Under the pieces are notes generated by a model. It saw only the letters and a program-made list of their open reading frames with translations, was not told the DNA's origin and made no database searches. Below, piece by piece: positions 1-62,723 of a DNA stretch of 62,723 nt (position 1 is its first letter; the number at the start of each line of letters is the position of its first letter). The position numbers and the translations under genes are program-made. Origin of the DNA: Gemmatimonadota bacterium (GTDB taxonomy: Bacteria > Gemmatimonadota > Gemmatimonadetes > Longimicrobiales > Gaopeijiaceae). The stretch is taken from contig VYAQ01000279.1 in the NCBI GenBank assembly GCA_009844885.1, forward strand, positions 1 through 62,723, read 5' to 3'.

Positions 1-373
1 TGGTCACCCACTCGCACCCGCTCTCGATCGCCATGGCGGCGAAGTACGCGTCGGGAACGAGGTTGCCCTTAGCGGCAGCCTGGTGGCACAGCCGCACGAA
101 GATGGGCCAATGGCGAGCACCCGGTGTCACTTCGATGCAGTTGGGCCGCGCGCGGAGCTGTTCCGCAAACCTCGTCGCATCGGCAAGCGTGCTCGGCACC
201 TTGAAGACCCTGGGGTGCGTGACCACGCGGATGAATCCGCTCAAGACGAGCGGACTCAGCCCGAAGGCCGCGTCGGAGTCGACCTCGGCGACCAGCCATT
301 CGAGGTATCGGTCGTGATCCCGGGCGTCCCGGCGATGGGCGTACACGAGGACGTTGACGTCGGGGAGGATCAA
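1..373 (-). CDS. PIN-domain ribonuclease toxin (VapC-type), 3' end cut by window edge
   Basis: The reading frame runs off the left edge, so about 124 residues are visible. A TTG start at 373 overlaps the antitoxin stop (TTGA), so the two genes are coupled. The protein opens LILPDVNVLVYAHRRD, with the first PIN-domain acidic residue (Asp5) after a short beta strand. Near the cut end it carries PDAYFAAMAIE, the conserved late Asp region. PIN toxins of this kind are Mg-dependent endoribonucleases held inactive by the cognate antitoxin. No ATG exists at the right place, so the frame is easily missed. The family call is firm from the motif layout and the partner gene. The RNA target is unknown, and the last catalytic Asp lies outside the window. 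Confidence 0.85.
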   Translation of the reverse strand, partial: MILPDVNVLVYAHRRDARDHDRYLEWLVAEVDSDAAFGLSPLVLSGFIRVVTHPRVFKVPSTLADATRFAEQLRARPNCIEVTPGARHWPIFVRLCHQAAAKGNLVPDAYFAAMAIESGCEWVT

Positions 374-618
374 CCGTCGACCTCCATCAGGTCCATGAGC
401 GTTGCGGAATCGTCAAGGTCGACGCCGGGTAGCAGGCCACCCTCCCCCGTGGTGGCAAGATCCAGCGGCGCAGGCGGGTTCGAGGTCCGGTCCCTGTGTC
501 GCTCCAGCCGTTCCCGCAGCGCCTCCGTAATGACGGCGGTCACGGTCGTTCCCGACTCGAGGGCGTGACGCTTCACCGCCCGCATGAGATGGTCGTCCAA
601 CCGAATCGTTGTTCGCAT
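370..618 (-). CDS. Ribbon-helix-helix antitoxin (VapB-type)
   Basis: This 82-residue protein begins MRTTIRLDDHLMRAVKRHA, the short strand and two helices of a ribbon-helix-helix DNA-binding domain, followed by an acidic C-terminal tail (residues about 50-82) of the kind that wraps a toxin. It lies directly upstream of and overlaps the PIN toxin gene. It is expected to repress its own promoter, and a cluster of TGAC/GTCA inverted repeats sits at and just before the start codon. The predicted start at 618 is only 8 nt from a candidate -10 box, so the transcript may be leaderless. The role is inferred from domain and gene order. Confidence 0.85.
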   Translation of the reverse strand: MRTTIRLDDHLMRAVKRHALESGTTVTAVITEALRERLERHRDRTSNPPAPLDLATTGEGGLLPGVDLDDSATLMDLMEVDG

Positions 619-690
619 GACATAAAGTCATATGCTATTGATGACAATATGTCAACCTTGCAGATTGTCAATCCACATGACAATCGGCAA
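616..690 (-). promoter_or_regulatory. Promoter and operator cluster of the RHH/PIN module
   Basis: On the minus strand TTGACA (655-650) and TATGAC (632-627) are spaced 17 bp, with the antitoxin ATG 8 nt further on. Three inverted repeats cover the same AT-rich stretch: TGAC-n5-GTCA at 618-630, TGACA-n3-TGTCA at 642-654 and ATTGTCA-n7-TGACAAT at 664-684. The repeats overlap both promoter boxes, as expected for autorepression. This is a sequence reading with no expression data. Confidence 0.6.
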
Positions 691-714
691 GGCTGCGACT
701 GACCCGCCGCCCTC

Positions 715-2568
715 CTACGACACCGGCCGCCGCCTCACCGGCACACTCAGCCGGCTCTGATACTGGCCCCCATGATGGAACGTGATCGTGGCCGTGCGCG
801 CGTCCGCCCCCGACTCGTGCGTGACCCGGCCGCCGCTGTTGTAGTTCTTCTGCAGCCACAGGGAGTTGGGTGAGTTCAGGATCAGGCGGAGACGGCTGCC
901 CGCCGCGATCTGGCGCGCGAAGAACTGGAAGCCGTCGAAGCGGTAGAGGTCGACCTCGCCCGGGGTCACCAGCTCCTCGACCGTGCGCGAGTTGCGGTAG
1001 CGGGCGCGCATGATGTCACCCGTCAGAAAGATGCTCGTACCGTCGGGCATGATCTCGTAGACCGTGACCATGAAGTCGGTGTCGGGCACGTCGAGGCTCA
1101 TCCACGCGTCGAACTCCATGAAGCCCGCGAGGTCGGTCTCGGTCTCGAACGGCTCGGTGTGGTAGACCAGGCCGTTGTCGAACATGTTCAGCGCGAAGTG
1201 CTGGTTGAGCGGCTGCTCGCCCCAGAAGAAGTGCGAGAGGTTGTTGCCGGACTCGAAGCTCTCGAAGCGCCCCGGGCGGGTGTCGAGAGGGTCGTAGACG
1301 TAGGAGTCGGCCCGCGTGTTGCCGGTGGGCTCCGGTGCCAGCGTCCCTGAACGGAAGACGTCGTTGGGGCGGCCGTCCGCGGAGTCGAAGTAGTAGACGA
1401 GCTGGTCGTTCGCGACCTCTTCCAGGGCGTCCGCGTACTCCCAGGCGTCGCGGCCGGCGATGTAGACCGCGACCCGCTTCTCGAGGAACCAGGGGCGCGG
1501 GCCGTCCTTCAGTGTCCAGTCGTACCACGCCTTGCGCAGTGAGTCCTGGGGGAGCAGCGCGTTGGGGCCGAACTCGAGCCCGCCCACCTGGTCGACCGAA
1601 GTGCCCACGCCGCCATGGTTCCAGGGGCCGATCACCAGGTAGTGCCGGGCTTTCGCCGCCTCGTTGCCGTGGCGCATGTGCATGCGGTAGTGCTGGAGCG
1701 CGCCCCGCTGGTCACCATCGTAGTGCCCGGTGATCGTCAGGATGGGGATGTCCATCGCGGCGAGCTGTTCGGGAGAGGGGGCCGACGCCAGCCAATACTC
1801 GTCGGGCGTGGGGTGCTCCATCCACGTCTGGAAGCGCGTGGTGAGGTTGCCGACAATCTGGTCCAGCTCCGCGAAGGGGCGGTGGTTGAAGTACCGCTCG
1901 CCGAACGCGTCGGCCCAAAGCTCCGCGTCGCCGAAGATGGTGCTCTGCGCCGCCTTTCCGCTGGTGAAGGTCAGCCAGGTCATGTTGTAGGGCACGAAGA
2001 CGTTGTGCACGAAGGGGAAGTCGGTGCCGAGATAGGCCGCCGCCGCCGGCACGATCGACTCCAGGCTCGGCGGCAACTCCTTGGCGGTCGCCCACTGGTC
2101 CCAGCCGCCGTACGACGCCCCGTACATCGCGACCTTCCCGTTCGACCATGGCTGCGCCGCGAGCCACTCCACTACGTCGTGGCCGTCCCTGTCGGCGTCG
2201 TGGAAGGGCTCGAAGACGCCGTCGGAGTTGCCGCGGCCGCGCACGTCGACGGCAGCGAAGACGTAGCCGCGGCGGGCGTAGTACCGCGCCTTCCCGTGGT
2301 AGATGTCCGCGATGTAGGGGGTGAACCCGAGAATCACCGGCAACGGTTCCGTCTGGTCCGCCGGGCGGTAGATCGTGCCGCGGAGTTCAGTGCCGTCCCG
2401 CACGGGTATGGTCACGCCCCACTCCATCTGCACGTCGGAGAGTTGCGCGGAAGCGGGGAGCGGCGTGAGCAGGAGAGTCGCGGCGCTCAGCGCTGCGCTC
2501 AGCCGGGCGGCGCTCAGCGCGGCGGCGCCTAACGCGGCAGGCAGGCTGACAAATCGTCGGACGGTCAT
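715..2568 (-). CDS. CocE/NonD family alpha/beta hydrolase, secreted (X-Pro dipeptidyl-peptidase fold)
   Basis: 617 residues with an N-terminal signal peptide (about 1-42, alanine-rich, ending PASAQ). The catalytic domain carries the nucleophile elbow GASYGG (Ser152), Asp284 in TGHYDGD and His318 in GPWNHGG. A C-terminal jelly-roll domain (about 370-610) is typical of X-Pro dipeptidyl peptidases and cocaine/acyl esterases. The enzyme should hydrolyse acyl or peptidyl substrates in the periplasm or outside the cell; the substrate cannot be told from sequence. The start at 2568 was chosen because it gives a signal peptide and normal family length. The same frame stays open upstream to about 4392, but that part is antisense to the HTTM gene and is not coding. 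The DNA for residues 17-30 is a small imperfect repeat giving ALSA-type units. Confidence 0.9.
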   Translation of the reverse strand: MTVRRFVSLPAALGAAALSAARLSAALSAATLLLTPLPASAQLSDVQMEWGVTIPVRDGTELRGTIYRPADQTEPLPVILGFTPYIADIYHGKARYYARRGYVFAAVDVRGRGNSDGVFEPFHDADRDGHDVVEWLAAQPWSNGKVAMYGASYGGWDQWATAKELPPSLESIVPAAAAYLGTDFPFVHNVFVPYNMTWLTFTSGKAAQSTIFGDAELWADAFGERYFNHRPFAELDQIVGNLTTRFQTWMEHPTPDEYWLASAPSPEQLAAMDIPILTITGHYDGDQRGALQHYRMHMRHGNEAAKARHYLVIGPWNHGGVGTSVDQVGGLEFGPNALLPQDSLRKAWYDWTLKDGPRPWFLEKRVAVYIAGRDAWEYADALEEVANDQLVYYFDSADGRPNDVFRSGTLAPEPTGNTRADSYVYDPLDTRPGRFESFESGNNLSHFFWGEQPLNQHFALNMFDNGLVYHTEPFETETDLAGFMEFDAWMSLDVPDTDFMVTVYEIMPDGTSIFLTGDIMRARYRNSRTVEELVTPGEVDLYRFDGFQFFARQIAAGSRLRLILNSPNSLWLQKNYNSGGRVTHESGADARTATITFHHGGQYQSRLSVPVRRRPVS

Positions 2569-2712
2569 CGATGTCTCGCTTTCGACGGATCCTTGGGGAG
2601 GAAGAGCGGCGCTGGCCGCCACGGCGACCACACCGCGCAAACTCGGCCACCCCGTGACGGCGGGCAATGGATGGCCGCGCTGTCCGCCCCTGCTACATTT
2701 CCCGGCGCAATC

Positions 2713-4257
2713 ATGCATACGCTCGCAGCCCCGATCCACGCCCTTCCGCTCGACATCATGCGCGTCGTCGCGGGAGGCGTGCTCTTCGTCTACTTCGCCA
2801 ACGCGCTCCGCCAGGCCCGCGACTTCAGCGACCCCGACGGCCTGATCGACCACCGGCTGTCGGCCCGCCTCTTTCCCCCGACCCGGATCAGCCTTTTCCA
2901 GCCGGGAATGCCCGGATGGGTCTTCCGCACCGTCTACCTGTGCGCCTGCGTGGCGGCGGTTCTGGTCATCCTCGGCTGGCACCCCCGGACGGCGGCCGCG
3001 TTTCTCTTCGTCGCGGCCGTCTCCACCTATCGCTGGAACGCGCTCGTCGCCTATCTCGACGACTGTATCGTCCACCTGTTCTGCCTGTGGCTGATCCTCC
3101 TGCCCGTCGGCTCGACCCTGAGCCTGCCGGATCTGGTGGGTGCCGGCGCGGCCGTAGCAGGACCGACCGCCTCCGCCTGGGCCACCGAGACCGTCCCCGG
3201 CACCGCCCCCCGCGCCTTCATGATCAACATGGCGCTGATCTACCTGGTGGCCGGCCTCTACAAGTTCTCGAGCCCCATGTGGCGGGGCGGTTCCGCCATG
3301 CACGCCGCGCTTAAGATGCAGATCGCCCGCACCCCGGACTTCTGGTCGATCCGCCATCGACGCATTCTGCGCCTGGTGACCTGGGCCGCACTGGTCCTGG
3401 AACCGCTTTTCGTCCTGATCTTCGTGCTTCCCGCGGGCTCGGCGGCCAAGTGGGCGCTGCTGGCAGCCGCCGCCGTGTTCCACCTGGGCATCATCGCCAC
3501 GCTCAAGATCCCGTACTCCAACGCGCTCATGCTGGCCGCGCTGGCGCTCCCGTTCGCGCCCGAGATCATGCAGGGTATCTCGCCGGACATCACGGCGCTC
3601 GCCGCCGGATCCGCGTCCGGGCTGGCCGCGCCGGCGCTCGCCACCACCGCGCCCGCCGCCAGCCCCGGTCCGGCGGACATCACCGCGCTCACGCTGGTCG
3701 CGCTCCTGGCGATCATGAGCGTCTGGCAGGCCGTAAGGGCGTGGCGGCACCTGCCCAAACCGGGCCAGCCCTATTCCGGCAAGGCGTGGGCAAACCCCGT
3801 GCGCGCCCTCCTGTGGCTCGCGGGGCTCTTCCAGAGCTACCGGCTGTTCGACTGGGTGGACGAGCGCAACTACCACGCCCGCTACGAGGTGCGGAGCCTC
3901 CGCGCGGGCCGCGAACGAAGCATCGAGCCGCGCAAGCTCTTCCCGGAAAGCATGCGACACCTCCTCCTCCAATCCTACTTCCTCGGCAACGTCTGGCTGC
4001 AGATGGAGCCCGAGAAGCTCGCCGCCGTCCGGGGTTCGCTGCTCGAGCGGCACGCCCGCAGATTCGCGCGCGCCCACCCCGATGCGGGCGACATCGAGGC
4101 GGTCGCGTTCGTCCAGCGGATCACTCCGGACAACCTCGAGCTTACCCGCGGCGAGCGGCTCCCGCTGATGCGTTTCACCTGTGCCGACGGGCAGGCCGTC
4201 GTGCACCTCCCCGACGGTCCGCCACCCGAGTCGGCCCTGCGCCGCGGCCCCGACTGA
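2713..4257 (+). CDS. HTTM-domain integral membrane protein (vitamin K-dependent carboxylase-like)
   Basis: 514 residues. About nine hydrophobic segments span residues 8-400, including a pair around FVYFANAL and the HLFCLWLILLPVG helix, followed by a soluble tail of about 120 residues containing LFDWVDERNYHARYEVR. The arrangement fits the HTTM (horizontally transferred transmembrane) family, which shares a fold with the membrane part of gamma-glutamyl carboxylase. Most bacterial members have no known reaction. The asparagine synthase gene follows after 7 bp, so the two are probably co-transcribed. An upstream in-frame ATG at 2671 is possible, but the one at 2713 places the first membrane helix normally. 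The family call is moderate and function is open. Confidence 0.7.
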   Translation: MHTLAAPIHALPLDIMRVVAGGVLFVYFANALRQARDFSDPDGLIDHRLSARLFPPTRISLFQPGMPGWVFRTVYLCACVAAVLVILGWHPRTAAAFLFVAAVSTYRWNALVAYLDDCIVHLFCLWLILLPVGSTLSLPDLVGAGAAVAGPTASAWATETVPGTAPRAFMINMALIYLVAGLYKFSSPMWRGGSAMHAALKMQIARTPDFWSIRHRRILRLVTWAALVLEPLFVLIFVLPAGSAAKWALLAAAAVFHLGIIATLKIPYSNALMLAALALPFAPEIMQGISPDITALAAGSASGLAAPALATTAPAASPGPADITALTLVALLAIMSVWQAVRAWRHLPKPGQPYSGKAWANPVRALLWLAGLFQSYRLFDWVDERNYHARYEVRSLRAGRERSIEPRKLFPESMRHLLLQSYFLGNVWLQMEPEKLAAVRGSLLERHARRFARAHPDAGDIEAVAFVQRITPDNLELTRGERLPLMRFTCADGQAVVHLPDGPPPESALRRGPD

Positions 4258-4264
4258 CCCGCCC

Positions 4265-6247
4265 ATGTGTGGAATCGCCGCGATACTGTCGCCCGACCCC
4301 GGCCGCCCGGTCCCCGAGCAGGCCCTGCGCCGCGCCACCGCCGCGCTGCGCCACCGCGGCCCCGACGGCGAGCGGATCTGGGTCTCCCCCACAGGACGCG
4401 CCGGCCTGGGTCACAACCTCCTCGCGATCACCGATCCGGAAGGACACCAGCCGATCGCCAGCGAGGACGGGCGCCTCCACATCGTCGTCAACGGCCAGTT
4501 CTACGACTACAAGCGCATCCGGACGGCGCTCGCAGCGAAGGGCCACCGCTTCCGCACGCGCTCGGACAGCGAGATCGCGCTCCACCTGTACGAGGACCTC
4601 GGTCCCGCGTGCCTGTCGCACCTGCGCGGCCAGTTTGCCATGGTTGTTTGGGATGAAGAGAGCGGCGCCCTCTTCGCGGCGCGCGACCGGTTCGGCCTGA
4701 AGCCGCTCTTCTACGCCGAGAAGGAGGGCCGCCTCTACCTCGCGTCCGAGGCCAAGGCGCTCTTTGCCGCCGGCATCCCGGCTTCGTGGGACCCGCGGGG
4801 AGTCTACCACGCGCTCCACGCCTGCCCCGACGAGAGGATCTCGCTCTTCGCGGGCGTCTCGCAGGTGCCGCCGGGCCACGTGCTGCACGCCGATCGATCC
4901 GGTGTGCGGCTGGAACGCTACTGGGACCTCCCGGTACCGCCGCGGCGTTCGCGGTTGGTCCCGTTCGGTGCGGCACACGGCCCCCGAGCGGCCCGGTTCG
5001 GCCGCACGCGAGGCACCGCCCCCCGCCTGGACGACGCCATCGCGCGTGTGCGCAAGCTCACCGAGGAGTCGGTCTCGCTGCGCATGGTCGCGGCCGTGCC
5101 CGTGGGGTGCCTGTTGAGCGGCGGCCTGGACTCGTCGGCGGTGCTCGGCGTGGCGGCGGCGTGTGTCGACGACCCGGTCGCCGCCTTTACCGTCGGCTTC
5201 GAGCGCCGCGACTACGACGAGAGCCGGGGCGCGCGCGAGGCGGCCGCGGCGGCCGGCGCGAGGCACACGGTCGTGACCGCTGCGGACGCCGACCTGGCCG
5301 ACCACTTCGCCGACGCCGTGTGGCACGCCGAGACGATCCAGTACAACACGCACGGAGCCGCGCGCTACCTGCTCAGCCGCGCCGTGCGCGACGCCGGCTA
5401 CAAATCCGTGCTCGCCGGCGAGGGCGCCGACGAGGCGTTTTTCGGCTACGAGTTCCTGCGCGCGGCGGCAGGGGCCGGCCGGGGTTCCGGCGCTGGCAGC
5501 CTCCCCCGGGCCCTCACCCGACTCCCGCACATCCTATCGGCCCTGCTGCGCTCTCCCTCGCGCCACTACCCCGGTCTGGCGGCCGCTTCACCCTGGCTCG
5601 CGCGCCTCGCACTCCTGCTTCCGGCGGCCCCCTCGCTCTTCACGCGCCTGGCGGGCGGCCTTGGCCAGCTCCACGCGGCGTGCTCCCGCGACTTCCTCGA
5701 CGCCTTCACCGGGTACGACCTCTACCGCGCCTACTACCGCCGCTGCCGGCGGACCGCCGACCTGTCCCGGCGCGAGCCGTCCCGGCGACTGCTTTACCTG
5801 TGGCTGCACTCGCTCTTCGCCAACTACCACCTGGCCGCCGATCGGCTCGACATGGCGCACGGGGTGGAGGTGCGGCTCCCGTTCCTCGACCACCACCTCT
5901 TCGAGTACACGAACAGCCTCCCGGTCTCCCTCCTCGCCCACCATCCCCGCGACAAGCACCTGCTGCGCGAGGCCATGCGCCAATACATCCCCGACCCCGT
6001 CTACGACCGCGTGAAGCGTCCGTTCATGGGGCCATCGGCGGTCGGCACGGACGGCCCGCTCCACGACTTCCTGCAGGACACGCTGCGCGGGGAGGCGCTG
6101 CGCGCGGTGCCGTTCCTGGATCACGCGGCGGTCGAGCGACTGCTGGACCGGCTGCCCACGCTAGCGGCCGAGGAACGTCCCTCCCTGGACTCGCTCCTGC
6201 TCATGCTGGCGTCGGTGGCGGTGTTGCAGGAGCGGTACCGGCTGTAG
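4265..6247 (+). CDS. asnB: Asparagine synthase (glutamine-hydrolysing)
   Basis: 660 residues starting MCGIAAIL, so Cys2 becomes the N-terminal nucleophile of the glutaminase (Ntn) domain (about 2-210). The synthetase domain has the ATP-pyrophosphatase P-loop SGGLDSS and the later GEGADEAFFGYE segment. The expected reaction is aspartate plus glutamine plus ATP to asparagine plus glutamate. Family members also amidate other carboxylates in antibiotic, lasso-peptide or cell-surface pathways. The protein has arginine-rich insertions around residues 225-260 and 400-450. It follows the HTTM gene with a 7-bp gap, which hints at a specialised amidation role. That is inference; ordinary asparagine synthesis remains the default. 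Confidence 0.9.
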   Translation: MCGIAAILSPDPGRPVPEQALRRATAALRHRGPDGERIWVSPTGRAGLGHNLLAITDPEGHQPIASEDGRLHIVVNGQFYDYKRIRTALAAKGHRFRTRSDSEIALHLYEDLGPACLSHLRGQFAMVVWDEESGALFAARDRFGLKPLFYAEKEGRLYLASEAKALFAAGIPASWDPRGVYHALHACPDERISLFAGVSQVPPGHVLHADRSGVRLERYWDLPVPPRRSRLVPFGAAHGPRAARFGRTRGTAPRLDDAIARVRKLTEESVSLRMVAAVPVGCLLSGGLDSSAVLGVAAACVDDPVAAFTVGFERRDYDESRGAREAAAAAGARHTVVTAADADLADHFADAVWHAETIQYNTHGAARYLLSRAVRDAGYKSVLAGEGADEAFFGYEFLRAAAGAGRGSGAGSLPRALTRLPHILSALLRSPSRHYPGLAAASPWLARLALLLPAAPSLFTRLAGGLGQLHAACSRDFLDAFTGYDLYRAYYRRCRRTADLSRREPSRRLLYLWLHSLFANYHLAADRLDMAHGVEVRLPFLDHHLFEYTNSLPVSLLAHHPRDKHLLREAMRQYIPDPVYDRVKRPFMGPSAVGTDGPLHDFLQDTLRGEALRAVPFLDHAAVERLLDRLPTLAAEERPSLDSLLLMLASVAVLQERYRL

Positions 6248-6254
6248 CGGGTTC

Positions 6255-6293
6255 TTGCTTTCCTGTACTTACGAAAATATTATTTTACGTAAG
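6255..6293 (+). promoter_or_regulatory. Promoter with overlapping palindromic operator of AbrB/PIN module
   Basis: TTGCTT (6255-6260) and TATTAT (6278-6283) are separated by 17 bp. The -10 box sits in the centre of an inverted repeat CTTACG (6268-6273)/CGTAAG (6288-6293) with a 14-nt AT-only spacer. The leader to the antitoxin ATG at 6317 would be about 27 nt with a GGAG ribosome site. Operator-over-promoter placement fits autorepression by an AbrB-like antitoxin. Confidence 0.65.
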
Positions 6294-6316
6294 GATTGTT
6301 TATAGGACGGAGACCC

Positions 6317-6559
6317 ATGCTGATCAGGATCACATCGAAGCGCCAGGTTACGTTCCCCGCCCGCGTGTTGGAGGCGATGGGCGTGCAGCCCGGTGACCGT
6401 CTCGAGTTGGAGGAAGGTCCCGACGGCTTCGTCGTTCGCCCGCACCGAATCGACCTCTCCCGCCTGGCGCCGCTACGCCGCAAATTGCGACCCGGATACG
6501 AGGCGTTCGATATCCATTCCTTCCGTGCGCAGCCCCGTGATCCGACGCTACGGGATTGA
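6317..6559 (+). CDS. AbrB/MazE-type antitoxin
   Basis: 80 residues. The first 45 form a swapped-hairpin AbrB DNA-binding domain (MLIRITSKRQVTFPARVLE, then GVQPGDRLELEE). The tail is basic and then short. The ATG at 6317 has GGACGGAG just upstream; an in-frame start at 6296 would place the promoter palindrome immediately before it and leave no ribosome site, so 6317 is preferred. The last 23 nt overlap the PIN toxin gene. Expected roles are toxin neutralisation and repression of the operon through the palindrome at 6268-6293. Confidence 0.85.
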   Translation: MLIRITSKRQVTFPARVLEAMGVQPGDRLELEEGPDGFVVRPHRIDLSRLAPLRRKLRPGYEAFDIHSFRAQPRDPTLRD

Positions 6560-6941
6560 CACGTCCGTACTGGTGCGCCTGCTGACCGGCGTCCCCGAGG
6601 CTGACTTCGCGAGGTCCGTGCAGTCACTGTCCGTCCTCGTGAGGGATGAAGGCGCCGGCGTGTTCGCGTCGAACCAGGTGATCGGCGAGGCATATGTAGC
6701 GGTCCAGCACCACTATGGCGTGACCAGGGCGGACGCCCGCGCGGGGCTGCTGCATGTGCTCCGCAGCGGTCTCGTCGCTCCCTTGAACGGAAGGAGCGTC
6801 CTGGACGCGCTAGGGAGCTCCGGCGGTGCCGGCTTGCTGGATCGCCTCATCGCCGACGACTACATACGTGAAGATCTGGATGTCCTCACGCTGGACCGGG
6901 CGATGGCCAAGCTTCCGCGCGCCCGGATTCTGCAGTTGTGA
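6537..6941 (+). CDS. PIN-domain ribonuclease toxin
   Basis: 134 residues from a GTG start (VIRRYGIDTSVLVRLLTG). Asp8 is the first PIN acidic residue. The later conserved Asp positions fall in GLLDRLIADDY and in LTLDRAMAKL near the C terminus. The gene starts inside the antitoxin gene and ends in a GTGA overlap with a third gene. No ATG lies close to the N-terminal strand, so the GTG was chosen. Activity as an RNase is known for the family; the target RNA is not predictable. Confidence 0.8.
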   Translation: MIRRYGIDTSVLVRLLTGVPEADFARSVQSLSVLVRDEGAGVFASNQVIGEAYVAVQHHYGVTRADARAGLLHVLRSGLVAPLNGRSVLDALGSSGGAGLLDRLIADDYIREDLDVLTLDRAMAKLPRARILQL

Positions 6942-7693
6942 GTCGATTGCTGGTCCCGGAGACCACCCGGACCATAGTGCGCGTTCGCGAGGCCCGACGG
7001 GCGTATCGCGAGTTTCACGCCCAGTGCTTCTGGTCCTACCGGAGGGACTTGGAAATCGGCCTCACCGACGTGGACTGGGTCGCCGAGACGCTGAAGAAGA
7101 ACGGAGATATGAGGGCCTGGAGGATGGCGGGACGACTCATTGGCACCAGTGATCCGACGGCGTGCCTCAATTGGGCTCACGACTCGGCCTGGCGCTTCAT
7201 GCCTCTGGTGCGAGACGAAATGGGCGGCCAGGTGCTGCACGAGGTGGATTTGGCGATCAACAAGGTGCTGACGCTCGCGGGTCGCGACGAGGCACGTGAC
7301 TTCGTGGACATTCTCCACGCGCACGAGCATGTCCTGCCCCTTGGCGCAATGGTCTGGGCGGCCGTCGGCAAGGATCCCGGCTTCACACCGGCTTCGCTGC
7401 TCGAACAGCTGAAGCGCCGGGGCCGTCACCAACCCGAGGAGATCGCCCGGCTGGCCCTCGCCCGGCCCTTCGACCTCGTCCAAGCAAGGACCGTTTGGCA
7501 GGCGGCACTATCGGATGCGGACGAATTCATCCGCGGAAGGCCCCAAGAAGAGGTCGGGTGCCTGTACCACGCGCCGAGACGCGGTCACTTCGCGACGCCG
7601 TCGCCGGGGCTCTCCCTGCAGGAACAGGGTCTGGTGCCCCATTTCGGTCAGCCGGGAGGGATCCTGCCGAGGGTCGCCGACGGACCGGCTTGA
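6938..7693 (+). CDS. Third gene of the AbrB/PIN operon, probable chimera with an AbiEii-like C-terminal part
   Basis: 251 residues; the GTG start at 6938 overlaps the PIN stop codon. Residues 1-70 (YREFHAQCFWSYRRDLEI, then DVDWVAETLKKNG) resemble a small conserved bacterial protein of unknown function. Residues 75-230 (DSAWRF, then DLAINKVLTLAGRDEARDFVDI, then EVGCLYHAP) resemble the C-terminal half of AbiEii-like nucleotidyltransferase proteins. The catalytic GS and DxD motifs that should precede that half are absent. My reading is that a deletion joined two neighbouring genes, giving a catalytically dead product. The family resemblances are from memory, so confidence is limited. The gene itself is well supported by coupling and codon use. 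Confidence 0.5.
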   Translation: MSRLLVPETTRTIVRVREARRAYREFHAQCFWSYRRDLEIGLTDVDWVAETLKKNGDMRAWRMAGRLIGTSDPTACLNWAHDSAWRFMPLVRDEMGGQVLHEVDLAINKVLTLAGRDEARDFVDILHAHEHVLPLGAMVWAAVGKDPGFTPASLLEQLKRRGRHQPEEIARLALARPFDLVQARTVWQAALSDADEFIRGRPQEEVGCLYHAPRRGHFATPSPGLSLQEQGLVPHFGQPGGILPRVADGPA

Positions 7694-7773
7694 CTCGCCG
7701 CCAGCGGCTGTGGGCACCGACGACCGGCCCCCTCCACGACTTGCTGCTCCCGTGCGTGCGGATTCGTCGGCTG

Positions 7774-8178
7774 TCAGGGACAGACATTGTCCATGAAATC
7801 ACGGGGACGGACCACGGCAACATTCCCATAGGGAGAAGTTGCCAGGAGCGCACGGTCACCACTCACGACATACCTGGCCCCCGCTGCCGCCGCGCAGGCG
7901 AGAAACTTGTCATCGTCCCTGTCCGCACAAACCGGTTCAGGTAGGGGCGCCGCCGACACCGGGGTGGCGAAGGCAGCGACCAGTCTCAGTGCGGGTCCAG
8001 CATCCACACGGGGAAAACGCGCCGACAGTCGCTCGCCGACCCGGACGTATTCCTCGAAGATCTCTGGGGAAACGACCAACTCGATTCGCTCGTCCCGCCA
8101 GGCCGCAAGCACGTCGCCCGGTGGTCCGCCAAAGAAGACTCCCGAGACGAAGACGTTGGTATCGACGACGACCTTCAC
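7774..8178 (-). CDS. PIN-family toxin (putative TA system toxin, PIN family)
   Basis: 134 residues. MKVVVDTNVFVSGVFFGGPP is the classic N-terminal strand with catalytic Asp6. CADRDDDKFLACAAAAGA supplies the central acidic group, and VSGDRALLAT carries the C-terminal Asp. All four PIN acidic positions can be placed, so the protein looks intact. The start codon overlaps the AbrB antitoxin stop by 4 nt (ATGA). It should act as a metal-dependent RNase blocked by the upstream antitoxin. Confidence 0.88.
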   Translation of the reverse strand: MKVVVDTNVFVSGVFFGGPPGDVLAAWRDERIELVVSPEIFEEYVRVGERLSARFPRVDAGPALRLVAAFATPVSAAPLPEPVCADRDDDKFLACAAAAGARYVVSGDRALLATSPYGNVAVVRPRDFMDNVCP

Positions 8179-8435
8179 GCCGATCGTACGGCGCGGATCG
8201 CATCAGCGATGTCGAATTCGCGCAGTCCGGCAAGCCGCGCATCGTTTCGCGCCTTGGCCACAATCTCATCGAAATCCCGCATCGAAGGCGGCTCGATCAC
8301 CTTGAGCACCACCGTCCCATCTTCGCCGACCACCACGAACTCGGTGCCCGCTTCGAGTCTCATCCTCTGTCGGATCGCTTCCGGAATAACGACCTGACCT
8401 TTGGACGACAGTCTGGTTGTTGCGATGTCGCTCAT
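8175..8435 (-). CDS. AbrB/SpoVT-type antitoxin
   Basis: 86 residues. MSDIATTRLSSKGQVVIPEA and the following GTEFVVVGEDG form an AbrB swapped-hairpin domain. Residues 50-86 (MRDFDEIVAKARNDA, then FDIADAIRAVRS) are a toxin-binding tail. The ATG at 8435 lies 7 nt from a good -10 box, which implies a leaderless mRNA; longer upstream frames in this phase cross the neighbouring gene and are not believed. It is coupled to the PIN toxin by ATGA. Confidence 0.87.
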   Translation of the reverse strand: MSDIATTRLSSKGQVVIPEAIRQRMRLEAGTEFVVVGEDGTVVLKVIEPPSMRDFDEIVAKARNDARLAGLREFDIADAIRAVRSA

Positions 8436-8471
8436 GACAGGAATCTTACTGGTAAGATGGCACCGCGTCAA
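8436..8471 (-). promoter_or_regulatory. Leaderless promoter with operator for AbrB/PIN module
   Basis: On the minus strand TTGACG (8471-8466) and TAAGAT (8448-8443) are spaced exactly 17 bp, and the start codon begins 7 nt after the -10 box. A perfect inverted repeat ATCTTAC (8443-8449)/GTAAGAT (8452-8458) covers the -10 element, as expected for repression by the AbrB antitoxin. No ribosome-binding site is present. Confidence 0.7.
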
Positions 8472-8491
8472 CCCCAGGCCTCGGACCGGAG

Positions 8492-9595
8492 TCAGCTCGC
8501 CACCGGCCTCACGGTGACCGTCACCTCCACATCCGCGAACAGGCCGCCGTCGTCCGCGCGCCCGCGGAGCAGGTAGGTCCCCGGGCGGTCGAAGGTCACG
8601 TTTACGGTCCAGCGGCCGTCTTCGGGCAGTTCGGGCGGCACCCACAGCGGGGCCCAGGGCGAGTTGGCGCCGGCGCGCGTGTCCTCCCACACCTTGATCT
8701 GAGGCGGATCGAAGGTGACGGGGCCCTCAGCGGTCACGGGGCTCTCGCCGGTCGCGGGGCCCTCGCCGTCCCCGGCCTCGTCCTCGCCCCGGTACAGGAA
8801 CCACGACATGAACAGGCCGTTGGCCTTCTGCACCGTGATCCGGGACGGCGGGGTGAGCTGGCGGCGGCTGAAGGTCGGCGGCGCGTTCCAGATCGAATCG
8901 GCGCGCGCGGAGTCGGCGGCAGTTTCGGGGGGCGGGGGCGGAGGTCGGCGGCGCGATCTCAGCAGGCCATCGTCTTCCACGAGCACGGTGATGCCGAGGG
9001 GGACGCCCACGGTGGCCTGGCGCGCGACAGGTCCCTCGAGCGTGATCGTCGGAGGCTCGTTCCCGCGCATCTGCGCGTTGCTCGATCCCGCGCCCAGCGC
9101 GCCCGTCTCGGACATGATCACGACGTTGTCCACGACGTAGTCAGGGCGAAGCGTCGCGTAGGCGCGCTCGGTGACGCCGTTGCTCGTCAGCGTCCACACG
9201 AGCTCCCGGTCGCCCCAGTCGGCGGGCACCCGGACCTTGAACACGAAGCGGTTGCGGCGCGGGAGAAAGTGCGTGGGCTGCCCCCGGTCGGCCGGGCCGG
9301 GGGAAAATGCGTTGTGTTCGCCGAGCGGTACGTCGACCTCTTCGAGCCAGTTCCGGTTCATGTAACCGAAGAGGAGGCTGAACGAGCCGTCTTCGTTGCG
9401 CTCCCAGCCCTCGTACGCGGGCGCCACGTTCTGGCCGCGCTGGTACGTCTGGGCGGCGGCTTCGGGGGGCACCGCGAGGGCAACCAGCAGCGGGATCGCG
9501 AGTTGAGCGGTCGCAGGGGCCACCCGAGGCAGCGCCCGCATCGCGGCCAGGCACCGCACTCCGGGCAGCGCGGCTACCGCGAACCTTCCTCCCAT
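8492..9595 (-). CDS. Cassette A: secreted partner protein of the haem/copper monooxygenase-like protein
   Basis: 367 residues. A signal peptide (ending PPEAAAQ) precedes a domain with YEGWERNEDGSFSLLFGYMNRN, then QPTHFLPRRNRFVFKV. These are nearly the same signatures as the protein at 31109-31981. A proline-rich acidic linker (about 230-260) and a C-terminal beta-sandwich (GRWTVNVTFDRPGTYLLRG) follow. It begins 4 nt after the monooxygenase-like gene. A second start at 9541 would give a shorter, cleaner signal peptide (MRALPRVAPATAQLAIPLL) and is a real alternative. I know no biochemical function for this protein. The repeated pairing says it works with the haem protein in the periplasm or on the outer surface. 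Confidence 0.7.
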   Translation of the reverse strand: MGGRFAVAALPGVRCLAAMRALPRVAPATAQLAIPLLVALAVPPEAAAQTYQRGQNVAPAYEGWERNEDGSFSLLFGYMNRNWLEEVDVPLGEHNAFSPGPADRGQPTHFLPRRNRFVFKVRVPADWGDRELVWTLTSNGVTERAYATLRPDYVVDNVVIMSETGALGAGSSNAQMRGNEPPTITLEGPVARQATVGVPLGITVLVEDDGLLRSRRRPPPPPPETAADSARADSIWNAPPTFSRRQLTPPSRITVQKANGLFMSWFLYRGEDEAGDGEGPATGESPVTAEGPVTFDPPQIKVWEDTRAGANSPWAPLWVPPELPEDGRWTVNVTFDRPGTYLLRGRADDGGLFADVEVTVTVRPVAS

Positions 9596-9599
9596 CCCG

Positions 9600-11171
9600 C
9601 TACCGGTTCCCGCGGCCACGGTTCGCGTCCGTCGAGTTGCCGGCCCGGTCGCTCTGGCCTCCGGCCCCATCCTCATCCGCGGCATAGTAGCGCGGGTTCC
9701 CGTTCTCGGGGATGACCATGCAGAGCGGACACCCGATCACATGGTCGTTGGGACCGAGTGCGAGGCGCTCGCGGCGGAGCGCCATCTCCTCGACGAACTG
9801 CTCGTCGGTGAGGGCGACGCGCATGCCGAGGTCGATGAACATGTTGGCGACCGAGCGATTGCCGGAGCCCTGCCAGTTGCGGGTGTCGGGCACGTTGCGG
9901 TTCGCTTCCGACGTGTCCATGTAGCCGACGATGTGCAGGACCGTACCCTTGGGAAGCAGCGGCTGGTGGTCCTGGGCGTAGGTGTAGCCGCGGACCCAGT
10001 TGTGGTCGTAGCCGACGCAGTTGATCGTCTCGACGTTGAAGCCCCAGATGGCCTCGAGGCACATGCGCATGCCGGGCGCGTGCAGGTGGGGCTCGAAGGT
10101 GACGATCTTGGTGTGCTGGTTGAGGACCTGGTAGGCGTGCAGTTCCTGGCCCGCCACGCCGGCGCGGATGTCGATGTCGCTGCCGTTGCCCAGACCGAAG
10201 AAGGCCCGCTGGTACTTTGGCTCGTAGTCGGGCGGGTGGAAGCGGAAGCCGATCTCGAGGTGGGCACGGGTGTCGCGGCCATTGGAGTGCAGGTGCAGCG
10301 AGTTGGACACGACGGAGGATCCGGCCCGCAGGAGGCGCCCGGCGTCGTTGTCGAAAATGTCCGGCTCGCGGCCGACTTCGTGGACCGGCCAGCTGGTGCT
10401 TCTGGGGCCGTCGCCCGCTTCGTCGGCGGGGACGCGCGTGCTCCAGATCATGTGGTGGACGACGAACCGGCCGCCGACGGTGTGTCGTCCCTCGTGTCCG
10501 CCGTCGGGATTGCGGCCGACGTCGTTGACCTCGCGGATCTCGACGGACTTGACGTAGCGGTCCTCGGTGAGGCCGGTCGGGATCGGTTCGATGTCGCCCC
10601 ACCAGTCGGGCACGTCGCCTTTGACGAGCACCTCGGGGAGGCGGACGATCAGGTCGGGTTCGCCTGCAACCCACACGACTTCGTCGTCGAACTCGAGTGG
10701 CGGCGGGAGGTCGGCGGGGTCGCCTTCGGGGGTTCCGGCCCGCCACCACCGTTCGAGCGCGGCGATCTCGCCGTCTTCGAGCGACATGTCGTCCTTGAAG
10801 TGCTGGATGCCGATGTCCTTCTCGACGTACCACGGCGGCATCGCGCCCGCGCGGTCGCGTATCTGCGTGCGGCGGGCGATCCGGCTCGCGTAGGGCTTGA
10901 CCTCGTCGTAGGTGACCAGTGACATCGGGGCCACGCCGTTGTCGCGGTGGCAGCGCACGCACGCACGCTGCAGGATCGGCGCGATGTCGCGGCTGAAGGT
11001 GACGTCGTCCGGTGTCGTGGCGGCGGTCGCGGTCACGCCGGCCCCGGCTTCCGACTGCGCGGCAAGGGAGTGCGGTGCGAGGGCCGTGGCGGCGAGCCCC
11101 GTGGCGGCGAGGACCGGGACGCTGAGCACCACGGCCAGCAGGGACGTGCCGGACAGCTTTGCGATCGACAT
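9600..11171 (-). CDS. Cassette A: c-type haem plus copper type II monooxygenase-like exported protein
   Basis: 523 residues. A signal peptide (about 1-38) is followed by a cytochrome c-like domain with one CVRCH haem site (DVTFSRDIAPILQ context). Next comes a two-lobed region with the histidine signatures VVHHMIW, SLHLHSNG, EPHLHAPGMRMCLE and YDHNW, resembling the copper-binding half-domains of ascorbate-dependent (PHM/DBM-type) monooxygenases. It may accept electrons through haem and hydroxylate a substrate at copper. Family knowledge supports the fold; the reaction is not known. The start at 11171 gives the signal peptide; the same frame is open further upstream. The homologue at 29745-31109 keeps the architecture and the same downstream partner. 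Confidence 0.75.
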   Translation of the reverse strand: MSIAKLSGTSLLAVVLSVPVLAATGLAATALAPHSLAAQSEAGAGVTATAATTPDDVTFSRDIAPILQRACVRCHRDNGVAPMSLVTYDEVKPYASRIARRTQIRDRAGAMPPWYVEKDIGIQHFKDDMSLEDGEIAALERWWRAGTPEGDPADLPPPLEFDDEVVWVAGEPDLIVRLPEVLVKGDVPDWWGDIEPIPTGLTEDRYVKSVEIREVNDVGRNPDGGHEGRHTVGGRFVVHHMIWSTRVPADEAGDGPRSTSWPVHEVGREPDIFDNDAGRLLRAGSSVVSNSLHLHSNGRDTRAHLEIGFRFHPPDYEPKYQRAFFGLGNGSDIDIRAGVAGQELHAYQVLNQHTKIVTFEPHLHAPGMRMCLEAIWGFNVETINCVGYDHNWVRGYTYAQDHQPLLPKGTVLHIVGYMDTSEANRNVPDTRNWQGSGNRSVANMFIDLGMRVALTDEQFVEEMALRRERLALGPNDHVIGCPLCMVIPENGNPRYYAADEDGAGGQSDRAGNSTDANRGRGNR

Positions 11172-11354
11172 GCGGTACGCTTCTTCCGTTGGGGCCAGTT
11201 TGGGGGGCCACGGCCAAAGTCTATCCGGCCCGTCCGCGCTACGCAAAACAGTGGCGGCCACGTCCGGTGGCGGCTCCGTCTGGTTGACCCGGCAGGAGCG
11301 CCACCCAACCTTGTCCCCCGTTCCATCCCTGGCCCTCACGAAACGGGACACCGC

Positions 11355-12335
11355 ATGCGCCGCTCGCTCCTGATCACCGTTCTGTCGTCTGTCGTACCCT
11401 TGTCCCCTGCGTGCGGCCCGGCCGACAGCGGTTCGGGCGACGCTCGGCCCGCCGACGCCCCCGATGCCGTCGTGGCAGCGCTGCCCGAAGGCGCGGAGGC
11501 CATTTCCCTCCTGGGCGAGCCGCTATACCCGCCACAGCCATCGCCCGAGGTAGCAGCCCGCCAGGCGGAGGACGAAGCCGCGGCCCGCGCCGACTACGAG
11601 GCCAGTCCGGACGACGCGGACGCGATCATCTGGTTGGGCCGGCGCATCGGCTACACCGGCCGGTACCGGGAGGCGATCGACGTGTTCTCCGAGGGAGTCC
11701 GCAAGCATCCCGGCGACGCACGCATGTACCGTCACCGCGGGCATCGCTGGATCAGCGTGCGCGAGTTCGACCGGGCCATCGAGGACCTGTCTCACGCCGC
11801 CGGACTCGTCCAGGGCCTGTCCGACGAGGTGGAACCGGACGGCCAGCCGAACGAGCGCGGGATCCCCACGAGCACGCTGCAGTCGAACATCCATTACCAC
11901 CTGGCCCTCGCCCACTACCTCAAAGGCGACTTCGAAACCGCGCTACGGTCGTACGAAGCCTACTTCGCCGTGACCACGAACCCCGACCAGCTCGTCGCGA
12001 TCTCGCACTGGTGGTACATGGCGCTGCGGCGCCTGGGCCGCGACGAGGAGGCCGCGGCGGTCCTGGAGCGGATCACGGCGGACATGGACGTGATCGAGAA
12101 CACGAGCTACCACCGTCTCCTACTGATGTACAAGGGAGAGATCTCGGCCGACGAGCTGTGGAACCCGGAGGAAGACAACCCCGCCGGCGTGGCGATCGCG
12201 TACGGCGTTGCCGCGTGGCACCTCTACAACGGGCGCCCCGAGCAGGCCGAGGAGATGTTCCGCCGCATCCTGGAAGGCTCCGGCTGGGCGGGCTTCGGCT
12301 ACATCGCCGCGGAAGCGGAGATCGCGCGGCTCTAG
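11355..12335 (+). CDS. TPR-repeat lipoprotein
   Basis: 326 residues. MRRSLLITVLSSVVPLSPAC is a lipoprotein signal with Cys20 as the likely acylation site. The mature part has tetratricopeptide-like helices: DADAIIWLGRRIGYTGRYRE, then AIDVFSEGVRKHPGDARMY, and later LALAHYLKGDFETAL and AWHLYNGRPEQAEEMFRRIL. TPR lipoproteins act as scaffolds in the envelope; the partner is unknown. It is divergent from the cassette A genes across 183 bp. No terminator was seen in the 134 bp before the next gene. Confidence 0.75.
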   Translation: MRRSLLITVLSSVVPLSPACGPADSGSGDARPADAPDAVVAALPEGAEAISLLGEPLYPPQPSPEVAARQAEDEAAARADYEASPDDADAIIWLGRRIGYTGRYREAIDVFSEGVRKHPGDARMYRHRGHRWISVREFDRAIEDLSHAAGLVQGLSDEVEPDGQPNERGIPTSTLQSNIHYHLALAHYLKGDFETALRSYEAYFAVTTNPDQLVAISHWWYMALRRLGRDEEAAAVLERITADMDVIENTSYHRLLLMYKGEISADELWNPEEDNPAGVAIAYGVAAWHLYNGRPEQAEEMFRRILEGSGWAGFGYIAAEAEIARL

Positions 12336-12469
12336 GGGACGGCACGAAGGCTCCAATGGGCTTATTTTAGTGGGCTGTTTTCCATCCCGATGTGTCGTCG
12401 CGAGGCAAGAGGCCTGTACGACCAGGTTCCCCCCAAAACCGATCCGAAGAACTGGAGCTCACCCGTCCG

Positions 12470-13519
<1,050 letters not shown>

Positions 13520-13552
13520 GGGCTCGCGGGGCCGGACGCGGGCCACCGGGCG

Positions 13553-14347
13553 TCACACCTTGTACACGTGCTCCGGTCCGGGGAATTCGCCCTTCCGTAC
13601 CTCTTCCGCATAGCGCTTGACCGCGCCCTCCACCTCGGCACCCAGCTCGGCGTAGCGCTTCAGGAAACGGGGGTTGAACCCCTCGTTCAGGCCGAGCATG
13701 TCGTGCAGCACCAGCACCTGTCCATCGCAGCGCGGTCCCGCCCCGATGCCGATCGTCGGCACCGCCAGCGCGGCCGTCAGCCGTTGCGCGATCAGCGCCG
13801 GAATGAGTTCCAACACGATCGCGAAGACACCCGCGCTCTCGAGTGCTCTGGCGTCGCGCGACAGCTTCTCGAACGCCCCTTCGCCCCGTCCCTGGACCCG
13901 GGGTCCGCCAAGCGCGTGGACCGACTGGGGCGTGAAACCCAGGTGTCCCATCACCGGAACCCCCGCGTTCACGAGCGCTTCCACCGCGGGCGCGATCTCG
14001 GCGCCGCCCTCCACCTTCACCGCGCCGGCGCCCGTCTCCTTCAGGATCCGTCCCCCGTTGCGAACCGCCTCCTCGGGCGACACCTGGTAGCTGAGATAGG
14101 GCATGTCGACCACGACCAGGGCCCGCGAAGCACCCCGGCGGACAATGCGCCCGTGGTAGATCATCTGGTCGACGGTCGCCGAAAGGGTCGTCTCTTCGCC
14201 GCAGAGCACCGACACGAGCGAATCGCCCACCAGGATCGCATCGACCCCGGCCGCGTCCACCAGCGAGGCGAACAGTGCGTCGTACGCGGTGATCATGACG
14301 ATCGGCTCTCCCGCCTTCTTGCGGCGCGCGAAGTCGAGAACGGTCAT
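13553..14347 (-). CDS. panB: 3-methyl-2-oxobutanoate hydroxymethyltransferase
   Basis: 264 residues, full length for the family. The start is MTVLDFARRKKAGEPIVMIT with ITAYDALFASL. Metal- and substrate-binding regions are VDAILVGDSL and VKVEGG, and VMGHLGFTPQS and GIGAGPRCDGQVLVLHD are signature blocks. It catalyses the first committed step of pantothenate synthesis, transferring a hydroxymethyl group from methylene-THF to 2-oxoisovalerate. It lies 25 bp downstream of the ferredoxin gene on the same strand, so it may be read through from the P450 unit. panC and panD are not in the window. Confidence 0.95.
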   Translation of the reverse strand: MTVLDFARRKKAGEPIVMITAYDALFASLVDAAGVDAILVGDSLVSVLCGEETTLSATVDQMIYHGRIVRRGASRALVVVDMPYLSYQVSPEEAVRNGGRILKETGAGAVKVEGGAEIAPAVEALVNAGVPVMGHLGFTPQSVHALGGPRVQGRGEGAFEKLSRDARALESAGVFAIVLELIPALIAQRLTAALAVPTIGIGAGPRCDGQVLVLHDMLGLNEGFNPRFLKRYAELGAEVEGAVKRYAEEVRKGEFPGPEHVYKV

Positions 14348-14372
14348 GCCGGGGTAATCCTGTCCACGGGCC

Positions 14373-14618
14373 CTATACCTCGTACGGCTCGCCCGTCGCC
14401 GCGTCGCTCAGCCGGATGGCGGCCGTCGGGCAGTTTTCCGCCGCCAGGATGATGTCAGCGACCGCGTCGCCCTCGGGGTCCACGACCTCGCTCTGCCGAC
14501 GGGCGTTGTGCGCGAACACGCCCGGCGCCAGCGTCAGGCACATCGCGTTGCCGACGCAGCGGTCATGATCGACGTAGATGTCCAGCGCCACGGGCGCGCG
14601 CCCCGGTGACTTCGTCAT
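14373..14618 (-). CDS. Ferredoxin, [3Fe-4S] type, P450 partner
   Basis: 81 residues with Cys21, Cys27 and Cys63 (CVGNAMC and ENCP). This is the three-cysteine pattern of [3Fe-4S] ferredoxins that feed actinobacterial-type cytochromes P450. Position 24, which would carry the fourth cysteine of a 4Fe-4S cluster, is Asn. The ATG overlaps the P450 stop codon by 4 nt (ATGA), so the proteins are made together. It should pass single electrons from a reductase elsewhere in the genome to the P450. Confidence 0.92.
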   Translation of the reverse strand: MTKSPGRAPVALDIYVDHDRCVGNAMCLTLAPGVFAHNARRQSEVVDPEGDAVADIILAAENCPTAAIRLSDAATGEPYEV

Positions 14619-15838
14619 GCAGGCCACCTCACCGGCAGCGACTTGACCGAGCGGAACTGCAGGCTGGGCTGGTACTCGATCCGGTCCGTCGCCAGTTCCA
14701 GCCGGGCGAATCGTTCCGCAAGGCCGCGGAACACTTCCTGTCCCTCGATCCGCGCCAACGTGGCCCCCAGGCAGTAGTGGATGCCCGAACCGAACGACAG
14801 ATGCGGGTTGGGCCGCCGGCCGATATCGAAGGTGTCCGGATCGTCGAAGACCGCAGGGTCGCGGTTCGCGGCGGCCATGATCCAGCGCAGCGGCTCGCCC
14901 TTGCGGATGGTCCGGCCCGCGATATCGACGTCTTCGGCAGCGATCCGCTGGGTCGACTTGACCGGCGGATCGTACCGCAGGCATTCCTCGGTGGCCAGCC
15001 GCGCCGCGCCCTCGGGATCGGCCCTTAGCCGCTCCCACTGGTCCGGATTGCGAATGAGGGCCAGGAGTCCATTGCAGATCAGGTTCATCGTCGTCTCGTG
15101 GCCCGCGAAGAGCAGCAGCCCCGTGTTCACCAGAACCTGGCGCCTGTCGAACACACCCCGGTTCTCGCCCTCCGCGAGCACGGAAATGAAGTCCGTCCCC
15201 GGTTCCAGGATCCGCTCCTTCACCAGCGGCGACGCATAATCGACGATTCCCCGCACCGCGTCGACGAGCGGGCGCAGACGATAGGGCTCGCCCCGATTGA
15301 TGTACAGGATACCGTCGGCCATGGCCCGCAGGCGGTCCCGGTCCTCGTACGGAACGCCCATCATCTCCGCGATGATGCGAACCGGGAGGGGCGCCGCGAG
15401 CTCCGTCAGCACATCCATCGACCCGTTGGCGTGCACGCCATCGAGGATCTCGGCGACCGCGGCGCGCACGAACGGGCGCCACCGCTCCATCGCCTTGGGC
15501 GTGAAGTACCCGTGGACGACGCCTCGCTGGTGCAGGTGCTCCGGCCGATCCTGCTCCACCAGCTGGTTCGCGCGGAAATCGCGGATTTCGTCGAAAAGGG
15601 GCAGATCGGCCGCGTCGACCGGCGGGTAGGGCGGCGCCTCGACGTGCCTGATCACCGCCGACGAAAAGAGTTCGTGGTGGCGCAGGATCCACACGAGTTC
15701 CTCGTATCCGGTCACCAACCACAGGCCGAAGCGGTCGTTCCGGTGCACGGGTTCGATCTCGCGGAGGGCGCCGAAATAGCTGTATGGGTCGGCGATCACC
15801 TCGGGCGCGAAGAGGTCGTCGGTGAGGACGGCCTGCAT
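14615..15838 (-). CDS. Cytochrome P450 monooxygenase
   Basis: 407 residues, soluble bacterial class I type. The I-helix oxygen-activation motif is FAGHETTMN. The ExxR helix motif lies in ATEECLRYDPP. The haem loop FGSGIHYCLGA has the thiolate ligand Cys356. It should hydroxylate a small hydrophobic substrate, with electrons from the overlapping ferredoxin. It lies 3 nt after the beta-lactamase-like gene, so that gene, the P450, ferredoxin and panB form one run. No terpene or polyketide synthase is nearby, so the substrate is not predictable. The subfamily is not assigned. Confidence 0.93.
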   Translation of the reverse strand: MQAVLTDDLFAPEVIADPYSYFGALREIEPVHRNDRFGLWLVTGYEELVWILRHHELFSSAVIRHVEAPPYPPVDAADLPLFDEIRDFRANQLVEQDRPEHLHQRGVVHGYFTPKAMERWRPFVRAAVAEILDGVHANGSMDVLTELAAPLPVRIIAEMMGVPYEDRDRLRAMADGILYINRGEPYRLRPLVDAVRGIVDYASPLVKERILEPGTDFISVLAEGENRGVFDRRQVLVNTGLLLFAGHETTMNLICNGLLALIRNPDQWERLRADPEGAARLATEECLRYDPPVKSTQRIAAEDVDIAGRTIRKGEPLRWIMAAANRDPAVFDDPDTFDIGRRPNPHLSFGSGIHYCLGATLARIEGQEVFRGLAERFARLELATDRIEYQPSLQFRSVKSLPVRWPA

Positions 15839-15841
15839 GAC

Positions 15842-17437
15842 TCAGCGGTCCCCGACCCGCATGAATCGCAGGTTGCGCACGCGGCCGGCGTCGACCATGA
15901 GCGACTGGAAACGGCCGCCCGCGACCGCCGAGAACCGGAGCGTGAGTCCGAGTTCGGACACGAGCGCCCCGTCCGCTTCAGCCCTGGCCCGCAGGGTGAG
16001 CGGCTCCAACCTGCCCGCGTGAAGCGCGAGCCCGGCGTCGCCCTCCGCCAGAATCCGGTAGGTGGTATTCAATTCGGGACTGTGGAAGGATCCCGCGTAG
16101 CGCGTGCGGTCCGGAATGTCGCGGCCGGGTCGATCCTGCGGAGCGTCCCCCTCCTCCTCCGCGGCCTCCGCCGGCGCCTCGCCCTCCGCATCCGGTTCCG
16201 CAGCCTCCGCGTCCGGCTCCATCCGGTCCTCCAGGTAGATCTCCGCGGTGCTCGCGATGAGCGCCATCGGGTCGATCTGCGAGCGGTTGCACAGCGCCAC
16301 AAAGGAATGGCCGGTCTCGGGATAGCGCGACATGCCCGCTCGGTATCCGACCCACGCGCCTCCGTGGCCGACCGTCGCCAGCCCCCGATGCCCGCCGTGC
16401 ACGATGCCGAACGCATAGGGAATCGTATCGCCCGAGTTGAGCACGCCGCGCTGGTGCATGAGCGCCACCCACTCGGGCCCGCCGACCGTGCCGTCGGTCA
16501 GGTTGCGGTCCCAGGCGGCCCACTCCTCGACCGAAGTGAAGATGCCCCCGTCGCCGACCATGTCGAGGGTGGTCACGTTGATGCGGAAGCCGTGGCCGTC
16601 GGTGACGCCGTCGCCCTCCCCGCCGGTAGGCGCGTAGCCGATGGCGCGGCCCGGCACGATCTCGTTGTGGTCGTCGTGGAAGTGCGTGCGCGGCATCCCC
16701 AGCGGCTCGAAGAACTCGGCCTCGGCGAACTCCCGCAGGCTTTGGCCGGAGACGCGGGCGACGATCTCGCCGAGCAGGAAGTACCCGGAATTGCTGTACA
16801 GGAACTCGGAGCCGGGCGTGAAGTTGAGCTCGCGCTGGCGGACGATCGCGTCCAGAACCTCCTGGTTGGTGAAGAAGTCCTCGCTCCGCTTGCCCGCCAG
16901 CGACATCAGCACGATGTAGTCGCGCACACCGGACGTGTGATACACCAGGTGTCTGATGGTGGGAGGGTCGGGGTAGTCCGGGAACTCGGCGACGTAGTCG
17001 CGGACGGGGGCGTCCAGGTCGAGGTCGCCACGGATGCTCAGGAGGGCGATCGCGGCGGCCGTGAATTGCTTGGAAACCGAGCCAATGCGGTGAATCGTCG
17101 CGGGACCGTTCGGGATGCCGTGGTCGAGGTTGGCGGTGCCGTAACCGGTGGCGTGGACGAGCCGGCCGTCCCGGATCACGCCCACCGAGCAGCCGGGCCC
17201 GTCGGGGCTCGCGTAGTCGGCGAAGACGGCGTCGACGCGGGCCAGGATGGTGGGGTCGGTGGCCTGTGGGACCTCGCTGTCGCCAGGCGGGCCGCAGGCG
17301 GCGAGCGCGGCGATGGCGAGCGCGGTTGCGAACACGGTTGCGCGCGCGGCCGCGGCGGTGGCTGGGCGCGCGGTCCCGGCGGTCGCTGCGAACGACGCCG
17401 TGTGCCCCGTGCGGATCGCGGAAGTGCTTACTTTCAT
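15842..17437 (-). CDS. Serine beta-lactamase/penicillin-binding-protein-like lipoprotein (class C type fold)
   Basis: 531 residues. The long N-terminal region ends in a lipobox AALAAC (Cys48). The catalytic domain has SVSK (Ser120, Lys123) and YSNSGYF for the YxN tyrosine. A proline/glutamate-rich linker precedes a C-terminal beta domain (about 430-531) common in esterase and D-aminopeptidase relatives. The reaction could be peptidase, esterase or amidase; real beta-lactam hydrolysis is less likely. The ATG at 17437 is two bases from the start of the divergent MutS-like gene, an unusual arrangement that makes one of the two starts doubtful. The next credible start would cut into the lipoprotein signal. 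Confidence 0.85.
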   Translation of the reverse strand: MKVSTSAIRTGHTASFAATAGTARPATAAAARATVFATALAIAALAACGPPGDSEVPQATDPTILARVDAVFADYASPDGPGCSVGVIRDGRLVHATGYGTANLDHGIPNGPATIHRIGSVSKQFTAAAIALLSIRGDLDLDAPVRDYVAEFPDYPDPPTIRHLVYHTSGVRDYIVLMSLAGKRSEDFFTNQEVLDAIVRQRELNFTPGSEFLYSNSGYFLLGEIVARVSGQSLREFAEAEFFEPLGMPRTHFHDDHNEIVPGRAIGYAPTGGEGDGVTDGHGFRINVTTLDMVGDGGIFTSVEEWAAWDRNLTDGTVGGPEWVALMHQRGVLNSGDTIPYAFGIVHGGHRGLATVGHGGAWVGYRAGMSRYPETGHSFVALCNRSQIDPMALIASTAEIYLEDRMEPDAEAAEPDAEGEAPAEAAEEEGDAPQDRPGRDIPDRTRYAGSFHSPELNTTYRILAEGDAGLALHAGRLEPLTLRARAEADGALVSELGLTLRFSAVAGGRFQSLMVDAGRVRNLRFMRVGDR

Positions 17438-17439
17438 CC

Positions 17440-19410
17440 ATGAAACGTGATGGTCGCCGCAAAGACGCCGCAAGCGCTTCCCCCGTAGCGGTCTACGCGG
17501 AGCGGGCGGAGCGCTTCGACCGGGAGGCGGCCACGAGGACGGCCACGGTCGGTGCATACGGGACGTGGCGCCTGATCCTCTTCGCGGCCGCGGTGGCCGG
17601 CGCCTGGTGGCAGTTCGCCTCGGGAAACGGCACGGCGGCGTGGGCGGTCCTCGCTGCGTCGGCGGTCGCGTTTGGGGTCCTCGTCGTGCGGCAGCGGGCC
17701 GCGCGGCAGCGCCTGCGGCGCGCCGAGTTCATGGCCGACTTCAACCGGGCCGGGATCGCCAGGGTCGAGCGCCGCTGGGCGGACCTGCCACCCGCGCCCC
17801 GGATCACGGCCCCGGGAAGCCACGATTACGCCGCGGACCTCGATCTCTACGGCGATGCGTCGCTCCTGCGGCTGGTCGGCACCTGTGGGACGGCGCCCGG
17901 GTGGAGGACGCTGCAGTCGTGGCTGCTCGGCCGGGCCGATCCGGAGACCGTCGCGCTCCGCCAGGAGGCCGTCCGCGAGATGGCCGCGGCGCTGGACTTT
18001 CGGGATCGGCTCGCGGCGGAAGCGCGGCTCGCAGCGGCCTCGGCGCCCGGCCAGAAGGCCCCGATGCCCGGCGAGGAAGCCCCGACGCCCGTCGGCACAG
18101 CATCGCGCCCGAACGACTCGGACGCCCCGACCGAACGCTTCCTGCGCTGGGCCGAGGGCGATTCCTGGTTGCCGAACCATCGGTGGGTCCGGAACACCGC
18201 GCTGGTGCTCACGCCGGTGAACCTCGCGGCGATCGCCCTCTACGTTGTCGGCGCGGCACCCACCGCGGCGCTGGCCTGGACGCTGCTCGTCTCGGTCCTG
18301 GTGCGCACGCTGAGGCGCAAGGCGATCCGCCAGGTCTTTGCGGAGGCGGGCGACGGCGAATCCGGGATCCGGCGGTACGGCGACCTTCTCGGCCACCTCC
18401 ACCGCGCACCCCTCACGTCGCGCTACATGACCAGGGTCCGACAGCGCATCGGCGAGGGACCGCGGGCCGCCCCCGAGGAGATCGCCAGGTTGCGGCGGCT
18501 CCTGGACCTGGCCGATGTCCGCAGGTCGCCCCTCTTTCACCTCCCCCTCGCCATCGTGCTGCACTGGGACGTGCATGTGCTGGCCGCGCTCGAGCGCTGG
18601 AAGGCGCGGTCGGGCCGGCGGGTACGGGACTGGCTCGACGCGATCGGCGAGGCGGAGGCGCTGGCGGCCCTCGCCGCCGCCGCTGCCGACCACCCCTACT
18701 GGACCGTGCCCGCACTGGACGCGGACGCCAGTACGCTGCGGGCCCGCTCACTCGGCCACCCGCTTCTCGCGCCAGGCGCCTGCGTGCGCAACGATGTCGA
18801 AGTCGGTCCCGCGGGCTCGTTCCTGCTCGTCACGGGCTCCAACATGTCCGGCAAGTCGACGCTGCTCCGGGCTGTCGGCCTGAACGCGGTGCTGGCGCAG
18901 GCCGGAGGACCGGTGTGCGCCGCCGAACTGCGGATGCCGCCGCTGCGCGTCGTGACCAGCATGCGCGTAGAGGATTCGGTCACCGGCGGCGTGTCCTTCT
19001 TCATGGCGGGCCTCCACCGGCTGAAGGAGGTCGTGGATGCGGCCCGCTCCGCCGCGGACTCGCCCCAGCCGGATTCCGCATCGTCCGGGGCCGGCGCACT
19101 CCGCACCCTCTACCTCCTCGACGAGATCCTGCGGGGCACCAACAGCGCCGAGCGGCGGATCGCAGCCCGCACGGTGTTGCGTCACCTGCTGGAAACGGAC
19201 GCCATCGGCGCGGTGACCACGCATGATCTGTCACTCGCCGACGCCAAGGACCTCGTCGCTCGGGCCGTGGCCATGCACTTCACGGAATCGGTGGGCGACG
19301 GAGCGGACGGCCTGGCCTTCGACTACCGGCTGCGCCCCGGCATCGCGACGTCGACGAACGCGCTGAAGCTGCTTGAGATGGTGGGGCTGGGACCCGACAC
19401 CGGCGGCTAG
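17440..19410 (+). CDS. Membrane-bound MutS-family ATPase
   Basis: 656 residues. Two hydrophobic hairpins (about 40-80 and 250-290) precede a MutS core/lever region and a C-terminal ATPase with Walker A GSNMSGKST, Walker B LYLLDEILRGTNS and the H-loop region TTHDLSLA. The mismatch-recognition domain I (Phe-x-Glu) is absent. Known relatives are annotated only as MutS-related; a mismatch-repair role is unlikely for a membrane protein without the sensor domain. The start at 17440 leaves only two bases to the divergent gene, so the promoter would have to lie within that neighbour. A segment of roughly residues 200-230 is rich in PGQKAPMPGEEAP repeats. Confidence 0.82.
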   Translation: MKRDGRRKDAASASPVAVYAERAERFDREAATRTATVGAYGTWRLILFAAAVAGAWWQFASGNGTAAWAVLAASAVAFGVLVVRQRAARQRLRRAEFMADFNRAGIARVERRWADLPPAPRITAPGSHDYAADLDLYGDASLLRLVGTCGTAPGWRTLQSWLLGRADPETVALRQEAVREMAAALDFRDRLAAEARLAAASAPGQKAPMPGEEAPTPVGTASRPNDSDAPTERFLRWAEGDSWLPNHRWVRNTALVLTPVNLAAIALYVVGAAPTAALAWTLLVSVLVRTLRRKAIRQVFAEAGDGESGIRRYGDLLGHLHRAPLTSRYMTRVRQRIGEGPRAAPEEIARLRRLLDLADVRRSPLFHLPLAIVLHWDVHVLAALERWKARSGRRVRDWLDAIGEAEALAALAAAAADHPYWTVPALDADASTLRARSLGHPLLAPGACVRNDVEVGPAGSFLLVTGSNMSGKSTLLRAVGLNAVLAQAGGPVCAAELRMPPLRVVTSMRVEDSVTGGVSFFMAGLHRLKEVVDAARSAADSPQPDSASSGAGALRTLYLLDEILRGTNSAERRIAARTVLRHLLETDAIGAVTTHDLSLADAKDLVARAVAMHFTESVGDGADGLAFDYRLRPGIATSTNALKLLEMVGLGPDTGG

Positions 19411-19481
19411 CAGGCCACGGCCCGGCACGTGCAGCGCCAGACCCTATCGCGGGACGCGGGTCGATGCCCTAGCATTCCTGC

Positions 19482-20600
19482 GTGACCCCTCCACCGCTCA
19501 CCCTCGTCATCCTCGCGGCCGGACGCTCCACGCGCTTCGGCCGTCTCAAGCAACTCACGCCGATCGGTCCCGGCGGCGAGGCGCTCCTCGACTACGCCCT
19601 CCACGACAGCGCGCTCGCGGGGTTCACACGCTTCGTGCTGGTGATCCAGGAGGACAAGCAGGACGACTTCGACGCGCACCTGGCCCCCGCCGTCGCGGCC
19701 GGACTCGACATCTGCTACGTGTACCAGCGGCTTGCGCATCCCGGGCTGGTGGACGACCCACCGTCGGGCCGTACTCGTCCCTGGGGCACGGGCCACGCCG
19801 TTCTCACGGCGGCGGAGCGCATCAGCGGCTCCTTTGCGCTCTGCAACGCCGACGACTTCTACGGCCGCGCGGCCTATGCGGCGCTGGCGCTGGCGATTCG
19901 CGACGGGGAGCGTGTAGCGGCCCCCGATCCGCTGGCCGCATTCATGATCGGCTACCCACTCGAGGTCACGCTGTCCGAGAGCGGGGGCGTATCCCGGGGT
20001 ATCTGCGAAGTCGATGGGGCCGGCACGCTCCAGCGCCTGGCCGAGGGCTTCGAAATGCGCCGCTCCGGGAACCGGGTAAGGGGCCGCAACGTGGCTGGAA
20101 GGCCCATTGACGTGCCCCTGGACACTCCGGTTTGCACAAACTTGTGGGGGTTCCCGCAGGTTACAAATAGTGACAAAATCAAGCATGAATCTGACAAAAG
20201 TGCTCGTGAATCCGATCACAAGCCCGATAGTGAACGTGTTGCGAGCACTTCTGAAGACAAATTCATAGATGATTCTGTCATTCCGTCCGGTAGAGGAAGT
20301 CATTCAAAAGGGCTGGCGGCCGGCTCCGGGATCCTGTACCAGCTGCACCGCCTTTTCTCCGAGTTTCTCGCCTCGGGCCCCGGACTCGACCGCGAATTCT
20401 ACCTCACCGAGGCCGTGAATGACCTGATCGCCGACGGACTGGTTCACTGCAAGGTGCTGCCCACCCGTGAACGATGGCTTGGGGTCACGTTCCCCGAAGA
20501 TCACGCCGGAGTGGCCGAATCGCTGCGGTCGCTGGTAGACTCGGGGGTCTATCCGATGCGTCTTTGGGACGCTCCGCCAACCCTTCCCCACCAAGGCTGA
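19482..20600 (+). CDS. Sugar nucleotidyltransferase-like protein with an internal low-GC insertion
   Basis: 372 residues from a GTG start. LAAGRSTRFGRLKQL is the nucleotide-binding loop of the GT-A pyrophosphorylase fold. GTGHAV, NADDFYG and the C-terminal EFYLTEAVNDLI, then WLGVTFPEDH support a sugar-1-phosphate or choline-phosphate type transferase. Between NLWGF and LYQLHRLF, where relatives have only a short turn, there is a hydrophilic insert of about 55 residues encoded by unusually AT-rich DNA (20157-20320). The symporter follows after 5 bp. With the galactokinase, the genes suggest salvage of an external sugar to an activated form. The substrate is not known. Confidence 0.8.
   Translation: MTPPPLTLVILAAGRSTRFGRLKQLTPIGPGGEALLDYALHDSALAGFTRFVLVIQEDKQDDFDAHLAPAVAAGLDICYVYQRLAHPGLVDDPPSGRTRPWGTGHAVLTAAERISGSFALCNADDFYGRAAYAALALAIRDGERVAAPDPLAAFMIGYPLEVTLSESGGVSRGICEVDGAGTLQRLAEGFEMRRSGNRVRGRNVAGRPIDVPLDTPVCTNLWGFPQVTNSDKIKHESDKSARESDHKPDSERVASTSEDKFIDDSVIPSGRGSHSKGLAAGSGILYQLHRLFSEFLASGPGLDREFYLTEAVNDLIADGLVHCKVLPTRERWLGVTFPEDHAGVAESLRSLVDSGVYPMRLWDAPPTLPHQG
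20157..20320 (+). other. AT-rich in-frame insertion within the nucleotidyltransferase gene
   Basis: Base composition drops sharply against the surrounding GC-rich sequence, and the encoded peptide is polar and low in hydrophobics (KIKHESDKSARESDHKPDSE). A perfect 9-bp inverted repeat, AAGTGCTCG (20198-20206)/CGAGCACTT (20242-20250), lies inside. Frame is kept and no stop arises. It could be a domesticated mobile fragment or a disordered linker. Confidence 0.6.
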
Positions 20601-20605
20601 AGCCG

Positions 20606-22378
20606 ATGCAACTCGCCCCCCTCGACTGGATCGTCGTCGCCCTGTACGGGCTGACGGCTCTCGCGATCGGCCTCTACTTCGCGAGGCGCGCGGGCACGGG
20701 CGCCGACGAGTTCTTCCTGTCGGGGCGCAAGCTGCCGTGGTGGCTGCTGGGGACGTCCATGGTCGCGACGACCTTTTCGACCGACACGCCCAACCTGGTC
20801 GCCGACTTCGTGCGCACCGGGGGCGTCGCGCAGAACTGGTCGTGGTGGGCCTTCCTCATCACCGGGATGTGCACCGTCTTCTTCTACGCGAAGCTGTGGC
20901 GCAGATCGGGCGCGCTCACCGACATCGAGTTCTACGAGCTGCGCTATTCGGGGCGCCCCGCCGCTTTCCTGCGCGGGTTCCGCGCCCTCTACCTGGGCAT
21001 CTTCTACAACGTGATGATCATCGCGACGGTCACGCTCGCCGCGACCAAGATCGGGGGCGTGCTTCTCGGTCTGGACCCGCTCACGACCGTGCTGATCGCG
21101 GGGTCCGTGACCATGCTCTATTCGGCCACGTCGGGGCTCTGGGGGGTGGTGGTCACGGATCTCGTGCTGTTCGTCGTGGCAATGGTCGGATCGGTCGCCG
21201 CGGCATACTTCGCGTTGGCGCAACCCGAGGTCGGCGGCCTCGCGGGACTCGTCGGCAACCCCGAACTGCGTTCGGCGATGAGGTTCTTCCCCGACTTCTC
21301 GAACTGGAGCGTCGCGGCGGGCATCTTCATCATCCCGATCGCGGTGCAGTGGTGGAGCGCGTGGTACCCGGGATCCGAACCGGGCGGCGGCGGCTACGTC
21401 GCCCAGCGGATGCTGGCCGCCAGGAACGAGAAGGAATCGATGAAGGCGACGCTGTGGTTCAACGTCGCGCACTACGGGCTGCGGCCCTGGCCGTGGATCA
21501 TCGTGGCGCTCTGCTCGATGGTGATCTACCCCGAGCTGGCCGACATCCAGGCCCGATTCCCGGACCTCGATCCCTCGCTGGTCGGCAACGACCTCGCCTA
21601 CCCCGCGATGCTCGTCTTCCTGCCGGCGGGCCTGCTGGGTCTGGTGGTCGCGTCGCTGGCGGCGGCGTACATGTCGACGATCAGCACGCAGCTTAACTGG
21701 GGTTCGTCGTATGTGGTGAGCGACTTCTACCGGCGGTTCGTGAACCCGGAGGCGAGCCAGCGGCGGCTGGTGGCGGTGGGTCGCCTGTCGACGGTGGGGC
21801 TGATGGTGCTCGGCGCCTTCATCGCGCTGCAACTGGACACCGCGGGCCAGGGATTTCAGATCCTCCTGCAGATCGGGGCCGGGACCGGGCTCATCTTCCT
21901 GCTGCGCTGGTTCTGGTACCGGGTGAACGTGTGGAGCGAACTCTCCGGAATGACGATTTCGTTCCTCGTCGCCATCTATTTCGCGTGGGTGCACGGGGCG
22001 CTCGGCTTCGCGCCACTCACCGGCTGGCAGCAGCTGGTCATCGGCGTGGCGATAACGACCGTAGGGTGGCTTGCGGTGACCTTCGTGACGCCACCCGCGC
22101 CCCGGGAAACCCTGCAGCGCTTCTATGACCGGATCCAGCCGCTCGGCAAGGGGTGGCGGCGAGTCGTCGACGTCGGCACCGGCCCGCGTGACGCCGAAAC
22201 GATCACCGCCGCGTTCCTGGCCTGGTTCCTGGGGTGCGTGCTCGTCTACGCGGCACTGTTCGCGACCGGTTACCTGCTGTACGGGCAGGCGCTCGCGGGG
22301 GTGTTGGCGCTGGCGGTCTCGGCGGGGGCGGGGGTGTGGCTCTTCCGGCTATTGCCCAGACTCGGCTTTTCGGATTGA
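20606..22378 (+). CDS. Sodium:solute symporter (SSS family)
   Basis: 590 residues with about 14 hydrophobic helices. The first reads LDWIVVALYGLTALAIGLYFA, followed by the SSS signature region DEFFLSGRKLPWWLLG and TFSTDTPNLVADFVR. Long loops with PGSEPGGGGYVAQR match SSS sugar and small-solute carriers. It should import a solute with sodium across the inner membrane. Placement between a nucleotidyltransferase and a galactokinase points to a sugar. The galactokinase start overlaps its stop codon. Aromatic-rich helices and a C-terminal pair (about 530-590) extend beyond the minimal core. Confidence 0.9.
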   Translation: MQLAPLDWIVVALYGLTALAIGLYFARRAGTGADEFFLSGRKLPWWLLGTSMVATTFSTDTPNLVADFVRTGGVAQNWSWWAFLITGMCTVFFYAKLWRRSGALTDIEFYELRYSGRPAAFLRGFRALYLGIFYNVMIIATVTLAATKIGGVLLGLDPLTTVLIAGSVTMLYSATSGLWGVVVTDLVLFVVAMVGSVAAAYFALAQPEVGGLAGLVGNPELRSAMRFFPDFSNWSVAAGIFIIPIAVQWWSAWYPGSEPGGGGYVAQRMLAARNEKESMKATLWFNVAHYGLRPWPWIIVALCSMVIYPELADIQARFPDLDPSLVGNDLAYPAMLVFLPAGLLGLVVASLAAAYMSTISTQLNWGSSYVVSDFYRRFVNPEASQRRLVAVGRLSTVGLMVLGAFIALQLDTAGQGFQILLQIGAGTGLIFLLRWFWYRVNVWSELSGMTISFLVAIYFAWVHGALGFAPLTGWQQLVIGVAITTVGWLAVTFVTPPAPRETLQRFYDRIQPLGKGWRRVVDVGTGPRDAETITAAFLAWFLGCVLVYAALFATGYLLYGQALAGVLALAVSAGAGVWLFRLLPRLGFSD

Positions 22379-23613
22379 GCTGGCTGGCCATCGCGCCTGG
22401 CCGCGTCAACCTGATCGGCGAGCACACCGACTACAACGGCCTGCCGGTGTTCCCCATGGCCATCGACCGGGACGTGCGCATCGAGTTCGCCGTGGCGGAC
22501 GGCCCGGTCGTGCGGCTGGACAGTGCGCTGGCGCGTTTCGACCCGTTCACGTTTCAGCTGAAACGTCCCATCGAGGCGGCCGGCCAGGGGCACTGGTCGA
22601 ACTACGTGCGGGCGGCGGCCAAGGGGCTGCTGGAGCATGGCGTGCGGTTGGAGCGCGGTATCGAGGGCATCGTGACGGGCAACGTGCCGATCGCTTCGGG
22701 GTTGTCGTCCTCTTCGGCGCTGGTGGTGGCGTCGGCGCTGGCGCTGCTGAAGGCGAATGGGGTGGAGGTGGCGCGGGATGCCGGGCCGGCCCCGACCATC
22801 TCCCGGCTCGAACTCGCCGCGCTCATGGCGCGCGCCGAGCGGTTCGTCGGGCTCGAAGGCGGCGGAATGGACCAGGCGGCGTGCCTTCATGGCGTCGCGG
22901 GCCACGCGCTCCGCATCGAGTTCGAGCCGCTGCGGGTGACGCCGGTGGCCGTGCCGGAGGGATGGCGGTGGGTCGTGGTGTCATCGCTGGTGCGCGCCGA
23001 GAAGTCGGGGACCGCGCGCGACGCGTACAACGAGCGGGCGCGGCAGTGTCGGGAGGCACTGGAGCTGGTGCGAGGCGCCTTCGCCAACGACCGGCCGGCG
23101 ACGACTACAGATGACCGCCCGGGTGCTGTGGCGCTCGGGTACGACGACCTGGTCGCCGACGCCGACATGGAGGTGCTGCTACGCCGGGCCCGCAGCGTCC
23201 TCGCCCCCGTGCTCTTTCGCCGCTTCCGCCACGTCGTGACGGAGGGCCGCCGGGTGGCGCTGGCCGAGGTGGCCATGCGCGATGGTGACATGCGCGCATT
23301 CGGCGATCTGATGGTGGAGTCCCACAAGAGCCTCCGAGGCGACTACGAGGTGAGCACGCCCGAACTGAACGCGATCGTCGAGGTCGCGCTCAAGGCAGGG
23401 GCCGCGGGGGCGCGGCTGACCGGCGCCGGCTTCGGTGGCTGCGCCGTCGTGTTGTGCGGCGACACCGCCGTCGGGCCGGTTATGAAGGAACTCGTCGCGC
23501 GCTTCTACGAGCCCCGCCTGGGACGGGCGCCGACTCACGATGAGATGTTTGCCCCGAAGCCGAGCGGAAGCGCAAGGGTGCAGATCGCAGACAGTTCCGG
23601 CGGCGGGCTTTGA
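22375..23613 (+). CDS. Galactokinase-like GHMP kinase
   Basis: 412 residues if the TTG at 22375, overlapping the symporter stop (TTGA), is used. APGRVNLIGEHTDYNG is the galactokinase signature, GLSSSSAL the ATP-binding GHMP loop, GGGMDQAAC the substrate region, and LTGAGFGGCAV motif 3. Most galactokinases have about 15 more residues before APGRVN, so either the N terminus is short or translation begins inside the symporter gene. It should phosphorylate galactose or a related sugar at C1, the step before nucleotidyl transfer by the gene at 19482. galT and galE were not seen nearby. Confidence 0.88.
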   Translation: MSWLAIAPGRVNLIGEHTDYNGLPVFPMAIDRDVRIEFAVADGPVVRLDSALARFDPFTFQLKRPIEAAGQGHWSNYVRAAAKGLLEHGVRLERGIEGIVTGNVPIASGLSSSSALVVASALALLKANGVEVARDAGPAPTISRLELAALMARAERFVGLEGGGMDQAACLHGVAGHALRIEFEPLRVTPVAVPEGWRWVVVSSLVRAEKSGTARDAYNERARQCREALELVRGAFANDRPATTTDDRPGAVALGYDDLVADADMEVLLRRARSVLAPVLFRRFRHVVTEGRRVALAEVAMRDGDMRAFGDLMVESHKSLRGDYEVSTPELNAIVEVALKAGAAGARLTGAGFGGCAVVLCGDTAVGPVMKELVARFYEPRLGRAPTHDEMFAPKPSGSARVQIADSSGGGL

Positions 23614-23651
23614 CCCTGATGGACGGAACAGCGTCACCGCACGCTGTCCGA

Positions 23652-23689
23652 CTGTTAGTACAACTTAGGGAATAAACCAAACCAGGAGC
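23652..23689 (-). ncRNA. 38-nt conserved hairpin 3' of the beta-propeller gene (copy A)
   Basis: On the minus strand two 12-nt arms (23684-23673 and 23667-23656) form a stem with a 5-nt loop and one T-T mismatch, using several G-U pairs. The flanks GCTC and ACTAACAG are shared with copy B at 38557-38594. The two copies match at 29 of 38 positions, and all differences in the stem keep pairing on this strand. It lies about 93 bp after the propeller gene end. No T-run follows, so it is not a standard terminator. Confidence 0.55.
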
Positions 23690-23782
23690 AGGACGGCTCG
23701 CCAAAGGCGGTACGGGACACGCTCGTGCTGACCGGGGCTTTCCCCGTGAACGCCTTGGAAGCTGCCCTGGAAGCCGGTCGTG

Positions 23783-24970
23783 CTAGCTGGCCCCGGGCTT
23801 GGCCAATCGCAAGACCTGCGGATGCTCCACGTCGTTCAGGTCCCGCCGCACGCCGAACACCTCGCCCGCGCCCACCCGCATCAACTCGAACCGTGCCGGC
23901 GTCTCGACGACTCCCAGCCAAATCCCGGAGGAGTCCCACACATACCAGTCCTGGGGCTCGTCGCGGCGAACGAAACCCAGAAACTCGCCCGCCCAGACAT
24001 TGCCCTCGGCATCCACGAGCATTTGCTGATAGGCCGGCTTCTCATCGGGCGCTGAAATGCCGGCGAAGATTTCACGTACCCGCGGGCTCGCACGGGGCCC
24101 GAGTCTTACCTGCTTCTCACGCTCGGCTTCCTCCCGTGAGACCTCCAGCGATACGCCGAGGATTCGTGCGATCAATTCCACACGGCCGGTTCGTGCATCG
24201 ACCCGAGAGTATTCCACGGCGTCGGCCGTACCAATCACCAACCCTCCACGGCCCGTGGGCACCGCGTGGGTCCTCCGGCCCATGATCGGAATCGCATCAG
24301 CGTCCGGCAGGATCAACACTTCGTCGCCCGGAACGGTGACGATCGGGTCGCTCGACTCCCGGTTCGGAGACAAGCGTACAATGGTTATGGCGGGACGCCG
24401 CAGCCCCTGGATTGATCTGTCGTCCCCGAGGATCACCCGCTCATCCGTTCCCCAGATGTGGTGCGAAGGTACCGGCTGGGAGAGCGGATACACCAATTGT
24501 GGCCGGGAGAACGTGCCGATCAGGCCAGAGTGCAAGTCGAACTCGGCGCCGCGGCCTCCCGGCGCGAAGTCCTGGGCCACGAGCCGGCCATCATCCATCA
24601 GAACGAGCACCGCGAGGAAGCCGAACTCCCCCGGCCCCTCGCCTGGTCCGCCGAACACCCGCACAAAGCGTCCTTCCGGATCGTAGACGCGAACCTGCCT
24701 GGACACCCCGTCGGCAACGACGAGGTACTCACCCGTCCGCAGCACGTCCCGGACCCGAAGGAACATGTGCATGTCCCCAGAGCCGGTTTCGGCCAGGTCC
24801 ACGACGGGCCGATCCTCGATTCGCCACTCGGCGCCCTCCTCCCAGGCGGGCGCGACCGACTCGACGATCCGCACGCCCAGGCTGTCGCGTGACGTACTTG
24901 CCGGAGCGGCGCCTTCCTCACAACCGGCCAGCCCGAGGACGAGCACGCTCGCCAGTCCTCTCCGCCTCAC
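23783..24970 (-). CDS. 6-bladed beta-propeller lipoprotein
   Basis: 395 residues from a GTG at 24970 that overlaps the upstream gene stop (GTGA). This start gives a compact lipoprotein signal with box GLAGC (MRRRGLASVLVLGLAGCEE). An ATG at 25012 would put 14 odd residues in front. Propeller blades appear as repeated VRVYDPEGRFVRVFGGPGEGPGEF and VWAGEFLGFVRRDEPQDW segments with the NHL-like GxGEGPGEF motif. Such proteins bind ligands or partners at the cell surface and are numerous in Gemmatimonadota and Bacteroidota. A second, broken copy is at 37219-38491. Function is unknown. Confidence 0.8.
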   Translation of the reverse strand: MRRRGLASVLVLGLAGCEEGAAPASTSRDSLGVRIVESVAPAWEEGAEWRIEDRPVVDLAETGSGDMHMFLRVRDVLRTGEYLVVADGVSRQVRVYDPEGRFVRVFGGPGEGPGEFGFLAVLVLMDDGRLVAQDFAPGGRGAEFDLHSGLIGTFSRPQLVYPLSQPVPSHHIWGTDERVILGDDRSIQGLRRPAITIVRLSPNRESSDPIVTVPGDEVLILPDADAIPIMGRRTHAVPTGRGGLVIGTADAVEYSRVDARTGRVELIARILGVSLEVSREEAEREKQVRLGPRASPRVREIFAGISAPDEKPAYQQMLVDAEGNVWAGEFLGFVRRDEPQDWYVWDSSGIWLGVVETPARFELMRVGAGEVFGVRRDLNDVEHPQVLRLAKPGAS

Positions 24971-26838
24971 CCCTCCCGTCCACCCGGCCGCGGCCGTCCA
25001 CCCCGCCGCCACAATTCACGCGCACTCCGCACGATCTCCGTGAAGCGCGGGTCACTGCGCAGGGGATCCCACATGGCGCTGCTCGTCAGGGAGACCAGCG
25101 CCGGATCGCGATTCCGGACTGCGGCCTCGAGGTGGGCCAGGGCTGCGGCGTGGTCACCCAGCCCGAGGGCTGTGGCCGCCATCTCCACGTCCGACACGCG
25201 CTCGCCGCGTGCAACAAGACCCTCATTGTGTTCGTGCCGCCAGCGCCAGTAGCTGGCCGGATCATCTTCCTCAAAGGTGTCGTGCAAGGCCTCGACGGAG
25301 GCCACTGCGTCGGGCGTTTCACCCTGGGTAGCCAGAATCCGCTGCTCGCGGACCTGGACGGCACCCGCGTGGTTGCCCAGGAGCAAGTGTGCTTCCTCCA
25401 GGCCAGACCAGGCCGGCGCCAAGCTGGGATCAGCGTCGAGGATTGCCGTGAACACGACGGCCGCGCTGTCGTAGCGGCCTTCCTGCAGCAGACGGTGGGC
25501 CCCGACCAATGGAGAGCCCCGGCCGAGCCGGCGCCCGAACCGTGTCGATTCCAGCAGGTAGCGCCGCCGCAGCGAATCGCCTGCGGCCTCCAGGGCCTGA
25601 GCCGTTTCCGCCACCACCTCCGCCCCTGCGCTCACCGCCGCGTCAACACCTGCGTCAATACCCGTGTTCACCCCCGCGAAGCCCGCACCCATCTGGTCGA
25701 GCAGGACCACCCTCGCCGCCGCCACCTCGTCCTCGGCACCCCCCATGGCCTCCGCCCGCCGCACATCCTCCAACACCTGCGCCAGGACTTCCGGCGGCAC
25801 CGAGTCGCGGTTCGGCAACTGCATCAGGCGCACGCCCGCCCGCCACGCGACCGGCAGCGAGAAGCCCGAATCGAGCGCCGCCGACCGGTCGAAGTAGCCC
25901 AGAGCCGCCTGCAGGCCCTCGGGGGTCCGCCGCTCCAACTCGCTCTTGCCCCGCAGAAACGCCCGGTAGGCCTCCGGATCCACCTCGGCGACCCTGTCGA
26001 CCTCTTCGATCATCTGATCGCCCAGTTCCCCCTGCACCGTACCGGCGATCTCGACCGCCACCTCGGTCTGCAGCCGCAGAATGTCCTTCATCTCGCGCTG
26101 GAAGGTGCGCGACAGCATGTGCGTATCGGTCGCGGCGTGCAGAAGCTGCAGCGTGATCCGCACGCTGTCGCTTTCGGACGTCATGGCCACGGAGCCCGTC
26201 ACGACGGCCTGCACCCCCAGCTCCGCCGCAATCTGGGGCAGCAGCATGTCGGAATCCGCATACCGCTCCACCGATGTCCGCGATACGACCCTGAGGCTTG
26301 TGATGAGACTGAGTTGGGTGATGATCTCCTCGTGGAGCTGGCGGGCGAAGAGGTCGTCCCCCTCCGCGAAGTCCGCCAGGGGAAGGACCGCGACCGCCGT
26401 AATGGGCGCATTGGGATCCAGGCTCGCGAACTGCGCGTCCGCGGCCGGCGCGGCGTCGATTCCGGCACTCGCGTCCCCCGTCACCGCGCTCCGCTGAAAC
26501 CACACCAACCCGAGCGCGACCGAGATCGAGGTCACGGCCAGCAGCGCCAGGCGCGGCGCCATGGTGACCTTCACGCCGCCCGGGGACTGGCGCGTCTTGG
26601 CCAACCCTTCGGGCGTCAGGTCGTAGACCCAGGCGAAGGCGACCACCACCGGCAAGCCCAGGAAGGCCGCCACCACCAGCGATTGCAGCACCCAGTCGGG
26701 CGCGTTGAAGGCCGGAAGCACGATCTCGCCGAGCTGCAGCACCACGAACGCCGCCGCCACGTACACGCCGCCCGCGCGCACGACGTGCCTCCGGCGCAAC
26801 TCCCGCCAGAAGGCACCCAGCCCCTGCCTTGGCTTCAT
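24967..26838 (-). CDS. TolB-like/TPR membrane protein
   Basis: 623 residues. The N terminus FWRELRRRHVVRAGGVYVA and two following hydrophobic segments (to about residue 80), with AWVYDLTPEGLAKTRQ, are the standard opening of a family of predicted signalling proteins. A third helix lies at about 95-115. Next is a TolB N-terminal-like domain (AVLPLADFAEGDDLFARQLHEEI, then VVSRTSVERYAD, then GVQAVVTGSV). The C-terminal half has TPR-like helices. Many relatives carry a cyclase or DNA-binding domain at the N terminus; this one does not. The GTGA overlap couples it to the propeller lipoprotein. Confidence 0.8.
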   Translation of the reverse strand: MKPRQGLGAFWRELRRRHVVRAGGVYVAAAFVVLQLGEIVLPAFNAPDWVLQSLVVAAFLGLPVVVAFAWVYDLTPEGLAKTRQSPGGVKVTMAPRLALLAVTSISVALGLVWFQRSAVTGDASAGIDAAPAADAQFASLDPNAPITAVAVLPLADFAEGDDLFARQLHEEIITQLSLITSLRVVSRTSVERYADSDMLLPQIAAELGVQAVVTGSVAMTSESDSVRITLQLLHAATDTHMLSRTFQREMKDILRLQTEVAVEIAGTVQGELGDQMIEEVDRVAEVDPEAYRAFLRGKSELERRTPEGLQAALGYFDRSAALDSGFSLPVAWRAGVRLMQLPNRDSVPPEVLAQVLEDVRRAEAMGGAEDEVAAARVVLLDQMGAGFAGVNTGIDAGVDAAVSAGAEVVAETAQALEAAGDSLRRRYLLESTRFGRRLGRGSPLVGAHRLLQEGRYDSAAVVFTAILDADPSLAPAWSGLEEAHLLLGNHAGAVQVREQRILATQGETPDAVASVEALHDTFEEDDPASYWRWRHEHNEGLVARGERVSDVEMAATALGLGDHAAALAHLEAAVRNRDPALVSLTSSAMWDPLRSDPRFTEIVRSARELWRRGGRPRPGGREG

Positions 26839-27040
26839 CTGTCGATCCCGTCCGGTCATCGCCAGCCGACAACGCACCATGCACACCGCAACGCGCACAC
26901 CTCATTGATGCACGCCGCAGTCCCATTATGTGACCCCTGAGGGTTGGGTTTCGCTAGTAGCGGCCCCGGTTGGATGAGTGCGGTCGGGCCGCGATTGGTT
27001 GCCCGAAATGGTGATTCCGACCTCGGGGTTCCCATCCGTT

Positions 27041-27082
27041 AACCTTGCAAATCGCGAATCGACGTTAGCGATTAGCAAGGTT
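27041..27082 (+). promoter_or_regulatory. Long inverted repeat upstream of capA-like gene
   Basis: Arms 27041-27055 (AACCTTGCAAATCGC) and 27068-27082 (GCGATTAGCAAGGTT) match at 14 of 15 positions around a 12-nt loop. It lies 30 bp before the start codon in the 274-bp region between divergent genes. It may be a dimeric regulator site or a 5'-leader hairpin. No clear promoter boxes were chosen around it. Confidence 0.55.
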
Positions 27083-27100
27083 CGCAGCACGTGCCGCCCC

Positions 27101-27107
27101 AAGGAGG
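27101..27107 (+). promoter_or_regulatory. Strong ribosome-binding site of the CapA-like gene
   Basis: AAGGAGG lies 5 nt before the ATG at 27113, the best Shine-Dalgarno match in the window together with the one at 29730. It fixes this start against in-frame codons further upstream. Confidence 0.8.
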
Positions 27108-27112
27108 ATCCC

Positions 27113-28531
27113 ATGCGCCGCCGCCCGTCCCGCTTCGCCGCCCCGACCCTTTTCCTCGTCGCCGCGACCATGCTGGCCCCGCCGGCGCAGCAGTACGTCC
27201 ACGCACAGTCGCGCTCGCCCATTGATTCCAACACCCGGTGGACGCTGGCAGCGGTGGGAGACGTGATCATGAACCGGCGGACGGCGCCGTTCGATCATCC
27301 GGGGGATCCGGGGTTCCACGAGCTTGCCAACATCATTCGCGCGGCCGACGCGGCGTTCATGAACCTGGAGCAGTCGGTGTTCCGGCTGCAGGAGTTCACG
27401 GGCTGGCCGGCTGCGGAGAACGGCGGCAACTACGAAGTCGGCTCGCCCGAGACGCTGCGGGACCTGGTCGACATGGGGTTCGACCTCTTCAACAACGCCA
27501 ACAACCACACCACCGACTACGGCGTCGAGGGGATGCGGCTGACCAACCGGCTGCTGGACGATTGGGGGCTGGTGCATTCCGGGGCCGGCGAGAACCTGGG
27601 GTGGGCCAGCCGACCGGGGTACCTGGAGACGCCGAAGGGGCGGATCGCGCTGATCGGCATGGCGTCCACCTTCACGCCGATGTCGCGCGCGGGGAAGGCC
27701 GGGCCCACGGTGCAGGGGCGGCCGGGGCTGAACCCGCTGAGGCTGAGCACTCGGTACGAGGGTTCGACGGAGACGATGGCTGCGCTGCGGGATGTGGCGC
27801 GCAGGCAGGGCGGAGACGTGTCGGATGACGCGGATGCGCCGGTGCGCGTGCTGGGGCGGACCGTGTACCCGGGCGAAGAGGACCGCACGATCGTGTCGCT
27901 GAACGAGGTGGACCGCGAACGGGTCCTGCACGAGGTGCGCAACGCTACCGACCAGGCCGACTACGTGGTCGTCAACAGCCACTCGCACGAACCCGGCAAC
28001 GCGTCGCAGGTGCCACCGCCGTGGATGGAGGAGTTCGCGCGGCAGGCAATCGACGCGGGGGCGAACACGTTCATCATTCACGGGCCGCACCAGTTGCGCG
28101 CGGTCGAGATCTACAACGGGCGGCCGATCTTCTACTCGCTCGCCAACTTCATCTTCCAGAACGAGACGATCGATCCGATGCCGTCCGACCAGCGCGACCG
28201 CTACGGGATCCCGCTGGACCGGCTGGCGTCGGAGATCTACGACACGCGTTTTCGCGTGGACGAGGACGGCAACCCCACCACGGGCTTCCCCACGGGCGCC
28301 GAGTGGTACGAGAGCGTGGTTCCGGTGGCCACCTTCGAGGGCGGCGAGGTGGTCGAGATCGTGTTCCACCCGATCGAGCTGAGTTGGAAGGCGCCGCGGG
28401 GGCGGCGGGGGACGCCCCGGATCGCGCCCGAGGAGCTGGGCCGGGCGATTATCGAGCACCTGGCCGAGCTGTCACGGCCGTACGGAACCGAGATCCGGTA
28501 CGAGGACGGCGTGGGGGTGTGGCGGCGGTAG
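27113..28531 (+). CDS. CapA-family metallophosphatase-like secreted protein
   Basis: 472 residues. A signal peptide (about 1-31, ending VHAQ) is followed by a CapA (PGA_cap) domain with metal-binding motifs GDVIMNR, NLEQSV, NNANNHTTDYG, VNSHSHEPGN and HGPHQLRAVEIYNGRPIFYS. CapA proteins belong to the calcineurin-like phosphoesterase superfamily and include the capsule poly-gamma-glutamate component of Bacillus. No capB or capC lies nearby, so a polyglutamate role is not supported. The start is fixed by AAGGAGG. It ends 16 bp before a convergent epimerase gene. Confidence 0.85.
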   Translation: MRRRPSRFAAPTLFLVAATMLAPPAQQYVHAQSRSPIDSNTRWTLAAVGDVIMNRRTAPFDHPGDPGFHELANIIRAADAAFMNLEQSVFRLQEFTGWPAAENGGNYEVGSPETLRDLVDMGFDLFNNANNHTTDYGVEGMRLTNRLLDDWGLVHSGAGENLGWASRPGYLETPKGRIALIGMASTFTPMSRAGKAGPTVQGRPGLNPLRLSTRYEGSTETMAALRDVARRQGGDVSDDADAPVRVLGRTVYPGEEDRTIVSLNEVDRERVLHEVRNATDQADYVVVNSHSHEPGNASQVPPPWMEEFARQAIDAGANTFIIHGPHQLRAVEIYNGRPIFYSLANFIFQNETIDPMPSDQRDRYGIPLDRLASEIYDTRFRVDEDGNPTTGFPTGAEWYESVVPVATFEGGEVVEIVFHPIELSWKAPRGRRGTPRIAPEELGRAIIEHLAELSRPYGTEIRYEDGVGVWRR

Positions 28532-28547
28532 AGGCCCGTCGCGGGGC

Positions 28548-29573
28548 TCATCCCTGGGACGCGTGCCACGCCGCCAGCACCGTCCGCTCCTTCTCTCGGC
28601 TCATCCCGAATCGGCGCTGCTCCCAGCGTGAGGCGGGGCGCGTCCTGTGCCAGTCGAGGGTGTCCCTGGTGGTGACCGCGAGCGGACGGAAGGTCAGCCC
28701 CGCGGCCACCGCCCTGCTCACATCGACGTATTGGAGTTCGTCGCCTGGGACCCACGCGGGGAGGTCGCGCCAGGCAGTTGTGTCGTTTGCCTCGAGGAAG
28801 TCCGACGGCACCCATGTGAACTTCACCGGCCGGGTCGTGACCGAGCGGATCCCGTACAGCGTCTCCGCCATCGAGAGCCGGCTCGCGGGACCCGTGCCGT
28901 TGAAGTCGCCCATGATTCCCTGCTCGGCGACCCGCACCGTCCACTCGGTCAGGTCGCGCTGATCGATGATCTGGTTCGAGTGGTCGGGGTTGCCGGGCGC
29001 GAGCACCTCGCCGCCCTGCTCAATCCGCACCGGCCAGTAGGTGAACCGGTCGGTGGGGTCGGTGGGGCCGACGATCAGCCCGGGGCGGATTACGGTGGTG
29101 CGTCCGGGGAAGGCCGCGTGCGCGATGTCCTCGCTCAGCCGCTTCATCAGGCCGTAGTGGGCGTCGTCGCCGTCCTGCCACCCCTCCGGCGGCTCGAAGC
29201 GCGGGTAGTCCTCGGGGACGGCGGGATCCCAGAGCACGGTGCCGCTCTTGGAGAGGTCCATGCCCTGGATCGCGTAGGCCGAGATCGACGAGATGAAGAT
29301 GTAGTGCTCGGCCGCGTCCTTGAGGAGCTCGGTGCTGAGCTGCGCCCAGCGATAGTTCTGGCAGTTGTTGTCGAAGACGACGTCCCAGGTCCGCCCCTCA
29401 AGCGCAGAGTGGTCACCGTTCCGGTCCCCGACGAGACGCTCGACGCCGTCGGGCAGGTCCGCGTCGGCACGGCCCCGCGTGAAGATCGTCACCTCGTGCC
29501 CGCGCTCCACCGCGTACCGGACCGTGTGCGGCCCGATGAATCCTGTCCCGCCCAGGATCAGGAATCGCTTCAT
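28548..29573 (-). CDS. NAD-dependent epimerase/dehydratase, cytoplasmic
   Basis: 341 residues starting MKRFLILGGTGFIGPHTVRYA, an extended SDR with GGTGFIG nucleotide binding and HYGLMK for the active-site Tyr/Lys pair. The FIFISSISAYAIQG region carries the serine. It shares long blocks with the exported protein at 33784-34959, for example GLIVGPTDPTDRFTYWPVRI here against GLIIGPGDPTDRFTYWPVRI there. Relatives include sugar epimerases and isoflavone-reductase-like enzymes; the substrate is unknown. The start was chosen at the Rossmann strand; the frame is open further upstream without homologous sequence. Confidence 0.85.
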   Translation of the reverse strand: MKRFLILGGTGFIGPHTVRYAVERGHEVTIFTRGRADADLPDGVERLVGDRNGDHSALEGRTWDVVFDNNCQNYRWAQLSTELLKDAAEHYIFISSISAYAIQGMDLSKSGTVLWDPAVPEDYPRFEPPEGWQDGDDAHYGLMKRLSEDIAHAAFPGRTTVIRPGLIVGPTDPTDRFTYWPVRIEQGGEVLAPGNPDHSNQIIDQRDLTEWTVRVAEQGIMGDFNGTGPASRLSMAETLYGIRSVTTRPVKFTWVPSDFLEANDTTAWRDLPAWVPGDELQYVDVSRAVAAGLTFRPLAVTTRDTLDWHRTRPASRWEQRRFGMSREKERTVLAAWHASQG

Positions 29574-29729
29574 GCTTCGTCTCTTTCGCGTGTAGTGGTT
29601 CTTCGCCTCGATCACCGTAACGTTTCCGCCGCGCTCGGGCCATGACGGGAAGCCGAACGGCCCCCGGCTTGCCTGGCCGCCCATCGACTGCGCATTGTAG
29701 GAAGGATCGGCTCCGCGTGATCGCTCTTG

Positions 29730-29736
29730 AAGGAGG
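29730..29736 (+). promoter_or_regulatory. Ribosome-binding site deciding the cassette B start
   Basis: AAGGAGG is 8 nt from the ATG at 29745. A TTG codon at 29727 in the same frame overlaps this site, so the downstream ATG is the credible start. Confidence 0.75.
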
Positions 29737-29744
29737 ATCTGCCC

Positions 29745-31109
29745 ATGCGCAGCCTGCATGTCCGAACCGACCGCGTCTCAACTCCCCTGGCCGTCCTGGC
29801 CCTGGCCATCGTGGCGACTCTGGCAGCCCTTCCCGTCGCCGCCCAGCAATCCGCGGTCAACGGCGGTGCCCACACGAACGACGTGACGTTCAGCAGGGAC
29901 ATCGCCCCCATCCTCCAGGCCAACTGCGAGATCTGCCACCGGCCGGCGTCCGTGGGTCCCATGTCGCTCATGACGTACCAGGAGGTGCGCCGCTACGCAT
30001 CGCGTGCGCGGGACCTCGTCTCGAAACGCCTCATGCCCCCGTTCCACCTCGACACCGGGGTCGGAATCCAGGAGATCAAGGATGACTGGCGGCTGAGCGA
30101 CGAGGAGATCGAGACGGTCGTGGCCTGGGTGGACGCCGGAGCGCCCGAGGGGGATCCCGCCGACCTGCCGCCGCCGATCGAGTGGCCGAACGAGCAGAAG
30201 TGGCAGCTGGAGGACATCCTGGGCCCGCCCGATCACGTGATCCGGTCGACGCCGTTCGACGTGCCCGCCGAGGGCGGAGACACCTGGTGGCGCCCGCGCG
30301 TCCCGACCGGGCTCGACGAGGACAAGTGGGCGATGGCGTTCGAGACGCGTCCTTCGTTTCCGGCCGGCCGCCAGGTCGTCCATCACGCGATCCCTCGCCT
30401 CCTGCGGCTCAACGAGGAAGGCGAGTACCGGCGCATCCAGAGCCTGTCCGAGTACGCCATGGGGAAGGTCGGCGAGATCGTGCCGGGCGATGCCGCGCGG
30501 CTCCTCAAGGCAAGCGACATGGTCGAGTGGGACGCCCACTACTACCCGATGGGCTACGACGTGCCGGGGGACCAGGTGGAGCTGGGCGTCTGGTTCCACG
30601 AGGAAGGCTACGAGCCGGAGTTCCAGCAGGACCTGCGCCTCTACCCGCTTCGCGGCGACATCGCGCTGGCGCCCGGCGGGACCGCGATGACCCAGGGCTT
30701 CCATCGGTGGGACCACCCGGTGCGCATCGACAGTTACCAGCCGCACGGCCACGTCCACCTGCACGCGATGTCCATCCAGGCCGTGTACCCCGACGGCGAC
30801 GTCGAGCTGATCAGCATGGTCACGGACTTCGACGCGCGCTGGCACCACAGCTACATCTACGAGGACGATGTGGCGCCGCTCCTCCCGGCGGGGACGGTTG
30901 TCGTGCTGACCGGGTGGTACGACAACACCGCCGAGAACGAGCTCACGCCGGACCCCGAGATCTGGTACGCGCGCGGCTCGCGGACGATGGACGAGATGTC
31001 GCACGCGTGGATCGCCGTCACCCACCTGACCGAGGACGGCTACCGGAAGCTGGTCGAGGAACGGGAAAGCCGGCTCGCGACCGACGACGAAGGCAGCAGC
31101 GGCAACTGA
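29745..31109 (+). CDS. Cassette B: c-type haem plus copper type II monooxygenase-like exported protein
   Basis: 454 residues. A signal peptide (about 1-35) is followed by a haem site CEICH in the same DVTFSRDIAPILQ context as cassette A. Its PHM-like histidine clusters VVHHAI, WDAHYYPMG, QPHGHVHLHAMS and DARWHHSY are in matching order. The shared cytochrome block ends GDPADLPPP in both. It is shorter than the cassette A protein and lacks that copy's C-terminal extension. The likely role is periplasmic redox chemistry on an unknown substrate. The next gene begins at the last base of the stop codon. Confidence 0.75.
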   Translation: MRSLHVRTDRVSTPLAVLALAIVATLAALPVAAQQSAVNGGAHTNDVTFSRDIAPILQANCEICHRPASVGPMSLMTYQEVRRYASRARDLVSKRLMPPFHLDTGVGIQEIKDDWRLSDEEIETVVAWVDAGAPEGDPADLPPPIEWPNEQKWQLEDILGPPDHVIRSTPFDVPAEGGDTWWRPRVPTGLDEDKWAMAFETRPSFPAGRQVVHHAIPRLLRLNEEGEYRRIQSLSEYAMGKVGEIVPGDAARLLKASDMVEWDAHYYPMGYDVPGDQVELGVWFHEEGYEPEFQQDLRLYPLRGDIALAPGGTAMTQGFHRWDHPVRIDSYQPHGHVHLHAMSIQAVYPDGDVELISMVTDFDARWHHSYIYEDDVAPLLPAGTVVVLTGWYDNTAENELTPDPEIWYARGSRTMDEMSHAWIAVTHLTEDGYRKLVEERESRLATDDEGSSGN

Positions 31110-31981
31110 TGCGCGGCACAATCGTGGCGCGCAGCATGCTCGCGGCACTGGTCCTGCTCGCGGCACTGGCGACCGTCGCCGGGCCCGTGCATGCGCAGCG
31201 ACAGCGCCTGCCCCTGGCCCCGATCCTGCCCAAAGGGGACGAGGTGGCCCCCTTCTTCGAGGGCTGGTACCGGAACGACGACGGCACCTTCACGCTCTCG
31301 TTCGGGTTCTTCAACCTGAACAGCGAGCAGGTCCTCGACATTCCGGTCGGTCCCGACAACTTCATCGAGCCGACCGAGTTCGACGGCGTCCAGCCCACCC
31401 ACTTCCCGGTGCGTCCGCGCCGCGACCGGGGCGTCTTCCACGTCACGGTGCCGGCCTCCTACGAGGACGGGGAGCGGGCGGTGGTGTGGACGATCACGGC
31501 GAACGGATGGACGAACGCCACCCCGGGGCGCGTCGGGATCCCGGCGCTGCAACTGGACTACGGACCGCGGGCCATGGGATCGGTGCCGCCGGTCGTGCGC
31601 TTCACGGCCGATGGGCCGGCGGGCCAGCACGTCCAGGGCGTGTGGGGGGAGCTGCGCACCGCGACGGTGGGCGAGCCGCTCACGCTGACGCTGTGGACGG
31701 AGGAGGTCTCGGTCCGCGCGCCCGACGACATGGTCAACCAGGTCGTCGACGTCGGGCTGAGCTGGTTCAAGCACCAGGGTCCCGCCGGGGCCATCACGGT
31801 TGAACCCAGGCGCGTGGTGGTGGAGGGCGGCACTGGCAAGGCAACCGCGACCGTCGTGTTCAGCGAGCCCGGCGAGTACGTGCTGCGCGCGCGCATCGAC
31901 AACTGGGATGCGAACGACAGCACCGGCGGCGACCAGTGCTGCTGGACGAACGCCTACGTGCGAGTCACGGTTTCGCCGTGA
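31109..31981 (+). CDS. Cassette B: secreted partner protein
   Basis: 290 residues with a signal peptide ending VHAQ. FEGWYRNDDGTFTLSFGFFN, QPTHFPVRPRRDRGVFHVTV and VVWTITANG match the cassette A partner block by block. A C-terminal beta-sandwich (VVFSEPGEYVLRARIDNWDA) with CC near the end (GGDQCCWTNAY) follows; these two cysteines are not in the other copy. The ATG overlaps the stop codon of the haem protein gene by one base, so the two products are made in a fixed ratio. I know no assigned function. A carrier or lid for the oxygenase, or an independent surface protein, are both possible. Confidence 0.7.
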   Translation: MRGTIVARSMLAALVLLAALATVAGPVHAQRQRLPLAPILPKGDEVAPFFEGWYRNDDGTFTLSFGFFNLNSEQVLDIPVGPDNFIEPTEFDGVQPTHFPVRPRRDRGVFHVTVPASYEDGERAVVWTITANGWTNATPGRVGIPALQLDYGPRAMGSVPPVVRFTADGPAGQHVQGVWGELRTATVGEPLTLTLWTEEVSVRAPDDMVNQVVDVGLSWFKHQGPAGAITVEPRRVVVEGGTGKATATVVFSEPGEYVLRARIDNWDANDSTGGDQCCWTNAYVRVTVSP

Positions 31982-32001
31982 CATGCGGGTGACCGCCTGA
32001 C

Positions 32002-32937
32002 GTGACCGTAATCGAGACAGCCGGGCTCACCAAGCGCTTCCCTGCGGTCCTGGCCGTCGACCGCGTCTCGCTCACGGTCGAGCAGGGCCAGGTCTTCGGC
32101 TTCCTGGGCCCGAACGGCAGCGGCAAGACGACGACGATCGGGATGCTGATGGGCATCATCAAGCCCACCGCGGGGAGTTTTCGACTCTTCGGCGCAGGCG
32201 CCCCGCGGGATCTCCTGGCCGCGCGCGCGAGGGTCGGAGCCACGCTGGAGACGCCGAACTTCTACCCCTACCTCAGCGGCCGTGACAATCTGCGGATCGC
32301 TGCGGCGATCAAGGGGATCGGCAAGGCGCGGATCGAGGAGTGTCTGGACATCGTGGGGCTGAGCGGGCGCGGCAAGCACCGCTTTCGGACCTATTCGCTG
32401 GGGATGAAGCAGCGGCTCGCGCTGGCGGCCACGATGCTGAACGACCCCGAGTTGATCGTGCTCGACGAGCCGGCCAACGGGCTGGATCCGAAGGGGATGA
32501 AGGAGGTGCGCGACATCATCCGACTGCTGGCGGAGCGCGGAAAGACGATCTTCCTGTCGAGCCATCTCCTGTGGGAGGTGGAGCGCACGTGCACCCATGT
32601 TTCGATTGTGAGGAAGGGTCGGGTCGTCGGCACGGGGACGGTGGCCGAGATCGTCGGCGGCGAGGTGACCGCGGTTGTGCGTGCGGAAGACGGCGAGAGG
32701 TTGCGCGCGGCCCTGGAGGCCTTCCCGGAGGCGACGTCCGTGCGCGCATCCGACGAGGGGCTGGTGGTCGCGCTGGCGTCGGACGACCTCGCGGCCCTCA
32801 ACCGGTATCTCACGGGCCAGGGGATCTACGTGTCGCATCTGGCGCGGCGGCACCGGAGCCTGGAGGACGCCTTCATGGACCTGACCGGCGAGGACGGCGA
32901 TGTGGGCCAGGCGTCGCTGACGGAGTTCGCGTCGTGA
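32002..32937 (+). CDS. ABC transporter ATP-binding protein
   Basis: 311 residues from a GTG. Walker A GPNGSGKTT, signature YSLGMKQRLAL (a common ABC-2 variant of LSGGQ), Walker B LIVLDEPANGLDP and the switch His in SSH. The C-terminal 90 residues form the regulatory extension of CcmA/NatA-type exporters. The membrane subunit starts inside its stop codon. The pair should export or extrude a compound, or act in the envelope. It begins 20 bp after cassette B on the same strand, so it may be read through from it. Confidence 0.93.
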   Translation: MTVIETAGLTKRFPAVLAVDRVSLTVEQGQVFGFLGPNGSGKTTTIGMLMGIIKPTAGSFRLFGAGAPRDLLAARARVGATLETPNFYPYLSGRDNLRIAAAIKGIGKARIEECLDIVGLSGRGKHRFRTYSLGMKQRLALAATMLNDPELIVLDEPANGLDPKGMKEVRDIIRLLAERGKTIFLSSHLLWEVERTCTHVSIVRKGRVVGTGTVAEIVGGEVTAVVRAEDGERLRAALEAFPEATSVRASDEGLVVALASDDLAALNRYLTGQGIYVSHLARRHRSLEDAFMDLTGEDGDVGQASLTEFAS

Positions 32938-33743
32938 GGCTGCTCGGCGTCCTGGGCCGGGTCGAGGCGCTGAAGGCCGTCAAGCGCCCCGCGTTCTGGG
33001 TGACCGTCGGCGTGTTCGCCGCGTTCACCACCATCGCGAACTTCGCGCCGGGCGGCGGCTCCGAGCGGGCCGGGTTCCCCGATGCGTGGAGGGGCATCAT
33101 CGAGCCGGCGATCAACCTCGGGCCCGTCTTTCTGGCGGCCCTGATGATCCTGCTCTTCGCGCCCGAGTTCCGGTGGCGGACTGCCCGGCAGAACGTCATC
33201 GACGGGCTGAGCAAGGAGCAGTTCTACTGGGCGAAGGTCCTGCTGCTGGCCGGGCTGGCCGCACTCTTCTTCGTCACTTCCCTCGTGATCGGCACCCTGC
33301 CGTTCGTCCTGGACCCGGGTGGAGGCGGCAGCGCCTTCATCGAGCCGATGGACCTCAACTACATGCTCGGGTTCGTCGTCGCGCTGCTGCTGTGGGGCAC
33401 GGCGGGGTTGATGATCTCGGCACTGGTTCGGGCCGCTGGCGCCGGGCTGGGTCTGCTCTTCCTCTATTTCATCTGTGAGCAGATCGTTACGGCGTTGCTT
33501 TCGAGTCGCTGGAGCGCGCTCGAGCGCTTTTTCGACTACCTGCCGGGGCAGTTGTTCCAGACGATCACGGACTCGACGCTGTACTACCCCGAGGTGCTGG
33601 CACGCACCAACGCCGCCCGGGCCGAACGCGGCCAGGACCTGCTGGTGTACCCGGAACTGTGGATCCTGCTGGTGGCGGCGGCAGGCTACGTGGTACTCTT
33701 CCTGGGGCTGGCCCACGTGAACATGCGCAGGCGGGATCTGTAG
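32934..33743 (+). CDS. ABC-2-type transporter permease
   Basis: 269 residues from a GTG overlapping the ATPase stop (GTGA). Six hydrophobic segments fit the ABC-2 fold, including FWVTVGVFAAFTTIANF, GPVFLAALMILLF, VVALLLWGTAGLMISALV and LLVAAAGYVVLFLGLAHV. The cytoplasmic RWRTARQNVIDGLSKEQFYWAKVL is the coupling-helix region typical of ABC-2 permeases. Together with the preceding ATPase it makes a two-subunit exporter; the substrate is unknown. Confidence 0.88.
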   Translation: MRLLGVLGRVEALKAVKRPAFWVTVGVFAAFTTIANFAPGGGSERAGFPDAWRGIIEPAINLGPVFLAALMILLFAPEFRWRTARQNVIDGLSKEQFYWAKVLLLAGLAALFFVTSLVIGTLPFVLDPGGGGSAFIEPMDLNYMLGFVVALLLWGTAGLMISALVRAAGAGLGLLFLYFICEQIVTALLSSRWSALERFFDYLPGQLFQTITDSTLYYPEVLARTNAARAERGQDLLVYPELWILLVAAAGYVVLFLGLAHVNMRRRDL

Positions 33744-33783
33744 CCTGACCCGGACGGGACACTCAACACGAAGGAAGTGCAAG

Positions 33784-34959
33784 ATGGAGACGAATCGGCG
33801 TGATTTTCTGAAGACGACGGCGGCGGCGGGAGGTGCGCTTGCGGCGGGGGTCGGACCCCTCGCGCTAACGGGGTGCGCGGTTGAGGGCGACGGGCCGGCG
33901 ACGAGCTCCGAGGATGGCGGGGAGTCCCGGGCCGCGAACCCACTGAAGATCCTGATCCTGGGCGGGACAGGCTTCATCGGCCCCCACCAGGTCGAGTACG
34001 CACTCTCGCGGGGCCACGAGGTCACCCTCTTCAACCGCGGCCGCACGAACGCGCAACTCTTCCCCGAGGTCGAGAAGCTCGTCGGCGACCGCGAAAACGA
34101 CCTCACCGCGCTGGAAGGCCGAAGCTGGGACGTGGTCGTGGACAACTCGGCCACCAACGCCCCGCACTGGGTCGAGGCGAGCGCCAACCTGCTGAGAGAC
34201 ACCTGCGAGCGGTACATCTTCGTGTCCACCCGGTCCGTGTACGCCGACACCAGCCGTGTCCCCATGACGAGCGACGCGCCGGTGTGGACCCACGAGCTGG
34301 CAGGTGTGGAACCGGGCGCCGAGCGGCTGCCATATGGACTCGGCAAGGCGGTGTCCGAGCAGATCGTCCGGGACGTTTTCGGCGAGGACCGCACCATCGT
34401 CATGCGGCCCGGACTCATCATCGGCCCCGGCGACCCGACCGACCGCTTCACCTACTGGCCCGTGCGAATTCATCGGGGCGGCGAAGTGCTGGCGCCCGGC
34501 GACGGCACCGATCCGGTGCAGATCATCGACGTGCGCGACTTCGGCGACTGGCTGGTGCGCATGGCCGAAGCGGGCGAGTCCGGCACCTACAACGTGGTCG
34601 GCCCGCGCACGCCGCGCCCGATGGCCGAGTTGCTATACGGGATCCGCGCCGTGACCACGGCCGAGACCACCTTCACCTGGGTGGACACCGACTTCGTGAT
34701 CGACGCCGGGCTCCGCCCCTACGGCGAGATGCCTGTGTGGCGTCCGGCACGCGATGGCGCCGAGGGCTTCGCACGCTTCGATCTCACGCCCGAGGTCGAG
34801 AAGGGGCTGACCTTCAGATCGCTCGCCGACACCACCGCGGCGACGCTGGAGTTCCACTTCTCGCGGACGGCCGAGCGGCAGGCCGAGGTGTTCGACAGGC
34901 TTAGCCCCGAGCGCGAGGCCGAGGTGTTAGCCATGTGGCATGAGTCCCAGCGTGGATAG
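33784..34959 (+). CDS. Tat-exported NAD-dependent epimerase-like lipoprotein
   Basis: 391 residues. METNRRDFLKTTAAAGG is a twin-arginine signal (RRDFLK), and LALTGC gives a possible lipoprotein cleavage at Cys36. The rest is an extended SDR (LGGTGFIG, PYGLGK) homologous to the protein at 28548-29573. A Tat signal implies that the enzyme folds and binds its nucleotide before export. The purpose of an exported nucleotide-dependent epimerase is not clear. It is preceded by AAGGAAG and overlaps the next gene by 20 nt. A change from dehydrogenase to binding function is possible. Confidence 0.85.
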   Translation: METNRRDFLKTTAAAGGALAAGVGPLALTGCAVEGDGPATSSEDGGESRAANPLKILILGGTGFIGPHQVEYALSRGHEVTLFNRGRTNAQLFPEVEKLVGDRENDLTALEGRSWDVVVDNSATNAPHWVEASANLLRDTCERYIFVSTRSVYADTSRVPMTSDAPVWTHELAGVEPGAERLPYGLGKAVSEQIVRDVFGEDRTIVMRPGLIIGPGDPTDRFTYWPVRIHRGGEVLAPGDGTDPVQIIDVRDFGDWLVRMAEAGESGTYNVVGPRTPRPMAELLYGIRAVTTAETTFTWVDTDFVIDAGLRPYGEMPVWRPARDGAEGFARFDLTPEVEKGLTFRSLADTTAATLEFHFSRTAERQAEVFDRLSPEREAEVLAMWHESQRG

Positions 34960-36658
34960 GTACTGTAAGGCAGCGCTCGTTCTCGCCGCTCTTCCGTTGG
35001 CCGCCTGCGAGACGCGCGAAGGCGTCGATCTGGTGCTGCGGGGCGGTGTCGTGGCCACCGTGGACACGGGCAACACCATGGCCGAAGCGGTCGCAATCAA
35101 CGACGGCTGGATCGTCGCGGTGGGCAGCGACGAGGACGTCGACACGCTGATCGGCGCGCAGACCCGGGTGATCGAACTCGACGGCCGCTTCGCCATGCCC
35201 GGCTTCATCGAGGGACACGGCCACTACATGAGCCTCGGCAACTCGAAGACCATCCTCGACCTCAACAACGTCGCCAACTGGGACGAGATCGTGCAGATGG
35301 TGGCGGATGCGGTTGCCGAAGCCGAGCCGGGCGAGTGGATCCGTGGCCGTGGCTGGCACCAGGAGAAGTGGGACCGGCCACCGGATCCAGCCGTGGAGGG
35401 CAACCCGACCCACGCGTCGCTCACCGCGGTCAGCCCCGACAACCCGGTGCTTCTCGGCCACGCCTCGGGACACGCCGGCTTCGCCAACGCCGCCGCGCTC
35501 GCGCTGGCCGGTTACGACCGGGACTCCGATCCGCCCCCCGGCGGCGAGCTGGTCCGCGACGAGAACGGCGAACTGACCGGCCTCCTGCGCGAAACCGCCC
35601 AGCGCCCCGTCTCCGGCGCCTTCGCCGATTCGCAGCTGGGCCGCACGGCGGAAGAGATCGAGGCCCAGTTCCGGCGCGAGGTGATGCTCGCCGCCGAGGA
35701 AGCGCTCTCCAAGGGCGTGACCTCGTTCCAGGACGCCGGTGCGGGATTCGGCACCATCGATGGCCTCAAGGAAATGGAGGCCGAAGGCGCGCTCCCCGTC
35801 CGCCTCTACATCATGGTCCGCCGCCAATCCAACGAGGAGATGGACGCGCGCCTGGCGGACTACTACATGCCGTCCGAGGGCGACGACTACCTCACCGTGC
35901 GCTCCATCAAGCGGCAGATCGACGGCGCGCTGGGTTCGCACGGCGCGTGGCTCCTGGATCCATATGAGGACATGCCCACTTCCGCAGGCCTGGTCCTCGA
36001 AACCGTGGAGGACATCACCGGCACCGCCCACGTCGCCTTCAAGCACGGCTTCCAGGTCAACACCCACGCGATCGGCGACCGCGCGAACCGCGAGGTGCTG
36101 AACATCTACGAGGCCGTGTTCGACTCGGCTGGCGCCCGCGACGACCTCCGCTGGCGAATCGAGCACGCGCAGCACGTCCACCCCGACGACATCGTCCGCT
36201 TCGCCGAGCTCGGCATTCTCGCCTCCATGCAGGGCGTCCACGCCACCTCCGACTTTCCATGGGTGCCGATCCGCCTTGGCGACATCCGCGCGGAGGAGCG
36301 GACCTATCTGTGGCGCTCTTTCCTCGACGCGGGCGTACCGATCAACAACGGCACCGACGTCCCCGTCGAGGACATCGACCCACTCGCCAGCTTCCGCGCG
36401 TCGGTCACGCGCCAGACCGCCGACGGGTCGATCTATTACCCGGAACAGAACATGACCCGCACCGAGGCGCTCCGCAGCTACACTATCAACAATGCGTACG
36501 CAGCCTTCGAAGAGCAGTACAAGGGCTCGCTCGAAGTCGGCAAGCTGGGCGACGTGGCCGTCATCGACCGCAACATCCTGACCGTGCCGGACGGCGAATT
36601 GGCGGACGCGCGCGTCGACGTGACCATCGTGGGAGGAGTGGTTCGGTATGAGCGGTAG
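34940..36658 (+). CDS. YtcJ-like amidohydrolase lipoprotein
   Basis: 572 residues. A lipoprotein signal (ALPLAAC, Cys23) precedes an amidohydrolase-3 domain. Metal and substrate motifs are MPGFIEGHGHYM, THAIGDRANR, EHAQHVHPDD and NGTDVPVEDIDP, and the domain ends with the SLEVGKLGDVAVID beta-sandwich block. YtcJ-type enzymes hydrolyse N-acyl or formyl bonds. The start at 34940 lies inside the epimerase gene (20-nt overlap). The RidA gene overlaps its end by 11 nt, so epimerase, amidohydrolase, RidA and beta-propeller appear to form one operon of exported proteins. Confidence 0.88.
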   Translation: MSPSVDRYCKAALVLAALPLAACETREGVDLVLRGGVVATVDTGNTMAEAVAINDGWIVAVGSDEDVDTLIGAQTRVIELDGRFAMPGFIEGHGHYMSLGNSKTILDLNNVANWDEIVQMVADAVAEAEPGEWIRGRGWHQEKWDRPPDPAVEGNPTHASLTAVSPDNPVLLGHASGHAGFANAAALALAGYDRDSDPPPGGELVRDENGELTGLLRETAQRPVSGAFADSQLGRTAEEIEAQFRREVMLAAEEALSKGVTSFQDAGAGFGTIDGLKEMEAEGALPVRLYIMVRRQSNEEMDARLADYYMPSEGDDYLTVRSIKRQIDGALGSHGAWLLDPYEDMPTSAGLVLETVEDITGTAHVAFKHGFQVNTHAIGDRANREVLNIYEAVFDSAGARDDLRWRIEHAQHVHPDDIVRFAELGILASMQGVHATSDFPWVPIRLGDIRAEERTYLWRSFLDAGVPINNGTDVPVEDIDPLASFRASVTRQTADGSIYYPEQNMTRTEALRSYTINNAYAAFEEQYKGSLEVGKLGDVAVIDRNILTVPDGELADARVDVTIVGGVVRYER

Positions 36659-37217
36659 AGAGCGCCGGCCGGCGCGCGGCCCCGACCTCGGCGAAGGACC
36701 GGCTGCGACCCCACCCGGCCGCGCCTGCATGATGCCCGCCCTGGCCGCGCTGGCCACGATCCTGGCCTGCGGGCCCACTCCCCCGCCCGGCGAAGACGCC
36801 CGGCAGGAAGACAGCGCAATGCCCGAACCCACACCCATCGAACACATCGTCCCCGAGGGCGTCGCCCGGCTCCCCGTCTTCACGCCGGCGGTGCGCGTCG
36901 GTGACCTCGTCTTCCTCTCCGGCGCGATCGGCACCCCGCCCAGCGGCGAACTGCGCGTCGTGGAGGGCGGCGTCGGCGCCGAGACGCGTGCAACCATGGA
37001 CAACATCGGCCGCATCCTTGAAGCGGCCGGGCTCGGGTTCGCAGACCTCGTGAAGTGCACGGTGTTCCTCGCCGACATGGCCGACTACGCGGAGATGAAC
37101 GAGGCGTACGTCACCTATTTCGAGGGGATCGAACCGCCGGCGCGCTCGGCAATGGCCGGAAGCGGCCTGGCGCTCGGAGCCAGAGTGGAGATCGAGTGTA
37201 TCGCGCGAGGAAGGTGA
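36648..37217 (+). CDS. RidA/YjgF family lipoprotein
   Basis: 189 residues. A leader with LATILAC gives a likely lipidated cysteine around residue 41. The remaining 130 residues are a RidA domain (VRVGDLVFLSGAIG, DNIGRILEAAGLGFADLVK, then PARSAMAG and GARVEIECIA) with the conserved Arg and Glu of the imine-binding site. Cytoplasmic RidA hydrolyses enamine/imine intermediates; an exported lipoprotein form is less common. An ATG at 36729 would give a shorter leader that still contains the lipobox. It may clean up products of the preceding amidohydrolase, which is inference. Confidence 0.83.
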   Translation: MSGRERRPARGPDLGEGPAATPPGRACMMPALAALATILACGPTPPPGEDARQEDSAMPEPTPIEHIVPEGVARLPVFTPAVRVGDLVFLSGAIGTPPSGELRVVEGGVGAETRATMDNIGRILEAAGLGFADLVKCTVFLADMADYAEMNEAYVTYFEGIEPPARSAMAGSGLALGARVEIECIARGR

Positions 37218-37218
37218 G

Positions 37219-38491
37219 GTGACCGGTCGGCCGGTTTTACCGACACTCGCAGGGGTTCTGGTCGTCGGCGCCATCGCAGGCTGTGAGGAAGGCCCGGACC
37301 CCGCAAACTGGCCGGAGCAGCTCGCCTACGGAGTCAGAGACAGCGCCGGGGTCACGATCGTGGCGAGCGCCAGCCCAGCGACGGGTTCGCGCCTCGAGTG
37401 GCGGGTCGGACCGGAGCCGCGCGTTTCCGTCGGCGCCCCGACGACGGACGAGGACTACCAGCTGTACGAAGTCGGCGACGCGTCCAGACTGGCCGACGGC
37501 CGGATCGTCGTCGCGAACGGAGGTTCGAATCAGGTGCTGGTGTTTGACCACGCCGGCAACTACCTGGCCGCCTGGGCGGGCCAGGGCGAGGGCCCCGGGG
37601 AGTTCCGGTCGCTGGGGCTCGTGGAATCGTGGACCGCGGACTCCCTGATCGCCGCCGATTCGGAGCAGGGCCGGGTTTCCATATTCGACCTGGAAGGCAA
37701 CCATGGGAGAACCACCACGCTGATGGGTGAACCAGGGTGGCGTCTCAAGGTTCATAAGCACCAACCTGAGAGAACACCGGATGACGGGCCTGCTTCCGGA
37801 CGGAATGATCCTGACCCGGGACCCTGGTGCAGCCTTCACCGAGGGATTCTGGCGGTGGGACCATGCCTACGGTCTCGCCAACGCCGACGGCAGCCCCGCG
37901 GTGTCTCTCGGCGAGTACCCGGGACCGGAGGTCTACTCCGAAAGCGTCGAGGTCCCGGAGGAGAGGATGATCTACATCACGCCTCTGAGACACCCGTTCG
38001 GCAAGACCACGTTCACGGCGGTGTGGGGCGATCTGGTCGCCTTTGGGCGCAACGAGACCTACGAGATCAGAGCGTTCGCCAGCGATGGCTCCCTCGCGCG
38101 TATCGTGCGCCGCGAGCATGTGATCGGCAGTCCGACAGAGGCCCAACTGGATGCGGCCGTGCGCGCGTATCTTGCGGATCTCTCGGACGAGGATCGCAAT
38201 CGCAGGCTGGAAGTCGCCGCCAACGTCCCGATGGTCGAGACCTTCCCCGCCTACTCCGGACTGCAGGTCGACGCGCTCGGTCACCTCTGGGTCCGTGAGT
38301 TCAGGCTACCCGGCGACGACAGCGAGAATCCGGTCTGGACCGTCTTCGATCCGGAAGGGCGGGCCCTGGGATTCGTCGAGACGCCGCCGGGCGTGACGAT
38401 CTACGAGATCGGCGCGGATTACATCCTCGGGAAGCGCACCGATGAACTCGACATCGAGTACGTGGAGGTGTGGGAGCTGATTCGCCAGTAG
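37219..38491 (+). pseudogene. 6-bladed beta-propeller lipoprotein gene broken by a frameshift
   Basis: The first frame from GTG 37219 reads a lipoprotein signal (AIAGC), blades with AAWAGQGEGPGEF and a Walker-free propeller up to LEGNHGRTTTLMGEPG. The rest of the domain, GGVSRFISTNLREH through YVEVWELIRQ, is in the next frame, whose last stop before the join is at 37721. The shift lies between 37724 and about 37745 and equals one extra base; GGGTGG at 37735-37740 is a candidate spot. Both halves are otherwise clean and GC-rich, so either the gene died recently or the base is an assembly error. It is homologous to the intact gene at 23783-24970. Confidence 0.75.
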
Positions 38492-38556
38492 GCCCAACCG
38501 GCCCTCGGTGCCACGCCAAGTTGCGGCGTGCGGACCAACCCTCCCCTGGCTGTCGC

Positions 38557-38594
38557 GCTCTTAGTTTAGTTTAGGCCATAAACTATACTAACAG
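38557..38594 (+). ncRNA. 38-nt conserved hairpin 3' of the beta-propeller pseudogene (copy B)
   Basis: Arms 38561-38573 and 38579-38591 pair at 12 of 13 positions around the loop GGCCA, with the same T-T mismatch position as copy A at 23652-23689. It lies 65 bp after the propeller end, in the same relative orientation. AT-rich arms stand out from the GC-rich surroundings. No T-run follows. Confidence 0.55.
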
Positions 38595-38623
38595 CCGCAC
38601 ACCGCCGATCCTGTAGGCACAGG

Positions 38624-39232
38624 CTAGGCGCTGGCGGCGAGCACTCCCGACCAGGCCATGCTCGCAAACAGATCGCTCGCCGCTTGGCTGCGGATCGCCA
38701 TCTGGACTTGCCAGGGCTCGCAGGTCGGCGCGTCCAGGACACCGGCTTCGGTCAGCAGCTCTCGGTCTCCGGTGCAGACGCCCCGGGAGATTTCGAGCAG
38801 CGCGGACCGCTCTGCACGGGTGACGTCCTCCAGGACCGCCATCTTCTTCCGATCGCGAGCGCCGTCCAGCACGCGTTGCGCGTCCGGGCCGCCATCGGCC
38901 GCGTCCACGAGCGCCACGCTCAGTCCGGTCTGCGTCGTGATCAGGTCACACAGCGCTGACCACCATCGCGCCTGGTGGGCAGGGTTTCCGCCATCGGGCA
39001 GTTCGATCAGGGGCTGCCGGGCCAGTTCGCTCGGAGCCACCAGGACGAAGCCGCGCGTGATTCCGGCCCGGTGCAGCCGTCGCAGCACGCGGGCCATCTC
39101 CGCCGGTGTGCAGGGGGCCGACTGGCGCGGAGTGGTCAGGAGCGGGATGACATTCGATGGCCGGGGGGATCGCGCGCCCGATCCGGTTTCCGGGGCATTC
39201 GTTGTCATGTCCATGCCGAACGTTCGCCCCAC
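38624..39232 (-). CDS. Hypothetical protein
   Basis: 202 residues, not recognised. It has no clear signal peptide or membrane helix. The N-terminal 45 residues are low-complexity (TTNAPETGSGARSPRPSN). The rest looks like a small alpha/beta domain (RRLHRAGITRGFVLVAPSE, WWSALCDLITTQTGLSVAL) followed by helices (AVLEDVTRAERSALLEISRG). Starts at 39214 or 39208 are as good as 39232. It lies 38 bp after the Asp-box protein gene on the same strand. Codon bias is that of its neighbours, so it is probably a real gene. Confidence 0.55.
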   Translation of the reverse strand: MGRTFGMDMTTNAPETGSGARSPRPSNVIPLLTTPRQSAPCTPAEMARVLRRLHRAGITRGFVLVAPSELARQPLIELPDGGNPAHQARWWSALCDLITTQTGLSVALVDAADGGPDAQRVLDGARDRKKMAVLEDVTRAERSALLEISRGVCTGDRELLTEAGVLDAPTCEPWQVQMAIRSQAASDLFASMAWSGVLAASA

Positions 39233-39270
39233 TCAGCGTACCAAAAGCCTCCGATCGTGTAACAATTGCG

Positions 39271-42200
39271 TCACGAACCACCGATTCCGTCCACTCCCGC
39301 GCCTTCCAACACCTCGTTCAGATCCGGCACGACATCGCTGACGACCTCATCCAGCTGCTCTTCCGCCGCGCGGGCCTCCTCCCAGATCCTCGCCATGCGG
39401 CGGCTCTGATCGTCCGAGGGCCCGGTGAGCGATCCGGTCGTCGACGGCCCGCCGTCGAACTTGCCGAGCAGGCCGGTCCACCAGTTGCGGATGTCGGCGT
39501 TGAGGCGGCGCCACTCGGCGGCGACCTCCTCGATTTGGGCGGCCAGCTCCTGCGCGCGGTCCAGGTCGTCCTCGTCGATGTCGTCGGCTGCTTCCAGGGC
39601 CTCGATCGCGGCCTCGGCCTCGCGCTCCAGGTCGTAGGCGGCGACACCCTCGTCGTAGGCGAACCGCTTCAGCTCGTGCAGTTCCAGCGTGAATTCGTAC
39701 CGCGCGAGGCGTTCGGCTTCCGTGACGCGCAGCCGCTCGTCGGGCCGCACGGTGAGATCCTGCTGGCGGCGCTCGTCGCCGACCGTGAGGACCACGGTAA
39801 ACTCGCCCGGCAGCACGAACGGGCCGTCGGGGCCGGAGTCCAGGTTGGGGACCTCGTAGCGTGTCGTGTCGTGCGGGATGGGCTCGTGTCGCAGGTCCCA
39901 GGTCACGCGGTTCGTGCCCGCCGTTCCGGGCCCGGTCAGAGTCCGCACGACGGCGCCGGAAGCGTCACGGATCTCGAACCGCGCGCCTTCTTCCACCGCG
40001 TCCGGCAGCCAGTAGTCGAAGTTTGCGCCGTACGCCGGATTGGCGGCGCGATACATCCCCTGCCCCTGCGACGGCACGTCGTTGCGGTACAGGAACATCG
40101 TTGCAGGCCTCGGCGGCGTGAAGATCGGCTCGTCGAGCGCTGTGATGGCGCCAGCCACCTCGTCGCCGTCGATGTACACGAACGGCGTGATCAGCCCGAT
40201 GTCGTCCAGGACGTAAATGCCGCGCCCATGGGTCCCGGCAACCACGTCGTTGTCGCGCGGGTGGATCTCGATGTCGTCGACGGGCACGGCCGGCAGCCCC
40301 GAACCGAGGTGGCCCCACGTCGCGCCGCGGTCGATCGACGCGAAGGCGCCGTCCTCCGCGCCCACGATCAGCACGTTCGGGTTGGCGTGGTATTCGCGGA
40401 TCACGTTGACGGTGGCGCTCCCCAACGTCCGCGCGACCGACCGCCACGTCGCCCCCAGGTCCTCGGTCACGAAGATGTACGGCGCGTAGTCGTCGTCCCA
40501 GTGTCCGTCGAGGCTGACGTACGCGCGCTCCGTCTCGAAATGCGACGCCTCCACCCAGCTCACGTAATACGGGAACGGCGGCGCACCCGCCGCGGCCATC
40601 AGGTTCTCGGTGACATCGGTCCAGCCGTCGCCCCCGGACCGAATCACCTGGACCGTCCCGTCGTCCGCGCCCACCCAGATCACCCCCGCCGTCACAGGTG
40701 ACTCCGAAACCGCCGTGATCTCCCCGTACCCCGAGACCCCGTCGTGCTTAGACAGCGTCGTGGAGTCGGGCATCATCCCCATGATCGGCAGGCTGTCGGG
40801 GTGGAGTCCCCGCGTCAGCACCTCCGTAGCGTGCCAGCTCTCGCCACGATCCTCCGAAATGAACAGCCGGTTACCGCCCAGGTAGACTCGGCTCGAGTTG
40901 TGCGGAGACACCAGAATCGGCGACTTCCAGTCGAAGCTGTACACCTCCGTGGTGTCGCGCGGGAAGGGCCTCAGGGCCTTGCGGTCGCCCGTCGCCAGGT
41001 CCACGCGCACGATCCCCGCGTTCTGCGAGGTGACGTAGACCGTCCCCAGGTCGGACGGGTCGGTCTCGGCGTACATCCCGTCGCCGTAGCCGATCACCTG
41101 CCAGTCGCGGTTGAGGATCCCGTGGTACCGCGTCGTGCGGCTCGGTCCCCGGTACGAGTTATTGTCCTGCAGGCCACCGTAGACGAAATACGGATCGGCC
41201 ATGTCGAGGTCGATGTCATAGAACTGCTGGATCGGGATGTTGCCGATGAAGGTCCAGTTGTCGCCCTTGTCCCAGGTCGAATACAGGCCGCCGTCGTTGC
41301 CGAGGATCATGTGCGCCGAGTTCTCCGGGTCGATCCACAGGTCGTGGTGGTCCACGTGCACGCCGGTGTTGTACACGACCTCCTGCGCTACCGTGTTGAA
41401 GGTCTCGCCGCCGTCCGTCGTGCGGTGCAGCGAGCCGGCCACCAGGTACACGGTATCGTCGTCGTTGGGATCGATCCTGAGCTGGCTGTAGTACATGGGG
41501 CGCTGGTTGAGCTCGTTGACCCGCGTCCACGATTCACCACGATCGGTCGACTTGAAGATTCCGCCTTCTTCAGCTTCGACCACGGCCATGACCAGCTGCG
41601 GATTGCGGCGAGACACCGCAAGGCCGATACGGCCCATGTCGCCCTCCGGCAAACCCTCGGTCAGCTCGCGCCAGGTATCGCCACCGTCGGTGCTCTTGTA
41701 GATGCCGCTGCCGGGCCCGCCCCCGATGAACCCGTGCGCCCGCCGCTGGCGCTGGTACATGGCCGCGTAGAGAATGGCGGGATCGGACGGATCCATGGCG
41801 AGATCGGTCGCGCCGGTGTGTTCGTTTATGTAAAGAAGCTTCTCCCATGTGGCGCCCCGGTCGGTCGTGCGGAAGACGCCGCGTTCCTCGTTCGGGCCGA
41901 AGAGATGGCCCACCGCGGCCACCCAGACTCGGTCCGGATCCGTGGGGTGCACCACGATGCGGCCGACGTGCCGCGTGTCCTCGAGCCCTGTGAGACGCCA
42001 CGTCTTGCCGCCGTCCGACGAGTGGTAGACGCCCTGCCCCCACGGCGAACTGTTGCGGTTGTTGGCCTCGCCCGTGCCGACCCACACTTCCAGCGGATCG
42101 GACGGAGCCAGTGCAATGTCTCCAACGGACAGGTTGGGCTGGTCGTCGAAGATCGGGGTCCACGTGGTCCCGTGGTTGACGCTCTCCCAGACCCCGCCCG

Positions 42201-42426
42201 ACGCGGCCCCGACAAGGATGTGCGACTGCGTGCCCGGCACGATCTCGACATCGCTGATGCGGCCGCCCGCGATGGCGGGGCCGATGTAACGCCAGGTCAG
42301 GCCGGCGGCGACCCGGTCGGGGGTCTGGGCGACCGCGGGCACGGGGGCGACGTGCACTGCGGCGAAATGCAATGCGGCGGCGCAGGTGAGGGACAGAACC
42401 TGGGTGGTCGTTGTGGAGCGCTGCAT
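39271..42426 (-). CDS. Asp-box (VPS10/BNR-type) secreted beta-propeller protein, copy 1
   Basis: 1051 residues. A signal peptide (ending PAVAQ) precedes two seven- to ten-bladed propeller halves. At least eight Asp-box turns are visible, such as SSDGGKTW, TTDRGATW, STDGGDTW, STDRGESW and SIDRGATW. A C-terminal beta-sandwich (SGAVVRTLTGPG, TWDLRHEP) and an acidic helical tail (EALEAADDIDEDD) follow. Families with this layout are annotated as sortilin-type or glycosyl-hydrolase-like proteins; no sialidase catalytic residues are evident. It is homologous to the protein at 47694-51023. The ATG at 42426 gives the signal peptide; the divergent gene starts 91 bp away. Confidence 0.85.
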   Translation of the reverse strand: MQRSTTTTQVLSLTCAAALHFAAVHVAPVPAVAQTPDRVAAGLTWRYIGPAIAGGRISDVEIVPGTQSHILVGAASGGVWESVNHGTTWTPIFDDQPNLSVGDIALAPSDPLEVWVGTGEANNRNSSPWGQGVYHSSDGGKTWRLTGLEDTRHVGRIVVHPTDPDRVWVAAVGHLFGPNEERGVFRTTDRGATWEKLLYINEHTGATDLAMDPSDPAILYAAMYQRQRRAHGFIGGGPGSGIYKSTDGGDTWRELTEGLPEGDMGRIGLAVSRRNPQLVMAVVEAEEGGIFKSTDRGESWTRVNELNQRPMYYSQLRIDPNDDDTVYLVAGSLHRTTDGGETFNTVAQEVVYNTGVHVDHHDLWIDPENSAHMILGNDGGLYSTWDKGDNWTFIGNIPIQQFYDIDLDMADPYFVYGGLQDNNSYRGPSRTTRYHGILNRDWQVIGYGDGMYAETDPSDLGTVYVTSQNAGIVRVDLATGDRKALRPFPRDTTEVYSFDWKSPILVSPHNSSRVYLGGNRLFISEDRGESWHATEVLTRGLHPDSLPIMGMMPDSTTLSKHDGVSGYGEITAVSESPVTAGVIWVGADDGTVQVIRSGGDGWTDVTENLMAAAGAPPFPYYVSWVEASHFETERAYVSLDGHWDDDYAPYIFVTEDLGATWRSVARTLGSATVNVIREYHANPNVLIVGAEDGAFASIDRGATWGHLGSGLPAVPVDDIEIHPRDNDVVAGTHGRGIYVLDDIGLITPFVYIDGDEVAGAITALDEPIFTPPRPATMFLYRNDVPSQGQGMYRAANPAYGANFDYWLPDAVEEGARFEIRDASGAVVRTLTGPGTAGTNRVTWDLRHEPIPHDTTRYEVPNLDSGPDGPFVLPGEFTVVLTVGDERRQQDLTVRPDERLRVTEAERLARYEFTLELHELKRFAYDEGVAAYDLEREAEAAIEALEAADDIDEDDLDRAQELAAQIEEVAAEWRRLNADIRNWWTGLLGKFDGGPSTTGSLTGPSDDQSRRMARIWEEARAAEEQLDEVVSDVVPDLNEVLEGAGVDGIGGS

Positions 42427-42517
42427 TTGTGGCTTCTCCGGCTGGGGCTGTGGGTCACCCGTGGGGCTCGGGGTGCAAACGTGGCGCGCGACGAGTCGTC
42501 GGGGCAACTTGGATCCC

Positions 42518-43483
42518 ATGAGCCAGGACGAAACCCGTATCTCCGAAAAGGAGGCCCGCGCACTTTGGCGCCGTGCTGCCGAATTGCAGGCCGAGGCCGC
42601 TCGTCGACTCGAAGAGCGTTCGAGACAGCTGGCTCCGCGGGGGCAGCCAGCCGACATGGGCGAGGTCGAAGGGTACCGCCTGGCGGACGTGCGGGCCGCC
42701 GCCGAGGAAGCAGGAATTTCGCCCGAGTTCGTCGATCACGCGCTGGTGGAATCCCGCAACAGGGGCCTGGCCGAGGGAACCCAGGCCCAGCCATCGGCGA
42801 TGGCGGCGCGTTTCCTGGGCCAGCCGCCGCTGACGCTGGAGGTATCCCGGGTGATCCACGCTCCGGCCGAGGAAGTCTACGCCGCCATGCAACGGATCCT
42901 CCCCGGACGTCCGTTTCGCCTGAGTCTCACCGATCACTACGGAGCCGACCCCCTCGACGGCGGCGTGTTGGCTTTCAACGTGCCCGCCTTCTCGTATACG
43001 GCAACAACGACGGATCAGTCGTTCGCGTACGAGATGGCCTGGGCGGACCTGAAGCAACTGCTCTTCAGCCTCCGGCGCCTGGACACCGATCCACCCGCGA
43101 CCGAGCTGACCGTTCAGGCCAGCCTGGTCCGCAGCCAAAAGCTCAGCATGTGGGTCGGGGGCGGCTTTTCGGGGGTGGTCGCGTCGTTGAGCGGCGTCGT
43201 CGGCGGCTTCGCGGGCGGGGCCGTCGGGACCGCCCTCGGCATCGGGGGCTTCGCAGCCGGTACGGCGGTGGCGGGCTTCCTTGCCGGTGCGGCAGCGGTC
43301 GGGGGACTGGCGATGCTGGGTTGGCGCGGGGTGTATCGCTATGCGCTGCGCCGCGGGGAGAAGGCCATCCGGAACCTGATCGGCTCGATAGCCGTCGACA
43401 TCGAGACCGGTGGGGGTTTTTCGAGCCCGAAACCTCTTCCGAGCGCCCTCAGCGGCTTTCTTGGGGAAGGTCCGGAGGCGTAG
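42518..43483 (+). CDS. Hypothetical membrane protein with glycine-rich hairpin
   Basis: 321 residues. The N-terminal third is a charged helical region (RISEKEARALWRRAAELQAE, then DVRAAAEEAGISPEFVDHAL). This resembles the helical fold at the start of other bacterial membrane sensor proteins. The middle (about 100-200) is soluble and could be a lipid-binding (START-like) domain (VSRVIHAPAEEVYAAMQRIL). A glycine-rich double helix (about 215-275) ends the membrane part. I do not recognise a named family. It is divergent from the Asp-box gene. Confidence 0.6.
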   Translation: MSQDETRISEKEARALWRRAAELQAEAARRLEERSRQLAPRGQPADMGEVEGYRLADVRAAAEEAGISPEFVDHALVESRNRGLAEGTQAQPSAMAARFLGQPPLTLEVSRVIHAPAEEVYAAMQRILPGRPFRLSLTDHYGADPLDGGVLAFNVPAFSYTATTTDQSFAYEMAWADLKQLLFSLRRLDTDPPATELTVQASLVRSQKLSMWVGGGFSGVVASLSGVVGGFAGGAVGTALGIGGFAAGTAVAGFLAGAAAVGGLAMLGWRGVYRYALRRGEKAIRNLIGSIAVDIETGGGFSSPKPLPSALSGFLGEGPEA

Positions 43484-43507
43484 GTGGTGGAAGGTCCGGA
43501 GGCGTAG
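43465..43507 (+). repeat. 24-bp tandem duplication at a stop codon
   Basis: GGAAGGTCCGGAGGCGTAG occurs at 43465-43483 and again at 43489-43507 with period 24. The TAG in the first copy ends the preceding gene; the second copy lies between it and the convergent amidase stop. Confidence 0.75.
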
Positions 43508-43510
43508 CAG

Positions 43511-45397
43511 TCAGGGCCGGACCCGGGGGGTGAGGCTGCGGTGGTCGAAGCCGCGGCTGGTGTGGACGAGGAGCTCGAGTTCGCCGTTCATGAGGTCGTG
43601 CAGGAGGCGGGTGGGCAGTTGCACCGCGCCGGTCGGCTCCGGCTCTTCGGGGCCGCCGAGCCGCAGCACGACCGTGGCGCCGCCACCGTTCTCGTCCTCG
43701 GCCTCGGGGGCGCGTCGGCGCAGCACGGTGCCGTAGACGTCGGCGGGGTCGGTGGCGGAGATGGTGATACGGTAGGACAGCGTGCCGGTGGGGAGGTCGA
43801 CGGCCATGATGGCGTCGAGGCCGTCGCCGCTGGGTGGATCGGTGGCGAGCTGGACCGGGGACGGGACGGTGCCGTTGACCAGGGGTGGGGTGCGGAGCGG
43901 TGCGCGCCGCTTGGGATGCGCGGCCTCGTAGGCGAACGCGAACGCGACCAGGCGGGCGTCGTCGAGCGAGCGGCCCAGCAGTTCCAGACCGACCGGGAGG
44001 CCGCGCGCGGTGAAGCCGGCCGGGATGGTGAGCGCGGGCAGTCCTGTATGCGCGCTGAGGAAGCAGGTCGCGCCGGTGGGTGCCGCGCCGATGAGCGCGG
44101 TCTCCTGCCGCATGGTCGGGTAGGCCAGCGCGTCGAGATCGTGCCGGGTGAGGAGGTCGACGACCGCCGCCGTGAGCGCGCGCCGCCGTTCCAGGGTCTC
44201 GTCGAGCTCGGGAGAGTCGCGGGCGGTGCGTTCGTTGCGGCGGCGGAAGTTGCCGTCCAGGGCTTCGTGATGGAGGCCGGCTGCGAGGATCTCTTCCAGC
44301 GACGAGACGGGTGCGTCGGGGACACCGGCCAGGTAGTCCATCAGGTCGAACTTGAACTCGAAGTCGATCAGGCCCGTGTTGGCGAGCAGGTCGTCCATTT
44401 CGGGGATTTCGACGTCCAGGACCGTTGCGCCGAGGGCCTCCATCTCGGCGAGGGCGTCACGAATCACACGCGTCACGCTGCCCGCGCTTCCCTGCTCCGG
44501 CACCCATGCCTCCAGCACACCGATCCGCGCGCCGTCGAGGGCAGCCTGGTCGAGCGCGGCCTGGAAGTTCGGCGTCTCCCGGCCCTCCAGAATGGCTGTG
44601 GCCGGATCGGCCGGATCACGTCCCACCGTCGCGTCCAGCGCAATGGCCAGATCGGTCACCGTGCGCGCGAGCGGCCCGCCCGTGTCCTGCGAGTGCGACA
44701 GCGGCAGCATCCCGTCGATGCTCGACAGGCCCTTGGTCGGCCGCAGCCCGAAGAGGTTGTGCACGGAAGCCGGGATCCGGATCGAACCGCAGGTGTCGCT
44801 GCCCCACGCCACGGCGCCGAAGCTGGCCGCCACCGCTGCGCCCGTGCCGCCGGAACTGCCCCCAGGGTTGCGCGCCGGATCGTACGGGTTGCGCGTCTGC
44901 CCGCCCAGCGAACTGATCGTGGTGATCCCGGCCGCGAGCTCGTGAAGGTTCGTCTTGCCGAGGATCACCGCGCCCGCCTCCAGCAGACGTTTCACCTGAA
45001 ACGCGTTGTCGACCGGACGGAGGCCCGCGAGCGCCAGACTCGAGCCCGTCGTCGGCATCCAGTCCATGTCATAGTTGTCCTTCATGAGGACCGGGACGCC
45101 GTGCATGGGGCCCCGCACCGTTTCCGCCGCGCGCTCCGCGTCCAGCGCCGCGGCCTGCTCCCGCGCGAGCGGGTTCAGCCGGATGATGGTGTTGAGCGCC
45201 GGACCAGCGCGGTCGTACGCGGCGATGCGGGCCAGGTACTGTTCGACGAGCACCACCGACGTGGTGCGGCCCTCCTGAAGCGCGGCCTGCAGGTCGGTGA
45301 TCGAGGCCTCCGCGACCTCGAAGTCGCCTTGCGGCCCACCGGACGGACCGGCACAGGCCGCAACGATCAGGAAAAAGAGCAACGCTCCAGGTCTCAT
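43511..45397 (-). CDS. Amidase-signature family lipoprotein
   Basis: 628 residues. A lipobox FLIVAAC (Cys15) precedes an amidase-signature domain with Lys106 (VPVLMKDNYD), the cis-serine in GGSSGG (about 181-182) and nucleophile Ser205 in DTCGSIRIPA. A further 100 residues at the C terminus (after PLVNGTVPSPV) form a beta domain not found in the minimal family. It should hydrolyse an amide in the periplasm; the substrate is unknown. The ATG overlaps the end of the DUF3667 gene by 4 nt (ATGA), so the order is DUF3667b, DUF3667a, amidase on the minus strand. Confidence 0.9.
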   Translation of the reverse strand: MRPGALLFFLIVAACAGPSGGPQGDFEVAEASITDLQAALQEGRTTSVVLVEQYLARIAAYDRAGPALNTIIRLNPLAREQAAALDAERAAETVRGPMHGVPVLMKDNYDMDWMPTTGSSLALAGLRPVDNAFQVKRLLEAGAVILGKTNLHELAAGITTISSLGGQTRNPYDPARNPGGSSGGTGAAVAASFGAVAWGSDTCGSIRIPASVHNLFGLRPTKGLSSIDGMLPLSHSQDTGGPLARTVTDLAIALDATVGRDPADPATAILEGRETPNFQAALDQAALDGARIGVLEAWVPEQGSAGSVTRVIRDALAEMEALGATVLDVEIPEMDDLLANTGLIDFEFKFDLMDYLAGVPDAPVSSLEEILAAGLHHEALDGNFRRRNERTARDSPELDETLERRRALTAAVVDLLTRHDLDALAYPTMRQETALIGAAPTGATCFLSAHTGLPALTIPAGFTARGLPVGLELLGRSLDDARLVAFAFAYEAAHPKRRAPLRTPPLVNGTVPSPVQLATDPPSGDGLDAIMAVDLPTGTLSYRITISATDPADVYGTVLRRRAPEAEDENGGGATVVLRLGGPEEPEPTGAVQLPTRLLHDLMNGELELLVHTSRGFDHRSLTPRVRP

Positions 45398-46350
45398 GGT
45401 CCGCCCAACAAATACGCTGCAATGGCCCCCGCCAGCGTCACGAAAAACGAGAAGAAGGCAAACACAAGCCACCTGCCCACGGTCCTGCCCCAACTCTCGC
45501 CGAAATAGCGCCGCAACGCCATCAGGTAGTACCAGACGTGACCGGCCGCGATGCCCACCGACATCACTGTCGTCGGCAGGCTGCGCGGCATGATCAGGTA
45601 GTGGGCCAGCAGGGCGACGAGCGAGAAGGACTGCAGGTGAATCACCAGTACCAGGTGCTCTACGAAGAACCTCCGCTCGCTGAAGTACACGATCGAAAGG
45701 ATCAGGGCATACAGCGGAAGAGAAAGAATCACCACCAGTGTCGTATGCCGTGCTGTTCTTTCGATTACAGCGACCGGATCGTAATAGTAGCCGATCAGCA
45801 CGCGATAGACCGCGGGAGAGGACCCTCCGGTCACGGACGAATCCAGCGCAATATAGTTGGCCATGGTGCGCCGGTTCATGTCGTCGGGTCCGCGCCCCAT
45901 GATGTCATCCAGCTGGGCGCGTTGTTCCGGTCCCAACTGCGAGCGGACGGCTTCGATCTGCTCCGGGGTGGGCTCCTCGTACCCGAACCAATCCGTCGGT
46001 GTGGAAGCCGCGCGGTCCAACCAGCCGGTCGAGATGAACAACGCCAGCAGGCCGAGGTGTACAAAGCACATGAAGAGAAACAGCCTGATCGGCGACAGGT
46101 AGCGCGCGCGGCGGTTGCCCGCAAACTCGATCGACAACTGCCCCGGCTTGAAGAACAGCAGCTTCAGCGTGCGGAAGATCCTCGAGTCGACTTCAAAGGT
46201 GTCCGCAAAGAAGTCGCCCAGCATCGGCCGCAGCGACCGCATGTAGTTCCGGTCGCTTTGTCCGCAGCTGGCGCAGTAGGCGCCCGCACGCTCGTCGCCG
46301 CAGTTGGGGCAGACGACGGCGCCCGAAGGCTGAGCAGGGCGGTCAACCAT
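45394..46350 (-). CDS. DUF3667-type zinc-ribbon membrane protein, copy a
   Basis: 318 residues. The N-terminal zinc ribbon has CPNCGDERAGAYCASCGQ. It is followed by FFADTFEVDSRIFRTLKLLF and the FKPGQLSIEF and RRARYLSPIRLFLF blocks that define the family, then four or five membrane helices. The function of the family is unknown. The upstream paralogue ends 3 nt before this start and the amidase overlaps its stop, so the three genes form one transcript. Confidence 0.85.
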   Translation of the reverse strand: MVDRPAQPSGAVVCPNCGDERAGAYCASCGQSDRNYMRSLRPMLGDFFADTFEVDSRIFRTLKLLFFKPGQLSIEFAGNRRARYLSPIRLFLFMCFVHLGLLALFISTGWLDRAASTPTDWFGYEEPTPEQIEAVRSQLGPEQRAQLDDIMGRGPDDMNRRTMANYIALDSSVTGGSSPAVYRVLIGYYYDPVAVIERTARHTTLVVILSLPLYALILSIVYFSERRFFVEHLVLVIHLQSFSLVALLAHYLIMPRSLPTTVMSVGIAAGHVWYYLMALRRYFGESWGRTVGRWLVFAFFSFFVTLAGAIAAYLLGGP

Positions 46351-46353
46351 CGG

Positions 46354-47598
46354 TCAGGCGGTCAGGAAAAGGACGACCATGGTCAGGGGAACCGAGATCG
46401 TGAAGTACAGGGTACCCAGCAAGAACGCCTTGACGAGGGTGAAGAACCAGCCGTTCGCGTAGAAGCGGCGCAGCGCGATGATCGGGTAGGCGAAGACCGT
46501 CAATCCGAGGATTCCCTGGGTCCACGCCTGCCCGGCCGCGCCCATGGGTGTGAGCGACGCGATCAGCATCAGGGTGACGATGATGAACAGGAACGAGTGG
46601 ACGTGCATGCCGAAGACGAGATGCTCGATGTAGTACCGCTTCTGGCGCCAGTAGAACACCGCGAGGATCAAGGCGTAGACCGGCAGCAGGAAGAACATGG
46701 CGATCGATAGGTTGCCGATGGTGCGTTCAATGAACGCGTCGGAGTCGTGCAACAGGTCGATTGCGGTGTTCAGAATCATCCTCGCCAGGAAGCCGCGGAA
46801 ACCCGGCAGTACGACTGCTGCCCCACGTGGCGGGTCGCCGGCGGCCGTCCCGGCGGTCTGCGCCGTACTGTCGGCACCCGGCGGTGGCTCCACCTCCGGC
46901 CCTGGATCCGCTTGCCGTCCCCCCACCGACGAAGCCTGAGCTTCGGAATCGAAGGCCGCGGCCAGGATGGCGAGCCCGACTTGAGCCCGCTCCGACTCAC
47001 GATTGAGCAGATCGTCCAGCTTGCCGTGCTGCGAAGGCGCCAGGTTCGCCCTGAGCGCTGCAATCCCGGACTCGCTGATCTCCGCCGACACCGGAACGTC
47101 CTCGCCGTCAATCTGCAGCTGCAATCCCGGCACCATGGCCTGCAGGGAATCCATCGCGACCTGCAGGGAGTCCATCACCTCCCCCGGGATCTCGGCAAAG
47201 CTTGAGGAAGGATCCTGATCCGGGTCTCCATCGCGCAGATCGGAAACCCGCGACATCACCAGCGACATCGTGAGGAAGAAGATCACGCTGGTGAAGAGGT
47301 AGAGCCGCACCGGCGTCATGTAGCGTGCGCGCCGGTTGCGGGAGAACTCGGTCGACAGGCTGCCAGGCTTGAAGAGCAGGAGCTTGAGCGTCTGCGCGAG
47401 GCGGCCGTCGAACTCGAAGGACTCGCGCACCAGCTCGCCTAGCACGGGAAAGAGGGACCGCGTGTAGGTGCGGTCGTTCTGGCCGCACAGCGAGCAGAAG
47501 CGATCCGCGCGCGGGCGTCCGCAGTTCTCGCACAGGGCACCGGCGGCGTTGGCGGCGGATTCGGCTTCTGCGGTGGGCTCGTTGCTGGCGTCGGTCAT
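46354..47598 (-). CDS. DUF3667-type zinc-ribbon membrane protein, copy b
   Basis: 414 residues. The same architecture as copy a: CENCGRPRADRFCSLCGQ ribbon, LGELVRESFEFDGRLAQTLKLL, FKPGSLSTEFSRNRRARYMTP, and membrane helices. It differs by an insert of about 100 residues with two acidic, low-complexity stretches (DGDPDQDPSSSF, and PGPEVEPPPGADSTAQTAG). Tandem duplication of the gene is the simplest explanation. The ATG at 47598 leads the operon and lies 95 bp from the divergent Asp-box gene start. Confidence 0.85.
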   Translation of the reverse strand: MTDASNEPTAEAESAANAAGALCENCGRPRADRFCSLCGQNDRTYTRSLFPVLGELVRESFEFDGRLAQTLKLLLFKPGSLSTEFSRNRRARYMTPVRLYLFTSVIFFLTMSLVMSRVSDLRDGDPDQDPSSSFAEIPGEVMDSLQVAMDSLQAMVPGLQLQIDGEDVPVSAEISESGIAALRANLAPSQHGKLDDLLNRESERAQVGLAILAAAFDSEAQASSVGGRQADPGPEVEPPPGADSTAQTAGTAAGDPPRGAAVVLPGFRGFLARMILNTAIDLLHDSDAFIERTIGNLSIAMFFLLPVYALILAVFYWRQKRYYIEHLVFGMHVHSFLFIIVTLMLIASLTPMGAAGQAWTQGILGLTVFAYPIIALRRFYANGWFFTLVKAFLLGTLYFTISVPLTMVVLFLTA

Positions 47599-47693
47599 GG
47601 GCGCAACCTAGAATGACGCCGGCCCGCACGGCAATCCGCGCGGACCGTCCAACGGCACCTTCCCCTCCGCAGGCCGGATGGCAGGCCGCACCC

Positions 47694-50600
47694 ATGTCCC
47701 GCAACGCGACGCGACCCATGTTCGACCACCTCACCCGCACGACGCTCGCCGCCCTCATCCCCGCCGCCGCGCTTGCCGCGCTCGCCGCCACCCCGCAGGG
47801 CGCGAACGCCCAGGCCGCGCAGCCCGACATCGCCCTCATCACCCAGGCCACCGGGGGGCTCGCGCTTCGCGGAATCGGCCCGGCGCTGATGGGCGGACGC
47901 ATCGCGGACATCGCGGTCCACCCCGGCGACCCCACGACCTGGTACATCGCGGTCGGCTCCGGTGGCGTCTGGAAGACCACGAATTCCGGCATCACGTGGA
48001 CGCCCGTCTTCGACGACCAGCCGTCGTACTCGATCGGGGCAGTGGCGATCGATCCGTCCGATCCGGACATTGTCTGGGCCGGCACCGGCGAAAACGTCAG
48101 CGGGCGGCACGTGGCCTGGGGCGACGGGGTCTACAGGAGCCGCGACGCCGGACGCACCTGGACGCACGCCGGACTGGCCGCCTCCGAACACATCGGCAAG
48201 ATCCTGGTCGATCCGCGCGACGGGCACACCGTATTCGTGGCAGCTGAGGGTCCGCTCTGGTCAGCCGGGGGCGAGCGCGGCCTCTACCGGACCGAGGACG
48301 GCGGCGAGACTTGGGACGCGGTGCTGACCGTCGACGAGAACACGGGCGTGACCGACATCGAGTTCGATCCCGTCGACCCGGACATCATGTACGCGGCCAC
48401 CTACGAGCGCCGCCGCACAGTCTGGTCGCTGCTCGCCGGCGGCCCGGGCTCGGGCATCCACAAGTCGACCGATGGCGGCCGCACATGGCGTGAGGTCACG
48501 GCGGGACTGCCCAATGGCCACATGGGCAAGATCGGCATCGACGTGTCGGGCGCGGACCGCGACATCGTGTACGCCACCATCGAGGGCGGACCCAACGACC
48601 GCGGCTTCTACCGCTCCACCGACCGGGGCGAGAGCTGGGAACGCCGCAATTCCTACATCTCGGGCGGCACCGGGCCGCACTACTACCAGGAGATCGAGGC
48701 GTCGCCTCACGACCCCGATCTCGTCTACCAGATGGACGTCTTCATCCACGTCACCCGCGACGGCGGCGCCACCTTCACCGAACTCGGGACCGGACGCGAG
48801 AAGCACAGCGACAACCACGCGCTGTGGATCGATCCCGCCAACGGCCGCCACATGCTGGCCGGCACCGACGCGGGCCTCTACGAGACCTTCGACGAGGGCA
48901 CGACCTGGCGGCACTTCCCCAACACGCCGATCTCGCAGTTCTACAAGCTCGCGCTCGACAACGCCGAACCCTTCTACAACATCCTCGGCGGCGCGCAGGA
49001 CCTGGGCACGCTGCACGGCCCCTCGCGCACGATGAACCTGGAGGGCGTGCGCAACCACGACTGGTACGCTCCCCTGGGCGCCGACGGGTACGCAGCCGCC
49101 TTCGACCCGACCGATCCAGCCATTGCCTATATCCAGTCGCAGCAAGGCAATCTTCAGCGAGTCAACCTGCACAACCACGAACTCATCAACATCCGTCCGC
49201 TGCCGGCCCCCGGCGACCCGCCCGAGCGCTGGAACTGGGACAGCCCCGTTGTTGCGAGCCCCCACGCGGAGGGCCGGATCTACTACGCGTCCCAGCGCGT
49301 GTGGCGGAGCGACGACCGCGGCAGCTCGTGGACCGCGGTGAGCGGCGACCTGACCCGCGACGACAACCGCTACGAGCTGCCGGTGGCCGGACGCGTCCGC
49401 AGCGTGAACGCGCTGTGGGGCAACACCGCAATGTCTTGGTACTCAACGATTTCGGCCATCTCCGAGTCGCCGCTCGACGAAGGCGTCATCATCGCCGGCA
49501 CCGACGACGGGCTGGTCCAGGTGACCGAGGACGGGGGCGCGAACTGGCGCCGGACCGCCCCGCTGCCGGGCCTCCCGGAGCGCGCCTTCATGAACGACGT
49601 CAAGGCGTCCCAACACGACCGCGCATCGTTTTTTGTTGCGCCGGACAACCACAAGGAGGGCGACTACACCCCCTACCTCTTCGCGACCAATGACGCCGGC
49701 CGCACCTGGCGCTCGATCGCCGGCGACCTGCCCGATGGCGTCATCATCTGGTCGGTCGAGCAAGACCACGTGCGTCCCGATCTGCTATTCCTTGGCGCCG
49801 AGAACGGCATCTATTTGACGCTCAACGGCGGCACCAACTGGATCAAGCTGGGCACGGGCGCACCCACGATCTCGTTCCGCGATCTGGAGATCCAGCGCCG
49901 CGACAATGATCTGGTGGGAGCAACCTTCGGCCGTGGCTTCTACGTCCTCGACGACTACGCGCCCCTGAGGGATATGGCCGACGGTGCGCTTGCCGCAGGA
50001 GCGGTCCTGTTCCCCGTGCGGGACGCCTGGTGGTACGTCCCCAACACCCCGCTGCAGGCACCGGGTCAGCCGACCCTCGGCACGACCTCGTTCGTCGCGC
50101 CCAATCCGGACTTCGGCGCCACGTTCACCTACTGGCTCGCCGACCCGCCCGGGACCGCCCGCATGGAGCGGCGCGATGCGGAGCGCGCGGCCGCCGCACG
50201 CGGCGAGGACATCCCCTTCCCCGGCTACGACGCGCTGCGGGCCGAGGCGCTTGAGAGCGGGCCGCGCGTGGCAATGGTCGTACGGGACGCGGACGGAGCC
50301 CCCGTGCGGCGCGTCATGGGCCCTGCGACCGAGGGCCTCCACCGCGTCACCTGGGACCTGCGCCGCCCCGCACCCGACCTCGTCAACCTCGCGACGCCGG
50401 GCTTCACGCCGCCGTGGGCGGGCACGCCGCGCGGCCCCTTGGCGCCCCCGGGCGAGTACACGGTCGAGATGGCGCTGATCACCGAGGCCGGCGTCGAGCG
50501 GGTCGGCGATCCGCAGCCGTTCACCGTGAAGCCCGTCCCCAACATCGACGCGGCGACCGACTTCGCAGCCGCGATGGCCTTCGCGGAGGAGACCGCCGAC

Positions 50601-51023
50601 CTGCAGCGCCGCGCCCGGGGCGCCGCCGCCGAGATCGGCCGCGCGCGCGACCGGCTCCGCCACATGCGCGCCGCCCTGGACGAGACCCCCGCCGCCGGCG
50701 ACGACCTCTACACGCGCCTGGAAGCGATCGAGACCCGGCTCGCCGGCATCGCGGTGCGGCTACAGGGCGATCCCGCCCGCGGCGCCCTCAACGAGCCAAG
50801 CGCGCCCTCGATCATGGGCCGCATCGGCCAGGTCGCCGGGGGGCACTGGGGCACGCGCCAGCCGCCCACCCAAACCCAGCGCGAGAGCCTCGAGATCGCG
50901 CGGGGCGGCTTCCAGAGGGTGTCGATCGCGCTCGGGACGCTCCTGGAGGAAACGCTGGCCGAACTGGAGGCCGACATGGAAGCGGCGGGCGCGCCGTGGA
51001 CGCCGGGGCGCAGGGTGGGGTAG
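47694..51023 (+). CDS. Asp-box (VPS10/BNR-type) secreted beta-propeller protein, copy 2
   Basis: 1109 residues. A signal peptide ends GANAQA; an ATG at 47718 is an alternative start. Asp boxes include TTNSGITW, SRDAGRTW, TEDGGETW, STDGGRTW, STDRGESW and TNDAGRTW. A proline-glycine-rich C-terminal part (TPPWAGTPRGPLAPPGEYTVEM) precedes an acidic helical tail (LAELEADMEAAGAPW). The order of blocks parallels the protein at 39271-42426, so the two are duplicates. No catalytic assignment is possible. The family may bind peptides or glycans at the surface. Confidence 0.85.
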   Translation: MSRNATRPMFDHLTRTTLAALIPAAALAALAATPQGANAQAAQPDIALITQATGGLALRGIGPALMGGRIADIAVHPGDPTTWYIAVGSGGVWKTTNSGITWTPVFDDQPSYSIGAVAIDPSDPDIVWAGTGENVSGRHVAWGDGVYRSRDAGRTWTHAGLAASEHIGKILVDPRDGHTVFVAAEGPLWSAGGERGLYRTEDGGETWDAVLTVDENTGVTDIEFDPVDPDIMYAATYERRRTVWSLLAGGPGSGIHKSTDGGRTWREVTAGLPNGHMGKIGIDVSGADRDIVYATIEGGPNDRGFYRSTDRGESWERRNSYISGGTGPHYYQEIEASPHDPDLVYQMDVFIHVTRDGGATFTELGTGREKHSDNHALWIDPANGRHMLAGTDAGLYETFDEGTTWRHFPNTPISQFYKLALDNAEPFYNILGGAQDLGTLHGPSRTMNLEGVRNHDWYAPLGADGYAAAFDPTDPAIAYIQSQQGNLQRVNLHNHELINIRPLPAPGDPPERWNWDSPVVASPHAEGRIYYASQRVWRSDDRGSSWTAVSGDLTRDDNRYELPVAGRVRSVNALWGNTAMSWYSTISAISESPLDEGVIIAGTDDGLVQVTEDGGANWRRTAPLPGLPERAFMNDVKASQHDRASFFVAPDNHKEGDYTPYLFATNDAGRTWRSIAGDLPDGVIIWSVEQDHVRPDLLFLGAENGIYLTLNGGTNWIKLGTGAPTISFRDLEIQRRDNDLVGATFGRGFYVLDDYAPLRDMADGALAAGAVLFPVRDAWWYVPNTPLQAPGQPTLGTTSFVAPNPDFGATFTYWLADPPGTARMERRDAERAAAARGEDIPFPGYDALRAEALESGPRVAMVVRDADGAPVRRVMGPATEGLHRVTWDLRRPAPDLVNLATPGFTPPWAGTPRGPLAPPGEYTVEMALITEAGVERVGDPQPFTVKPVPNIDAATDFAAAMAFAEETADLQRRARGAAAEIGRARDRLRHMRAALDETPAAGDDLYTRLEAIETRLAGIAVRLQGDPARGALNEPSAPSIMGRIGQVAGGHWGTRQPPTQTQRESLEIARGGFQRVSIALGTLLEETLAELEADMEAAGAPWTPGRRVG

Positions 51024-51158
51024 GCAGCGGTCAGTCGCCGAGCGCCGAGGCATCCCAATCCCTCACAGCCGGTCGGCCCGGGAGCCATCAGCCGGGCAAC
51101 CGGCAGGCCGCGGTCGAGGATCTGAACGTTGACCAATCACGTCACAAAGCGAGCCAGC

Positions 51159-51599
51159 ATGAAGCAGATACGCCCCATCTCCGTCGTCGCCGTAGTGGCC
51201 CTGGCACTCACCGGATGCATCATGGGCGTGCCGAAGGCGATGTACACGCTGGCTCCGATGGGCCCCGCCGAGACGCTGAACTGCGCCACGCACCACATCA
51301 AGGCCCTCGGGTACACCATTGCCGACGGAGACAGCGAGATCGGCTTCGTCCGGGGTGAGAAGTACTTGCCCACAGGCGAGCGCTGGCTCATCCTCGGACG
51401 CGGCGAACGCCACGTCCTCACCGCCACCGTACTGGCGGATCCCGACACGGGCGAGTCCTCCTTGCACATGACCGCGGGCCTCAGGGACGACCGTAACACG
51501 GGGGCGCCCACCAAGTCCGGAAGTGCGGATGCCAACGCGGTCGTGGCCGCCTGCACGGACCAGACCACGGCCGACGGCGAGGGCGGCAGGAGCGGCTGA
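51159..51599 (+). CDS. Small lipoprotein, hypothetical
   Basis: 146 residues from the ATG at 51159 (MKQIRPISVVAVVALALTGC, lipobox LTGC at Cys20). The mature part is short and mixed alpha/beta (PAETLNCATHHIKALGYTIA, then SEIGFVRGEKY), like small periplasmic lipoproteins of unknown role. A start 30 nt upstream exists but gives a weaker leader. It follows the Asp-box gene by 135 bp. The 192 bp after it, before the next convergent gene, hold nothing I recognise. Confidence 0.6.
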   Translation: MKQIRPISVVAVVALALTGCIMGVPKAMYTLAPMGPAETLNCATHHIKALGYTIADGDSEIGFVRGEKYLPTGERWLILGRGERHVLTATVLADPDTGESSLHMTAGLRDDRNTGAPTKSGSADANAVVAACTDQTTADGEGGRSG

Positions 51600-51791
51600 A
51601 GCCGACGGTCCGCTGGATGTGTCGCTGGAGCGCAGCGGTTCGGTCGTAGTCGCTGTGCCTGAGAAGGGATCGGCCGTTTTGACGGCGGGGAGGTCGAGAG
51701 AACGACCGCGGACCTCCGCAGTGGGCGGCTTGGCGGGCGGCGAGCGAACGTAATGTAGCCCGGTGACTCGTTACGACCAGGTGACTGATCT

Positions 51792-52061
51792 TCAACCCCG
51801 CCGGTACACGTCCTTCCGGTGCCCTACCTTGAGAATGACGATCACCAGCCGGCCTCGGGAGACACTGTATAGAATCCGGTATCGCCCAACGCGGACGCGG
51901 TAGACATCGTCGTATCCCGTCAGCTTTCTCGCCCCCCGGGGAAACGGATCTTCGGCCAGGAGCAGCATCCTGCGGGCAACGCGCCCCTGGTCGTCCCGAG
52001 GGAGTTTGCGCAACTGCTTCTCCGCCGTGCGGGAGATCTCGACCTCATGGGGTCCCATCAA
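51792..52061 (-). CDS. RelE/ParE-family toxin
   Basis: 89 residues. SRTAEKQLRKLPRDDQGRVA, then LTGYDDVYRVRVGRYRILYSV and the VIVILKVGHRKDVYR end match RelE-type mRNA interferases, which cut mRNA in the ribosome. The catalytic basic and aromatic residues Arg, Tyr and Lys near the C terminus are all in place. The gene starts inside the antitoxin gene (17-nt overlap). ParE-type gyrase poisoning is possible instead, since the two cannot be told apart safely here. Confidence 0.87.
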   Translation of the reverse strand: MMGPHEVEISRTAEKQLRKLPRDDQGRVARRMLLLAEDPFPRGARKLTGYDDVYRVRVGRYRILYSVSRGRLVIVILKVGHRKDVYRRG

Positions 52062-52269
52062 GCTGGAGCTCCCGGATCACATCGGCCAACGGCCGAGTGG
52101 GCTCATGTCTTATCCGCTTGAGATCGTCAATGTCCTCAAGCTCCTCGAGTCGGTCCAGCAGGGCCTCCTGGACAAAGTGACTTACGACCAATCCCCGGGA
52201 TCTGCAGAACTGGACCACCGCCATCTTCAGGGCTTCGTCCACCCTGACGTTGATCTGCACCTTTCCCAT
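52045..52269 (-). CDS. Ribbon-helix-helix antitoxin
   Basis: 74 residues from the ATG at 52269 (MGKVQINVRVDEALKMAVVQ). The strand and two helices are an RHH DNA-binding domain, and the tail LADVIRELQLDG is the toxin-binding part. GAGGAAG lies 5 nt before the ATG. Two further in-frame starts (52293, 52314) sit closer to or inside the promoter and are less likely. It should repress the inverted repeat in its promoter. Confidence 0.85.
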   Translation of the reverse strand: MGKVQINVRVDEALKMAVVQFCRSRGLVVSHFVQEALLDRLEELEDIDDLKRIRHEPTRPLADVIRELQLDGTP

Positions 52270-52304
52270 CTCGTCTTCCTCGGTTGGTGGCATCGGCGAG
52301 ATAC

Positions 52305-52333
52305 ATTCTAGCATTTGCTATACAGCGAAACAA
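52305..52333 (-). promoter_or_regulatory. Promoter with operator for RHH/RelE module
   Basis: On the minus strand TTGTTT (52333-52328) and TAGAAT (52310-52305) are 17 bp apart, with a transcription start near 52298 and a 29-nt leader. The inverted repeat TAGCA (52309-52313)/TGCTA (52316-52320) overlaps the -10 box. The site fits autorepression by the RHH antitoxin. Confidence 0.6.
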
Positions 52334-52399
52334 CGATACTCGGCCTCTCTTCTCTCGCCGAAACCGAACGTTCGGGAAACCCGGCCGGTGGGCTAGAGG

Positions 52400-52996
52400 C
52401 TAGCCCCCCGCCATCCGCGCCTCGCACTCCTCCACGCCCGCCGTGACCCCGGCCACCCGGTAAAGCCGAGCCGCCTCGCCCCAGACCCCCACGGCCGCCT
52501 CCACATCCCCGCGATCCTCCAGGAGCATGGCCATGGGGCGGAGCGCGTTGGCGTGGTCCAGCGGCGAGCCGCCGTCCGCCTTCTCATACAGATCGAGCGC
52601 TTCGCGGTAGCACGCTTCGGCCTGGTCCCATCGCCCCTGCCGGTGGTGAACCTGCCCCAGATGCCGCACGGCGTGCGCCACCCGCAGCGGGTCGCCGACC
52701 GCCGTCGCGGCCGCGACCGCGTCTTCGAGCAGCGACCGGGCCTTGTCCGTCCGGCCGCGGTCCAGCGCGACGTGCGCGAGCTTGCCCAACGCGATGGACA
52801 GTTCACGCCTCGCGCCGATCTGCTCGCAGATGTCGCACGCCCGGAGCAAGTCGGCCTCGACACACGCCGCGATGGCCTCAACGCGCGCCGCGACCGCCTC
52901 CGCGCCAGCCGCGTCGGCGGGCGCCGACTGCAGCGCCTCCCCCCACGTGCGCCACGCCTTCTCGATGAGCGCCCGAGCTTCCGTCCGCGTTGCCAT
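52400..52996 (-). CDS. TPR protein, cytoplasmic
   Basis: 198 residues without signal peptide. Helical repeats include LGKLAHVALDRGRTDKARSL, LEDAVAAATAVGDPLRVAHA, VRHLGQVHHRQGRWDQAEAC and MLLEDRGDVEAAVGVW, which are tetratricopeptide helices. It starts 11 bp after the sarcosine/dimethylglycine-dehydrogenase-like gene and should be co-transcribed with it. It may be a scaffold for the oxidoreductase or a separate chaperone; that is not determinable. A long open frame of the same phase upstream is antisense-like to the dehydrogenase and is not coding. Confidence 0.75.
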   Translation of the reverse strand: MATRTEARALIEKAWRTWGEALQSAPADAAGAEAVAARVEAIAACVEADLLRACDICEQIGARRELSIALGKLAHVALDRGRTDKARSLLEDAVAAATAVGDPLRVAHAVRHLGQVHHRQGRWDQAEACYREALDLYEKADGGSPLDHANALRPMAMLLEDRGDVEAAVGVWGEAARLYRVAGVTAGVEECEARMAGG

Positions 52997-53007
52997 CCCT
53001 GTCCCTC

Positions 53008-55539
53008 CTATGTCTTCATTCTGCTGCCACCCGGGTCGAACAGCCCCGCACCCACCGCCGCCACCGTGACCGGGAAACACTCGTTCATGTACACCACCTG
53101 CAGCCGCTCGCCGACCTGGGCGATTTCGGCCGGCAGCCAGGCCATCAGCAGGTATTTCCCCACGGATGGCCCCGTCCCGGCCGAGGTCACGCGGGACTCC
53201 CGGCCCAGCGCGTCCACGATACGGTCCCCTCCCGGCGTGAGGATGGGCTCGTTGCCGCCCGTCGGGAAGCGCGCCATGCCGGACGCATCCACGTGATCGT
53301 CCATGGTGAGCGTGCACATCCGCGCCGCCGGACCCCGCTCGCGCGCCCTCAGGTACGCGGCCTTGCCGATGAAGTCCGCCCGCTTCACATGGCGCCGCGC
53401 CAGCCCCGCCTCGAACGGTGAGTACTCGGAAGTAAGCTCGGCGCCCATGAGCAGGTAGCCCTTCTCCATGCGTGCGGTGGTGCCGTACACACCGACGCCG
53501 ACGGGCCGCGCGTCGAGCTCCCGGCCGGCGCCCAGGATCGCGTCCCAGAGCGCGAGGCCGTGCTCGGCGCGCGCGTAGATCTCCCACCCGCTCTCGCCGA
53601 CGTAGGAGATGCGCAGCAGGGTCGCGGGGACCCCGCCGACGAGCGCCTTCCGCACCGTGCCGTAGGGGAACGCCTCCTGGCTCAGGCCGCAGTCCGCGAC
53701 TCTCGAGACCAGGGCCCGCGCGTCCGGTCCCCATACCCCGAGCGTGGTTATCGCCGACGACCGGTCCTCGAAGTGTACCGAGCCGTCCAGCGGCAGATGT
53801 TTGCGGAACCAGAAGGCATCCCGCGCGCCGTCGAACACACCGGTGACGATGCGAAACCGTTCGTCCGCCAGCCTCTGGATGGTCAGATCGGCGCGGAAGC
53901 CCCCGTCCGGTGTCAGGAGCGGCGTGTAGATCGAGCTTTCGACCGGGCGGTCGCACGCGTTGACCGTCATGCGCTCCAGGTACGGGAGCGCGCCGGGCCC
54001 GGAGACGTCGAAGATCTGGAACGCGCCCAGATCGACCACGCCGACCCTCTCGCGCAGGTGCAGGTGTTCCGCGTTGATGATCGGCGACCACCAGCGCCGG
54101 TCCCACTCGTGCGGGCGGTCCGGGACGTTGTAGTGCTCGACCAGGTCCTCGTTGGTGGTGTACCATTGCGGCCGCTCCCATCCCCGCGCTTCGAAGTACT
54201 CGGCCCCCAGTGCCTCGGTCCGGGGGTGGAACGGCGACCGGTTGACCCCGCGCGCGGATTCCCACTGCTCGCGCGGATGCACGATCCCGTACGTCTTGGG
54301 GAAGTGCTCACGGCAGCGCGCGCGGACGTGGCGGCCGGTGCGCTCATGGGGCTGGAAGCGGGTGACATCCGACTCGTGCGGGTCCAGGAGGCGCGGGTAG
54401 CCGTGGGTCATCCACTCGGCGATCAGGCGTGCCGAGCCGGGGCCCTCGCGCACCCACACGGCCGCCGCCGACCAGAGGTTCGCCACCTCGGCGGTCTCGC
54501 CCAGCAGCTGCTGCGTGTCGGGCGTGAGCGAGAGCAGGCCGTTGATGGCGTACTGGATCTCGGTGCCGGCCAGGAGTTCGCCCATGATCTCGTGCGCGTG
54601 CTCGAGTTGCGGGGCGAAGTCCCCGGGCGTGAAGGGCAATTCGGTCGGGGAACGCTCCGCCGCGGCGATGGAGGGAATCTCCCCGGGCCGGATCAGGATG
54701 GGGCGATGCGCGTAGGACCCCACTTCCATGGCTCCGTCGCTCTGCCTTTCATACATGAACGAATCCATGTCGCGCACAATGGGGTAGCCGATCTCGTTGC
54801 CGGTTTCCAGCAGAAGTTCGACCGGTCCGAAGTCGGCCATCTGGTGCACCGCAGGGGTGAGCGGAATCGTGGCACCGGCCATCGCGGCAATGCGCGGACT
54901 CCAGACGCCGCAGGCAATGGCCACATGGGCCACCTCGATGGTCCCGCGGGTCGTGACCACCGTCCGGATGCGGGGGCGGCCGGAGGGCACGGGGTCGACT
55001 TCAAGGCCGGTCACCTCGGTCTCGTCCAGCACCGTGAGCACACCCCGGGCCAGCGCCCGCTCGCGCATGATCGTGCCCGCCTTCACCGAGTCGACGACCG
55101 ACACGCTCGGGGTATGGAAGCCGCCGAGGATCACGTCCGGGTTCACGAACGGGACTTTTGCGACGACTTCAGCGGGCGTCAGCAACTCGCTCTCGATGCC
55201 CCACACGCGCGCCGAGGTCATGCGCCGGCGCAGCTCCTCCATGCGTTCTTCGGTGCGCGCGACCTCGATTCCGCCGCACGTCGTGTTCACGCCGAGCGCT
55301 TCGTACTGGCACTGGCTCTCGAGCGTGATCAGCGCGATTTCGCGTCCGTGATCGACGGGGAAGATGAAGTTGGACGCGTGGCCGGTGGAGCCGCCCGGGT
55401 TGGGGAGCGGACCCTTGTCGATCAGCACCAGATCGTCCCAGCCGAGCCTCGCCAGGTGCTCGACCAAGCAGTTGCCGACGATGCCGGCGCCGATGACGGC
55501 GACTTTGGCTTGCGGTGGCGCGGCGCGGCGGTCACTCAT
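53008..55539 (-). CDS. Dimethylglycine/sarcosine dehydrogenase-type flavoprotein with GcvT domain
   Basis: 843 residues. Residues 1-400 are an FAD-dependent DAO fold with VIGAGIVGNCLVEHL and GGSTGHASNF, where His54 matches the histidine that carries covalent flavin in dimethylglycine dehydrogenase. Residues about 430-840 are a GcvT-like tetrahydrofolate domain with YESYVGESGWEIY-type and LLMAWLPAEIAQVG segments. The enzyme should oxidise an N-methyl group and pass the formaldehyde to tetrahydrofolate. The substrate is probably dimethylglycine or sarcosine. It overlaps the HD-oxygenase gene by 8 nt. Membership of the family is firm; the exact N-methyl substrate is not. Confidence 0.88.
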   Translation of the reverse strand: MSDRRAAPPQAKVAVIGAGIVGNCLVEHLARLGWDDLVLIDKGPLPNPGGSTGHASNFIFPVDHGREIALITLESQCQYEALGVNTTCGGIEVARTEERMEELRRRMTSARVWGIESELLTPAEVVAKVPFVNPDVILGGFHTPSVSVVDSVKAGTIMRERALARGVLTVLDETEVTGLEVDPVPSGRPRIRTVVTTRGTIEVAHVAIACGVWSPRIAAMAGATIPLTPAVHQMADFGPVELLLETGNEIGYPIVRDMDSFMYERQSDGAMEVGSYAHRPILIRPGEIPSIAAAERSPTELPFTPGDFAPQLEHAHEIMGELLAGTEIQYAINGLLSLTPDTQQLLGETAEVANLWSAAAVWVREGPGSARLIAEWMTHGYPRLLDPHESDVTRFQPHERTGRHVRARCREHFPKTYGIVHPREQWESARGVNRSPFHPRTEALGAEYFEARGWERPQWYTTNEDLVEHYNVPDRPHEWDRRWWSPIINAEHLHLRERVGVVDLGAFQIFDVSGPGALPYLERMTVNACDRPVESSIYTPLLTPDGGFRADLTIQRLADERFRIVTGVFDGARDAFWFRKHLPLDGSVHFEDRSSAITTLGVWGPDARALVSRVADCGLSQEAFPYGTVRKALVGGVPATLLRISYVGESGWEIYARAEHGLALWDAILGAGRELDARPVGVGVYGTTARMEKGYLLMGAELTSEYSPFEAGLARRHVKRADFIGKAAYLRARERGPAARMCTLTMDDHVDASGMARFPTGGNEPILTPGGDRIVDALGRESRVTSAGTGPSVGKYLLMAWLPAEIAQVGERLQVVYMNECFPVTVAAVGAGLFDPGGSRMKT

Positions 55540-56113
55540 GCGCGAATGGTTCGCGTGCGAAGATCCGGCGCACCATCGGCTCGAAGAACTCCAGCGGCAG
55601 CGTGTCGTAGTCGGGGTCGAACGCGCACTGATCCCAGCGGTGACAGAAGTCTACGGCGTCCTGGTACCAGGGGTGGTCGCGGAACCTGTCGCGCGCGTGA
55701 CGGTCGCCGCCGACGTGATGCGCGTAGTAGAAGAACTGGAACAGCCCGTGGTGGCGGACGATCCAGTACGTGCGCTCGCTCACGTAGGGACGCAGCAGCA
55801 GGGCGGCCAGCTCCCCATGGCTGTGCGGCGCCAGAAGATCGTCGATGTCGTGGAGGAGCGCCGCCACCACCATCTCCTCGTCCGCGCCGTCGCGGTACGC
55901 CAGGGTGGCCGACTGCAGGGAATGCTCGAGCCGGTCTATCTGATAGCCGCCCACCGAACCCGACAGTTCACGGAGGTGCGCCAGCACGCGGTCGCCGGTG
56001 CCTGCCGCGAACTCGTCCTCGAGGCGCGCAAGCAGCTGGTAGTCCTCGCGGGTGCCGTCCGCCATGTGAATGAAGCTCACCTTCGGACCATTCGGCTGAT
56101 TCATGTCGTCCAT
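55532..56113 (-). CDS. HD-domain di-iron oxygenase of PhnZ/TmpB type
   Basis: 193 residues. LEHSLQSATLAYRDGADEE and ALLHDIDDLL follow the PhnZ pattern. His64, His88, Asp89, His97 or His99, His121 or His122 and Asp161 (HRWDQ) fill all six di-iron ligand positions of PhnZ/TmpB, which cleave the C-P bond of 1-hydroxy-2-aminoethylphosphonates with O2. TmpB gives glycine betaine and phosphate from the trimethylammonium analogue. It is divergent from a TmpA-like oxygenase gene, as expected for the pair. Other MIOX-like substrates remain possible since no phosphonate transporter is in the window. Start at 56113; MDDMNQPN precedes the domain. Confidence 0.72.
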   Translation of the reverse strand: MDDMNQPNGPKVSFIHMADGTREDYQLLARLEDEFAAGTGDRVLAHLRELSGSVGGYQIDRLEHSLQSATLAYRDGADEEMVVAALLHDIDDLLAPHSHGELAALLLRPYVSERTYWIVRHHGLFQFFYYAHHVGGDRHARDRFRDHPWYQDAVDFCHRWDQCAFDPDYDTLPLEFFEPMVRRIFAREPFAHE

Positions 56114-56186
56114 GCCTGTCCACTCTCTCGATGAGGGCTTTCCATGAGGGCTCTCCGCTGGGAGCGTGCGCGCGAGCGAAAGGCCA

Positions 56187-56211
56187 TGTCAAGGGACGCC
56201 GGCGCTTGACA
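56187..56211. promoter_or_regulatory. Shared operator between divergent TmpB-like and TmpA-like genes
   Basis: TGTCAAG (56187-56193) and CTTGACA (56205-56211) form a perfect 7-bp inverted repeat with 11-bp spacer. The right arm contains TTGACA of a candidate promoter for the plus-strand gene (-10 TCTGAT at 56230-56235, 18-bp spacing), whose ATG follows 5 nt later. One regulator bound here could control both genes. No regulator gene lies beside them. Confidence 0.55.
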
Positions 56212-56240
56212 CCCGCGGGAAGGGCGCACTCTGATAGAGC

Positions 56241-57356
56241 ATGCATCACTCGATCCGCAGCCTCACCCCGAGCCCCGATGCCTTGACGGCAGTCTGGAGC
56301 AGCGGCGAACAGACCGAACTGCCCTACCTCTGGCTGCGCGACAACTGCGGGTGCAGCGACTGCCGCGTCGTGCAGACTTCCGAGAAGCGGTTCCACCTTT
56401 TCCGGGTGCCCGGTGACCTGCGGCCGCAGCAGATCGGCATCGAAAACGCCGGATCCGGGGACGAGGCGATCGCGATCTCGTGGCCGGACGGGCACCGCAC
56501 ACGCTACCGGTCGAGCGAGATCCACGGCCTGCTGAGCCTGCCCCCCTTCGAACTGCAGTACTGGGACGGCGGGTTCCAGCCGCGGCGGTTCGACTACCGG
56601 CGGTTCCTGGCAAGCGACCGCGCGGCGGCGGAGCTGATCGAGGAGTTTCTGCGGACGGGTGTCTGCGTGCTCGTCGATGCGCCCACCGATCCGGAGTCAT
56701 CGGAGCAGCTCACGGCCCGCCTGGGGCCGATTCGCGAAGTGCTGTTCGAGCGCATCCACAACGTCAAGCTCGATCCGAAGGGCTACAACATCGCGCACAC
56801 CGGTCTGGCGGTCGCGCCGCACAACGATTTCACGAGTTACAGCTGGCCGCCGAACGTGCAGGCGCTGCACATGCTGGTGAACGAGTGCGAGGGCGGCGAG
56901 TCCGTCGTCGTGGACGGCTTCGGCTTGCTCGACGAGCTCCGGGAAGACGATCCCGACAAGTTCGACGTGCTGTGCAGCGTCCCGGTACCGTTCCGCATCT
57001 TCAGCGCCCAGCACGAGTGTTACGCGGTCAAGCCGATGATCGAGCTGGACCGCGAGGGCGAGATCACGATGGTGCGCTTCAACACCGCGCAGATGCAGGC
57101 CCTTCCCCTCGCGGAGCCGCGCCTCGCCGAGTTCTACCCCGCCTATCACGAGCTGTCCAGGCGCGTCAATGCGCCGGGCGCCCAGGTCACGTTCCGGCTG
57201 GAGGGCGGACAGATTCTGCTGTGCGCCGGCCACCGGGTGCTGCACGGCCGCACGGCGCTGCGCTCGACCGCGCCGCGCCACCTGCAGGACGCCTACTTCG
57301 AGCACGACAACGTGCGCAATCACCTCAGGTGGCTGCGTCTCAGCGGCCGGGTCTGA
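56241..57356 (+). CDS. TmpA/gamma-butyrobetaine-hydroxylase-type 2-oxoglutarate oxygenase
   Basis: 371 residues. An N-terminal zinc domain has Cys36, Cys38, Cys41 and His85 (NCGCSDC, then PDGHRTRY), and the jelly-roll oxygenase has Fe ligands His194, Asp196 (PHNDF) and His335 (VLHGR). This layout is that of gamma-butyrobetaine hydroxylase and of TmpA, which was earlier misnamed as such and hydroxylates 2-(trimethylammonio)ethylphosphonate. The TmpB-like gene across the divergent promoter supports TmpA. A carnitine-type role is the alternative, since the two cannot be told apart by these motifs alone. The ATG at 56241 fits a leaderless transcript. Confidence 0.75.
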   Translation: MHHSIRSLTPSPDALTAVWSSGEQTELPYLWLRDNCGCSDCRVVQTSEKRFHLFRVPGDLRPQQIGIENAGSGDEAIAISWPDGHRTRYRSSEIHGLLSLPPFELQYWDGGFQPRRFDYRRFLASDRAAAELIEEFLRTGVCVLVDAPTDPESSEQLTARLGPIREVLFERIHNVKLDPKGYNIAHTGLAVAPHNDFTSYSWPPNVQALHMLVNECEGGESVVVDGFGLLDELREDDPDKFDVLCSVPVPFRIFSAQHECYAVKPMIELDREGEITMVRFNTAQMQALPLAEPRLAEFYPAYHELSRRVNAPGAQVTFRLEGGQILLCAGHRVLHGRTALRSTAPRHLQDAYFEHDNVRNHLRWLRLSGRV

Positions 57357-57411
57357 GGCTACTCGGAAGATCACTCTGAGGGTGTAGCTTCAGAGCAGCT
57401 TCAGAGTAGCC
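57357..57411. terminator. Nested hairpin between convergent genes
   Basis: An 8-bp outer stem GGCTACTC (57357-57364)/GAGTAGCC (57404-57411) encloses an inner stem CTCTGA (57374-57379)/TCAGAG (57390-57395). It occupies most of the 79 bp between the convergent TmpA-like and GcvT-like genes and may stop transcription from both sides. No T-run follows, so Rho help or another role is possible. Confidence 0.5.
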
Positions 57412-57435
57412 GGTCGCCTGTGGCGAGCGAGCCCC

Positions 57436-58740
57436 TCAGAGCGTCGCGTCGAGTCCCTGGGCCGCCGCCACCTCGCGGGCGCTGGGATTCACGGAGGGGC
57501 GGAAGGGGACCTCGCACACCCGCGCAGCGTCCGGCCGGCCCGGCTCGCTGGCGTATTCGTCGGGCAGCCACACCGTGAGTTCCGTGCCGACGGCCGCCTT
57601 GCCGGCGGGTATGTACCCGAGCGCGATGTTGCAGCCCAGTTCGGGGGCGTGCCACGGCGAGGTGAGATAGCCGATGGGGTCGCCGCCGTCCGCGTCCGAC
57701 ACGAGCCAGAAGTCCGGGGCGTAGTCGTCGATGGGCTTGCCGTCCAGCGTCATCCCCACCATGACCATCGCGAACGGACAGCGTCCGGCGTCGAGCTCGG
57801 CGCGCTGGCGCTCCAGCACGGCCCGCCCGATGTAGTCTCCCTGCTTCTCGCGCGGCACCTGGTAGCCCAGGTTGCACTGGAACGGACTCGTCTCGTGGTC
57901 GATGTCCTGTCCCCAGGAAAGGATTCCGGCCTGGATCCGGCGCTGGTGTCCCGGAGCGATGACCATCAGGCGGTGCGCCTCCCCGGCCGCGAGCACCGCG
58001 CGCCACAGCTTCTCGGCGTGCAGCGTGGCGTCGCGAAGATAGATCTCGTACCCCTTTTCGCCCGAGAATCCGGACTGGGACACCACCACCGAACAGCCGG
58101 CGATCTCCGCCTCCATGAGCCCGTAGTAAGGGATTCGCCGGACGCCTTCACCCACCAGGTCGGCCATGAAGTCGAGCGACTTCGGGCCTTGGATCTGCAG
58201 CGGACAGACGTCGATTTCGTCGATCTCCACCTCCATCCCGAGCCCGACGTTGACGCCCTGTAGCCAGAAAAGAAGGTCGGAGTCGGCCAGAGAGAACCAG
58301 AACTCGTCCCCGGCAAGCCGCAGCAGCACCGGGTCGTTGAGAATGCCGCCCTTCTCGTTGCAGCAGATGACGTATTTCCCGTGCATCGGCTCGATCCGGG
58401 TCGCGTCCCGGGTGATCACGTAGTCGGTGAACCGTTCCGCGTCCGGTCCCCGGACCCGGATCTGACGCTCCACCGCGACATTCCACACCGTGACGTCCCG
58501 CGTCAGCGCCTCGTGCTCGGCCGCTGCGCCGCCGTCCTCGGGCCGCACGTAGCCGCGTGGGTGGTAGATGCGGTTGTACACCGTGGCCCGCCAGCAGCCC
58601 GCCTCGTGCGACAGGTGCCAGTAGGGAGACTTGCGGACCCTGGTCGAAATGAGCATCTCGACCGGCGTGCGGCCGCTCTGGCGCAGGTTGATCGGCACGA
58701 TCCTGTCGGACTGGTCCACGCTGGTCGGTTGCTGGATCAT
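57436..58740 (-). CDS. GcvT-family methyltransferase (aminomethyltransferase/DmdA-like)
   Basis: 434 residues, longer than GcvT (about 365). Blocks CPLQIQGPKSLDFMADLVGE, SQSGFSGEKGYEIYL and YIGRAVLERQRAEL mark the tetrahydrofolate-binding GcvT fold, followed by the C-terminal barrel. Related enzymes demethylate glycine-system aminomethyl groups, dimethylsulfoniopropionate (DmdA) or other methylated amines. No GcvP, GcvH or GcvL genes are nearby, so it is not the glycine-cleavage T protein of a local operon. In this setting it could take the first methyl from glycine betaine. That step is otherwise missing in the cluster, and this is inference. Confidence 0.8.
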   Translation of the reverse strand: MIQQPTSVDQSDRIVPINLRQSGRTPVEMLISTRVRKSPYWHLSHEAGCWRATVYNRIYHPRGYVRPEDGGAAAEHEALTRDVTVWNVAVERQIRVRGPDAERFTDYVITRDATRIEPMHGKYVICCNEKGGILNDPVLLRLAGDEFWFSLADSDLLFWLQGVNVGLGMEVEIDEIDVCPLQIQGPKSLDFMADLVGEGVRRIPYYGLMEAEIAGCSVVVSQSGFSGEKGYEIYLRDATLHAEKLWRAVLAAGEAHRLMVIAPGHQRRIQAGILSWGQDIDHETSPFQCNLGYQVPREKQGDYIGRAVLERQRAELDAGRCPFAMVMVGMTLDGKPIDDYAPDFWLVSDADGGDPIGYLTSPWHAPELGCNIALGYIPAGKAAVGTELTVWLPDEYASEPGRPDAARVCEVPFRPSVNPSAREVAAAQGLDATL

Positions 58741-58952
58741 CGCCGGGGGTTCTCCAGTTGGGTGATTCGAGTTGACGGCGTCGGCGGCACGACGGCCGGG
58801 GCCGGTTCAGCATGTCGGTTGGAACGCAGGGGAGCAAGGCGGTTCGATGCGGGCCGATCGGGTTCGCGGATGCTCTGTGATGGGACTATCGTAGGGCCAC
58901 AGCCAAGCGCCCCGGCCTATGCAGTTCCAAAGCACCCACGGAGAATCGCCCC

Positions 58953-61568
58953 ATGAATGGGGACCTCAGCCTGTTTCGCACCCTTTGTACCCGCGCCGCG
59001 CTTCTGTCGCTGCTGACCGCTGCGCCGGCGGCCGCCCAGTCCGGAGGAACCATCCGGGGCACGGTCGTGGACGTGTTCGACAACGCCCTGCCCGGTGTCC
59101 GGGTGACGGCGACCGGTCCCGGCCTGGACGCGGAGACCGTCACGGATGCGGCCGGAGCCTACGAGTTCACCGGCGTGGCCCCGGGCGACTACATCCTGAC
59201 CGCCAGCCTGCTCGGCTATTCGGCGCGCGAGGTTCGGGTCACCGTCAGCGCGGCCGGAGCCGTCGAGACCGTCCCGATCGTACTGCAACCCGTCTTCCAG
59301 CTCGACCCGATCAGCGTGGTAGCGGAAGAGCCAGCGGTCTTCGCGCGCAACTTCGTCGCGGAGCCGATGATGAGGCAGCAGTCGAGCATCACGGCAGTGA
59401 CGTCGGTGATCGACAACCTGCCCGGCGTCTCGGTTCAGGAGGGGGACGCGTATGCGTTCGACGACTGGTCGAGCAACGTGGTCATGCGCGGGTTCCAGTC
59501 GACCATCAACGACGTGCAGATCGGCACGACCATCGACGGATTCCCCAACGGTACGTCGGACTACTGGAGCGGCGCGAAGGCGAACCGGTTCGTCGATCCG
59601 ATCAACCTTGGCGGCGTCGAGGTGTCGCAGGGGACTGCCGACATCGCCTCGCGCTCGGTCGAGGCGCTGGGCGGGACGCTCAACTTCCTGACGGCCGACC
59701 CGGCCGAGGAAGCAGGCCGGACGGCCTCCGTCACGATCGGCGAGAACGAGGGCCAGCGGTTCGCCGCGCGGGTCGAGACGGGGTCGCTATTCGGCGGCAC
59801 GACGCGAGCCTGGGTCGCCGCGATCCGCCAGGAGGCGACCGACTGGATGGAGGGCTCGGCGAGGAACGAGCGGGAGCACTTCGCCGCCAAGATTGTGTCT
59901 TCACACGGTGCCCTCGACCTGACCGGCTACCTCTCCTACGACGACATCCACGAGGACGTCTACCAGCGGCTCTACAGCGACGCGGACTTCCGCGCCGATC
60001 CGCGCTGGGACCGCCTGATCGGCCACTGGCCGGGCGTGCCCTACCTGAACCAGTTCTACCGGCCCGGGTGGCAGACGCGGCGCAAGAACACGCTCACCTA
60101 TGTCAAGGCCGACTGGACCGTAAGCGAACTGGTTTCCCTCAGCGCGGGCGTGTACCGCCATCGCAACTGGGGACGGGGCGACTGGCTGCCCCCGTACATC
60201 GTCGATGTGGTGGACGACGGAGGCGGACCCGAGTCGGAGCTGGCGGGCAACCCGCCAGTGCGGGGCGGCACCCAGCTCGGCGTGATCCGGTTCGTGGACA
60301 GCAACGGCGCGGCCGTTGGCCCGGTGCCGGGGTGCACTTCGTCCTACATCTTCAACTACTACGGGTCGGGCGGCCCGGAAGTCGATCCGGCGTGCCACCC
60401 GGGGGCCAGCGCGGTGCAGTCGTACCGCCACAGCCACTACGGGAAGAACCGTCTCGGCGCAAACATCGACGGGGAGTGGTCCGCGCTGTTCGGCGCGGGA
60501 CGGGGCAGCGTGCTGCGCGCCGGCATCTGGTACGAGGATTCCAAGCGGGATCTCGGGCGCGACTGGCACCGCATTCTGGACCCTGCGATCAATTTCAAGT
60601 GGGACTATCAGGCCTACTGGCACCAGTACGAGTGGGAATTCCCGCAGAGCGTCTTCAAGTGGTACGCCGAGGAGACGCTGTACTTCGGTTCGTTCGAGTT
60701 GACCGCGGGCGTCAAGCAGTACCTCATCTCCGTGTCGCGCGAGGATGAGTTCGGGGTCGACCGGCCCCTTGACGTCGATTCCGACTCGGACCTGCTCCTC
60801 TCCGGCGGCGTCACCTGGGAGACGCCGGTCGAGGGTCTCGACGTGTTCGTGGGCTACGCCGAGAACTTCCGCGCAATCGGCAGCAACCTGCTCGAGGTGC
60901 CGGGCCGCAGCCTTGACCGCCTCGAGCCCGAGACCGCGTCCAACGTCGATGTCGGCGTCCAGTACGCCGGCGAGAGGGTCGCCCTGAGCGCCACCCTGTA
61001 TTCCATCGACTTCAACAACCGGATCTTCTACCTCGGCCCACAAACGCCCGCAGGCCCCAACTACCTCATCCCCGGAGGGGGGGCTTACTTCAACGCGGGC
61101 GGCATCGAGACCAGCGGTATCGAGTTGGCCACCACCGTGGCGTTGTCGGGTCGGACATCCCTCTACACCGCCCTCACGCTCAACGACTCGAAGTATGCCG
61201 GGACCGACGATCCGCTCGTCGACGCCAGCCAGGGGATCGTGCCCGGCACCGACGTGGCTGGCGTGCCGCCCCGGCTGTGGGTCGTCTCCCTCGATCGCGA
61301 CGGGCCCCTGGGCGGCGGCTTGTCCGCGAAGTACACGGCAGCGCGCCGCGTCAGTCTGACTGCGGACTGGTACACCGACGCCTACTGGACGCTGGACGCC
61401 TACGTCAGCTTCAAGGGCGAGGCACTGGGCGACCTGTTCCGGTCGACGGAGTTCTCGATCGTCGCGAACAACCTGCGCGACACCCCCTACCTGTCCGCGA
61501 TCACCGAAAACGCTGCCTGGCTCGGCGCGCCCCGAACGATATCCATGACCACGACCATCTCGTTCTGA
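58953..61568 (+). CDS. TonB-dependent receptor with carboxypeptidase-like N domain
   Basis: 871 residues. A signal peptide (to about 28) precedes a carboxypeptidase-regulatory-like domain (GTIRGTVVDVFDNALPGVRV, to about 115). The plug has DNLPGVSVQEGDAY and GGVEVSQGTADIA, and the C-terminal barrel ends with the terminal aromatic ISF. It should import a substrate across the outer membrane by energy from TonB-ExbBD, which is not in this window. It lies between the oxygenase cluster and a BCCT transporter, so a quaternary ammonium compound is a possible ligand. The frame is unbroken and of normal length. Confidence 0.93.
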   Translation: MNGDLSLFRTLCTRAALLSLLTAAPAAAQSGGTIRGTVVDVFDNALPGVRVTATGPGLDAETVTDAAGAYEFTGVAPGDYILTASLLGYSAREVRVTVSAAGAVETVPIVLQPVFQLDPISVVAEEPAVFARNFVAEPMMRQQSSITAVTSVIDNLPGVSVQEGDAYAFDDWSSNVVMRGFQSTINDVQIGTTIDGFPNGTSDYWSGAKANRFVDPINLGGVEVSQGTADIASRSVEALGGTLNFLTADPAEEAGRTASVTIGENEGQRFAARVETGSLFGGTTRAWVAAIRQEATDWMEGSARNEREHFAAKIVSSHGALDLTGYLSYDDIHEDVYQRLYSDADFRADPRWDRLIGHWPGVPYLNQFYRPGWQTRRKNTLTYVKADWTVSELVSLSAGVYRHRNWGRGDWLPPYIVDVVDDGGGPESELAGNPPVRGGTQLGVIRFVDSNGAAVGPVPGCTSSYIFNYYGSGGPEVDPACHPGASAVQSYRHSHYGKNRLGANIDGEWSALFGAGRGSVLRAGIWYEDSKRDLGRDWHRILDPAINFKWDYQAYWHQYEWEFPQSVFKWYAEETLYFGSFELTAGVKQYLISVSREDEFGVDRPLDVDSDSDLLLSGGVTWETPVEGLDVFVGYAENFRAIGSNLLEVPGRSLDRLEPETASNVDVGVQYAGERVALSATLYSIDFNNRIFYLGPQTPAGPNYLIPGGGAYFNAGGIETSGIELATTVALSGRTSLYTALTLNDSKYAGTDDPLVDASQGIVPGTDVAGVPPRLWVVSLDRDGPLGGGLSAKYTAARRVSLTADWYTDAYWTLDAYVSFKGEALGDLFRSTEFSIVANNLRDTPYLSAITENAAWLGAPRTISMTTTISF

Positions 61569-61635
61569 GGCTGGTGGGCGCAGCGTGGGCAGAGTGCGTG
61601 TGCCGGTGTCGTAGCGGACGGCCCGGCCGCCAGCC

Positions 61636-62723
61636 ATGAGGAACGGGCCGCACCGGCGAACCACGGCGGATGCCGGGCCGTGGAAGGGGCTGAATCCCGC
61701 CATGGCGCTGGCCGCCAAGGGCGTCGTCCTGGCCTTCGTGCTCGCCACCGTCCGGGACGTGGACGCCGCGGGCGCCGTCTTCGGCCACGTCCGCGCCTGG
61801 ATCGAAGGCACCCTCGACTGGTTCTACATCCTGACCGTCGCCGCCGCCGTGATCACCTGCGTGTTCCTGGCGTGCAGCCGGTTCGGCAGGATCCGGCTCG
61901 GCGACGACGCTTCGGCGCCCGAGTTCAAGACGTCCTCGTGGATCGCCATGCTGTTCTCGGCCGGCATCGGGATCGGAATGCTGTTCTTCTCCATCTCCGA
62001 ACCCCTCTTCCATTTCGACAACCTCCAGTCTGCGGGCTACCCCAACAACCCGAGCGCCGATCTGGCGGGTGCGGTGCTGCTGGACGAGCAGCGCGCCGTG
62101 CACGCCATGCGCGTCACGTACTTTCACTGGGGCATACACGGTTGGTCCGTCTACGTCGTGGTCGGGCTGTGCCTGGCCTACTTCGGGTTTCGCCGGAAGC
62201 TGCCGCTGACGCTGCGGTCCGCCCTGTACCCGCTCATCGGCGAGCGCATCTACGGTCCCATCGGTGACCTCGTGGACCTGCTGGCGGTGTTCGGCGGGGT
62301 CTTCGGCATCGCGACTTCTCTGGGGCTCGGGGCAAGCCAGATGGCCACCGGGCTCGATGTGCTGTTCGGCGTTGAACCGGGTGTCTTCACGCAGGTCGCG
62401 CTCATCGCCGCCATCTCGCTGGCGGCCACCCTGTCGGCGGTGTCGGGCGTGAGCCGCGGCATCCGCGTCCTGTCCGAATGGAACATCCGCCTCAGTCTTG
62501 TCCTCCTGGGGTGCTTCCTGCTGCTGGGCCCGTTCAGCTGGCTCGCCGGATTCGTCGCGTCCTCGTTCGGCGAATACGTGTGGCGCCTGGTGCCCATGTC
62601 CTTCTGGATCGCCGACGATCCTGGGGACGCTGCCTGGCAAAACAGCTGGACGATCTTCTACTGGGGATGGTGGATCTCCTGGGCGCCCTTCGTCGGCACG
62701 TTCATCGCCCGCATCTCCCGCGG
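61636..62723 (+). CDS. BCCT-family betaine/choline/carnitine transporter, 3' end cut by window edge
   Basis: At least 362 residues, open to the right edge. Membrane helices include [17 protein letters not shown] and [18 protein letters not shown]. The signature [19 protein letters not shown] and [21 protein letters not shown] mark the glycine-rich and tryptophan motifs of BetT/OpuD-type carriers. These take up glycine betaine, choline or carnitine with sodium or protons. It starts 67 bp after the TonB receptor on the same strand. The start at 61636 gives a short cytoplasmic leader ([14 protein letters not shown]); the ATG at 61699 begins directly at the first helix and is the alternative. Confidence 0.92.
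   Translation, partial: [362 protein letters not shown]

Follow-up and report, generated by a model that had tools for sequence, protein, structure and literature searches.

A co-inherited gene set joins a PhnZ-fold HD-domain protein and a BBOX-fold oxygenase to putative folate-linked demethylation genes in Gemmatimonadota

Three HD-domain oxygenases, MIOX, PhnZ and TmpB, are counted in the consulted part of a 2020 review, which also describes a YxxE motif as the substrate loop of TmpB and PhnZ (PMC8177086). Amine demethylation systems named in PMC12478193 are GbcAB, Bhmt and the cobalamin-dependent Mtg. In strain SYK-6, an MTHFR homologue oxidises the 5-methyl-THF produced by the GcvT-fold enzyme LigM (PMC12585457). 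In Gemmatimonadota, co-inheritance of a hydroxylase and folate demethylation genes with a clade that shares the di-iron ligands of PhnZ and TmpB but has other pocket residues would extend the hydroxylase-plus-HD trick beyond phosphonates. Next to GbcAB, Bhmt and Mtg, the island described here offers one more candidate for an aerobic step of amine demethylation.

The window, the whole 62,723-nucleotide stretch of DNA that was analysed, is an entire contig (G000:C285) of a Gemmatimonadota bacterium whose relatives live in sponges. ORFs and Pfam domains place the genes at the positions given in a first-pass annotation, with the HD gene divergent to that of a 2-oxoglutarate (2OG) oxygenase and the flavoprotein and TPR genes on the HD strand:

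52400..52996, minus strand: TPR protein (Pfam TPR_12; start codon ATG), in third place in the HD transcription unit
53008..55539, minus strand: fusion of an FAD oxidase and GcvT, dimethylglycine-oxidase-like (Pfam DAO, FAO_M, GCV_T, GCV_T_C)
55532..56113, minus strand: HD-domain protein folded like PhnZ/TmpB, probably a di-iron oxygenase whose pocket is altered (from ligands, fold search and clade)
56114..56240, no strand: 127-bp HD/2OG intergenic gap, putative divergent promoter region (from the gap between ORFs)
56241..57356, plus strand: BBOX-fold Fe/2-oxoglutarate oxygenase with a zinc site and a His-substituted cation cage (Pfam TauD and GBBH-like_N)
57436..58740, minus strand: stand-alone GcvT-fold methyltransferase, DmdA family without the DMSP Trp (PRK12486, PDB match)
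58953..61568, plus strand: TonB-dependent outer-membrane receptor (Plug and TonB barrel)
61636..62721, plus strand: BCCT transporter, truncated by the contig end (PF02028, 403.7 bits)

The flavoprotein and HD genes overlap by 8 nt, and the complete BCCT gene in locus L034 encodes 541 aa. Scanning the window for Rfam families and tRNAs gave no matches. Genes were called via ORF conservation, which includes some false frames in GC-rich DNA; those used in the argument were verified by Pfam, NCBIfam, phmmer or tblastn, with the exception of L129, which was assigned partly by shared clusters.

The locus resembles TmpA/TmpB in that a 2OG hydroxylase gene adjoins the gene of a PhnZ-fold di-iron HD protein with six ligands, and in its connection to betaine-type demethylation genes. 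The HD metal ligands are H64, H88, D89, H99, H122 and D161, each kept in 35/35 rows of the window clade and 9/9 TmpB/PhnZ-type rows; His97 and His121 are not conserved, so that the earlier assignment of all six ligands holds and its ambiguous pairs settle on H99 and H122. The AF2 model of the protein (pLDDT 91.4) matched PhnZ or TmpB chains in all 10 fold-search hits at E ≤ 0.001 (TM 0.62–0.70) and no other folds. PhnZ-like HD oxygenases carry a mixed-valent Fe(II)/Fe(III) cofactor and carry out O2-dependent cleavage. A hydrolytic enzyme such as a nucleotide phosphatase, present as a mere neighbour of the pathway, would be compatible with the ligands, as the diphosphatase YqeK has the same six-ligand motif according to the accessible part of PMC8177086, but the restriction of the fold matches to oxygenases and the matching occurrence of HD and 2OG genes across 59 genomes (below) make this reading unlikely.

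The fold and ligands shared with PhnZ and TmpB do not extend to the pocket. The HD protein scores 38.6 bits on the TmpB model NF049941 (NCBIfam, cut-off 300; TmpB control rows L141 and L142, 351–352 bits), and none of the 59 related genomes has a match over the cut-off. At the substrate loop (TmpB Y30/E33; PhnZ Y24/E27) the window protein has V54 and Y57; the loop Tyr is found in 0/35 clade rows versus 8/9 TmpB/PhnZ-type rows, and the Glu27 position is Tyr in 31/35 and Phe in 4/35 clade rows versus Glu in 9/9. The Lys of the H..AKRY motif (Lys108) and the Arg and Lys of R..D...K (Arg158, Lys165), which we take to be phosphonate contacts, are fixed in the nine TmpB/PhnZ-type rows, whereas the clade has Gln at the first in 35/35 rows, Arg at the second in 0/35 and Phe at the third in 35/35. 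His62, likewise fixed in the nine, is Asp in 35/35 clade rows. In a tree of 44 rows, 35 of them from the window clade (90 loci at hand), the window clade is separate from the TmpB clade (split 100/99), and a TmpB-plus-window clade is rejected (p-AU 8.5e-7). The window HD clade is thus separate from TmpB/PhnZ, and it is widespread, with record titles spanning at least six phyla. Compared with PhnY/PhnZ, the protein shares fold and ligands but carries Tyr and Gln at the Glu27 and Lys108 positions and has a BBOX-fold partner; compared with TmpB, it lacks the YxxE, AKRY and R..D...K motifs. It is probably a di-iron oxygenase whose pocket has changed, and since it resembles phosphonate-cutting enzymes with the pocket rebuilt, its substrate is most likely something other than a phosphonate.

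The 2OG partner scores about equally on the TmpA model NF049936 (226.4 bits, cut-off 400; TmpA control rows L141 and L142, 577–582 bits) and the BBOX model TIGR02409 (226.0 bits, cut-off 414.75), and TIGR02409 was over its cut-off in 0/59 related genomes. It keeps the equivalents of BBOX C38, C40, C43 and H82, which we take to be the Zn ligands, of H202, D204 and H347, presumably the Fe ligands, and of Asn191 and Asn292. The earlier description as a TmpA-type oxygenase with an intact zinc site contradicts itself, because the Cys/His zinc ligands are missing from all four TmpA sequences compared; they are a BBOX trait, and the Fe ligands are indeed kept. The Arg that follows N-N in the four TmpA rows is A283 in the window protein, and window-type and TmpA sequences form two separate clades in the 2OG tree, each at 100/100. 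Judged by these residues and the tree, the enzyme is not TmpA. Its likeness to BBOX lies in domain order, the zinc Cys/His, the Fe ligands and Tyr366, whereas its score is about half of the BBOX cut-off and it has His at the cage positions Trp181 and Tyr194. The full BBOX quartet Y177/W181/Y194/Y366, presumably the aromatic cage for trimethylammonium, is F169/H173/H186/Y352 in the window (F/H/H/Y in 9/9 window-type rows), and the two cage His speak against a plain trimethylammonium substrate.

These features bear on a degradation of gamma-butyrobetaine or carnitine, in which the 2OG enzyme would make carnitine or a dimethyl analogue and the HD enzyme would cut C2–C3 to give an N-methylglycine. 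The BBOX fold, the zinc site and the Asn191/Asn292 equivalents suit this route, and carnitine has been detected in a sponge and proposed as symbiont food in the parts of PMC9999580 and PMC5649159 available; the shortfall on TIGR02409, the His at W181 and Y194, and the placement of both Gemmatimonadetes bins of PMC5649159 in group III rather than carnitine group I, as far as the available part of that source goes, argue against it. As a special case of the explanation favoured below, it seems rather improbable. The sponge-carnitine idea is taken here as context only.

The first-pass annotation had proposed that a TmpA/TmpB-type pair splits 2-(trimethylammonio)ethylphosphonate into betaine and phosphate, and this reading draws on the fold and di-iron ligands that HD has in common with TmpB and on the 226.4 bits of the 2OG protein on the TmpA model. 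It fails on clade, score and marker residues: both proteins fall with high support outside the TmpB and TmpA clades, an outcome that the annotation itself had named as speaking against this step. PhnJ was found in 0/59 related genomes (the E. coli control was positive), and phosphonate-binding protein gave weak matches only, in two (G019 and G020) of the 20 genomes that carry the HD/2OG pair. The replaced HD markers and a 2OG enzyme that is not TmpA leave phosphonate-to-betaine conversion unsupported; we rejected the pathway on clades, residues and missing phosphonate genes, and hold it to be highly improbable. Relative to TmpA/TmpB, then, the island differs in the clades of both proteins, in the zinc site, His-substituted cage and missing TmpA Arg of its 2OG enzyme, and in lacking phosphonate genes.

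HD orthologues at 81–95% identity occur in many related genomes, which indicates that the gene set is more than chance. The HD, 2OG and stand-alone GcvT genes occur together in 20 of the 59 related genomes, and the remaining 39 have none of them, the HD gene being only a fragment in G005 (cut-offs: E < 1e-60 for 2OG; at least 85% identity for GcvT orthologues). The FAD gene is present in 19 of these 20 and, alone, in G001 and G021. Within a second set of 35 genomes, GcvT accompanies 16 and FAD 15 of 17 HD-positive members, and two of the 18 HD-negative ones (G111 and G189) have both. Over all 94 genomes, which are related so that the counts are not independent, GcvT is present in 36/37 HD-positive versus 2/57 HD-negative genomes; FAD is absent in G008, G094 and G099, and GcvT in G099. 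Left out of these counts were HD matches of about 34–47% identity over part of the protein (another HD protein), 2OG matches weaker than E 1e-60, GcvT paralogues of 33–48% identity and FAD matches of 32% and 34%. Because the two gene pairs lie at separate loci in many genomes, their co-occurrence exceeds linkage. The TonB receptor and BCCT carrier do flank the island in the window, as had been stated, but they are not conserved core: among 20 loci, of which one is a second copy in the same genome and 19 come from relatives or from other contigs there, TonB, BCCT and TPR genes appear in 4, 4 and 1 (L034), and all three were rejected as core parts. GbcA at E ≤ 1e-30 was found in 0/20 genomes, in a search of unproven sensitivity as the GbcA control was over cut-off in 0/14 genomes; MttB is present in 1/20.

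Domains and residues of the flavoprotein agree with its earlier assignment to the dimethylglycine/sarcosine-dehydrogenase type. Its best PDB match is N,N-dimethylglycine oxidase (1pj5, 457.7 bits), and it keeps the positions H54, H232, Y263 and D551; H232 and Y263 correspond to His225 and Tyr259, presumably the catalytic residues of dimethylglycine oxidase/dehydrogenase. The whole DAO–FAO_M–GCV_T order and the folate Asp are likewise shared, although 457.7 bits over ~830 residues marks the protein as clearly diverged, and we regard it as dimethylglycine-oxidase-like. The stand-alone GcvT protein scores 254.8 bits on PRK12486 (cut-off 410). A reading in which DMSP or another sulfonium is its substrate draws on its best PDB match, DmdA (3tfh), and a common NDPV..ADSD region. 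Alignment to DmdA replaces W197 by F225 and keeps E204 and Y206 as E232 and Y234, and F225 stands at the position of Trp171, the DMSP marker of DmdA in the consulted part of PMC7487153. DMSP demethylation was rejected on this residue and the PRK12486 score; it would also leave the dimethylglycine-oxidase-like protein without a role, and is very unlikely. Naming by the nearest characterised relative (TmpB, TmpA, DmdA) is probably wrong for all three proteins.

A MetF-type gene (closest PDB entry 7xg9, 171 bits) follows the 2OG gene in 13/90 loci, with a fragment in one more; 13 of 14 matches were counted, L060 being a 48-residue fragment and L061 cut by the contig end. The gene is missing from the window copy. 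A GcvT-fold methyltransferase with an MTHFR-type neighbour in sister loci recalls DmdA and the LigM–MTHFR pair of SYK-6; the Phe at DmdA Trp171 and the coupling to 2OG, HD and dimethylglycine-oxidase-like genes set the island apart.

Co-inheritance, the dimethylglycine-oxidase positions and MetF in sister loci support demethylation, and the gene set probably trims a methylated nitrogen compound stepwise. We lean, by a little over even confidence, towards a catabolic module that is linked to THF and acts on a methylated amine other than a phosphonate. In the window copy, TonB and BCCT would import the substrate. The stand-alone GcvT would pass one N-methyl group on to THF, and a MetF-type enzyme (beside 2OG in sister copies) would recycle the resulting 5-methyl-THF to 5,10-methylene-THF. 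The BBOX-fold enzyme would hydroxylate the side chain, and the HD enzyme with O2 would cleave a bond at the hydroxylated carbon, most likely C–C, to yield an N-methylated glycine; this step is modelled on the C–P chemistry of PhnY/PhnZ and TmpA/TmpB, applied to another bond. The flavoprotein would then demethylate dimethylglycine to sarcosine, possibly glycine, with the carbon trapped on THF. GcvT may act before or after the oxygenases; if before, the cage His would suit a protonated dimethylamine. Of the uptake and demethylation island first proposed, methylated-amine uptake and THF-linked demethylation (flavoprotein, GcvT, BCCT, sister MetF) thus stand and the phosphonate step falls. The available part of a sponge MAG survey (PMC8163846) reports that the breakdown of carnitine, taurine and creatine is enriched in MAGs from seawater and not in those from sponges. 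We counted that seawater enrichment against the favoured explanation.

More tentatively, the HD protein may represent a further PhnZ-fold di-iron oxygenase that cleaves C–C of a hydroxylated N-methylated non-phosphonate made by its BBOX-fold partner, coupled to a DmdA-family THF demethylase, MetF and a dimethylglycine-oxidase-like flavoprotein. Together they would form a complete path from a methylated amine towards glycine, driven by oxygen and folate, that needs neither a Rieske nor a corrinoid step; no layout of this kind appeared in the papers searched.

Another special case of the favoured module keeps the TmpA/TmpB order of chemistry, in keeping with the lost TmpB/PhnZ-type and TmpA marker residues: the 2OG enzyme would hydroxylate the carbon next to a carboxylate, as in beta-alanine betaine, and HD would remove the carboxyl carbon to leave glycine betaine, which GcvT would convert to dimethylglycine and the flavoprotein to sarcosine. 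The PhyH family alpha-hydroxylates carboxylic acids, and a PhyH-type oxygenase lies within 4 kb of an HD-family gene in 3/90 loci; GcvT co-inheritance also suits a betaine product, but the cage His are odd for a trimethylammonium group, and we consider this version doubtful. In beta-alanine betaine, a carboxylate takes the place of the phosphonate group of 2-(trimethylammonio)ethylphosphonate.

Across the 90 loci, one of the searched hydroxylase types lies within 4 kb of HD in 52 and none in 38, and a constant hydroxylase neighbour was rejected as a rule on this count. The tally excluded PhyH matches below 100 bits and GcvT matches below 200 bits; one comparison set omits L120, L127, L089 and seven plasmid rows. 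Phyla follow record titles and are rough, since L063, L068, L074 and L075 (G066, G104, G083 and G108) were tallied as Pseudomonadota yet belong to the window's own family. Chloroflexota-titled loci have SDR genes in 18/18, luciferase-like genes also in nine, and a 2OG gene within 4 kb in 0/18, so HD is not always paired with 2OG; this and the 38 loci with none of the hydroxylase types weigh against the favoured module. HD adjoins GcvT also in loci titled Acidobacteriota and Spirochaetota, which speaks for it. Halomonas beimenensis, which can be cultured, carries a member of the HD family, and its 2OG protein belongs to the other group of the 2OG tree, without zinc ligands. Two gammaproteobacterial MAGs carry the run 2OG–HD–FAD/GcvT–GFA–sarcosine oxidase (L130 by Pfam, L129 by shared clusters); in the trees, their HD proteins are not sister to that of the window, and their 2OG proteins fall within the window clade.

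Every gene named in the first-pass annotation was found in the window by ORF, Pfam and NCBIfam checks. The window is one entire contig (G000:C285) of a 4.9 Mb genome, and the island comprises the following genes.

52400-52996, minus strand: TPR protein
53008-55539, minus strand: flavoprotein (FAD), a dimethylglycine-oxidase-like FAD and GcvT fusion
55532-56113, minus strand: HD protein, a PhnZ/TmpB-fold probable di-iron oxygenase
56241-57356, plus strand: BBOX-fold Fe/2-oxoglutarate oxygenase (2OG)
57436-58740, minus strand: stand-alone GcvT, a DmdA-family methyltransferase
58953-61568, plus strand: TonB receptor
61636 onward, plus strand: BCCT carrier

The HD and flavoprotein genes overlap by 8 nt and an 11-nt gap precedes the TPR gene; the three likely form a single minus-strand transcription unit, from which 2OG runs divergently. 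The stand-alone GcvT gene is oriented toward 2OG. Upstream of the island, 47613-51023 encodes a long BNR/VPS10-like repeat protein (labeled by eye), with 95% identity in locus L034.

The island had been proposed to perform TmpA/TmpB-type cleavage of 2-(trimethylammonio)ethylphosphonate. The HD protein scored 38.6 bits against the TmpB model (cut-off 300) and 45.4 bits against the Phn-HD model (cut-off 214.6), and its only credible PDB sequence matches, spanning 36–68 residues, were PhnZ and TmpB. At E<=0.001, a fold search with an AF2 model from a 26-row alignment (pLDDT 91.4, pTM 0.86) matched only chains of PhnZ (seven) and TmpB (three), with TM of 0.62–0.70 for the predicted structure; MIOX ranked 15th. 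Residues were compared in 44 aligned rows: 35 from the window clade, five TmpB proteins and four further HD proteins of PhnZ type, of which three bear the annotation phosphonate degradation HD-domain oxygenase. The six metal ligands are identical in 44/44 rows. The Lys of H..AKRY, Arg158, Lys165 and His62, whose positions we take to be phosphonate contacts, are each present in 9/9 TmpB/PhnZ-type rows, whereas the window clade has Gln, Phe and Asp in place of Lys, Lys165 and His62 (35/35 each) and Arg158 in none of 35 rows. In the YxxE motif, described as a substrate loop in PMC8177086, Glu occurs in all nine TmpB/PhnZ-type rows and Tyr in eight, whereas the window clade has Tyr (31/35) or Phe (4/35) at the Glu position and Tyr at the first position in 0/35. 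The HD tree separated the window clade (35) from the TmpB/PhnZ-type proteins (nine, with long branches among them) at 100/99. A clade joining TmpB and the window HD protein was rejected (p-AU 8.5e-7), a comparison that includes the same long-branched rows.

The 2OG protein scored nearly equally against TmpA (226.4 bits) and BBOX (226.0 bits), each far below cut-off. Its Fe ligands are intact, and it has the BBOX zinc ligands, which are absent from the four TmpA sequences compared. The equivalents of BBOX Y177/W181/Y194/Y366, presumably the substrate cage, are F169/H173/H186/Y352 and are identical in 9/9 window-type rows; the Arg following N-N in TmpA is Ala in the window protein (Ala 5/9, Gln 4/9 among window-type rows). 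In a tree where human BBOX is a long branch, window-type proteins form their own 100/100 clade on a long stem. The TmpA sequences make up a separate clade, also at 100/100, and its sister at 98/98 comprises proteins of Halomonas beimenensis, of a bog gammaproteobacterium and of a Pseudomonas plasmid; this third group is likewise paired with HD genes. The candidate substrates rated highest are a butyrobetaine-like compound and a carboxylate counterpart of the compound that TmpA acts on; the originally proposed phosphonate is rated lowest.

HD and 2OG are adjacent in 18 of 20 loci (18 distinct HD copies of other genomes and second copies in the related genome G006 and the window's own, G000). 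In one of the remaining loci (L042, genome G018), 2OG is reduced to a 61-aa remnant with an intact 2OG ∼23 kb away; in the other (L043, G022), an intact 2OG lies on another contig. Near HD in these loci were GcvT (6), FAD (4), TonB (4), BCCT (4) and TPR (1). Among 59 genomes, orthologues of HD (a fragment only in G005), 2OG and GcvT (at least 85% identity) are common to the same 20 and absent from the other 39, and within the window's genus 19 genomes have all three and four have none; these counts, like those of the further set below, come from related genomes and do not represent independent events. FAD occurs in 21/59 genomes, namely 19 of the HD-positive 20 (G008 lacks it) plus G001 and G021, in which GcvT is limited to a 43–44% paralogue. 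In a further 35 genomes drawn from those with any HD-search match and scored for HD, GcvT and FAD, 16 of 17 HD-positive genomes have GcvT and 15 have FAD; two of 18 HD-negative genomes (G111 and G189) carry both. In many genomes FAD adjoins GcvT while HD-2OG sit elsewhere. Because HD-2OG and FAD-GcvT lie apart yet co-occur, we conclude that two gene pairs are inherited together and are joined in the window. A second island copy in the same assembly (L033; G000:C163, 159-7264; identity HD 85%, 2OG 85%, GcvT 95%, TonB 72–93%) would stem either from duplication or from a closely related strain binned with this genome (assembly contamination 4.89%). Genome G010 has three HD copies (C58, C42), two with an internal stop codon.

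Among known structures the flavoprotein best matches dimethylglycine oxidase (457.7 bits), and it keeps the residues corresponding to His225, to Tyr259 and to the folate-site Asp, which we take to be functional positions of that enzyme. DmdA is the nearest relative of the stand-alone GcvT in profile and PDB searches. According to PMC7487153, Trp171 is the DMSP marker of DmdA, whereas the stand-alone GcvT has Phe225 there; 3tfh numbers this Trp as W197, and the same shift in numbering suits Glu178 and Tyr180. In 13 of 90 loci, L033 among them, an MTHFR-type gene lay downstream of 2OG on the same strand (one truncated by a contig end). The window copy lacks this MetF-type gene; the L033 product scored 22 bits against the general Pfam model and 27 bits against TIGR00676, with top structure match 7xg9 (171 bits), presumably the SYK-6 MTHFR. 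The SYK-6 enzyme oxidizes 5-methyl-THF produced by the GcvT-fold demethylase LigM (PMC12585457), and in SAR11 metF adjoins a DmdA-like gene whose substrate is not known, according to PMC3160333. Together with the MTHFR-type gene beside 2OG, these systems argue by analogy that the stand-alone GcvT would produce 5-methyl-THF.

In the proposed pathway, 2OG and HD would perform hydroxylation and then oxidative cleavage, the flavoprotein would oxidize an N-methylglycine, GcvT would transfer a methyl group and MetF would recycle methyl-folate; the step order is left free, and the substrates are candidates only. GbcA was detected in 0/20 set-carrying genomes at E<=1e-30, and the GbcA control scored above its cut-off in no genome; MttB was found in one of 20 (G010), its control matching in Methanosarcina. 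No publication on this HD clade or gene set was found, judged by title and abstract opening, in full-text searches, some of which listed the first 20 matches, that covered few subscription papers, so absence is unproven.

By record titles, which are partly unreliable, the best 80 of 123 HD relatives fall in Gemmatimonadota, Chloroflexota, Acidobacteriota, Spirochaetota, Pseudomonadota and Actinomycetota; 15 plasmid records carry a family member at 45–56% identity. Neighbors within 4 kb of HD in the 90 loci include BBOX/TmpA-type 2OG (44), GcvT (13) and FAD (9). Two loci titled Spirochaetia/Spirochaetaceae (L089, L093) have 2OG, HD and GcvT together, L093 also with FAD within 4 kb, and HD adjoins GcvT with no 2OG within 4 kb in L067 and L083 (Acidobacteria titles) and L069. 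In two gammaproteobacterial MAGs (L129, L130), one run comprises RACo, 2OG, HD, FAD-GcvT, formaldehyde-activating enzyme, sarcosine-oxidase genes and a DJ-1/AraC regulator, as assigned by Pfam for L130 and shared clusters for L129; their 2OG falls inside the window clade, although their HD proteins and the window's are not sisters in the HD tree. On Pseudomonas aeruginosa plasmid pF045_1 (L133), LysR, a TmpA-sister 2OG, HD, choline-binding protein, choline dehydrogenase and aldehyde dehydrogenase genes form a probable quaternary-amine catabolic cluster. All 18 Chloroflexota-titled loci have SDR genes with HD and no 2OG within 4 kb; in those of SAR202/Dehalococcoidia (L091-L111), HD identity is 72–78% among the relatives listed, and luciferase-like genes lie nearby in nine. 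Class II aldolase/adducin genes occur at most 4 kb from HD-family genes in 7/90 loci (L112, L113, L118, L120, L121, L137 and L140).
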